Positions 1 to 32,664 of a stretch of DNA of 32,664 bases are shown one piece after another. The translations under genes and the position numbers were made by a program. A model generated the notes under the pieces. It saw only the letters and a program-made list of their open reading frames with translations. It was not told the origin of the DNA and ran no database searches. The stretch is from a virus, in IMG/VR virus record IMGVR_UViG_3300034073_002168, positions 1 to 32,664 of that record, one strand, 5' to 3'. Within the stretch, counting starts at the first letter, position 1. Every line of letters begins with the position of its first letter.

Positions 1-2058
1 TCCTTGTAAACCTTGGAGACCTTGAGTTCCTTGTAAACCTTGGAGACCTTGAGTTCCTTGTAAACCTTGGAGACCTTGAGTTCCTTGTAAACCTTGGAGA
101 CCTTGGAGACCTTGAGTTCCTTGAACGCCTTGAGACCCCTGAGAACCTTGAAGTCCTTGAGTGCCTTGGAGACCTTGATTTCCTTGTGTTCCTTGGAGAC
201 CTTGTGAACCCTGAGAACCTTGAAGTCCTTGAGTACCTTGGAGACCTTGCGAACCTTGCAGACCCTGAGCCCCTTGTCTCCCTTGTGTTCCTTGAATACC
301 TTGAGAGCCTTGAAGTCCTTGAGTTCCTTGGATACCTTGAGAACCTTGAGAACCTTGCAGACCTTGGGAACCTTGGATACCTTGAGAACCTTGAGTTCCT
401 TGAATACCTTGAGAACCTTGAGAACCTTGCAGACCTTGAGATCCTTGAATACCTTGAGAACCTTGTAGACCCTGAGAACCTTGCAGACCCTGAGTTCCTT
501 GTGTTCCTTGGAGACCTTGAGAACCCTGAGAACCTTGTAGACCCTGAGAACCTTGTAGACCCTGAGAACCTTGTAGACCCTGAAGACCTTGAGAACCTTG
601 TAGACCCTGAGTTCCTTGCAGACCCTGAGAACCTTGTATACCCTGAGTTCCTTGTGTTCCCTGTAATCCCTGAGAACCTTGTAGACCCTGAGTTCCTTGC
701 AGACCCTGTGAACCTTGAAGACCTTGAGTTCCTTGAGATCCCTGCAATCCTTGAGAACCTTGAGATCCCTGCAATCCTTGAGAACCTTGAATTCCTTGAG
801 TTCCTTGTGTTCCCTGTAATCCCTGAGAACCTTGAAGACCCTGAGAACCTTGGATTCCTTGTGAACCTTGAATTCCTTGAGATCCTTGAGTACCTTGAAT
901 TCCCTGTGAACCTTGTGAACCTTGAATACCTTGAGAACCTTGAATTCCTTGTATTCCCTGAGACCCTTGAAGACCTTGAGAACCTTGTAGACCTTGAGAA
1001 CCTTGAGAACCTTGTAAACCTTGACTACCTTGGACTCCCTGGTTACTAAGACCTTGTAAACCCTGGAGACCCTGTAGACCTTGTAGACCTTGTAGACCTT
1101 GATTTCCTTGTACGCCTTGATTACTTAATCCCTGTAGACCTTGAAGACCCTGTAGACCTTGTAGACCTTGTAGACCTTGATTTCCTTGTACGCCTTGGTT
1201 ACTTAAACCTTGAAGTCCCTGGAGACCTTGTAATCCTTGAGAACCCTGAACACCTTGAGAACCCTGAACACCTTGGTTACTTAAACCTTGAAGACCCTGA
1301 AGACCTTGAACGCCTTGGTCTCCTTGAACACCTTGAGAACCCTGAACACCTTGGTTACTTAAACCTTGAAGACCCTGAAGACCTTGAACGCCTTGGTCTC
1401 CTTGAACACCTTGAGAACCCTGAACACCCTGATTGCTAAGTCCCTGAAGACCTTGGAGACCTTGAGAACCTTGAGCACCCTGAAGACCTTGATTACCTTG
1501 AACCCCCTGATTACTTAAACCTTGGAGACCCTGAAGACCTTGATTACCTTGAGGTCCTTGAGAACCTTGAATACCTTGTAAACCTTGATTACCTTGAGTT
1601 CCTTGAAGTCCCTGAACACCTTGAGGTCCCTGTGAACCCTGAATCCCTTGGAGACCTTGTAATCCTTGTGTTCCTTGCTCACCCTGAAGACCTTGATTTC
1701 CTTGAACACCTTGGGTTCCTTGCTCACCCTGAAGACCTTGAGTACCCTGAAGTCCTTGATTACCCTGAAGACCCTGAAGACCCTGTAGACCTTGAGTACC
1801 TTGAATACCTTGAGCATAAACATCTCTGGAAGGAACCCAAAATCTCCTTCCAGTATATCCTTCAGCAGCAATTAAAACATAATGATCTACTGGAACAGTT
1901 TGTCCTGGAGTAAAAGGATTAGTTCCTATAGAAGAAACGCCAACTAGCGGATCGCCTAAATCTGGTTCTGCTTGTTCAAGCCCAAGAAATTGATACCTAT
2001 CAGAGGTAATACCAGATTGGTCAAATCTTCTAACTCTTCCAGAACTATACTTTGACAT
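1..2058 (-). CDS. Collagen-like virion protein, partial (3' end beyond the window)
   Basis: The frame is open from an ATG at 2058 to base 1 with no stop, giving at least 686 codons; the C-terminus lies outside the window. Residues 1-82 form a non-repetitive head that starts [16 protein letters not shown]. From about residue 83 the protein is an almost unbroken run of Gly-X-Gln triplets (about 200), with X mostly Leu, Ser, Thr, Asn, Val, Ile, Asp or Glu. Lysine and proline are nearly absent. Seven GLSNQ interruptions lie between 1043 and 1515. Gly at every third position is the collagen triple-helix signature, so a trimeric rod, probably a tail fibre or whisker, is inferred. It follows the 115-residue gene with a 4-base gap and an ATAAATG junction with little Shine-Dalgarno. 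The attached head suggests virion anchoring. The exact role is unknown. Confidence 0.85.
1043..1515 (-). repeat. 78-bp higher-order repeat in the collagen-like gene
   Basis: The codons for the interruption Gly-Leu-Ser-Asn-Gln recur seven times. On the plus strand the shared ttact/ttgct core begins at 1043, 1121, 1199, 1277, 1355, 1433 and 1511, an interval of exactly 78 bases (26 codons) each time. Each module is one GLSNQ plus seven Gly-X-Gln triplets. The units at about 1281-1358 and 1359-1436 are nearly identical, which suggests recent tandem duplication. Bases 1-1040 and 1530-1810 carry pure triplets without this interruption. Confidence 0.9.
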
Positions 2059-2062
2059 TTAT

Positions 2063-2410
2063 TTACTGCTTCGCTGTTTCAAGAACGCTGAGAACAAGTT
2101 CAAGAGAATTATTTTCAGTTGCCTGAATTTTTATAACATCGTTAGTTTCTAATGCTAATCTTCCATCAGCAACTAAACTGTAACTATCATTTTGAGGTAT
2201 AGGAACCTGATTGGCAAATTTGTAATCTGCTGGACTTTCAGTATTTCTTGAATGAACTGCAGTTACACTACAAACTCCACTAGAAACATTTGTGACCTGA
2301 GATAAAATAACAATCGAAGCAACTCCAATAGGACAAGTATATATTCCTACCAAATTTGTACTTAGACCAACTCTAAGCGTTCTAAATTTATTAAGTGCAA
2401 CTGCTGCCAT
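2063..2410 (-). CDS. Small probable virion protein, function unknown
   Basis: The product has 115 residues and starts MAAVALNKFRTLRVG. It lies between two collagen-bearing genes and begins two bases before the 1758-residue gene's stop region (TAA-AATG junction). The composition (alternating Val, Ile, Thr, Ser, with runs such as ASIVILSQVTN and NSLELVLSVLE) suggests an all-beta fold. No signal peptide, membrane segment or catalytic motif is visible. From its position I infer a structural role, perhaps a fibre base, connector or chaperone. I do not recognise the family with certainty. Confidence 0.7.
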   Translation of the reverse strand: MAAVALNKFRTLRVGLSTNLVGIYTCPIGVASIVILSQVTNVSSGVCSVTAVHSRNTESPADYKFANQVPIPQNDSYSLVADGRLALETNDVIKIQATENNSLELVLSVLETAKQ

Positions 2411-2411
2411 T

Positions 2412-5400
2412 TTATCTACTTAGTGCAATAATTAATGGTGTTACTGTATTTAACAAACTTTGACTAAACGCTCTTCCTGTAATTGTTCCTGTAACTTGGT
2501 TAATTGTTACATCATCACCAATCTTAAAATTACCACCTTGGTCTGTGCTTGTATAAACAATAATTCCACCATTTCTTTGCACAACTTCGTTTTCTTGAAT
2601 TACTACACCACCCAAAGCTGGTTTTGCACTATTAATATTATTTCCAGAACCTACCCACTCAAAAGAGTGTGAAGATGTAATTTGGAGACTTACTCTAGTA
2701 AAGTAAACTGTTGTTCCTACACTAACTGTATTATTTAGATTTGATAATAAAGTGATTGTAGAAATACCAGCAGAAGGTAAAGTAGCACTCTGAACGGAAT
2801 AATAGATTGGATATAGAGTTGTAGTTGCGGCAGCACCAACTCCTCCTCCACCACCACTAAATGTTATTGTTGGATTTGTTTTATATTGAGTTCCTGTACT
2901 AATAATATCGACAGAAACAACTCTCCCACCTTCAATATTTGCACTTGCTTCTGCACGAATTCCATTTGGTCCTTCTGGGTCACTTAAGGTTACATCTGGT
3001 GGAGTAGTATAACCACTTCCACCATCAGTCACTTCAATAGACTGGACAAAGTAATAAAGGTCTCCAAAATAAAGTGCCTGACCATCATAAGGACGATAAG
3101 AACCAATACCAGAAACTACAATTACATCTTGTTCTAGTTCTGCAATTTGATGTGCTTTTCCTGTATAATGGTAAATTGATTTTGTAGTTTGGTCTCCAAC
3201 ACCATCAGAAACTAGTCCAAGTCTTCCGAATGAAGAGTTGGAGTTTGTAATATCACACTGACCACCAGAACCAGTAAAGATTGCAATATCATCACAAATC
3301 GTAAAGATTGATACCAACTGAGAATATGCACCATTAGTAATAGAAACTCCAATACCACCCTGATTGTATTGAGTGTAACTGTCAACGCTCATAGTACCAG
3401 TCACACCAATATCAACTTGGTCTCCAGGCTCTGCATCAAAACCATCTACTTTCATTCCAATACTGTCAGGAACGAAATTAGTGCAGTTTCTTATATAAGG
3501 TCCTTGTGTAATTGGTCCTACTCCCTTTGAATATGGAGGAATAACTTTTCCACCAGAAACATAAGTATGAGGAATTGTAGAAACTCCAGTATTCACAACG
3601 AACGTATTTCCAAAACTTGGAACATCTAAAACTCTAAACTTAAATCCACCAGACTTTCCTGTAGGATATATTGTAGTTGTTCCCGCACCACTAGTGCAGG
3701 AGAATTCTAAGTCTCTAAGACCTACATTTTGCCCCAACTTAACATAAGCTCCTGGTGCAACAATCGTAGTAATACCAGTAACATTATCATAAGTTGCGTC
3801 TGTAACATTTATAGAACGGTCAACAATAAATCCACCCCCAACATAAGTATGAGGAATTGTAGAAATTCCAGTATTAATTTCAAATGCCCCATTTTCAAAT
3901 ACTTTATCTACAAAGAACTCATATCCATATCTTCCTGAGGGAAATTTTTGAGTAGATGTTGTCAATCCAGAAGAACATTCAAATACCAAATCATAAAGTT
4001 CAATCAAATCTCCAGGTTTGACTGATAATCCTGGAGCAGATAATATGGTCTTTCCAGTTTCATTCTCATAAGTTGCTGACTGTACATTTACAATTGTCGT
4101 AAATCCTATTCCACTATTACCTGGATAAGTTGTAGTAATTCCTGCAGTTGAACCTAACCCAACAATCGTGGTTACAACTCCAACTGAAGACCTCATAGCA
4201 GAAACAACGTCGGTGCAAGAATTTAAGGAATTATTAAATCCAGTTTCATAATCAACCTGCATGGATAGGTCTTTGACCTGTAAAAATTCATTTTGGAAGT
4301 TTTGATACTTCTGAATTGTTCCGCCCGAAACATAAGTGTGTGGAAGCGTTGATTGACCTACGACAACCTCAAAGGTATTTGAGTTGACAACTCTTTTTAC
4401 TGGAAAAACATATCCAAGACTTCCTGTTGGGTATGTTAGAATTGTTGGTCCTGATGGACAGGAGAACTGGAGACCTTGAATTTTTACTGGGTCATCTAAT
4501 AGTAATCCGTGATTGGATGCAGTAACAGTAGTAATTCCAGTTAGATTATCATAAGTAGCACCCGATACGTTTATAACAGGTCCTGCTGGATATCCACCCC
4601 AAGTACAATTATTTACAACGGCACGGGCAATATTGAAAGAATAATCCAAAGTAGCAATAGTTTGTTCTACTTCTCCAGGATTTTTAAGAATTTGTGGTAT
4701 TAAATTCCAGTCATCATCAAAGTAGAACTTAGCAGCACGAACTGATTTAGAGTTACCACCTCTTGTCATATCAAAACATATTGCTCTCCAAATATCCTTT
4801 ACATCGTCAGCACAATCGTTACTTTCAAGAGTTACTCCAAACTCAATTGGTGGTGCCTGTTCCGTTCCTATTCCAATAATATCTGTGATAATTTCTGCAA
4901 GAGATTCAATTCTTATGATTGTATCTCCACATCCACCAGAAACTAAAATTGGAGAATAACTACTAGTATCTTGTGATAAATTTGTATATTGTGTTGGATA
5001 AGACTCATTATTAATTACAAAGGTTACAATTCCAACTGCATGATTGATTGCATCTACGGTTGCATCACGAATACTGTATCCATTAATATCAGTTCCCGTA
5101 ATGTGTAAAAGACCGCCATTACTATCATAATATGTTAATCCTGCACCAATAGATTTCTTATTGCTTCCTGCCTTTAAGTCGTAAGAGATGGAACGGAGAA
5201 TATCTTTAATATCATCTTCACAATCTCCTGGAACAGTAGGAACAACAAATGGTGGAGACTTATAATCTGTAGAAGTAAGAAATCCTATAGTTTCTGATGC
5301 AATATAGTCAATATTTAAATCAATAAGTCTTGCGGCATCTTGTTCTCTGTGACTTCCAGCAAATCCACTAAATCCACTTGTTAAGAAACCAACTGCTTCT

Positions 5401-7688
5401 TTTGCAATATAATCGAGATTGATGCGAACCATTCTTGCCCCATCAAAAAATCTATCAGTCGATACTCCTAATAGTGGTTGTAGTGCAACAATTGCTGCAC
5501 CGTTAGTCATATTAGGACCAATAAAACTCATATCAGTAATATGACATCCATTATTAACATGGAATAAGTCACGGTCTAAGAATTTTGGAGTTACGACACA
5601 GTTACGAAGTTCTGTTCCCTCAACAGATACTGTCTTTGCCAAAACAATCGGGTTCTCTTCAACATAAACTCCTGGAAATACTTTGATGGTGTCACCAAAG
5701 ACTGCAACAGTAGATGCAGATTTAATCGTTCTCTTTGGATAATTTTCTGCTAGTCCAGTATTATTATCATCTCCAGTTTGTGAAACGTAGATTGTTTTTC
5801 CTACTGGTCGGTATGAAGTAATTTCAACAATTCCCTTACCATCAGGTTGTGTTGATTCAATATCAATTCCAATACCTGCAGTAATTTGAGTAACAATTCC
5901 AGTTAAATTTACACCATTTCCTAAGAAAGTATCTGCAAGTAGATTGCCAGAAACTTGTAATCTTTCTGTTGGATTTGTTGTTCCAATACCAACAAACTCT
6001 GTTTCGGGAATATAAACAAAATTAGTAGCACCAGCAGCAACATTTTCATTATTGAAGATGACTTGCGTATCTTCACCAGCTACTGGTCCCTCTGTACCTT
6101 GAAGACCCTGCAGACCTTGATTTCCCTGAAGACCTTGAAGACCCTGCAGACCTTGATTTCCCTGAAGACCTTGAGTTCCCTGGTCCCCCTGTAAGCCCTG
6201 TAAACCCTGTGAACCTTGTGCTCCCTGAACACCTTGTTCACCTTGGAGACCTTGAGTACCTTGTAATCCTTGAAGACCTTGTGCTCCCTGAACGCCCTGG
6301 TCTCCCTGAATACCCTGTAGACCTTGAGTACCTTGGTCTCCTTGTAGACCTTGTAGACCTTGTGCTCCCTGAACACCTTGCTCACCTTGGAGACCTTGAG
6401 TACCTTGGTCTCCTTGCAGACCCTGTAAACCTTGTGCTCCCTGAACACCTTGCTCACCTTGAAGACCTTGATTGCCCTGAACTCCCTGATTACTTAAACC
6501 TTGAAGACCCTGAAGACCTTGAACACCTTGGTCTCCCTGAAGACCTTGCAATCCCTGAAGACCCTGAAGACCTTGTAATCCCTGAAGACCCTGAAGACCC
6601 TGAGTTCCTTGAAAATCACTTAAAGGTCCTTGAGCACCTTGAAGACCCTGAAGACCTTGCAATCCTTGAAGACCCTGAAGACCCTGAGTTCCTTGAAAGT
6701 CACTTAACGGTCCTTGAGCACCTTGAAGACCTTGATTGCCTTGAGTTCCTTGAAGACCCTGAAGACCTTGAACACCTTGGTCTCCCTGAAGACCCTGAAG
6801 ACCCTGTAAACCTTGAGTGCCTTGGTCTCCCTGAAGACCTTGCAATCCTTGAAGACCCTGAATACCTTGTCTTCCCTGATTTCCTTGTAGACCTTGTAGA
6901 CCTTGAAGACCCTGAGAACCCTGAGAACCTTGAAGTCCTTGATTACCTTGAAGTCCTTGATTGCCTTGAGTTCCCTGAAGACCTTGAGAACCCCTAGACG
7001 ATGCTTGGCATATTGTAAATTCACATTCACCAACTACGGTATTAACTGCATCTGATTGGTCTGCTTGGTCCATCCAAGCATATATTTCAAGATAGTCGCC
7101 TTGATTTAATTTTATTTGTGTGGTTACTTTTATATTTTTATTGTCGCCTAATGCAGCACCTTCACTATAAGAGGTTGACCTAGTTTCTGTAACCTCATTA
7201 CCATTAACAAATATAGAAGCTATTGGAGAGATTCTCCCAGTTCCGGTATTTATAATTCCTATATTTGCATCTATTAAGTAAATACCCTCTATTACTACTT
7301 GAACTCTTTGAGGATTTACTGTATTTGAATGAACGTATGATTCTAGTTGAGTATAAACAGTATTATCAAAACGAATAGGAACTCTATTCGCATAAGTTAC
7401 ATTAATATTTTCTGTTAACGTAACCTTGTTAAAATTGCAAGCATTAACATCTTTGTTTAAACCAATATTAAACCAAGTCCATCCACCTTGACCATCAGAT
7501 GTAAGAACATCAAATATATTTCCAGAGCTATTATCTTTGTCGTAAATTCCACCTGATACTTGAATATCATTAAAAGTGGATTTTTCTGAAGATGTTACAT
7601 TACCTACTAAGTCACCTTCTGCAGTATCAAATAATCTTACCTTTTTATAAAACCAAGCCTCTTGACCTACAATAAACTTATCTGACAT
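2412..7688 (-). CDS. Giant modular virion protein with collagen-like and beta-helix domains
   Basis: The product has 1758 residues, in visible blocks. Residues 1-232 are a beta-rich head. About 233-535 is a Gly-X-Gln collagen-like rod with interruptions PLSDF (twice) and LSNQ. Next comes VGIGTTNPTERLQVSG, a linker seen in many phage fibre proteins. A segment starting KTIYVSQTGDDNNTG resembles DUF1565/pectin-lyase beta-helices. Duplicated helical modules follow (CEDDIKDILRSISYDL and CADDVKDIWRAICFDM). Then come three repeats of about 90 residues, each ending near STIPHTYVSGG. A C-terminal GSGYTTPP-type beta module is shared with the gp5-like protein. This build fits a cyanophage tail fibre or other host-contact structure. 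Its start follows a GAGG-rich stretch and lies 12 bases from the needle gene's stop. The domain assignments are by eye. Confidence 0.85.
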   Translation of the reverse strand: MSDKFIVGQEAWFYKKVRLFDTAEGDLVGNVTSSEKSTFNDIQVSGGIYDKDNSSGNIFDVLTSDGQGGWTWFNIGLNKDVNACNFNKVTLTENINVTYANRVPIRFDNTVYTQLESYVHSNTVNPQRVQVVIEGIYLIDANIGIINTGTGRISPIASIFVNGNEVTETRSTSYSEGAALGDNKNIKVTTQIKLNQGDYLEIYAWMDQADQSDAVNTVVGECEFTICQASSRGSQGLQGTQGNQGLQGNQGLQGSQGSQGLQGLQGLQGNQGRQGIQGLQGLQGLQGDQGTQGLQGLQGLQGDQGVQGLQGLQGTQGNQGLQGAQGPLSDFQGTQGLQGLQGLQGLQGLQGAQGPLSDFQGTQGLQGLQGLQGLQGLQGLQGLQGDQGVQGLQGLQGLSNQGVQGNQGLQGEQGVQGAQGLQGLQGDQGTQGLQGEQGVQGAQGLQGLQGDQGTQGLQGIQGDQGVQGAQGLQGLQGTQGLQGEQGVQGAQGSQGLQGLQGDQGTQGLQGNQGLQGLQGLQGNQGLQGLQGTEGPVAGEDTQVIFNNENVAAGATNFVYIPETEFVGIGTTNPTERLQVSGNLLADTFLGNGVNLTGIVTQITAGIGIDIESTQPDGKGIVEITSYRPVGKTIYVSQTGDDNNTGLAENYPKRTIKSASTVAVFGDTIKVFPGVYVEENPIVLAKTVSVEGTELRNCVVTPKFLDRDLFHVNNGCHITDMSFIGPNMTNGAAIVALQPLLGVSTDRFFDGARMVRINLDYIAKEAVGFLTSGFSGFAGSHREQDAARLIDLNIDYIASETIGFLTSTDYKSPPFVVPTVPGDCEDDIKDILRSISYDLKAGSNKKSIGAGLTYYDSNGGLLHITGTDINGYSIRDATVDAINHAVGIVTFVINNESYPTQYTNLSQDTSSYSPILVSGGCGDTIIRIESLAEIITDIIGIGTEQAPPIEFGVTLESNDCADDVKDIWRAICFDMTRGGNSKSVRAAKFYFDDDWNLIPQILKNPGEVEQTIATLDYSFNIARAVVNNCTWGGYPAGPVINVSGATYDNLTGITTVTASNHGLLLDDPVKIQGLQFSCPSGPTILTYPTGSLGYVFPVKRVVNSNTFEVVVGQSTLPHTYVSGGTIQKYQNFQNEFLQVKDLSMQVDYETGFNNSLNSCTDVVSAMRSSVGVVTTIVGLGSTAGITTTYPGNSGIGFTTIVNVQSATYENETGKTILSAPGLSVKPGDLIELYDLVFECSSGLTTSTQKFPSGRYGYEFFVDKVFENGAFEINTGISTIPHTYVGGGFIVDRSINVTDATYDNVTGITTIVAPGAYVKLGQNVGLRDLEFSCTSGAGTTTIYPTGKSGGFKFRVLDVPSFGNTFVVNTGVSTIPHTYVSGGKVIPPYSKGVGPITQGPYIRNCTNFVPDSIGMKVDGFDAEPGDQVDIGVTGTMSVDSYTQYNQGGIGVSITNGAYSQLVSIFTICDDIAIFTGSGGQCDITNSNSSFGRLGLVSDGVGDQTTKSIYHYTGKAHQIAELEQDVIVVSGIGSYRPYDGQALYFGDLYYFVQSIEVTDGGSGYTTPPDVTLSDPEGPNGIRAEASANIEGGRVVSVDIISTGTQYKTNPTITFSGGGGGVGAAATTTLYPIYYSVQSATLPSAGISTITLLSNLNNTVSVGTTVYFTRVSLQITSSHSFEWVGSGNNINSAKPALGGVVIQENEVVQRNGGIIVYTSTDQGGNFKIGDDVTINQVTGTITGRAFSQSLLNTVTPLIIALSR
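3553..4578 (-). repeat. Three diverged ~90-residue protein repeats ending in HTYVSGG
   Basis: Within the 1758-residue protein three copies begin INVSGATYDN, VNVQSATYEN and INVTDATYDN, and each ends close to STIPHTYVSGG or STLPHTYVSGG. Each contains an F(S/E)CxSG core and a later YPTG or FPSG turn. In DNA they lie at roughly 4325-4578, 3835-4100 and 3553-3815. The second and third are nearly adjacent, whereas a helical insert separates the first from the second. Confidence 0.8.
6084..6992 (-). repeat. Collagen-like Gly-X-Gln segment inside the 1758-residue protein
   Basis: About 303 codons of Gly-X-Gln triplets use the same few codons as the gene at 1-2058, so the two genes share a repeat family and could recombine. 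Two interruptions encode PLSDF (tcact cores at 6616 and 6700, 84 bases apart) and one encodes LSNQ (core at 6490). Confidence 0.85.
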
Positions 7689-7699
7689 CTCCTATATCC

Positions 7700-8302
7700 T
7701 CACGCAAATGTTCCAGCTATGTTAGTTGCTGCACCAATTGCACCACCAATACCAATATTATTGGCAGCAAGACCAGCAACTTCGCCAGCAAATGATGTGA
7801 GAGAAAATACTTGAGTTCCAAATGTTCCTAAGACAGTTTCAATTACATTTCCAAAAAGACCATCGACCTTAATTTCAATTGCTTCCATATCAATTGTGGT
7901 TCCAGCAGTCAGTTTTATATTTCTTCCTGCTTTAATATCAACATCTTCTGCAGCATCTAATATGATATTTTTACCTTTTATTTGGACGGACCCATTACCA
8001 AGTGCTGTAATTGTTATACTACCATTTAAAGAATTTAATGCAATATCTACACCTTCTTCTTCAGTCTTATTTCCAGCAGTTATTTCAATAGTTCTATCAT
8101 TAAGGATTCTAAAGTGTCCTCCTTGCGTTAAACTAATTGATGATTGGTCTTTAGAATTTGTTACACCATAAAAATTATAAACATTTTCGCCATCAATTCC
8201 CATCTGGGGATTGCCAACATCTATTCTAAAATTTGGTCCTAAAGAAAGATAATTTCTTTCCTCCCAATTCTGCTGAGTTCCTGTTTTAAGTCTTTCTGCC
8301 AT
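7700..8302 (-). CDS. Beta-helical baseplate spike/needle protein (gp5 C-terminal-like)
   Basis: The product has 200 residues. Its middle (about 65-150) is a run of short alternating strands such as SITITALGNGSVQIKG, ILDAAEDVDIKAG and NIKLTAGTTIDMEA, the pattern of the triple-stranded beta-helix in the T4 gp5 C-terminal needle and in VgrG spikes. It lies one base downstream of the gp5-like hub gene. The hub protein lacks such a needle, so this product probably trimerises and caps the hub to form the membrane-piercing tip. The tail end (AGLAANNIGIGGAIGAATNIAG) is small-residue and glycine rich. No zinc-binding His-x-His tip motif is visible. Confidence 0.75.
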   Translation of the reverse strand: MAERLKTGTQQNWEERNYLSLGPNFRIDVGNPQMGIDGENVYNFYGVTNSKDQSSISLTQGGHFRILNDRTIEITAGNKTEEEGVDIALNSLNGSITITALGNGSVQIKGKNIILDAAEDVDIKAGRNIKLTAGTTIDMEAIEIKVDGLFGNVIETVLGTFGTQVFSLTSFAGEVAGLAANNIGIGGAIGAATNIAGTFA

Positions 8303-8303
8303 T

Positions 8304-10544
8304 TTAGGAAATACAATCTATGATTTGCGTTAGTTTGGAAATAGATGTGACAATACCAATAGATGCTTTAATTTCAGCTCCAGTACCAGTAGAACTTCTA
8401 ATTCTAATTTCTGGATATTCATCAGAAACAATAGCAACAGGAGATTCTGAAATAAAATTCACAATTCCTCCAGAACTATTTACACCAACACTTACAGTCT
8501 CTCCAAATCCAGTAACAATAGGTATATCAAATGGATCAACAACAATATCACCAGTCGAATAACCAATTCCAGGTCGTATAATAGTTAGGCTAGCAATACC
8601 AACATTTATGGCAGAACCAACACCGACTGTAATTGTTCTTGGTCTTCTATATTGAGGTGCTAGTGGATCATATCTTAAATTGTTGGGGTCAATTACAACT
8701 CCACCAGGACCAACTATAGGAACTCTAGAAGAATCTACTTTAGTACTTCCTACTGGGTAATTTTCCCCAATAGAAACCATATAAACTTCAGAAACTTTTC
8801 CATCTCTAACAATACTTCTAGCAACAGCACCATAACCTTGCTTACTATTATCCACAACTTCTATAAATGGGGGATATCTATAACCCTCTCCAGGTTCTGT
8901 AATTTTTACGCCAATAATACTTGCAGTAATTTGAGCGTCATTAATATCCTGACCTACCTCTGGAACATTACGAACAAATCCACCAAGAATAACTTCAGCT
9001 TTTGCACCAGAACCACCACCACCAAAGATACGAATTTCTGGAATTTCTAACGGTCTTGGTAACTTGAAATTACATTCAGGAATTCCAGTTGCACCTCCTG
9101 AAGTATTTCCGACTTCACCCTCAGCATCTGCACCAAAAATATCATTAGCAATTCTTCCAATTTCTGCGGATAATTTTGCATTTTCTAAAATTCCACCCAA
9201 AAGATCGTCCTGATTTTCTGAACTTTTAACTCCTTTACCAACAGTATATTCAGTAAATACGCCACTACATTTTGATGGGTCTTGATTACATCCTAATAGT
9301 GAACCTGCTTTTGCAATTGTATCTACGCTACTAGTAAGTGTTTCATATATATCCATACCTTCAGCAAATAAATCACTAACACCTTCTAATGATGGTGATA
9401 CAGCTTCGGTAATTTTTCCAATAATAGTATTCAGTAGAGAACCAGCAAATTGAGTGCCAACGCAAGATACAAAGTTTTCTACATTATTTAAAGTAGATTC
9501 AAGTAATTCCTTTATATCATCATCTAAACTATTTGTTACTTGACCTACAGCACATAATAGACCTTCTTGTAGTCCAAATACTGGTTCAATAAATGCTTTT
9601 TGTGCTTCAACTCCCGCTAAAATTCCCGCTGCTTCATCTGAATATGAAGAAGCGACCTGATTATAAAGACTACCTAATCCCTCTTGAAGTGAGGGTATCA
9701 TAGTCTCTCCAAGAGTTTTAAACATCTGACCAGTAACAGAGTTTGTTAATGCTTTAATTGAAGCAGTTGCTCTGTCTATTTCTAAATCAATATTTGTAAA
9801 TGCAGATTGAAAACCAGTAACCTTACCTAATAAATTATTAACTTCTCCAATAATACCTTTGACAGCAGTATCTTCACAAGTATTTGCTAGAGTAATTACT
9901 CTTCCTATTCCAGTATAAGTTTGAATTTCAGGTTTTAATGGTGGTACTGTCTCATTAAATTCACCAGTTGCTGCAATATTTCTCTCATTAATAACTGCAA
10001 TTTGAGTATTAAGAGCTTCTGCTGCTTCTGCAGGGACATCTCTTGGTGATTTTTGAGATTGAGTATTTTGTTCGTTAGATTCGTCTGGTGCTAATGTCCC
10101 ATTTGGTTTTTCAACTCTTGAGGTGTAACCAGTAAAAGGAACAAATGGGGGAGTTGTTAATGGATTATAATTTTCTTGTGATACTTCTGATGTTCTTCCA
10201 AATACTCCGAGAATGACTGGTATTTGAGCATTATCTCCATCAAGAAAAAATCCAAATACAGAATCTGATGGTCTTAGTTTAGTATTTGTTGCGACATTAC
10301 CAGCACCAGAACCTGCGGTGGTTGGTAAAAGAACCTGTGCCCAAGGTAAATCTTCGTTTGATAATTCTTCTTCGTTAAACGGATGATAACCTAAAATTCT
10401 AACCTTTTGCCTATTTCCCCATCCACCACCATTATTTTGGCTCTCTTGACCAGTCCCAGATTCAAATGGTGCAACTTGCCCAACCCACCATCTAAATCCA
10501 TCTCTACCGATGAAATTACTCTTTAATAAAGATTCATCTATCAT
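8304..10544 (-). CDS. 5: Baseplate hub protein with gp5-type OB fold, no lysozyme domain
   Basis: The product has 746 residues. Positions 11-115 match the T4 gp5 N-terminal OB domain: FIGRDGFRWWVGQV, then VRILGYHP, then EDLPWAQVLLPTTAGSG, then FFLDGDNAQIPVILGVFG. T4 gp5 continues into a lysozyme domain, but here residues 170-470 are mostly helical with scattered cysteines and no lysozyme motif. The C-terminal 250 residues contain beta modules of the type PGEGYRYPPFIEVV and PGIGYSTGDIVV. The start overlaps the gp27-like stop by 4 bases (ATGA). In T4 the gp5 and gp27 trimers form the central hub, and the gene adjacency here supports the same partnership. Lysozyme and needle functions appear to be supplied by neighbouring genes. 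Confidence 0.85.
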   Translation of the reverse strand: MIDESLLKSNFIGRDGFRWWVGQVAPFESGTGQESQNNGGGWGNRQKVRILGYHPFNEEELSNEDLPWAQVLLPTTAGSGAGNVATNTKLRPSDSVFGFFLDGDNAQIPVILGVFGRTSEVSQENYNPLTTPPFVPFTGYTSRVEKPNGTLAPDESNEQNTQSQKSPRDVPAEAAEALNTQIAVINERNIAATGEFNETVPPLKPEIQTYTGIGRVITLANTCEDTAVKGIIGEVNNLLGKVTGFQSAFTNIDLEIDRATASIKALTNSVTGQMFKTLGETMIPSLQEGLGSLYNQVASSYSDEAAGILAGVEAQKAFIEPVFGLQEGLLCAVGQVTNSLDDDIKELLESTLNNVENFVSCVGTQFAGSLLNTIIGKITEAVSPSLEGVSDLFAEGMDIYETLTSSVDTIAKAGSLLGCNQDPSKCSGVFTEYTVGKGVKSSENQDDLLGGILENAKLSAEIGRIANDIFGADAEGEVGNTSGGATGIPECNFKLPRPLEIPEIRIFGGGGSGAKAEVILGGFVRNVPEVGQDINDAQITASIIGVKITEPGEGYRYPPFIEVVDNSKQGYGAVARSIVRDGKVSEVYMVSIGENYPVGSTKVDSSRVPIVGPGGVVIDPNNLRYDPLAPQYRRPRTITVGVGSAINVGIASLTIIRPGIGYSTGDIVVDPFDIPIVTGFGETVSVGVNSSGGIVNFISESPVAIVSDEYPEIRIRSSTGTGAEIKASIGIVTSISKLTQIIDCIS

Positions 10545-11866
10545 AGATTTTGCCTTCCAAAGGTATCTCTAATAAGTTTTAATGATGTATATGAATTTTC
10601 AGCATCAAAATGATGACAAAGTTCTTTTATGATATATAGACCACTTATTTCAGGGTCATATTCTTGCTTATCGACGCTTTCACTTGTCTTAGGAAATAAG
10701 CATTCTATAGAATCTCCTGCATTTAAATCTAAATTACAGGGAACCATAATATTTATGGCCTGTGTCAAAAGCAGATTATATCTCATCAGAGATTGTGATT
10801 GGTATTTTTCTGGGTCAGAATTTAAACCTTTTGTAACCTCTTGGTCAGTTGTTCCAATATCTAGTATTTGGGTAAAAATTCTTGTTGGTATATCACCTAA
10901 GGTCTGATTTGAACCATCAGAGACCTTAGGTAATTTTGGTTTACTTCCTAGGGTTTTAACTTTGTTCTTATAATCGCTGAAACTATACTGACCTTCTTGA
11001 GGAGAAGTTACATTAAAATTAACAGGATTGAAAAACATTCTTTGACTTGCATAAGCACCTAGTCTTAGTTTTTCTAAAAGATTTTGGTTTCTATCTACAT
11101 AATAATTCAATATATGAAATTCTTTATCAATTTTTTCTAGACCATCAAAAGATTCGCCAGTAAGAATATACTGATATGTTGCTTTCTTTTCCTGAGTGAT
11201 TAAACCATCTAAAGACCTAAAATTAAATCCTTCTTTTGTTTGATAGAATACAAATCCAGCGTTAGAATCTTTTTCATCAGGAACTGCCTTTGATGCCAAC
11301 CAAACTAAAACAGTAAATGGTTTTCTAAGATTGCCAATAAAACCATAAGGATTAGAAGTTTTATCCACCTGATTGATTTTATTTGCTACTAAGTATTCTT
11401 CAAGTATACTAGTTACAGATTCATCTATTCTAAGGTCTGATGGATATTTTTTTACTACACGAATTGTTTCATTTGTAATCGCTTCTCTAGATACTAAATT
11501 TAATGTAAAACTTTCTCTTGTTGTGTCTACTACTACATCAGTAATACTGGAGACATAAAGATATCTTTCTGGTGTTGTAAAATCTAAAGAACTTTTAACA
11601 TTACTTGAGTTAGGAGCAACTTTTAATACCAGTCTTTCGCCACCTCTTAATGGTAAACCATTATAAATTGACTGCTTATCCTTAGAACCTTTAGGTGGAG
11701 TTATAGTGTTCCCCACGTTCATAATTTTTAATTTGGCAGTAATTGTTGGAGAAAAAATATCCTCATAATAGTCAAAAATTACTGCACCCTGAGAAATATC
11801 TACAGTTCTTGACTGGTCATTTGATTCTAATATTAAGGTTTCGTAAACGGATTTTTGTAATGCCAT
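10541..11866 (-). CDS. 27: gp27-like baseplate hub subunit
   Basis: The product has 441 residues and starts MALQKSVYETLILES. Its size, all-beta pattern and position next to the OB-fold hub fit the gp27/gpD fold that joins the tail tube to the spike. Recognisable hub-like stretches are SPTITAKLKIMNVG, RYLYVSSITDVVVD and a C-terminal MVPCNLDLNAGDSIECLFP followed by ISGLYIIKELCHHF, which resemble the barrel and lid region of hub proteins. T4 gp27 is 391 residues. The start overlaps the upstream stop in a TAATG. Primary-sequence similarity to T4 gp27 is weak, so the call leans on context. Confidence 0.7.
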   Translation of the reverse strand: MALQKSVYETLILESNDQSRTVDISQGAVIFDYYEDIFSPTITAKLKIMNVGNTITPPKGSKDKQSIYNGLPLRGGERLVLKVAPNSSNVKSSLDFTTPERYLYVSSITDVVVDTTRESFTLNLVSREAITNETIRVVKKYPSDLRIDESVTSILEEYLVANKINQVDKTSNPYGFIGNLRKPFTVLVWLASKAVPDEKDSNAGFVFYQTKEGFNFRSLDGLITQEKKATYQYILTGESFDGLEKIDKEFHILNYYVDRNQNLLEKLRLGAYASQRMFFNPVNFNVTSPQEGQYSFSDYKNKVKTLGSKPKLPKVSDGSNQTLGDIPTRIFTQILDIGTTDQEVTKGLNSDPEKYQSQSLMRYNLLLTQAINIMVPCNLDLNAGDSIECLFPKTSESVDKQEYDPEISGLYIIKELCHHFDAENSYTSLKLIRDTFGRQNL

Positions 11867-13917
11867 TAGACGTAAGATAAATCCAAGAGAAGTTTTTGTT
11901 TCATAAAGTTATTTAACAAGGTTCCCATAGAGACTGAAGATTTTGTAACCGAAGGCATCATAGGACCTTGAGACATTTGTGGTGCTGGAGACGATTGTTC
12001 TGGTATAAAGGCAAATATCTCTGCTGGTTTGTTTACTGGAGTTAGTGATTGAAAAAGTGTTTGTTTAGATTGCTGTGATGGGGTTTGAGATATTTGTGCT
12101 GGTGGTGGGGTTTGTGCTTGTGGTTGTGGAGATACTTGTGCTGGTGATGGGGATTGTTGTTGAGGTTGTTGTGTTACTTGTCCTGGAGAAATTTTACTTG
12201 CAGAAGAACCAGCTGCACCGTGAGAAACAGTAATTCCTCTACTACCTATAATTTCAGCTTCTCTACCATATCCACCTCTAGAATAAACTTCACCAACTGC
12301 AAATGGGAATTTAGTAGCAGAACCTGGCTGGGAAGGAAAAGTACGTTTTACATTTGGATTAATTTCTTGAATATCAACTCCAGCACTACTTCTTGCATCA
12401 TGAGCTCTTTGTTCTGCTGCAATTTGGTTTCTAAGTGTTCCATCATTTTTAGATGCATATTGATTTAAATTTCCAAACCATACGGTAGAACCTCTTGCAA
12501 GCATTACTTTTACTGCTTGGAAAGATACCTCTCTAATATTTGCTAGTTCTTCTTGTGTTGGATTTGCATTCTTAGAATCAATATGAAAGTGTGTAGCATA
12601 TTGTGCTTCACCTTTACTTCCAGAACCACCTTGAATAAAACCACCAGCACCTGTTTGAGGTATCAACTTCATAGTACCTGCTGATACTGCTCTGGATGGT
12701 GAGGGTGAGGATGGTTGTGATTGTTGTGGTTTTGAACCTTCTTTTTGCAAATATTCGTAAGCAATTTTAGATGCTTTCCAACGGTCTCCAAGTTCTCCCC
12801 AAACAATATATCTATAAGATGCTTTTTTTAGTTCTTCATCAGTTGAATTTGGATTCATAAAAACCTTTAAAACACCATCAGACCCACTATTGTAATATGG
12901 CAAAGACATCTCATGTTTAATCCAATCAATTTGCTCTGAAGCACTTGCGGTTTCTAAAGGTTTTCCTAAAAATTTCTCAGCAGCAACAATTCTAGACCTA
13001 TTCCAACTAATTAGTCCTTTATTAATTCCAGCTCCATCATTTAATATCCAGGGTTTTCTTTTTGCTTGCCACACAGATTCTGTCTGTATATTTCCTGCCA
13101 AATATGCAGCTGCCTTAGGTGGAAACCCTTTTTGTGTCAATAATTTAGCACCATCTTTTAAATTTGTAGGATTTGGACCAACTGAACTAGAAGTAGAACC
13201 AGAAGAAGTATCACCATAAGCACCCATGTCTTCAGGAGTACTTCCAAATGGAGGGATTTCTTGACCACTATAAGAACCTATTTGCGTACCATCTTCAGTA
13301 GTTTGAGTTAAAGGTGTAGTAATTAATTTTACTCCTGCCTCTAGTTCACTTCCCATATCATTAATTGAATCGACAAGTTCATCAAATGAATTTCTTATTC
13401 TATTTGAATCATCAAATAAATCAAAGTTTTTTAAATTTTCAATTGCTCCAGTAATCAAACTATATGAGGATTGAAAAACTCTAATTGCTCCTGTTACAAA
13501 ACTACCAATAATTCTTCCAGCTTCCTGAAGTCTAGCAATAAATTCCTTTGCCATTCCTTCCCAAGTTGGGAGATTTTTAATAACCCAACCAGCAGCAAGA
13601 TATCCTAGAGTATTTACAATTCTGTCAATAAAACTTCCAGTACCATCAACAATACTAGGTTTTGAAGTTATATTTGGAGAAGAAGCAATTTGTTTTGCTT
13701 CCAATTCATCTTCTTGCTCTTGCCTTATAGTAGCATACTCTCTTTTTTTTCTTTCCGTAAGAATTTGTGAACTTATTTTTTCTCTATCCTCAGTTCTTTC
13801 CTTCAATAACTTTGAAAGATTGGTAAGAGAAGTTTGAGTATTAAGTAAAGTTTTTTGAGACTTCTTAATACTTTCATTAAAATTAGTTCTTTTTGGTAAT
13901 AAGGTAGTTTGTGCCAT
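11866..13917 (-). CDS. Tail-associated lysozyme protein with coiled coil and possible second hydrolase domain
   Basis: The product has 683 residues. Residues 15-75 are a charged, probably coiled-coil helix, and 95-165 are amphipathic and hydrophobic, like tape-measure proteins. About 248-392 matches the phage tail lysozyme family (Phage_lysozyme2): LLTQKGFPPKAAAYLAGNIQTES, then GLISWNRSR, then IDWIKHEM. Glu280 in NIQTES is the likely catalytic acid. Residues 438-570 form another compact domain with HFHID (443-447), AHDARSSAGVD (505-515) and a later His566. These spaced His and Asp residues could bind a metal, as in M15- or M23-type peptidases, but I could not place the domain firmly. A Gln/Pro-rich linker follows. 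The likely role is local peptidoglycan cutting during DNA injection, replacing the lysozyme domain missing from gp5. Confidence 0.8.
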   Translation of the reverse strand: MAQTTLLPKRTNFNESIKKSQKTLLNTQTSLTNLSKLLKERTEDREKISSQILTERKKREYATIRQEQEDELEAKQIASSPNITSKPSIVDGTGSFIDRIVNTLGYLAAGWVIKNLPTWEGMAKEFIARLQEAGRIIGSFVTGAIRVFQSSYSLITGAIENLKNFDLFDDSNRIRNSFDELVDSINDMGSELEAGVKLITTPLTQTTEDGTQIGSYSGQEIPPFGSTPEDMGAYGDTSSGSTSSSVGPNPTNLKDGAKLLTQKGFPPKAAAYLAGNIQTESVWQAKRKPWILNDGAGINKGLISWNRSRIVAAEKFLGKPLETASASEQIDWIKHEMSLPYYNSGSDGVLKVFMNPNSTDEELKKASYRYIVWGELGDRWKASKIAYEYLQKEGSKPQQSQPSSPSPSRAVSAGTMKLIPQTGAGGFIQGGSGSKGEAQYATHFHIDSKNANPTQEELANIREVSFQAVKVMLARGSTVWFGNLNQYASKNDGTLRNQIAAEQRAHDARSSAGVDIQEINPNVKRTFPSQPGSATKFPFAVGEVYSRGGYGREAEIIGSRGITVSHGAAGSSASKISPGQVTQQPQQQSPSPAQVSPQPQAQTPPPAQISQTPSQQSKQTLFQSLTPVNKPAEIFAFIPEQSSPAPQMSQGPMMPSVTKSSVSMGTLLNNFMKQKLLLDLSYV

Positions 13918-13918
13918 A

Positions 13919-15694
13919 TTACATTACCACATTATAATTTAATTGTGAGTAAAGCACATAAAAATTATCTGGATTTGATGATGAAATAAGTGGAACATCA
14001 GTCACAGTCGGTGACATAGGAGGAGTTGTTGGTTTTTGTTGGGGAGCACTAGAGACTATCACATTTGGTGGTGGTTCTTTTGGAGGTTCCATCGCAGGAG
14101 GTGTCGATGGTTTAGCCTGTATCATATCAGGTTTCGCAGTAATCTGTTGAAGTTTAGAAGTATCCACTTTCATTTTTTCAGTTTCCATCAAAAATGGTGG
14201 AGTATCCGTTTTACCTTCAAGATAATCTATTTCATCTTGTGTCAGTTCTAATTCTTCATAAGTCATTCCTTTTTTCAATCCATCAGAAATCATATTCCAA
14301 TAATCACGTTCTGATTCCCAATATTTTTCTTCTTTTGATTTTTCACCTTCAGGTATAAATGCCAAGTCTTTTGATTCTGGCATCATTGGTTTTTTTGGTT
14401 CATATTTTTCTTTCTTTTCGTTCTCTTTCATAGAGATATTTAATGTTTGATTCTGACCAGAAGGAATCATAGTAGATGTTGGAGTACTTTCTGCTAATTT
14501 TTTAGATTCTTCTGTAGGTACTTTTTGTTCTGGTGGAGTTTTTGACTCAGCCATACTCTCCATATTTGCTGGTAAATTTGGTGGTGTATTTTTTGAATCA
14601 GTACCAGAAGGTTGTGGAGAATTTACTTTTAGGTCTTGAACTTTTGGTTGTTGTGGTTGTGCTTCTGGTGGTTTATTTCCACCTCTTGGCGTATTGCCAA
14701 TTATACCAGCACCTCCACGAAAACCGGGAGCAAAGCTTTCAACCATCTCATCGGCAAATGAAGCAAGTCTAGCAGCACCTCCGATAGGTCCAGGAGCAAA
14801 TCCAAGAGCATTTGTAGCGGCATCGGCATATTCTCCGCTTTTCAAATTCATGCCAGCACCAATAGCACTAAACATACCACCAAATATTCCAGGTCCTCTG
14901 CCACCAGAACCTCCAGAAGGTTTAGGACTTGCTGGACTTGGTGGTGATTTTTTTCCTCCACTAAGCATAGATCCTAAACCAGCAGCTGCTGCTCCTGCTG
15001 CTTTAAAAGGAAGTTTAATTGCATTCAAAGTCAAACTAGTAACAGTTCTAATTACTGCACCTATGGCAGTTTTTACTAAACCTAATCCAAACTTTATAGA
15101 AGCAATTACTCCTACACCAATACCAATATTAGATAATAAACTATTTTTAATATCATTTAACGCCTTTTCATCTTTATTTCGCCAAGCATTTAATGCTTTA
15201 ATTCCTTGAAGACCTAACCACCCAAGAAAAAGGCTTGTTAAAGCATTAGCAACGTTTCCAAATATATTTTCTACTTTATTTGATAATGCTTGAATAGGAG
15301 CAGATATTGCATTCCTTATTTTTTGTTCTAATTGATTTTCAGAATCAATTCTTATTTTTCTTTGAGTACTTTGTACTTCCTGTTTTTGTTCTTTTGCTAA
15401 AAGATTTTGTTCAGATTGAGTATCTGCTTGTATAAGTTTATATACATTAGCAATATTTTGAGAAAGAGTATTAATCTGATTTTGTAAGCTTTGAAATTGC
15501 TGCTGTATTCCCGTTAAAGTAGTTTGATTTTGTTGCTGAGATTCTGCAAACTTCTTAGATTGCTCTGCAATCTCAGTCTTATACCCAATATCAGTTCCCC
15601 TAAAACTAGAAGAAGATACTCTAGAAGAACTAAAAAATGAGTTTCGGTTTTCTCTAGATAAGGGAGAACCTGTTAGTGGGTCTACTTCAGCCAT
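13919..15694 (-). CDS. Probable tail tape-measure protein (gp29-like role)
   Basis: The product has 591 residues, almost the length of T4 gp29 (590). Residues 28-130 are Gln-rich heptad-like helix (QQQFQSLQNQINTLSQNIAN). About 135-240 is strongly hydrophobic and helical (ALTSLFLGWLGLQGIKAL, then IGIGVGVIASIKFGLGLV). A Gly/Ala-rich stretch and a long Pro/Lys/Glu-rich tail follow. Coiled coil plus hydrophobic segments is the usual tape-measure layout. It is translated immediately after the gp26/58-codon chaperone cassette, overlapping it by 8 bases, as tape-measure genes follow the G/GT chaperones of lambda-like phages. The next gene shares the same N-terminal layout, so a two-part tape or hub is possible. 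T4 gp29 similarity could not be judged by eye. Confidence 0.6.
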   Translation of the reverse strand: MAEVDPLTGSPLSRENRNSFFSSSRVSSSSFRGTDIGYKTEIAEQSKKFAESQQQNQTTLTGIQQQFQSLQNQINTLSQNIANVYKLIQADTQSEQNLLAKEQKQEVQSTQRKIRIDSENQLEQKIRNAISAPIQALSNKVENIFGNVANALTSLFLGWLGLQGIKALNAWRNKDEKALNDIKNSLLSNIGIGVGVIASIKFGLGLVKTAIGAVIRTVTSLTLNAIKLPFKAAGAAAAGLGSMLSGGKKSPPSPASPKPSGGSGGRGPGIFGGMFSAIGAGMNLKSGEYADAATNALGFAPGPIGGAARLASFADEMVESFAPGFRGGAGIIGNTPRGGNKPPEAQPQQPKVQDLKVNSPQPSGTDSKNTPPNLPANMESMAESKTPPEQKVPTEESKKLAESTPTSTMIPSGQNQTLNISMKENEKKEKYEPKKPMMPESKDLAFIPEGEKSKEEKYWESERDYWNMISDGLKKGMTYEELELTQDEIDYLEGKTDTPPFLMETEKMKVDTSKLQQITAKPDMIQAKPSTPPAMEPPKEPPPNVIVSSAPQQKPTTPPMSPTVTDVPLISSSNPDNFYVLYSQLNYNVVM

Positions 15695-15863
15695 TTGCTA
15701 CACTATTTTTGAGATTTTGCTCTTCAATATATTGCTGTAGAAGTGCAATATAAACATCTCTCTCCCAAGGTATCATATTTTCTAACTCTGTCAAAGAGTA
15801 TTTATGATGTTGCATTAATGCAAAATTAACTTGATAATATGACACAAGACTTTCATGTGCCAT
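15687..15863 (-). CDS. 58-codon tail assembly chaperone extension (T-like), likely fused to gp26 by -1 frameshift
   Basis: The ATG at 15863 opens a 58-residue frame, MAHESLVSYYQVNFALMQHH, followed by KYSLTELENMIPWERDVYIALLQQYIEEQN, ending in TGA at 15687-15689. It lies in the -1 frame relative to gp26, and its frame is already open from the slippery heptamer at 15872-15878. It may therefore be made mainly as the C-terminal part of a gp26 fusion of about 298 residues. The helical sequence with a central PWERD block resembles the second half of tail-assembly chaperones that recruit the tape measure. It occupies the place of T4 gene 51 (after 26) but is far shorter than gp51 (249 residues). The Shine-Dalgarno for separate initiation is poor. 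It overlaps the next gene's start by 8 bases. Confidence 0.75.
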   Translation of the reverse strand: MAHESLVSYYQVNFALMQHHKYSLTELENMIPWERDVYIALLQQYIEEQNLKNSVANG

Positions 15864-15865
15864 TC

Positions 15866-15893
15866 CTAGGCGAAAAAAGATGTTAATCCCTCC
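15866..15893 (-). promoter_or_regulatory. Programmed -1 ribosomal frameshift signal at the end of gp26
   Basis: On the minus strand, GGAGGG (15888-15893) is followed after 9 bases by the heptamer T TTT TTC (15872-15878) in the gp26 frame, then GCC and the gp26 stop TAG (15866-15868). Slipping back one base reads on as CGC CTA GGA ATG, straight into the 58-codon frame. A purine-rich Shine-Dalgarno about 10 bases upstream of a slippery heptamer is the arrangement that stimulates -1 frameshifting in E. coli dnaX. GGAGGG is 24 bases from the downstream ATG, too far to be its normal ribosome site. Confidence 0.75.
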
Positions 15894-16582
15894 AATACAA
15901 CTTCACTCTCAACACCAGTATTTGGATTCTTTATTTTTAATTTATGAGATAACTTAGGCATAGTTTGGAAGAATGTTTCAATTTCCTTAAACTGACTTGA
16001 ACTTAGTTGGTCTATGAACTCAACCAATTCTTTTTTAGTGCATTCTGACGCAGACCAAGACTCTTCTTCATTATAAACTTGATCCATACAAGAACAAATC
16101 AAATCAAAAGTATCTTCAACTCCTACATCACCCCCGGCAAAGTTAGTTTTAATAAACTCTTCCATAGAAGGATATTTCATTCTAAGAACTAGAGAATCAT
16201 CTAACTTAATATCTCTAGAATGTTTAGGATCAATAGTTACTTCTATTTCTTCTAGATTGATAGTTACAGGAACTCTAGTACTTCCATCATCAGGACAAGT
16301 AATCAAAACCTCAACAGTTTCTCCTACAGATTTTCCTCTAATGTTAAGAAAAATATATTCAATATCAAAAGTTGCAAGTTGATTGACCTTTATTCCACGA
16401 GTAAGAATACAATTTGAAATTACAGTTTTGACTGCTTCTGCAATTTGACTTGCATCTTCACTTTCCTGAGCGATGATAAGAATTTTTTCTTCCTTAACTA
16501 AAAAAGGTCTATACTTTATAGTTTTCTTAGTAGATGGTATAGTCAACTCATAAGTTGGAGTTGCAATCTTTGGTAATGGCAT
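15866..16582 (-). CDS. 26: Baseplate hub/tail assembly protein gp26 (T4 baseplate family)
   Basis: The product has 238 residues. The N-terminus KIATPTYELTIPSTKKTIKY followed by RPFLVKEEKILIIAQES is the hallmark of the T4 gp26 family (Pfam T4_baseplate). T4 gp26 is about 208 residues. In T4, gp26 and gp51 are needed for hub assembly and have been compared with the tape-measure chaperones of lambda. Here the gene ends in a slippery T TTT TTC two codons before its stop, with an in-frame continuation after a -1 shift, which supports that comparison. It lies 26 bases downstream of gp54, and the gap carries a CTAAATA late-promoter-like element. Confidence 0.88.
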   Translation of the reverse strand: MPLPKIATPTYELTIPSTKKTIKYRPFLVKEEKILIIAQESEDASQIAEAVKTVISNCILTRGIKVNQLATFDIEYIFLNIRGKSVGETVEVLITCPDDGSTRVPVTINLEEIEVTIDPKHSRDIKLDDSLVLRMKYPSMEEFIKTNFAGGDVGVEDTFDLICSCMDQVYNEEESWSASECTKKELVEFIDQLSSSQFKEIETFFQTMPKLSHKLKIKNPNTGVESEVVLEGLTSFFA

Positions 16583-16605
16583 AATTTAACTCTTTAATTT
16601 TATTT

Positions 16606-16613
16606 TATTTAGA
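16606..16613 (-). promoter_or_regulatory. Candidate T4-type late promoter for gp26
   Basis: Minus-strand TCTAAATA overlaps the gp54 stop and ends 24 bases before the gp26 ATG. It differs from the T4 late -10 element TATAAATA at one base. The same octamer stands 27 bases before gp4 on the other strand, which makes chance less likely. No -35 is expected for this class. Confidence 0.5.
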
Positions 16614-17439
16614 ATATAGAATTGACGACATTTGCTGCATTCGATACTGCATTTGCAACTCCATTAGCGGCATCTACAATATTACTAAATCCTAGTTGTT
16701 CACTTAATGAGTCTGTTTTTCCTACGATGTATCTATCAAAGCTAAAAGATGCACTTACCTTTAATATTTGAGAATCTGCATAACTAACTCCAATCGGATT
16801 TAATGCAATCGGAAATAACCCAACAAAGTTATAAATTAATTCTCTTTTATAATCCCTATCAAATTTTACAATTCTAGTTGCATTTGATTTATAATCTTCA
16901 GGATATTGCATTCTTACATGATAATTTTCTTGATTTTGAAAATTCATATTAGCAACAGTATACGAACCACTAGAAATAAATTCCATCCAACTTTCTAAGA
17001 ATATCAAAGACTTATAGTTTTTATCAACATAAAAATCCAAACTTATTTGTTGATACATTTTATAATTAGCAAATGTCTCACTAACACCAGTATAATTTCC
17101 TTCAGCCTTTGAAGAGGAAAAAGAAGTTGTTGGTAATGATGCTGAATTACATAACAGACCAACATCATCTGTTACAAAAGAAGATGTAACATTTTTTGCT
17201 GCTAAGTAAGTTTTTAATGCATCAGGAATACCACCAAACTGAACCTCATAATGGGTTGTTTGTGCTAGATTAGTTAATAGTGGTTTAAAATCACTTATAT
17301 TTTTTCTTGGAGATGGGGCACCTAATTCTTTTATTTTCCAAACTCCATGCCTATCTTCAGTTACAGACTTTCTAGTATCATCAACACTATCGAAATTCCT
17401 ATTTTTTTCCCACTCAAATGGTCCTGGTCCTTGGGGCAT
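16609..17439 (-). CDS. 54: Baseplate tail-tube initiator gp54
   Basis: The product has 276 residues. A proline-rich N-terminus (MPQGPGPFEWEKNRNFDS) leads to a tail-tube-like beta domain with FYVDKNYKSLIFLESWMEFI, then YNFVGLFPIALNPIGVSYAD and VSASFSFDRYIVG, the pattern of the gp19/gp48/gp54 tube family. T4 gp54 is about 320 residues and starts tube polymerisation on the baseplate. Choosing gp54 over gp48 rests on the better gp48 match at 18271. It reads away from gp4 across a 35-base junction. A TATACATA on the minus strand near 17466-17473 could act as a weak late promoter. Confidence 0.75.
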   Translation of the reverse strand: MPQGPGPFEWEKNRNFDSVDDTRKSVTEDRHGVWKIKELGAPSPRKNISDFKPLLTNLAQTTHYEVQFGGIPDALKTYLAAKNVTSSFVTDDVGLLCNSASLPTTSFSSSKAEGNYTGVSETFANYKMYQQISLDFYVDKNYKSLIFLESWMEFISSGSYTVANMNFQNQENYHVRMQYPEDYKSNATRIVKFDRDYKRELIYNFVGLFPIALNPIGVSYADSQILKVSASFSFDRYIVGKTDSLSEQLGFSNIVDAANGVANAVSNAANVVNSIF

Positions 17440-17440
17440 T

Positions 17441-17448
17441 TCTAAATA
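17441..17448 (+). promoter_or_regulatory. Candidate T4-type late promoter for the gp4-gp48-gp53 operon
   Basis: Plus-strand TCTAAATA lies just outside the gp54 start and ends 26 bases before the gp4 ATG at 17475. It is the same octamer and nearly the same spacing as the element before gp26. The intergenic gap is too short for much else. Confidence 0.5.
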
Positions 17449-17474
17449 GTATGAAAGAATCTATACTATGTATA

Positions 17475-17909
17475 ATGGCATATAAGGGAAAATTTCAACC
17501 CTCATACCCAAAAAAATATAAAGGCGACCCTACAAATATCGTCTATCGTTCTTTGTGGGAAAGAAAGTTTATGGTGTATTGTGATAAGAATGAAAATGTC
17601 TTGGAGTGGGGAAGTGAAGAGATAATGCTGCCATATCGTTCCCCAGTTGATGGAAAAATACACAGATACTTTCCTGACTTTTATATTAAAGTAAAAGAAA
17701 GTACAGGAGAAATAAAAAAGTATCTAATAGAAATAAAACCTAAAAAGCAAACAGTAAAACCAAAAGTTCCTAAGAGACAAACAAAAGGATACCTTTATGA
17801 GGTTTATGAGTATGCCAAAAATCAATCTAAATGGGAAGCAGCAAAAGAATATTGTAAAGATAGAAATTGGATATTCAAAGTCCTTACCGAAGATGACCTA
17901 GGAGTATGA
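17475..17909 (+). CDS. 4: Head completion protein gp4 with PD-(D/E)XK nuclease signature
   Basis: The product has 144 residues from MAYKGKFQPSYPKKYKGD. I chose the ATG at 17475 because an in-frame start at 17418 would run into gp54 and through the promoter region. The sequence YRSLWERKFMVYCD, then SPVDGKIHRYFPDF, then YLIEIKPKKQ is typical of T4 gp4 (also called gp50), which finishes packaged heads before tails join. Glu30, Asp68 in PDF and E86-x-K88 are spaced like a PD-(D/E)XK (TnsA-like) nuclease core and look intact. The gene ends in an ATGA overlap with the next gene. Confidence 0.85.
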   Translation: MAYKGKFQPSYPKKYKGDPTNIVYRSLWERKFMVYCDKNENVLEWGSEEIMLPYRSPVDGKIHRYFPDFYIKVKESTGEIKKYLIEIKPKKQTVKPKVPKRQTKGYLYEVYEYAKNQSKWEAAKEYCKDRNWIFKVLTEDDLGV

Positions 17910-18253
17910 ATAGAATTAGACCTGTTCTCAAAAATATTACAGGAAAAGAAGACCCTGATGATTTAATGCAGGAGATATTAGGAGTATTGAAAATAACCAC
18001 ACCAGTTCCTGATGTTGGTAAGTATTATACTTTTGTATATTCTCCAAAAACTGATAATTTACAGTATGATGAATATCCTTTAGTAGCAGTAACTGATATT
18101 TTTCAGTGGGGATTTCGTGGTATAAATTTTCACTGGGGAGGACCAAGACAATATACTTGGGTAGAAATAGTTGGAAACTTACATCTTGTCTATCCACAAG
18201 AATTTGGTGACTTGAGAACAATACCTTATGGAAAAATCAAACTTAAGAGATAA
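17906..18253 (+). CDS. Conserved-looking cyanophage protein of unknown function
   Basis: The product has 115 residues and starts MNRIRPVLKNITGKEDPDDL. It is notable for an aromatic-rich core (YYTFVYSPKT, then VAVTDIFQWGFRGINFHWGG, then YTWVEIVGNLHLVYP) that suggests a compact beta fold. There is no membrane segment or catalytic motif that I recognise. It is translationally coupled to gp4 (ATGA overlap) and sits before gp48 and gp53, so a role in head completion or baseplate assembly is a reasonable guess. An internal ATG (Met21) is an alternative start. Confidence 0.7.
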   Translation: MNRIRPVLKNITGKEDPDDLMQEILGVLKITTPVPDVGKYYTFVYSPKTDNLQYDEYPLVAVTDIFQWGFRGINFHWGGPRQYTWVEIVGNLHLVYPQEFGDLRTIPYGKIKLKR

Positions 18254-18256
18254 ATA
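18249..18256 (+). promoter_or_regulatory. Candidate T4-type late promoter for gp48-gp53
   Basis: GATAAATA overlaps the previous gene's stop and ends 14 bases before the gp48 ATG. It fits the relaxed T4-like late motif NATAAATA. The short distance to the start is a caution. Confidence 0.45.
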
Positions 18257-18270
18257 ACTAAAAAAAGTAA

Positions 18271-19143
18271 ATGACAGTACCTCCATTACTAAGGTATCCA
18301 ATCAAAAAACTAGATTCTGATGATTTCATTAAGATTGATATTTACGAATATCAACCAGGAACTCTTCCTACTGAAGCTTCATTTAGCACTACTCCAGGAG
18401 GAATTAGAGGAGCAATAAAACAAACTATTATATTGCCCATGACAGAATCTATTCCACAAAATACATTATCAACAGTTTGGGGAGAAGATAGATTAGGTCC
18501 ATTACAAGCTGGGGCATTTGCTGTTGCAACTGAAGCATTAGAATCTCCCGGTGCTGGTATTGCGGAATTTCAACAACAAATCCAGAAAGTAGGAGATGCT
18601 TTAAATACTAGTCTTGGTTCAAAAGTAGCATCTTCGGCACTGGCACAATCTATACTTAAAAGTATTGGTGTACAAAATGCGGGTTCCATTTTATCTAGAA
18701 CTGGTGGTATAGTCTTTAATGAAAATGTAGAACTTTTGTTTCAAGGAGTAACATTAAGAGGTCCATTTGGTTTTGTTTTTACTATGACACCTCGTTCACA
18801 AAAAGAATCTCAGACCATAAAAAATATTATTCTTTCACTTAAAAAGGCTATGACTCCCAACAGAGGAACAGTTGCTGGAGCAGGAGCAGGTCTTCTTTTA
18901 AAGGCACCAGATGTATTTAAAATATCATATAAAAGTGCAAATAAAGACCACCCATTTATGAATAGATTTAAAGTATGTGCTTTGAAAGATTTATCAGTTG
19001 ACTACACTCCCGATGGAGTCTATATGACATATAAAGACTCTACTCCAGTTAACATAACACTTTCATTAACATTTCAAGAACTTACTCCAATTTATCGTGA
19101 AGATTATGATAAGGATGAAGGACTAATCGGACTAGGATACTAA
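18271..19143 (+). CDS. 48: Baseplate tail-tube cap protein gp48
   Basis: The product has 290 residues. The central block NENVELLFQGVTLRGPFGFVF, then MTPRSQKESQTIKNIILSLK and KKAMTP, matches the T4 tail-cap family (gp48), in which a tube-like beta sandwich is followed by a helix and a second sheet. The C-terminal SLTFQELTPIYREDYD is also typical of tube-fold proteins. T4 gp48 is 364 residues. With gp54 it forms the platform on which the tail tube polymerises. gp54 is encoded just across the divergent junction and gp53 follows one base later. The Shine-Dalgarno is weak. Confidence 0.8.
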   Translation: MTVPPLLRYPIKKLDSDDFIKIDIYEYQPGTLPTEASFSTTPGGIRGAIKQTIILPMTESIPQNTLSTVWGEDRLGPLQAGAFAVATEALESPGAGIAEFQQQIQKVGDALNTSLGSKVASSALAQSILKSIGVQNAGSILSRTGGIVFNENVELLFQGVTLRGPFGFVFTMTPRSQKESQTIKNIILSLKKAMTPNRGTVAGAGAGLLLKAPDVFKISYKSANKDHPFMNRFKVCALKDLSVDYTPDGVYMTYKDSTPVNITLSLTFQELTPIYREDYDKDEGLIGLGY

Positions 19144-19144
19144 A

Positions 19145-20245
19145 ATGACTTATTTCAGAGAGTTACCAGACTTAGAATATCAATCATTTTTATCTGATAG
19201 GCAGAGGTCTAATGATTATGTGCGTGTTAAAAACTTATTCAGAAGAGCAAAACTTCGTGATGATTTAAATAATGTTCTTACAGTTTTTGATAAGTATCAA
19301 ATACCTGATGGATATAGACCAGATAACGTTGCTGAAGAATTATATGGAAGTGCAGAATATGATTGGGTAGTTTTAATTAGTGCTGGAATTGTAAACGTAA
19401 GAGATGAGTGGCCAATTTCAGATGGTGATTTATATTCATATGTTGAATCTAAGTATGGTAATGAACTATATGGAACTCATCATTACATTACAAAAGAAGT
19501 AAAAGATTCTGGTGGAAGAATTATTATGAATGAAGGTAGATTAGTCAATAATATTATACAATTACCTTATCCATCGTATTTTCCCGAAATTGGTCCTGAT
19601 GTAATTGATATTGGAATAAATGAAACATTAGACACAGTATTTGGGAACCTATATCTTCACGATATCAGCACTATTGTAAAAACAGAAGATTACGGAACAT
19701 TTACAATTGACGAAGAACAAAATATTTGGACATACGCTATAAATTTAGAGTCTCTTGAAGGACTAGAATTCTTCGATGATGAAGCAATGGTAACAGATAC
19801 ACTACAATATATTGCAGTTGATGGGTATCTAAAAACATTCAAAATAGATACAAAGGTATTTAAAAATGAAGAGGATATAGATGTTGAATTTTTAGTTGAT
19901 GATAGTAGTATTAATTCAACTCAAGTATCATATGTAACTTATTACGATAGTATAACAACATCATATACAACTTCTTATAATATAACGATACCCGTTTCAA
20001 ACTACGAATATGAAGTTGAATTGAATAATCAAAAAAGAAGTATTTTTGTTCTAAAACCTTTCTACTTACAGCAATTTATTAATGATACTAGAGATATAAT
20101 GACTTATAAGAGGTCTTCACAACTTGTTGAAGACCGTAATGGGGATGATATTATCAGAACTGAAAATACAAGAACAACTATGCCTTATGGTTCAACATTC
20201 CCAAGAGAATCTCCAAGTGAGGTAATTAGAATAGAACTAGCATAA
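19145..20245 (+). CDS. 53: Baseplate wedge subunit gp53
   Basis: The product has 366 residues. The N-terminal 110 residues match the gp53 family: MTYFRELPDLEYQSFL, then DYVRVKNLFRRAKLRDDLNN, then AEYDWVVLISAGIVNVRDEW and YVESKYGNELYG. T4 gp53 is 196 residues, so the region from about residue 150 is an extension with alternating acidic and beta-rich sequence (TIVKTEDYGTFTIDEEQNIW). It may replace contacts made by other wedge proteins. It is the last gene of the plus-strand group and ends 5 bases before a strong terminator hairpin. Confidence 0.85.
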   Translation: MTYFRELPDLEYQSFLSDRQRSNDYVRVKNLFRRAKLRDDLNNVLTVFDKYQIPDGYRPDNVAEELYGSAEYDWVVLISAGIVNVRDEWPISDGDLYSYVESKYGNELYGTHHYITKEVKDSGGRIIMNEGRLVNNIIQLPYPSYFPEIGPDVIDIGINETLDTVFGNLYLHDISTIVKTEDYGTFTIDEEQNIWTYAINLESLEGLEFFDDEAMVTDTLQYIAVDGYLKTFKIDTKVFKNEEDIDVEFLVDDSSINSTQVSYVTYYDSITTSYTTSYNITIPVSNYEYEVELNNQKRSIFVLKPFYLQQFINDTRDIMTYKRSSQLVEDRNGDDIIRTENTRTTMPYGSTFPRESPSEVIRIELA

Positions 20246-20280
20246 AAAAACTCCCCCTTTCGGGGGAGAATTTTTTTTTT
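20244..20280. terminator. Bidirectional rho-independent terminator between gp53 and gp32
   Basis: A perfect 7-bp stem (CTCCCCC at 20251-20257 with GGGGGAG at 20262-20268) closes a TTTC loop. Ten T follow on the plus strand. Seven A precede it, giving a T tract on the minus strand. It sits between the convergent gp53 and gp32 stop codons and should stop both transcripts. Confidence 0.92.
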
Positions 20281-20286
20281 AGTTAA

Positions 20287-21204
20287 TCACTCTTCGGCAA
20301 GACGAGCAAAGTATGATAGCGTATCATCATCTTCGTCTTCATAAGAAGAACTACTTGAAGAAAGACTGTTCAGTTCGCTCCTGAGGTCTTCGGTAAGAGG
20401 AGGAGCATAAGAACCTTCATCTTCACCTTCTTCTTCAACGCTTACGCTGTTGCGGGTAGAAGAACCTTTGATACCCAGAGTGTAGTCAAGACGCTTCTTG
20501 AGTTCTTCATAACTCTTGTACTCGCTAGGAGAAACAAACTCACTCAGGGAGTATTCTTTCTTCCAGAGTGCCTCAAGCACTTCGTCATCATCATGGAGTG
20601 CTGATGGTGCTGCAAATTCACTTGAATCATAGTTACGATAACCAGCAACATTCTTTGCTTTCAGTTTGAAGTTAGCACCATTCCAGAAATCAAATGGGTC
20701 GATTGCTTGCTCATCTTCAAACTCAGGTTGCATAGCAGCGGTGAGTTTGTCAAAGATTTTCTTACCATACTTGAAGAGGAAAACCTTACCTTCGTTTTCT
20801 GGATTTGCAGGGTCTTTTACAACATAGATATTGCTTACATAAGTCAGCTTACGCTTCTGCTTACGGGCAATTTCCTTGTTTGCATCTACACCAGAATTCC
20901 AAAGAGTTGAGTTGTGCTCACAAACAGGGCACTTTTGATTTAGAGTTGTTAGGCAGTTATCAATCAACCAACCACCAGGACCTTGAAAGGCGTGTGAATA
21001 TACTTTCACAAATGGTAGGTCTTCACCATCAGGTGCAGGGAGAAAACGAATAACTGCATATCCATTACCAGTTTTATCACACTCAAGTTTCCAAACACGG
21101 TCATCAGAAGAACCGCCAGAGTTATTCATTTTTTCTACTTCTTTCACCAGTTTTTCGGTGAGAGAACCTAGTTTTGATTGCTTTTTAAGATTTGAAAAGG
21201 ACAT
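20287..21204 (-). CDS. 32: Single-stranded DNA-binding protein gp32
   Basis: The product has 305 residues, close to T4 gp32 (301). The zinc ligands fit H71, C84, C92 and C95 (SHAFQGPGGWLIDNC, then NQKCPVC), corresponding to H64, C77, C87 and C90 of T4. A basic N-terminal block (LKKQSKLGSLTEKLVKEVEK) would give cooperative self-binding. The C-terminus is a Ser-rich acidic tail (YEDEDDDTLSYFARLAEE) for recruiting replication partners. It coats single-stranded DNA in replication and recombination. It has its own promoter, a GAGGT ribosome site 7 bases before the ATG, and a terminator just after its stop, which suits high and independent expression. Confidence 0.96.
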   Translation of the reverse strand: MSFSNLKKQSKLGSLTEKLVKEVEKMNNSGGSSDDRVWKLECDKTGNGYAVIRFLPAPDGEDLPFVKVYSHAFQGPGGWLIDNCLTTLNQKCPVCEHNSTLWNSGVDANKEIARKQKRKLTYVSNIYVVKDPANPENEGKVFLFKYGKKIFDKLTAAMQPEFEDEQAIDPFDFWNGANFKLKAKNVAGYRNYDSSEFAAPSALHDDDEVLEALWKKEYSLSEFVSPSEYKSYEELKKRLDYTLGIKGSSTRNSVSVEEEGEDEGSYAPPLTEDLRSELNSLSSSSSSYEDEDDDTLSYFARLAEE

Positions 21205-21245
21205 TAGATACCTCAGATTAATTGGATTCGGGGGATTACTTGGAT

Positions 21246-21274
21246 ATTCTAGCAGGGTCTGCCTCAGGTGTCAA
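21246..21274 (-). promoter_or_regulatory. Sigma70-type promoter for gp32
   Basis: On the minus strand, TTGACA (21269-21274) and TAGAAT (21246-21251) are separated by exactly 17 bases. The start would fall near 21239, giving a leader of about 35 bases with a GAGG ribosome site. The -35 lies inside the last codons of the upstream gene. It is a match for host RNA polymerase rather than the T4-type late class. Confidence 0.85.
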
Positions 21275-21596
21275 TATGTTTTTTGAGCGATTCGATTGTT
21301 TTTGCCATACTGCCGAATAAGACATTCATATCAGTATCTGGAGGAAACCCCATAATAACGATTGATTTTTTGAGACTCTCTTTCATTTCTAGTGCCTTAG
21401 GGTCATCAGAAAGTGAAAGGCGAGTATACATAATCTTCTGCTTTTCTATCAGAAGCGTCAATTTTTCAATATGTTCCATCTTTTCTTCTTTGGTCATAAA
21501 ACCAAAATTTAAGACATTCTTATAAATGTCTTCTTGAAGAAAATTGATTTCTTTTAACTCATTTTGTATGATATCAGAATCAAAGAAATTAGACAT
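21264..21596 (-). CDS. DUF1825-like small helical protein
   Basis: The product has 110 residues. The sequence FFDSDIIQNELKEINFLQED, then IEKLTLLIEKQKIMYTRLSL, SDDPKALEM and a C-terminal MAKTIESLKKHI resembles the cyanobacterial DUF1825 family (FFDSE-x-Q-x-E, a central helix ending in RLSLSDD, then a TLE-x-LK helix). The function of that family is unknown to me. It sits between gp59 and gp32 with an 8-base overlap with gp59, so a role near the replication fork is possible. Its 3' end also encodes the gp32 -35 box. T4 gp33 was considered and rejected because a better gp33 lies upstream. Confidence 0.75.
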   Translation of the reverse strand: MSNFFDSDIIQNELKEINFLQEDIYKNVLNFGFMTKEEKMEHIEKLTLLIEKQKIMYTRLSLSDDPKALEMKESLKKSIVIMGFPPDTDMNVLFGSMAKTIESLKKHIDT

Positions 21597-22188
21597 TTAG
21601 GATAGTCCTTAAAATTTTTCTATACTGGAACACATCAATATTTAGAAAAGAAGAATACTTTTTGATTTTCAAACTTACGGTTTCCCACACAGGGTCAAGT
21701 ATCTTCTTATCAAATTCGCTAGAATAACGAAATATCTTATCATAGATTACCATAGTTTCTGGAGATATATTACCACCCAGAAATTTCTTTAGAATAATCG
21801 GATGAGACTTTGAACAGTCAAAAATATTTTCTAATTTTTCCTCAGAGAAAAGATTTTCAGACTCTTCTTTAAAAATATAAGTCATACTTTGCTGGCGTCT
21901 TTTCCAGTCAGTATAATTCCTTTCTCCTGAGTTGATAATTTCGCCAATCCATACGCTTGATGGATTATCAGACGCAATAAAGTTGGATACAAAGTATTCA
22001 ATAATTTCTTCGTCACTCATTTTGCGACTAGTTTTCTCAAAGAAATACTTATCCTTTCTTTTATTAAAGGATGCTATAGATGCTCTTGATTTTCCACCAT
22101 ACTTAAAAAAGTCATATTTACGACTTGTAAAATGACTTTTAATTGATAAGTATGTTTTGTATGTTTCAAAGGGTGTCACTTTAATCAT
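21589..22188 (-). CDS. 59: Helicase loader gp59
   Basis: The product has 199 residues (T4 gp59 has 217). Matching blocks are KSHFTSRKYDFFKYGG, KRKDKYFFEKTSRKM, IIEYFVSNFIASDN followed by WIGEI, and a C-terminal WETVSLKIKKYSSFLNID. gp59 loads the gp41 helicase onto gp32-coated DNA at forks and recombination intermediates. T4 has the order 33-59-32. Here gp33, an unknown, gp59, DUF1825-like and gp32 follow one another, so the cluster is conserved with two insertions. The start overlaps the stop of the preceding small gene. Confidence 0.9.
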   Translation of the reverse strand: MIKVTPFETYKTYLSIKSHFTSRKYDFFKYGGKSRASIASFNKRKDKYFFEKTSRKMSDEEIIEYFVSNFIASDNPSSVWIGEIINSGERNYTDWKRRQQSMTYIFKEESENLFSEEKLENIFDCSKSHPIILKKFLGGNISPETMVIYDKIFRYSSEFDKKILDPVWETVSLKIKKYSSFLNIDVFQYRKILRTILNV

Positions 22189-22360
22189 TTACTCTTTCAA
22201 AGTTTTCAATTTGCTCTACAGAAACAGTATGCTTATTGTTAATTCGATACCAATATGTTCCTTCACCTTCACCCAGATATTTGATTTCAGACTTAGGAAT
22301 GTTATTTTCTCTAATTGCAGCCTGAATCTTATAATGCATCAATTTAGAATGACTAATCAT
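22181..22360 (-). CDS. Small unknown protein between gp33 and gp59
   Basis: The product has 59 residues from MISHSKLMHYKIQAAIRENN, followed by IPKSEIKYLGEGEGTYWYRI. I chose the ATG at 22360 because it makes an ATGA overlap with gp33. The upstream ATG at 22417 would overlap gp33 by 61 bases. It shows one predicted helix followed by a beta hairpin and no cysteines or membrane segment. The function is unknown. Its place within the replication and late-transcription cluster is the only clue. Confidence 0.65.
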   Translation of the reverse strand: MISHSKLMHYKIQAAIRENNIPKSEIKYLGEGEGTYWYRINNKHTVSVEQIENFERVND

Positions 22361-22644
22361 AATGGAAGTTTTGCTCTGGTAGTTTTTTTCATAAAGTTTA
22401 GACGGATTGCATCCCATTTCAAACGCTCTTTGAGAGGTTTTGAAATGAGTTTTGTTACGGATTCAATCTCTAGATTATTGTTTTCACAATACATTACGAT
22501 TGCATCAATATAATTGATGTTTTCTTCGGCAACAATTTTTTCAATCTCTAAAGCAAACTTAGATGGTGTTAAGAACTTATCTTCGATTGCTTTTTCTAAG
22601 CTTTCTTTTCCATAAAATTCTGTATCGCTAGTTTTTTGTTCCAT
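22357..22644 (-). CDS. 33: Late-promoter transcription accessory protein gp33
   Basis: The product has 95 residues from MEQKTSDTEFYGKESLEKAI. The C-terminal half (FALEIEKIVAEENINYIDAI, then VMYCENNNLEIESVTKLISK) and the ending KKTTRAKLPL match cyanophage gp33. It is comparable with the T4 gp33 stretch that binds the RNA polymerase beta-flap and links it to the sliding clamp for late transcription. The ATG at 22644 follows GGAACTCT and overlaps the exonuclease by 17 bases. A longer frame to 22749 would run deep into that gene and was not used. The T4-like late motifs elsewhere in the window are its expected targets, together with gp55 and gp45 encoded outside. Confidence 0.85.
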   Translation of the reverse strand: MEQKTSDTEFYGKESLEKAIEDKFLTPSKFALEIEKIVAEENINYIDAIVMYCENNNLEIESVTKLISKPLKERLKWDAIRLNFMKKTTRAKLPL

Positions 22645-23314
22645 AGAGTTCCAGTTTATCTCTAACAAACTTTCTAATATATTCGGTGAGTAGTTTGATG
22701 TACTTTGATTTGTTGTATTCTTCATAGACGACGCATTCTCCATTTTCACAAGCCATTAAAATTACAAGTTTTTTTACAGGAATACCAGTAAGTTCATAAA
22801 ACATACAGGCATAGGCAGCACACTGAACAAAATAGTGTTCAATCCATTCTCTAGGTTTTGCTTTTTTTGAAGTCTTAAAGTCAATTATAGCAAGCTCTCC
22901 GTTGTATTCTGCAATACAATCTACAGTCCCTGCAATCCCTAATTGCCTACTATATAGGGAACCTTCAAGAGCGTAAATATTATTTATCTTATTCAGTTCT
23001 GTTTTTAAAATCTTAAACAGAAATTCTGAAATCGGAAGAATATCGGATTCACAATTAGAGTTTTTTAAATACATCTCTACAAGAGTGTGCATATCCGTGC
23101 CACGACTAGTTGCCTGTTTCGTAACACGGTTTGCTTCCTCTTCTCCTACCTTCTTTCTCCAACCCTCAAAAATGTGTTTGTTAAAGTGACTGGTGACTGA
23201 AGTAATAGAGACCAACTTTAGCAGTTGGTCTTCATCTGAAACTTTATAATAACGCACACCATCTATAGTTTCCCTATCGAGTTGGGGAAGTTCAATATCA
23301 ATATGTTTAAACAT
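22628..23314 (-). CDS. PD-(D/E)XK exonuclease (RecB/Cas4/MGME1-like)
   Basis: The product has 228 residues. The core residues can be read off: H76 in SRGTDMHTLVE, D132 in GIAGTVDCIAE, D145 and K147 in LAIIDFKTSKK, and Q164 to Y168 in FVQCAAYA. This is the order H, D, D-x-K, Q-xxx-Y of RecB-family nucleases. Phages of this group often carry a copy annotated as MGME1-like. No four-cysteine iron-sulfur cluster is present, unlike Cas4. The likely role is end resection in recombination or host DNA breakdown. The start overlaps the phoH stop (TAATG). Confidence 0.85.
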   Translation of the reverse strand: MFKHIDIELPQLDRETIDGVRYYKVSDEDQLLKLVSITSVTSHFNKHIFEGWRKKVGEEEANRVTKQATSRGTDMHTLVEMYLKNSNCESDILPISEFLFKILKTELNKINNIYALEGSLYSRQLGIAGTVDCIAEYNGELAIIDFKTSKKAKPREWIEHYFVQCAAYACMFYELTGIPVKKLVILMACENGECVVYEEYNKSKYIKLLTEYIRKFVRDKLELYGTKN

Positions 23315-24066
23315 TAAAAACCAGCTTCCATTTTTGCTACAATATACTCTTTAACAAGACCTGAACGAACAATATCATCAACGCCAAACTCAATTACATC
23401 AAAAGAAGGCATCGCTCTAATAATTTTCATAAAATCAACAATACCATTACGGTCATTAGTCTTGATTAAGTCTGTTTGAGTTGCGTCTCCACAAAACATA
23501 ATTTTTGAATTTTCCCCAACTCTTGTAATAATACTATCAAGTTCGTGAAAAGTCAAATTCTGGAACTCATCTACGATAATGATAGCATTATCAAGAGTGG
23601 TTCCACGAAGAAAAGAAGTGCTCCAGAACTTTATCGTTTCTTGTGCCTTAAGACCACCATAAAGCATTTCAAAATCAGCATCAGAAGGCATTTGGAACAT
23701 ATACTTTACCATATTCTTATATGGAATTTGATAAAGTGAAGATTTGTCCTCATGGTCTCCAGGAAGAAAACCAATCTCTCTTGTAGCAACTAAAGAACGG
23801 ACAAGATATACTCTTTCGTAAGGTGTTCTTTCGTTTAAGACTTCTCTAAGAGCATTATAGAGTGTGATGAATGTTTTACCAGTTCCAGCACATCCATAAG
23901 CTACAATATGTTTTCCTTCATCATATGAATCAAAAAGTCTTTTTTGATTTTCTGTGAGAGGGTCAATATTGATTAGTAGTTCACTATTTAATGGTTTCCT
24001 TCTCTTCATTTGTTTTGTAGTAAGACCAACACCGATTGGTTGTTCTGTTCTTCTTTTTCTTGCCAT
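23314..24066 (-). CDS. phoH: PhoH-like P-loop ATPase
   Basis: The product has 250 residues. Walker A is GCAGTGKT (58-65). A Walker B-like strand follows at about 157-163 (AIIIVDEFQN) with the PhoH-typical EFQN, then KIMFCGDATQTDL as the sensor region. PhoH-like genes are very common in marine phages. The family is an ATPase and some members act as RNA helicases or in RNA decay, but the phage role is unsettled. There is no C-terminal KH or PIN domain. No Pho box was seen before the gene, which is read through from thyX. Confidence 0.93.
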   Translation of the reverse strand: MARKRRTEQPIGVGLTTKQMKRRKPLNSELLINIDPLTENQKRLFDSYDEGKHIVAYGCAGTGKTFITLYNALREVLNERTPYERVYLVRSLVATREIGFLPGDHEDKSSLYQIPYKNMVKYMFQMPSDADFEMLYGGLKAQETIKFWSTSFLRGTTLDNAIIIVDEFQNLTFHELDSIITRVGENSKIMFCGDATQTDLIKTNDRNGIVDFMKIIRAMPSFDVIEFGVDDIVRSGLVKEYIVAKMEAGF

Positions 24067-24067
24067 A

Positions 24068-24310
24068 CTAGATTTTCTTTACGGTTGAACCAGGCATTTT
24101 TGAGGCACGTCCTAAGACATCATTCCAAGATGGGTGTTTTGACGCAAGTTTATTACGCCAATCACCCACTTCACCTGGAGTGGCACATCCCTCAGACCAA
24201 TCCCTTTTCCATTCAGGATTGTCTTTATACCATTGTTGAATGTCGTGAACACTCATTTCAACAACACGTTTTTCGCCAGTTTCAACATGAATAATAGGAT
24301 AAATTGCCAT
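24068..24310 (-). CDS. Small conserved phage protein, possible degenerate FmdB-like
   Basis: The product has 80 residues and starts MAIYPIIHVETGEKRVVEMS, then HDIQQWYKDNPEWKRDWSEG. The N-terminal layout (short beta ribbon, then a helix ending in DNPEW) recalls FmdB-type zinc-ribbon proteins of cyanophages, but the zinc cysteines are missing. The C-terminal half (WNDVLGRASKMPGSTVKKI) resembles the tail of those proteins. The function is unknown. It sits between thyX and phoH with a candidate late promoter just upstream. Confidence 0.65.
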   Translation of the reverse strand: MAIYPIIHVETGEKRVVEMSVHDIQQWYKDNPEWKRDWSEGCATPGEVGDWRNKLASKHPSWNDVLGRASKMPGSTVKKI

Positions 24311-24332
24311 AAGTTACGAAATCAAGATAAAT

Positions 24333-24342
24333 TTATTTATCA
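24333..24342 (-). promoter_or_regulatory. Candidate T4-type late promoter upstream of the 80-residue gene and phoH
   Basis: Minus-strand GATAAATA (24335-24342) overlaps the thyX stop and ends 24 bases before the ATG at 24310, the same geometry as the element before gp26. It is part of a larger palindrome, GATAAAT-TT-ATTTATC, on the plus strand at about 24327-24342. Confidence 0.45.
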
Positions 24343-25092
24343 GGGACTTAGACGTGCTTTATGAAGCCTCTTCTCCTCATAATACTTCCAAATATGAGGT
24401 GCCCACTTTTCAAGATGAGGAACAAGTTGTTCGCAAAGTGCTTGAATTTCTAATTGGGCATCCATCTTTGCTCGCAAATCCATAATATGGAGGACAGAAC
24501 GCAGATTAAAAGAAACCACAAAGTTCTGACGAATTGCTTGTGCAAGATAATCCCTAATGTGTTCTTCACACATTCCTCTTTCGTATTTTGAGGCATAACG
24601 CTTACAACCTTCGTAAATGAAATCTAGTTCATCCTGATAGTCGCCAAGTGTCCATTCATACTTCTTACCATAACGATTGGTATAGAAACCAGGAGGACGA
24701 ACATAGAATACATCCTCAGGATTAAGTTCTCCACTCGCAACCTTTACGACACGCTTACCAGTATAACGCTGGGACTGAACATCAAAGGTTACTCCAACAC
24801 GATGAGTTCGTGCCTGCATCGCTACGTTATGGACATACCCTGAAACAGAGAATGTGATACCAGGATGCTCTAGTGGTCCCCAATGCCCCTTCTCGTTGCT
24901 CAGGAGACGTTCTACGACCCACTCACCACACTTAGCAGGGTTTGGGATTTCCTGTTCGTGAATAGGGGTTTCTGAGTAGTCACACTTTGCTGCCTGATAG
25001 ATGACTTGCTCAGGGATAGCATAGCACTGCAGAACTTGAACCTGCAGGTTTTTATCAAATTCTAGAAGGTCTTTTGCTTTAATAGGTTTCAT
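24340..25092 (-). CDS. thyX: Flavin-dependent thymidylate synthase ThyX
   Basis: The product has 250 residues. It makes dTMP from dUMP using methylene-tetrahydrofolate, NADPH and FAD. The signature region is QARTHRVGVTFDVQSQRYTG (93-112). The C-terminal VVSFNLRSVLHIMDLR, then AQLEIQALCEQL, supplies the usual nucleotide-contact Arg residues and the AQxEI helix. The signature has an extra residue: R98 to S107 leaves eight residues, against seven in the canonical RHRx7S, and the first Arg is followed by Thr. The gene starts in an ATGA overlap with a 55-codon ORF. It supports dTMP supply for AT-rich phage DNA. Confidence 0.93.
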   Translation of the reverse strand: MKPIKAKDLLEFDKNLQVQVLQCYAIPEQVIYQAAKCDYSETPIHEQEIPNPAKCGEWVVERLLSNEKGHWGPLEHPGITFSVSGYVHNVAMQARTHRVGVTFDVQSQRYTGKRVVKVASGELNPEDVFYVRPPGFYTNRYGKKYEWTLGDYQDELDFIYEGCKRYASKYERGMCEEHIRDYLAQAIRQNFVVSFNLRSVLHIMDLRAKMDAQLEIQALCEQLVPHLEKWAPHIWKYYEEKRLHKARLSP

Positions 25093-25256
25093 TTCTTTCC
25101 AAATCCTTTTGATGTTTTTGCTTCAAGTTCCGAAAACTGTTCTTCCAACTGTCTCAGTTGAACTTTCATTTCTCTCAGTTTTTCAGGAGTATATAGGTGC
25201 TCCTGTTTAATCAACCTCCGAAGAAGTTTCATAAGTTTTCTATGCCTGGTCATCAT
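25089..25256 (-). CDS. 55-residue basic coiled-coil micro-protein
   Basis: The ATG at 25256 opens 55 codons: MMTRHRKLMKLLRRLIKQEH, then LYTPEKLREMKVQLRQLEEQ, ending in FGKK. It is one long charged helix with leucine-heptad spacing and a strongly basic start, suggesting a coiled coil or nucleic-acid contact. It overlaps the upstream stop in TAATG and the thyX start in ATGA, so it is translationally coupled on both sides. No family was recognised. Confidence 0.65.
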   Translation of the reverse strand: MMTRHRKLMKLLRRLIKQEHLYTPEKLREMKVQLRQLEEQFSELEAKTSKGFGKK

Positions 25257-25399
25257 TAGTACTGTCCTTCAATGTAATCTTCTTCATACTCAACATCGTC
25301 AATTGAGTGATATTCACTTTTACCATACAACTCTACTTTAAGAGCATCAAGTAAAAGTTCCATATTTCGCACAATCAGTTTTACTTTTTCTCTGTCCAT
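25256..25399 (-). CDS. 47-residue micro-protein, helix plus acidic tail
   Basis: The product reads MDREKVKLIVRNMELLLDAL, then KVELYGKSEYHSIDDVEYEE, ending in DYIEGQY. Longer in-frame starts exist (TTG at 25450 and ATG at 25423). The TTG lies in the -35 box and the ATG begins inside the -10 of the promoter below, so a transcript from that promoter starting near 25415 can only use the ATG at 25399. GGAG stands 14 bases before it. The acidic tail and helix suggest an adaptor or inhibitor. The function is unknown. Confidence 0.65.
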   Translation of the reverse strand: MDREKVKLIVRNMELLLDALKVELYGKSEYHSIDDVEYEEDYIEGQY

Positions 25400-25421
25400 T
25401 TTGTTTTGATTGTCTCCGAAC

Positions 25422-25450
25422 ATTCTACACAAAAAAAGAGGGAGTGTCAA
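25422..25450 (-). promoter_or_regulatory. Sigma70-type promoter embedded in a terminator, driving the thyX-phoH-gp33-gp59 group
   Basis: On the minus strand, TTGACA (25445-25450) and TAGAAT (25422-25427) are 17 bases apart, identical hexamers and spacing to the gp32 promoter. The -35 occupies most of the loop of the adjacent terminator, and the spacer consists of its right arm and T tract. Confidence 0.85.
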
Positions 25451-25460
25451 TCCTCCCTCT
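25431..25460 (-). terminator. Rho-independent terminator after the 50-codon ORF
   Basis: On the minus strand, AGAGGGAG (25453-25460) pairs with CTCCCTCT (25437-25444) around the loop GATTGACA. The T run that follows extends to 25431. The 50-codon ORF stops inside the loop. Upstream transcripts should end here while a new one begins a few bases later. Confidence 0.85.
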
Positions 25461-25599
25461 CAACTTTAAACATTTTTTCAAACCACTCCGTCAAGTGTAT
25501 TCCATAACAGTGCCAATACTTATGACCACGATAGGTTAAAAGATAACAGGCAGGTTTTCTGTCGTCTGGGTCTTTTTCGTGGTAGTAGTCTTCAATCAT
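25447..25599 (-). CDS. 50-residue micro-protein, unknown
   Basis: The product reads MIEDYYHEKDPDDRKPACYL, then LTYRGHKYWHCYGIHLTEWF, ending in EKMFKVERED. It is rich in Tyr, His and Trp with two Cys, which could bind a metal or form a small beta hairpin. The start is coupled to the upstream 33-codon ORF by a TGA/ATG overlap, and its stop lies in a terminator loop. No family was recognised. Confidence 0.6.
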   Translation of the reverse strand: MIEDYYHEKDPDDRKPACYLLTYRGHKYWHCYGIHLTEWFEKMFKVERED

Positions 25600-25697
25600 G
25601 CTACTTGTGGCTTTTTAGCCATATTAAGTTCGGCATTATGAAGTTTAACTTGTTTTTTATTTTTAGTTTTTAGGTATTGAACGAAAGCGATTTTCAT
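25596..25697 (-). CDS. 33-residue basic micro-protein, first gene of the palindrome-controlled transcript
   Basis: The product reads MKIAFVQYLKTKNKKQVKLH followed by NAELNMAKKPQVA. It is strongly basic. A very good ribosome site (AAAGGAG, 7 to 8 bases before the ATG) supports real translation despite the length. It follows a leader of about 90 bases and is coupled to the next ORF. The function is unknown. It could be a leader peptide or a small host-takeover peptide. Confidence 0.6.
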   Translation of the reverse strand: MKIAFVQYLKTKNKKQVKLHNAELNMAKKPQVA

Positions 25698-25756
25698 AGG
25701 TCTGCTCCTTTACTAATGAGTAAATTTGCGTTCCTTCGGTTTCCCTACTTCCGTCT

Positions 25757-25778
25757 CTATTTGCTATTCGCAAATAGC
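25757..25778 (-). promoter_or_regulatory. Leader hairpins with alternative pairing
   Basis: In the leader of the 33-codon ORF, CTATTTGC pairs with GCAAATAG (8 bp, loop GAATA; 25757-25777). An overlapping alternative pairs GCTATT with AATAGC around TGCG. Only one can form at a time. There is no T tract, so it is not an obvious terminator. It could stabilise the message or gate translation. Confidence 0.5.
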
Positions 25779-25790
25779 AGATGAACGATA

Positions 25791-25824
25791 AGGGGATTAT
25801 ACCCCTGATATCGTATATAGTCAA
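25791..25824 (-). promoter_or_regulatory. Sigma70-type promoter with -10 inside an inverted repeat
   Basis: On the minus strand, TTGACT (25819-25824) and TATAAT (25796-25801) are 17 bases apart. The -10 is framed by AGGGG and CCCCT arms (25791-25806), so a symmetric protein could cover it. The start would be near 25789, about 92 bases before the 33-codon ORF. Confidence 0.85.
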
Positions 25825-25830
25825 GTATTT

Positions 25831-25848
25831 CTGTAACATTTGTTACAG
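25831..25848. promoter_or_regulatory. 18-bp palindrome matching the NtcA box (GTA-N8-TAC)
   Basis: CTGTAACATTTGTTACAG is a perfect inverted repeat (8-bp arms, TT centre). It contains GTA (25833-25835), eight bases, then TAC (25844-25846), the consensus of the cyanobacterial nitrogen regulator NtcA. Its centre lies about 50 bases before the inferred start. That is one helical turn further than the usual NtcA position near -41.5, so it is on the same DNA face. The rest of 25849-25927 holds only AT-rich sequence with weak symmetric pairings after the speD stop. Confidence 0.6.
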
Positions 25849-25927
25849 TTTTATAAAATCTTAAGGAACTAAAAAATTCTGGGGAAATTTTTTGCTCGTT
25901 CTAGGAAATCAAAGGTCAATTTTGATT

Positions 25928-26254
25928 TTACCTTTCAATATAACTCAGGGTATGGTTCTGAGCATAGAGTTGTTCGATGATAATGTCACACCCAATCTTG
26001 GGGTTACAATCACCACACGTATAAACATCACATGCAGCCTTACCTTCTTCTGGCCAAGTATGAATACTAATATGACTTTCTGAGAGTAAGCACAATACCG
26101 TAACTCCTTGCGGATCAAACTTCTTGTAGATTGTTTGACATACTGTTGCCCCACTAGCAGACGCAGCGTTTTCTAGTAGGTCAATAAGAAAATGCTCATC
26201 GTTCAGAAGAACGAATGAGCATCCGTACAAGTTAAGTAAGTAGTGCTTTCCCAT
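25928..26254 (-). CDS. speD: S-adenosylmethionine decarboxylase proenzyme SpeD
   Basis: The product has 108 residues, short like bacterial class 1B enzymes. It makes decarboxylated SAM for spermidine synthesis. The self-cleavage site is SESHISIHTWPE: Ser60 would become the pyruvoyl group, with His65 and Cys80 (YTCGDC) at the spacing seen in the Thermotoga enzyme (S63, H68, C83). All key residues are present, so it should be active. It begins one base before the preceding stop region (TAAATG). The gene is a known cyanophage accessory gene, and polyamines may aid DNA packaging or host metabolism. Confidence 0.93.
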   Translation of the reverse strand: MGKHYLLNLYGCSFVLLNDEHFLIDLLENAASASGATVCQTIYKKFDPQGVTVLCLLSESHISIHTWPEEGKAACDVYTCGDCNPKIGCDIIIEQLYAQNHTLSYIER

Positions 26255-26635
26255 TTATTTTCTTTTTTTAGTTTTTGGTGCTTGGTATCCCCATAGTTTT
26301 GGACTAATTCTTCCATATCCAAATTCTATGTTATGGATACAGTTGCCTATTTTGTCATAATACATATCAAAAATACGAACTCTTTTGCCCCTAACTAAGT
26401 CGTGAAAAAGAGTTCCATTTTGATAATAAGAAATAATATATGTATCACTAGGAAGTTGTGTATTTTTTAACTCTTGCTGAGTACACTTTTCCTGCATAAT
26501 TTCACAACCATAAAGTGTTTTTGAAAGTTCTTTCTCTTCTTTAGTCCAGATAGGAGCAGAAAAATCTTCATTGAATACTTCAGAATTTTCTACTTGCATT
26601 TCCTTTTCTGTCTTCATTTTTTGCTTACTTCCCAT
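26255..26635 (-). CDS. Unknown phage protein upstream of speD
   Basis: The product has 126 residues. The first 45 are charged and probably disordered (MGSKQKMKTEKEMQVENSEV). About 65-115 is a beta-rich block with aromatic residues (TYIISYYQNGTLFHDLVRGK, then RVRIFDMYYD and FGYGRISPKLWGY). It ends in a basic KTKKRK. Two Cys (44 and 51) lie in the linker. It shares its stop/start junction with speD, so the two are probably co-translated. No family was recognised. Confidence 0.6.
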   Translation of the reverse strand: MGSKQKMKTEKEMQVENSEVFNEDFSAPIWTKEEKELSKTLYGCEIMQEKCTQQELKNTQLPSDTYIISYYQNGTLFHDLVRGKRVRIFDMYYDKIGNCIHNIEFGYGRISPKLWGYQAPKTKKRK

Positions 26636-26650
26636 AATAAATTAGTAAAA

Positions 26651-27274
26651 TCAACTACTACGATCATTCCAGACAATATCTGGATATGCTTCACTCACAA
26701 TTTCTTTTGTGATACTGTATTTATCTTGTAATTTTTTATCCTTTACTAGAATTAAGATTTCAGCTTCAAGAGGGTGCAGACCTTCAAGAAGATTAATAAA
26801 CATCGTTTCTTTCTTTAATTTTGATAGGGAATCATTTCCCCCTTTAACATAATTATAAAACTTAGTATACTCTTTGCGAATCGTGGTTACTTGCTTACCA
26901 ACTTCACTAGCAGTTCCCAATGAATTAGAATTTAATTCATTCATTTTTGCTACAGAATCTTCAATCTTTTCACTTAAAGTTCCACTAAATGATGTTTGCT
27001 TATCTGTTGATGCATAGGGAACATCACCTGGGGGAAGACATGATTCAATTGTTTCGTTAAAGTTCCAAATAAAAATTGTTTTAAGGGAAGGATCTTCATA
27101 TTTCTTAAGAACCTCAACCTTTTTTGCTTTTGTTCGTTGCTTTGATACCAAATCAAGAACTTCAAATGCAAAAGGATTTGCTGGAAGTTCCACTACAGGA
27201 GTAGAAGATGTTTTAGCAGCAGTCTTTGCTCTTGGTTTAGTTTCAGTCTTCTTCGTTGTCGTCTTCGTATTCAT
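26651..27274 (-). CDS. Conserved cyanophage protein (possibly DUF6433)
   Basis: The product has 207 residues from the ATG at 27274. A TTG at 27286 in the same frame is only two bases from the GAGG and was not chosen. The first 30 residues are Thr/Lys-rich and disordered. The core FAFEVLDLVSKQRTKAKKVE, then VLKKYEDPSLKTIFIWNFNE and SCLPPGDVPY, resembles a family that I recall from T4-like cyanophages as DUF6433, recalled from memory only. A second helical part ends FINLLEGLHPLEAEILILVK. The function is unknown. It overlaps the membrane-protein gene by 32 bases. Confidence 0.7.
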   Translation of the reverse strand: MNTKTTTKKTETKPRAKTAAKTSSTPVVELPANPFAFEVLDLVSKQRTKAKKVEVLKKYEDPSLKTIFIWNFNETIESCLPPGDVPYASTDKQTSFSGTLSEKIEDSVAKMNELNSNSLGTASEVGKQVTTIRKEYTKFYNYVKGGNDSLSKLKKETMFINLLEGLHPLEAEILILVKDKKLQDKYSITKEIVSEAYPDIVWNDRSS

Positions 27275-27467
27275 AATCGTTTTCAAACCTCACGGCTAAA
27301 ATTTCGTCTGGTATAACATTCCCATTTAAATCATACATCTCTGGATGCAATGCAGGGATTTCTCTGTAATTCATCATATATTCTCTAGCAACCCACCCAC
27401 CTATAAGTCCAACTATAAAAAACAATACTGTTAAAAATGAACCAAATACTAAACTTGTTGCTAACAT
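27243..27467 (-). CDS. Small single-pass membrane protein
   Basis: The product has 74 residues. Residues 4-27 (TSLVFGSFLTVLFFIVGLIG and on to GWVA) form one clear membrane helix. A soluble part follows that ends in a very acidic tail (FENDYEYEDDNEED). A good ribosome site (GAGGAAG) stands 5 bases before the ATG. It has no signal-peptidase site and no holin-like second helix. The role is unknown; an inner-membrane adaptor is possible. Its 3' end overlaps the next gene. Confidence 0.7.
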   Translation of the reverse strand: MLATSLVFGSFLTVLFFIVGLIGGWVAREYMMNYREIPALHPEMYDLNGNVIPDEILAVRFENDYEYEDDNEED

Positions 27468-27484
27468 TGTTCTTCCTCGGGAAA

Positions 27485-27661
27485 CTACTTTTTTTTCCTA
27501 ATATTCAGGGAAAATTCAAAGTTGATGGTAACTTCCCGATTGAGAAAGCTAACCACCTTGCTTACATTAATGTGACAGGTTTTTGGTTGCTTTCTTTTTC
27601 CTCCATTAAGAAACAATTCAAGTCCACGATTAACCTGGATATTCTTATTTATGTCAGACAT
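27485..27661 (-). CDS. 58-residue unknown protein after glutaredoxin
   Basis: The product reads MSDINKNIQVNRGLELFLNG, then GKRKQPKTCHINVSKVVSFL, then NREVTINFEFSLNIRKKK. It overlaps the glutaredoxin stop by 8 bases (ATGTCTGA). The C-terminal KKK is encoded by eight A and a G just before the stop, containing the slippery heptamer A AAA AAG. The membrane-protein frame lies in -1. Basic patches and beta strands suggest a small nucleic-acid or partner-binding protein. No family was recognised. Confidence 0.6.
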   Translation of the reverse strand: MSDINKNIQVNRGLELFLNGGKRKQPKTCHINVSKVVSFLNREVTINFEFSLNIRKKK

Positions 27662-27896
27662 TAAGTAATTTTTGCTCTTTTAGAAACTTAATTGTATCAC
27701 TACATCCTCCCAATTTTTGTTCTCCATACAAAACTTGTGGGAAAGTTGCACCATATCCAAACTTTTCATAAAAATCTTGCTTGGTAAAATCCCTACCCAA
27801 TTTATTTTCTTCTACAAAATGATTGGACAACCTAAGAACATCCTTTATCTTTGTACAATATGGGCAACCATCCTTGGAATAAACTACAAAATTCAT
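27654..27896 (-). CDS. nrdC: Glutaredoxin
   Basis: The product has 80 residues. YSKDGCPYCTKIKDVL gives the dithiol active site C11-P-Y-C14. GATFPQVLYGEQKLGGCSDT gives the cis-proline and the glutathione-binding GGCxD turn of glutaredoxins. It probably reduces phage or host ribonucleotide reductase for dNTP supply. The ribosome site AGGAGG is formed by the last codons of the upstream glycosyltransferase gene (stop two bases before the ATG). Confidence 0.93.
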   Translation of the reverse strand: MNFVVYSKDGCPYCTKIKDVLRLSNHFVEENKLGRDFTKQDFYEKFGYGATFPQVLYGEQKLGGCSDTIKFLKEQKLLNV

Positions 27897-27898
27897 TA

Positions 27899-30079
27899 TT
27901 AACCTCCTATTTGATTTAATACATTGTTTACCTTGTTTAAAAAAGCATCATCTAATTGATAATTTTCTTTTATTTGCAATAGAATTTCTTTACACTGATG
28001 ATTTTTACCCCACCACCAACTAGCAACTGCTTTTTCGTAAAGAAGTCCATGAATACCAGGATATTCTACATCAGTTTTAAGTGGTTGGCAAGTAAAATCA
28101 CAGTTATCCAATGCTTCAGATGCATAGATATAACAATCTTGCCACCATTCTCTCTTTTCTGAGAATCTACTTAGCAAATATCTTGCTTCTGGTCTTTCTG
28201 GATAAAGGCACATAGCCTGTTGAAGAATACCCTTTGCAGTGCCATCACGGGTTCCCTGCCTATCATAGCAGTTTGAACCATGAATCAATGCTTCATATGC
28301 AAGAAGTTTATCTTCACTTCTTTCAGCACATCTCAAAAAATAAGATAATGCTGCAGCATTTTGTCCATTCTTTTCATACCAAAGAGCAACATTAAAGTTT
28401 AATTCTGCATTTTCAGTATCCAATGAGTATTCAGTAAGTAATTGTTCTATTTCAGATTTTTTAACCTTGGCAGTTACTTTAAATTTTTTAGTTTTAGATT
28501 TATTCTTCCACCAATTTAAAACAATTTCATTTGATATCTGATGATTGTTCTTTTGACCACTATTCACATCATCATCCATTCCAGCAAATGTTGAATTAAA
28601 TTGATTATCTTCAACAAACAATGGTCTAGTATAAGTCTTTCCAATGGCAAAAAATAAATTTTCTGCAAGTGGTTGAACATCACAATCAGGCATTTCTAAA
28701 TGATAATTACCATCTTTATAGTAATTACTAATAACTCTCTCGGCATGTTTTCTAGTGATCAAATATGCACTTACTGCCCAGTCATCCCATTGTCTATCAC
28801 GAAGTTCAAAAGTATCAAACTCCTTCCTAATGGTAAGTAATTGGACACAATCCCAATCTGAAGGAAGACTATCAAAAAATTCTTTCCAGGTAAAATCCCA
28901 ATACTTAATAGTCTCTAATGAAAGATCATCCTCACATACAAATAAACAATCTTCCTTGGTATTATCATACCATTCCTTAATTGCCTTTATTTGTGAGATT
29001 GCACATCCCTTCGTACCATCATTTAAAGTATGGGAATACTTTCCAGTTACTACATCATCACAATCAGCAAACCTCTTTGAGATTATTGATTTTGGACAAA
29101 TGCCATACTCTGAAAATTGTGATTCTAAATTTTTTCTCCTTTCAAAACTCTCTTCAAGAGAAATATAACATACCGTTGGAAAACCAGATAGTTTATTGTC
29201 TAAAATAATTTTCTCAGCATAATAGTGCTGATCATCAATTTTTACAAGGTTCCAATCTAACTTCTTGAATGCTTTGTATTCTGTTGGATTGGAATACATT
29301 TCTTTGTTTTTTGTAGCATGACATTGTGCCAGGTAGTAAGCCTGATTCCACTTTACGTCACCCTCTTCCATTTTGTCTATGTGTTCTTTTTCACCAGTAT
29401 CATGGAATCCTTTAAAGTGTTCGATTCTCTTATAATCTGAATGTGGAATATGAATAAAGTTGTAATCATAGTCCATTCTAATATGATTCAAACCAAAAAG
29501 TTTTAGTCTATCTCGGATGTCATCGTCATCATATGCGTAGAAAGTATCAAACTTTTCATCATATCCACCAATTTTTTCAAAGTTGCTTCTAGAAACAAGC
29601 AAAACCCCCCTAAGATATCTAAAGAAATCACTATAAAGATTTACATAATCTCTAATTTCATAAATTGAAAGATTATCTTTATTCACAGTTGGAACACCAG
29701 TGGTATCATCAACTATTTCTGGATTTTTAATATTAGGATGACCAGAAACAAAACTATTTTCATCTGGTGCATATTTTTCAAAAAAGTTATTATATGGATT
29801 TAAGATATAATCACAATCAACTTTAAGGATATAATCTTGAGTTGCAAATTTTGCAGCAAGATTTAATGGATGTGGAAGATTAAAATATTCCTCATTTAAA
29901 ACATTTACAATTTTAATCCTAGGGTCATACTTTGTTAGATCATTAATTGATTGTTCTTCATCGGAACTCCAATCAACGATAATAATTTCTTTAATTTCAT
30001 CATAAAGTAACCATGAAAATAGAGAAACTAAAAGAGGTCTTTTGCGATTTTTGCACGCACAAATAAGTGAAACGTTCAT
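27899..30079 (-). CDS. Tri-domain glycosyltransferase: GT2-like, GT25 and TPR-like repeats
   Basis: The product has 726 residues. Residues 1-230 look like a GT-A (GT2) transferase: SLICACKNRKRPLLVSLFSW, then IIIVDWSSD, the metal-binding DCD at 88-90, and GGYDEKFDTFYAYDDDDIRD (171-190). About 298-500 looks like family GT25: TVCYISLEESFERRKNL, then NDGTKGCAISQIKAIKEW, then the acidic EDD at 383-385 and WAVSAYLITRKHAERVI. About 540-726 are TPR-like helical pairs (AELNFNVALWYEKNGQNAAA). Both catalytic halves keep their acidic motifs. It probably adds two sugars to a lipopolysaccharide or protein-linked glycan. It has a 4-base overlap with the fucosyltransferase gene. Confidence 0.85.
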   Translation of the reverse strand: MNVSLICACKNRKRPLLVSLFSWLLYDEIKEIIIVDWSSDEEQSINDLTKYDPRIKIVNVLNEEYFNLPHPLNLAAKFATQDYILKVDCDYILNPYNNFFEKYAPDENSFVSGHPNIKNPEIVDDTTGVPTVNKDNLSIYEIRDYVNLYSDFFRYLRGVLLVSRSNFEKIGGYDEKFDTFYAYDDDDIRDRLKLFGLNHIRMDYDYNFIHIPHSDYKRIEHFKGFHDTGEKEHIDKMEEGDVKWNQAYYLAQCHATKNKEMYSNPTEYKAFKKLDWNLVKIDDQHYYAEKIILDNKLSGFPTVCYISLEESFERRKNLESQFSEYGICPKSIISKRFADCDDVVTGKYSHTLNDGTKGCAISQIKAIKEWYDNTKEDCLFVCEDDLSLETIKYWDFTWKEFFDSLPSDWDCVQLLTIRKEFDTFELRDRQWDDWAVSAYLITRKHAERVISNYYKDGNYHLEMPDCDVQPLAENLFFAIGKTYTRPLFVEDNQFNSTFAGMDDDVNSGQKNNHQISNEIVLNWWKNKSKTKKFKVTAKVKKSEIEQLLTEYSLDTENAELNFNVALWYEKNGQNAAALSYFLRCAERSEDKLLAYEALIHGSNCYDRQGTRDGTAKGILQQAMCLYPERPEARYLLSRFSEKREWWQDCYIYASEALDNCDFTCQPLKTDVEYPGIHGLLYEKAVASWWWGKNHQCKEILLQIKENYQLDDAFLNKVNNVLNQIGG

Positions 30080-30828
30080 ATTACAATCCAGTCAGGTAAA
30101 TATAAGTCTTTTGTATTCCAATGAGAATAATCATTTTGAAACCATTGTGAAGGAGATATTGTTTTTTTACTTTTAGATAACCAAGAACCCCACCAACTAA
30201 AAGAACTATTTGCAATGATATGATAATCACACAATGCCATTAAACACAAATCAATTTTTTGATTATTGGACTCAACTATAGTAAATCGTTCATCAAAGAA
30301 GTTCTTTTTACACCATTCAGAATCATCACTAAAAACCAATACTGATTTTTTAGGCAAATAATTCAACGATTCATAATAATAATTTAAAGAAAGATTAACA
30401 AAATTTTTTTCTTTTAAATAATCTCCCCTACGAACATGAAGAGATATTACCTCATCATCTTGAAATCTACTCTTTATATAGTGGGTACAATATTCCTCTA
30501 TTTGATTTGAAAATTTAAATTCATTGCGAAGTATTGTCTCTACATTTTTAAAGTACTTTTCAGATTGAAAATATCCATATAAATCAGTTCCATCTGGACA
30601 TGATGAATATAGATTTTCATCAAATTCAAATCCAGATGGAGACAGTCTATTTGCATTTCCAGTTCCAACTTTTGGTGGTATATTAAAAATTTTACATAAT
30701 TCTATATTATCACTTGGATACAAATAATCATACCCCAAATTTGAAGAAATACCTCTTAAAGCGGCATACTGAAATAATTGATTTCCAAGTCTTCCAGAAT
30801 ATCCAAGACTATCAAATGTTAATGCCAT
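30076..30828 (-). CDS. GT11 family glycosyltransferase (alpha-1,2-fucosyltransferase-like)
   Basis: The product has 250 residues from the ATG at 30828; a TTG one codon earlier is less likely. GRLGNQLFQYAAL (12-24) and the GDP-sugar motif HVRRGDYL (131-138) are signatures of GT11. They are followed by VFSDDSEWCKKNF and HIIANSSFSWWGSWL, also typical. GT11 enzymes transfer fucose from GDP-fucose in alpha-1,2 linkage. The donor must come from the host, since no GDP-fucose pathway gene is in this window. It overlaps both neighbours, so the three genes form one translational unit. Confidence 0.9.
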   Translation of the reverse strand: MALTFDSLGYSGRLGNQLFQYAALRGISSNLGYDYLYPSDNIELCKIFNIPPKVGTGNANRLSPSGFEFDENLYSSCPDGTDLYGYFQSEKYFKNVETILRNEFKFSNQIEEYCTHYIKSRFQDDEVISLHVRRGDYLKEKNFVNLSLNYYYESLNYLPKKSVLVFSDDSEWCKKNFFDERFTIVESNNQKIDLCLMALCDYHIIANSSFSWWGSWLSKSKKTISPSQWFQNDYSHWNTKDLYLPDWIVI

Positions 30829-31819
30829 CAAAAATAAAGTTCATACAATATTCAAAAGGTATTCTTAAAAGATATGCTGCATTATCTTGATACCCAAATG
30901 TAATCAGCATATCATTTTTATATGGTGTCATTCCCACTCCAAATTCAATTTCTGCATTAATAAATGAGAACATTCTGGAAACTTTAACAATATTCCAATC
31001 ATCATCCCAAACAACAAATCTATGCCGATACGTTCCATCTTTTCTTCCAGCAGGACTTTGGAAAAGGAAAGTTTCATGAGTCAAGGCATAATAATAGTTT
31101 TTGTATTTTAGAACCTGTGATCCACCACGTAAATCAATAGTTCCCAAGTCTTTCCAGTTCTTTAAATAAACTGTAGTTGTAGTATTAGTTTCTGGGTCAT
31201 ACTTTACAACTTCCGTACCATTAGTCCACTTTACATAGTGATATGGTAAATCAATGATCGGCATCCAATTTTTTTCACAATAAGAATCATCATTTCCTGG
31301 TGAAGGAATTCTATGTTGTGATATTTCTTTTACACTATTATCAGTGAATACCATCTCAGAAAGTTCCATTCTACCTGTACCTTTATCATCAAGGTCTCTT
31401 CTGACTCCAGTATTGTAGAGTTTGCCATTCCAACGAACAATACGAGCATCTTCCAATCCAACAAATTCCCAAAGTTCTTTATTTGGAAAATCTGAGGTAT
31501 CAATATGATGATACTTTTTAATAGACATATCATCGTTCATTTCACATATAATATTCCATGTGCGAAGTCTCCAATCATTCTCTGGATGAATATAAACCAG
31601 AGGTCCCCATGGATGCTCAAATGTCTTTTTTTCTGAGTGATATAGAGTGTAATTAATATTTCTAATGTTTACCAACAACTTACCAGTTACTTCATCAAAG
31701 TATACTGATGGGTTTGTTAGGGATGGTCCTTTTAAATCTTCTGGTGGTATAGTTAATGGATGAATACTACCACCATTTTGAATTGCTAGTTTTACAAAGT
31801 TTAATTCATCAACTGCCAT
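30812..31819 (-). CDS. GH130/GH43-like five-bladed beta-propeller protein
   Basis: The product has 335 residues. Repeated blade-like segments include LTNPSVYFDEVTGKLLVNIR, then WEFVGLEDARIVRWNGKLYN, then YYALTHETFLFQSPAG and FGVGMTPYKNDMLITFGYQD. The GLEDAR motif and the blade periodicity resemble GH130 mannoside phosphorylases and related PH1107-type proteins. Those families use an Asp as general acid, and I could not assign it with confidence. Phages often keep such propellers next to glycosyltransferases. It may cleave, phosphorolyse or bind the glycan made by its neighbours. It is first in its operon, behind a GATAAATA late-type element. Confidence 0.75.
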   Translation of the reverse strand: MAVDELNFVKLAIQNGGSIHPLTIPPEDLKGPSLTNPSVYFDEVTGKLLVNIRNINYTLYHSEKKTFEHPWGPLVYIHPENDWRLRTWNIICEMNDDMSIKKYHHIDTSDFPNKELWEFVGLEDARIVRWNGKLYNTGVRRDLDDKGTGRMELSEMVFTDNSVKEISQHRIPSPGNDDSYCEKNWMPIIDLPYHYVKWTNGTEVVKYDPETNTTTTVYLKNWKDLGTIDLRGGSQVLKYKNYYYALTHETFLFQSPAGRKDGTYRHRFVVWDDDWNIVKVSRMFSFINAEIEFGVGMTPYKNDMLITFGYQDNAAYLLRIPFEYCMNFIFDGINI

Positions 31820-31838
31820 AACTTAAATTATTTTTTGA

Positions 31839-31846
31839 TATTTATC
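31839..31846 (-). promoter_or_regulatory. Candidate T4-type late promoter of the glycan operon
   Basis: Minus-strand GATAAATA ends about 20 bases before the ATG at 31819. It lies in a real intergenic region, so it is one of the better late-promoter candidates. An AT-rich palindrome (ACTATT-TT-AATAGT, about 31862-31876) lies just upstream. Confidence 0.55.
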
Positions 31847-31909
31847 TTTAATATTGAATGCTACTATTTTAATAGTTTCAACTAAACACATTTTTATGTA
31901 ATCAAATTC

Positions 31910-31967
31910 ATCGTATCATAACAATGATCTTCTGTCAATTGACATTAGAATCTAATAATGCTAATAT
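31910..31967. promoter_or_regulatory. Divergent sigma70-type promoters sharing a palindromic -35
   Basis: TGTCAATTGACA (31933-31944) is a perfect 12-bp palindrome that supplies TTGACA on both strands. Plus: TTGACA (31939-31944), 17 bases, TAATAT (31962-31967), leading to the sulfotransferase. Minus: TTGACA (31933-31938), 17 bases, TACGAT (31910-31915), leading to the propeller and glycosyltransferases. The plus side is clearly the better match. The remainder of 31820-31998 is AT-rich and shows no ORF. Confidence 0.7.
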
Positions 31968-31998
31968 ATAACATTACTACTAATAATAGAGAAAATGA

Positions 31999-32613
31999 AT
32001 GTTATTTTGTAAAGATAATGAAAGTATTTTTCATGTTCATATACCAAGAACAGGGGGTAGATACATAAGAGAATTATTTGTATATAATCACTTTAAAATT
32101 TATCATTCAAACTACGAAAGATTTGTTGAAGGAATTGAACTTCCTCATTTACATTATCCTCTATATAATTATCTTGAAGGTGCCGAGGAATCAAAACAAT
32201 TCACTATTGTAAGAAATCCCTTTAACAAATTCAAATCAACAATGAATTTAATAATTAAAGGTAGAGAATATCCAATTGAAGTATATGACATGTTAAAAGA
32301 TAAGGATTGGTTATTTAATTTTATAGACTATGAAAAAACTCAAAGTGACTTATACAAATCCAATACCTTTAGACCCCAAAAAGAATTTATTTCTGAAAAA
32401 ACAAAAGTATATAAATTTGAAAATGGACTTGGAGAAAATTTAATTGAATGGTTAAATGAAAATATTGATCTTAAATTAAGAAATGCAAGTGTTTTTTATC
32501 AAAAAGGTCCATTAGAATTAAAAAAATATAAACTTGAACAAGAAATAGACCCAAAAGTAGAAGATTTAATTAAAGAATATTACGCAGAAGACTATGAATT
32601 TTTTAACTATTAA
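31999..32613 (+). CDS. Sulfotransferase-family protein
   Basis: The product has 204 residues. HVHIPRTGGRYIREL (12-26) fits the 5'-phosphosulfate loop of PAPS-dependent sulfotransferases (usual form IPKTAGT). FTIVRNPFNKFKSTMN (68-83) fits the 3'-phosphate motif with its Arg and Ser. The C-terminal EYYAEDYEFFNY is also common in this family. The substrate is probably a sugar, given the neighbouring glycosyltransferases. PAPS would come from the host. It is transcribed away from the glycan operon. A nearby ATG at 31995 opens only a 5-codon frame and was not used. The last 51 bases of the window show nothing identifiable. Confidence 0.85.
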   Translation: MLFCKDNESIFHVHIPRTGGRYIRELFVYNHFKIYHSNYERFVEGIELPHLHYPLYNYLEGAEESKQFTIVRNPFNKFKSTMNLIIKGREYPIEVYDMLKDKDWLFNFIDYEKTQSDLYKSNTFRPQKEFISEKTKVYKFENGLGENLIEWLNENIDLKLRNASVFYQKGPLELKKYKLEQEIDPKVEDLIKEYYAEDYEFFNY

Positions 32614-32664
32614 TAACTTATTTAAAATTTTAATTTTTCTAAGTATTATCAATCCAATTGAAGT

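Follow-up and report, generated by a model that had tools for sequence, protein, structure and literature searches.

The glutamine riboswitch family has been described previously (PMC2864571). In cyanobacteria, both NtcA and a glutamine riboswitch act on gifB and PMM1846, and these riboswitches activate expression on glutamine (PMC6316151). The NtcA boxes of Synechocystis gifA and gifB have been reported at -30.5 and -7.5, positions at which NtcA represses (PMC6316151). Glutamine riboswitches are also already known in cyanophages (PMC9964418, PMC9602691). Furthermore, the sequence GTA-N8-TAC occurs in intergenic regions of T4-like cyanophage genomes, at 1-16 copies per genome, and use of host NtcA by these phages has been proposed (PMC3037559). 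Sensing of host nitrogen by marine and freshwater cyanophages is a long-standing proposal, which has until now rested on scattered NtcA motifs.

The stretch of viral DNA analysed here, hereafter the window, comprises 32,664 nucleotides (IMG/VR record IMGVR_UViG_3300034073_002168, positions 1 to 32,664). On its minus strand, an NtcA-type box, a promoter and a glutamine aptamer follow one another in a layout that, by sequence comparison, is kept by hundreds of related viruses. This arrangement is probably a control region with two nitrogen inputs, driving an early operon transcribed by host RNA polymerase in a T4-like cyanophage (Kyanoviridae), with a hairpin at the -10 as a separate element. 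The host of the window is presumed from its relatives alone. The features are as follows, all on the minus strand:

25855-25930: conserved A/T-rich hairpin, a terminator-like 3'-end element, after the upstream gene speD
25848-25831: inverted repeat CTGTAACA-AA-TGTTACAG, containing an exact GTA-N8-TAC
25833-25846: NtcA-type box GTAACAAATGTTAC, lying within the repeat just named (18 nt, 25831-25848); its centre falls at -50.5 relative to the predicted start
25824-25819: -35 hexamer TTGACT, within the conserved extension TTGACTATATA, 8 nt after the box
25801-25796: -10 hexamer TATAAT, 17 nt from the -35
25791-25806: inverted repeat AGGGG-TATAAT-CCCCT around the -10 (AGGGG 25806-25802, CCCCT 25795-25791)
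25789: predicted transcription start, the first aptamer base, placed from promoter geometry and the Rfam aptamer match
25725-25789: aptamer of the glutamine riboswitch family (RF01739 in Rfam), scoring 51.1 bits (E 1.4e-08) where the gathering score is 35
25705-25711: Shine-Dalgarno-like AAAGGAG of the first micro-ORF
25596-25697: 33-aa micro-ORF MKIAFVQYLKTKNKKQVKLHNAELNMAKKPQVA, with start and first codons conserved in relatives
24340-25092: thyX, flavin-dependent thymidylate synthase (PF02511)
24068-24310: 80-aa protein, phrog_385, labelled 'transcriptional regulator'
23314-24066: phoH-like ATPase (PF02562)

An initial annotation had delimited a control region at 25757-25848. The features that it named are present there, but the aptamer runs on below that lower boundary. 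Its TTGACT-17-TATAAT promoter and the AGGGG/CCCCT arms framing the -10 were both found again, and the gene order that it gave, micro-ORFs followed by thyX and phoH, was confirmed with the addition of the 80-aa protein between thyX and phoH. Further small ORFs lie between the 33-aa ORF and thyX. In cyanophages, the phrog_385 protein between thyX and phoH is highly conserved, but no Pfam family matches it; its label comes from annotation only.

Several other elements were observed in and around the operon. speD ends at 25928, upstream of the control region, and the hairpin that follows it belongs to a type with a AAAAAATTT core and a T-run, found 3' of genes or a tRNA in several cyanophages (window 25855-25930; loci L006, L007, L009 and L010). 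Hairpins with this core also adjoin convergent genes, and a similar element stands after a tRNA or beside ssb in S-MS29, P-TIM68 and WH25-B. These hairpins probably represent one terminator common to the phages, of which the window has a weak copy. At window positions 25422-25450 (minus strand), 3' of the first micro-ORF, there is a second promoter, TTGACACTCCCTCTTTTTTTGTGTAGAAT. Relatives L048, L064, L066, L067 and L077 carry TTGACTCCCTCTCTTTTTTTATGTATAATTACCTTTG repeatedly, a promoter with a terminator-like T-run in its spacer. Elsewhere in the window, the G+C content rises to 0.487 at positions 6001-7000, within a 1758-aa ORF, from about 0.35 in the surroundings; the opposite strand of this patch holds an open frame of 262 aa.

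Conservation and position of the NtcA-type box

The initial annotation described a perfect 18-bp palindrome of the form GTA-N8-TAC. The GTA-N8-TAC is exact, but the repeat has 8-bp arms around a 2-nt centre and is symmetric at 16 of 18 positions. Shuffles that keep dinucleotide frequencies yield 2.8 palindromes of such quality per window, and a claim of significance within the window was therefore rejected. The window has 13 copies of GTA-N8-TAC itself, where such shuffles predict 6.3 +/- 2.5, about a twofold excess, and by their coordinates most of these copies fall in listed reading frames. As the window alone does not exceed chance, significance could come only from comparison with relatives.

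A 300-bp query found this layout again in other phages, among them S-PM2, Bellamy, S-SCSM1 and DSL-LC03. Modules were then selected from viral contigs by a pattern consisting only of TTGACTATAT and CGTTCAT, which is blind to both the box and the -10 and returned at least 120 stretches. All loci gathered at that stage, with a downstream aptamer core required, gave 136 distinct modules. Exactly 8 nt before TTGACT, 117 of these 136 listed modules carry an exact GTA-N8-TAC, and no other gap has more than three. In a set enlarged to 279 modules by two further scans, the box stands at the 8-nt gap in 197 of those listed and at any other gap in five or fewer. In the reverse direction, the box geometry stands before TTGACTATA at 232 distinct sites, drawn mostly from the earlier scans, and 218 of these run into CGTTCA. 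Among the 32 sites contributed by the box-anchored scan only, 18 lead to CGTTCA and three to a CGTTCG variant; the other 11 look like chance matches. Close relatives with a thyX 97-98% identical and the same gene order keep the box, so that the absence from relatives that would have spoken against the palindrome was not seen.

The box might nevertheless be a chance or decaying match without any role for NtcA, the riboswitch alone being of importance. GTA-N8-TAC is frequent, with 13 copies in the window, its position is non-standard for NtcA, and in approximately 30% of modules no exact box is present, mostly with the -10 hairpin retained. The box is thus not obligatory. Against this reading, an exact box occurs at one gap in 70-86% of listed modules and at almost no other gap, which makes a chance match improbable. 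Binding of NtcA to the box is accordingly predicted as likely from its conservation. The tie to host nitrogen suggested at first is also supported at the sequence level, with the box fixed in most relatives and a leader that matches the glutamine riboswitch.

The promoter is of the sigma-70 type, with TTGACT and TATAAT showing a single mismatch at a spacing of 17 nt. Among the 136 listed modules, this spacing is 17 nt in 104 and 18 nt in 32. The predicted start was placed 7 nt past the end of the -10, with 6 nt between.

At class II promoters activated by NtcA, the box lies near -41.5, approximately 22 nt before the -10, and there is no -35 hexamer. The phage promoter resembles this class in having GTA-N8-TAC upstream of a sigma-70 -10. 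It differs in that its box is centred at -50.5, 31 nt from the -10 and thus about one helical turn further upstream, and in its full -35 hexamer TTGACT. A class II assignment was ruled out on this spacing, and no TAN3T at the class II distance was seen by eye in the aligned modules. The box also does not overlie the core promoter at -30.5 or -7.5, as in gif-type repressed promoters. Activation by NtcA in the usual manner is unsupported, given the box at -50.5 and the full -35. Because the box lies at -50.5 rather than -41.5, the sign of the NtcA effect may go either way: activation from the same helical face and mild repression are both possible.

The inverted repeat around the -10 hexamer

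A stem of at least 5 bp encloses the -10 in 78% of modules. On the same contigs, such a stem occurs in 3 of 79 (3.8%) other TTGAC[AT]-17-TATAAT promoters and, among 612 sites that resemble promoters more loosely, in 10.6%. The arms themselves vary between modules. GGTCTA/TAGACC, TGTGTTA/TAACACA, GGTATG/CATACC, TAGGGG/CCCCTA and AGCAC/GTGCT are among their types, with 95 different 5' arms in all and loops of 3-9 nt. The two arms change together: when right arms are permuted among modules, the mean stem falls from 5.71 to 3.88 (z 25), and among 83 cluster representatives at 75% identity it falls from 5.29 to 3.43 (z 13.7). Near-identical promoters can differ by a compensatory change at a single pair (GC in L014 to AT in L016), and one lineage contains AGGGG/CCCCT, AGAGG/CCTCT and AGGAG/CTCCT. 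Double changes between close pairs kept pairing 293 times and broke it 51 times, although these counts are not independent.

These stems were searched module by module, a procedure preferred because stem registers differ between modules. When a fixed single-register structure was imposed on a 53-module alignment, 72.8% of cells were paired and covariation was 0.241 against 0.151 in shuffles, with none of 500 shuffles reaching the observed value. Sliding the columns by +1 scored higher, as a consequence of the differing registers, and the fixed-structure covariation was therefore set aside as main evidence. Taken together, these sequence comparisons indicate that the -10 repeat is a module-specific, covarying and separately selected element.

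Template-switch repair can perfect inverted repeats without selection, and the covarying arms could in principle be a functionless product of such neutral repair of quasi-palindromes. The frequency of stems, 78% in modules but 3.8% at the remaining near-consensus promoters of the same contigs, together with the recurrence of unrelated arms at the same place, makes this explanation highly improbable.

Among the imperfect stem positions of distinct modules, 18 are G.T and 4 are A.C (p 0.004), an excess seen in either orientation; in a redundancy-reduced set the counts are 7 and 2, and the difference is not significant (p 0.18). A double-stranded site with two-fold symmetry should show no strand preference, so that an excess of G.T favours a hairpin in the sense strand. 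In the window, the AGGGG/CCCCT hairpin of the sense strand has a predicted RNA fold of -8.3 kcal/mol. A sense-strand hairpin is thus favoured over a two-fold protein operator, subject to redundancy among the modules and a possible mutational bias.

The initial annotation had proposed a second regulator at the -10. The arms on which this rested are real, module-specific and covarying, but their variable sequences and spacings and the sense-strand wobbles favour a hairpin over an operator for one protein. The related proposal, in which a dimeric repressor encoded by the phage uses the repeat as its operator and changes specificity fast between phages, appears unlikely. It draws on the two-fold symmetry near the -10, the classical place of an operator, and on the recurrence of a few arm types (GGTCTA, TGTGTTA, GGTATG). 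A host palindrome in a similar place also speaks for it: in cyanobacterial genomes that have this aptamer, an NtcA-type box, typically GTAACAATAGATACAG, starts approximately 23-35 nt before CGTTCATC, just ahead of the aptamer start and, assuming the position of the host -10, about where that hexamer is expected. The number of half-sites, the loops of 3-9 nt, the single-pair compensatory changes in close relatives such as L014 and L016, and the G.T excess are unexpected for a dimeric operator on double-stranded DNA. Binding by phrog_385, the only annotated regulator nearby, was rejected: the arms differ between phages, whereas the sequence of this protein is highly conserved among them. No phage record searched contained more than one module, which precluded a comparison of modules within one genome as a means of distinguishing operator from hairpin.

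Two further roles were considered and dropped. A terminator was rejected as there is no T-run, and a second promoter, reading the palindromic -10 from the opposite strand, was rejected as no -35 was seen by eye at the right distance.

The left arm lies approximately 5 nt upstream of the -10 across modules, and the right arm ends approximately 2 nt before the aptamer regardless of discriminator length. The sense-strand hairpin would, as a best guess, act in read-through RNA from upstream genes. With its stem directly ahead of P1, as in a computed fold of the two regions joined, it might insulate the aptamer or mark its 5' end. In the window, a terminator-like element upstream would limit read-through, which weakens a role in RNA and makes a DNA-level role at promoter opening a serious rival. 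A hairpin in the melted or supercoiled non-template strand could tune promoter opening or escape, and this is possible, though less probable than not. The repeat is tied to the promoter, its right arm lies just before +1, and tolerance of G.T in the non-template strand suits single-stranded DNA as well as RNA. For extrusion, on the other hand, stems of 5-8 bp are short, and the usual open bubble does not extend to the left arm.

The glutamine aptamer and the genes nested in it

The leader of the window, AUCGUUCAUC...GACGGAAGUAGGGAAACCGAAGGAACGC from the predicted +1, matches Rfam RF01739 over the full model (1-53) at 51.1 bits against a cut-off of 35, with P1, P2, P3 and the ACGGAAGUA core. 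Close relatives also match above the curated cut-off. Mutually exclusive leader hairpins had been noted at the outset, and overlapping hairpins, TGCTATTTGCGAATAGCA and CTATTTGC..GCAAATAG, are indeed present; they are alternatives within the aptamer P2, the riboswitch itself having been missed. In the window, P2 is of the ordinary short form.

By analogy with the cyanobacterial switches, glutamine is expected to activate this riboswitch. A putative expression platform is seen in six relatives, where the 3' half of the aptamer pairs with the first codons of the micro-ORF in the free leader fold, which is 4-8 kcal/mol more stable than the fold with the aptamer forced. Forcing the aptamer in the window changed Shine-Dalgarno accessibility from 0.44 to 0.40, with no rise.

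In 75 of 286 distinct modules, approximately a quarter, the 5' half (CGTTCATCC) and the 3' half (GGACGCAAGTAAG) of the aptamer stand approximately 200-230 nt apart. The insert between them carries one ORF, mostly of 59-72 aa. A frame of more than 50 aa is found in 74 of the 75, one of which passes the aptamer and reaches 79 aa; the remaining module has an 18-aa frame only. Differences at codon positions 1, 2 and 3 number 1775, 1199 and 3199, as expected of coding sequence. The proteins match phrog_6471 in two of three groups tested and have a hydrophobic N-terminus and conserved cysteines. Modules of this kind include L009, L031, L065, L105, L172, L175, L184, L199 and L215, and further L219, L223, L234, L256, L275 and L284.

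The nested frames are closely fitted to the aptamer. Their start codon lies 10-13 nt past the first C of CGTTC, and their stop codon ends just ahead of the core in 40 modules, at a distance of 1-2 nt, and lies inside it in 11, where GGA CGC AAG TAA gives proteins ending in GRK. In the MTKAL group, P2 can form between UCCUAU, at the start codon, and AUAGGA, which follows the stop. As both start and stop lie at the P2 stem, a folded aptamer would be expected to preclude translation of the nested gene, and the reverse. It is conceivable, though we would put it at less than even, that the whole constitutes an undescribed promoter-embedded element, in which a covarying sense-strand hairpin around a sigma-70 -10 abuts a glutamine aptamer and is coupled to an NtcA site at a non-classical position, and in which the nested genes would provide two opposite outputs.

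Aptamers of this family were also encountered in other arrangements. Tandem pairs occur in many cyanophage modules (L002, L003, L004, L005, L008), and the second aptamer of a pair can likewise enclose a small ORF, such as MEAFLLTCLQAQ... in DSL-LC03. Contigs with SAR86, gammaproteobacteria, alphaproteobacteria or betaproteobacteria in their titles also gave exact glutamine-aptamer matches, several of them tandem. The loci concerned comprise L306, L310, L311, L313, L315, L318, L320, L330 and L331, as well as other genome loci. One review describes the glutamine riboswitch as restricted to cyanobacteria, with which the matches in contigs of proteobacterial title contrast.

Proposed control and comparison with described systems

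In the proposed scheme, host NtcA, active at high 2-oxoglutarate when nitrogen is scarce, would bind the box at -50.5, whose spacing to a near-consensus sigma-70 promoter is fixed. Transcription would begin at the first base of the glutamine aptamer. When nitrogen is plentiful, glutamine would stabilise the aptamer and free the ribosome-binding site of the first small-peptide gene, as judged from the tested cyanobacterial switches. The output of the operon would be small peptides, followed by thyX, phrog_385 and phoH, and the -10 repeat would fold as a sense-strand hairpin, a distinct element under selection of its own. The scheme is supported by the host switches, in which an NtcA-type box shortly before the aptamer combines the same two sensors. 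The module should respond both to 2-oxoglutarate, through NtcA, and to glutamine. As it is conserved, single-copy and easily cloned, for example from S-PM2 or Bellamy, it makes the nitrogen-sensing proposal directly testable.

In the literature searched, which covers neither most subscription papers nor any preprints, no precedent was found for the fixed architecture of box, promoter and aptamer, for the covarying -10 hairpin or for the nested genes. The -10 hairpin and the nested genes may be new in kind.

The aptamer resembles the cyanobacterial glutamine riboswitch (glnA motif, type 1, as in Synechocystis gifB) in sequence and structure at the curated score. As in gifB and PMM1846, the phage module has an NtcA-type box upstream and a small-protein gene downstream (PMC6316151). 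It departs from the host loci in the position of its box, which stands upstream of the -35 rather than approximately 23-35 nt before the aptamer or over the core promoter, and in the variable repeat, unrelated to the box, that encloses the phage -10. The targets also differ, being peptides upstream of thyX and phoH rather than glutamine synthetase (GS) inactivating factors.

Phage-encoded glutamine aptamers, predicted through Rfam or by similarity, are shared with the glnA RNAs of S-CREM1 (PMC9964418) and the riboswitch of methylophage Melnitz (PMC9004378). In the passages of these accounts that were consulted, the coupling of an NtcA box to the promoter, the -10 hairpin and the ORFs inside the aptamer are not described. 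The NtcA sites of T4-like cyanophages reported by Sullivan et al. (2010, PMC3037559) have the same GTA-N8-TAC form and the same presumed reader, host NtcA. In contrast to those scattered predictions, the present site occurs once per module, at a fixed 8 nt before the -35, and is coupled to a riboswitch.
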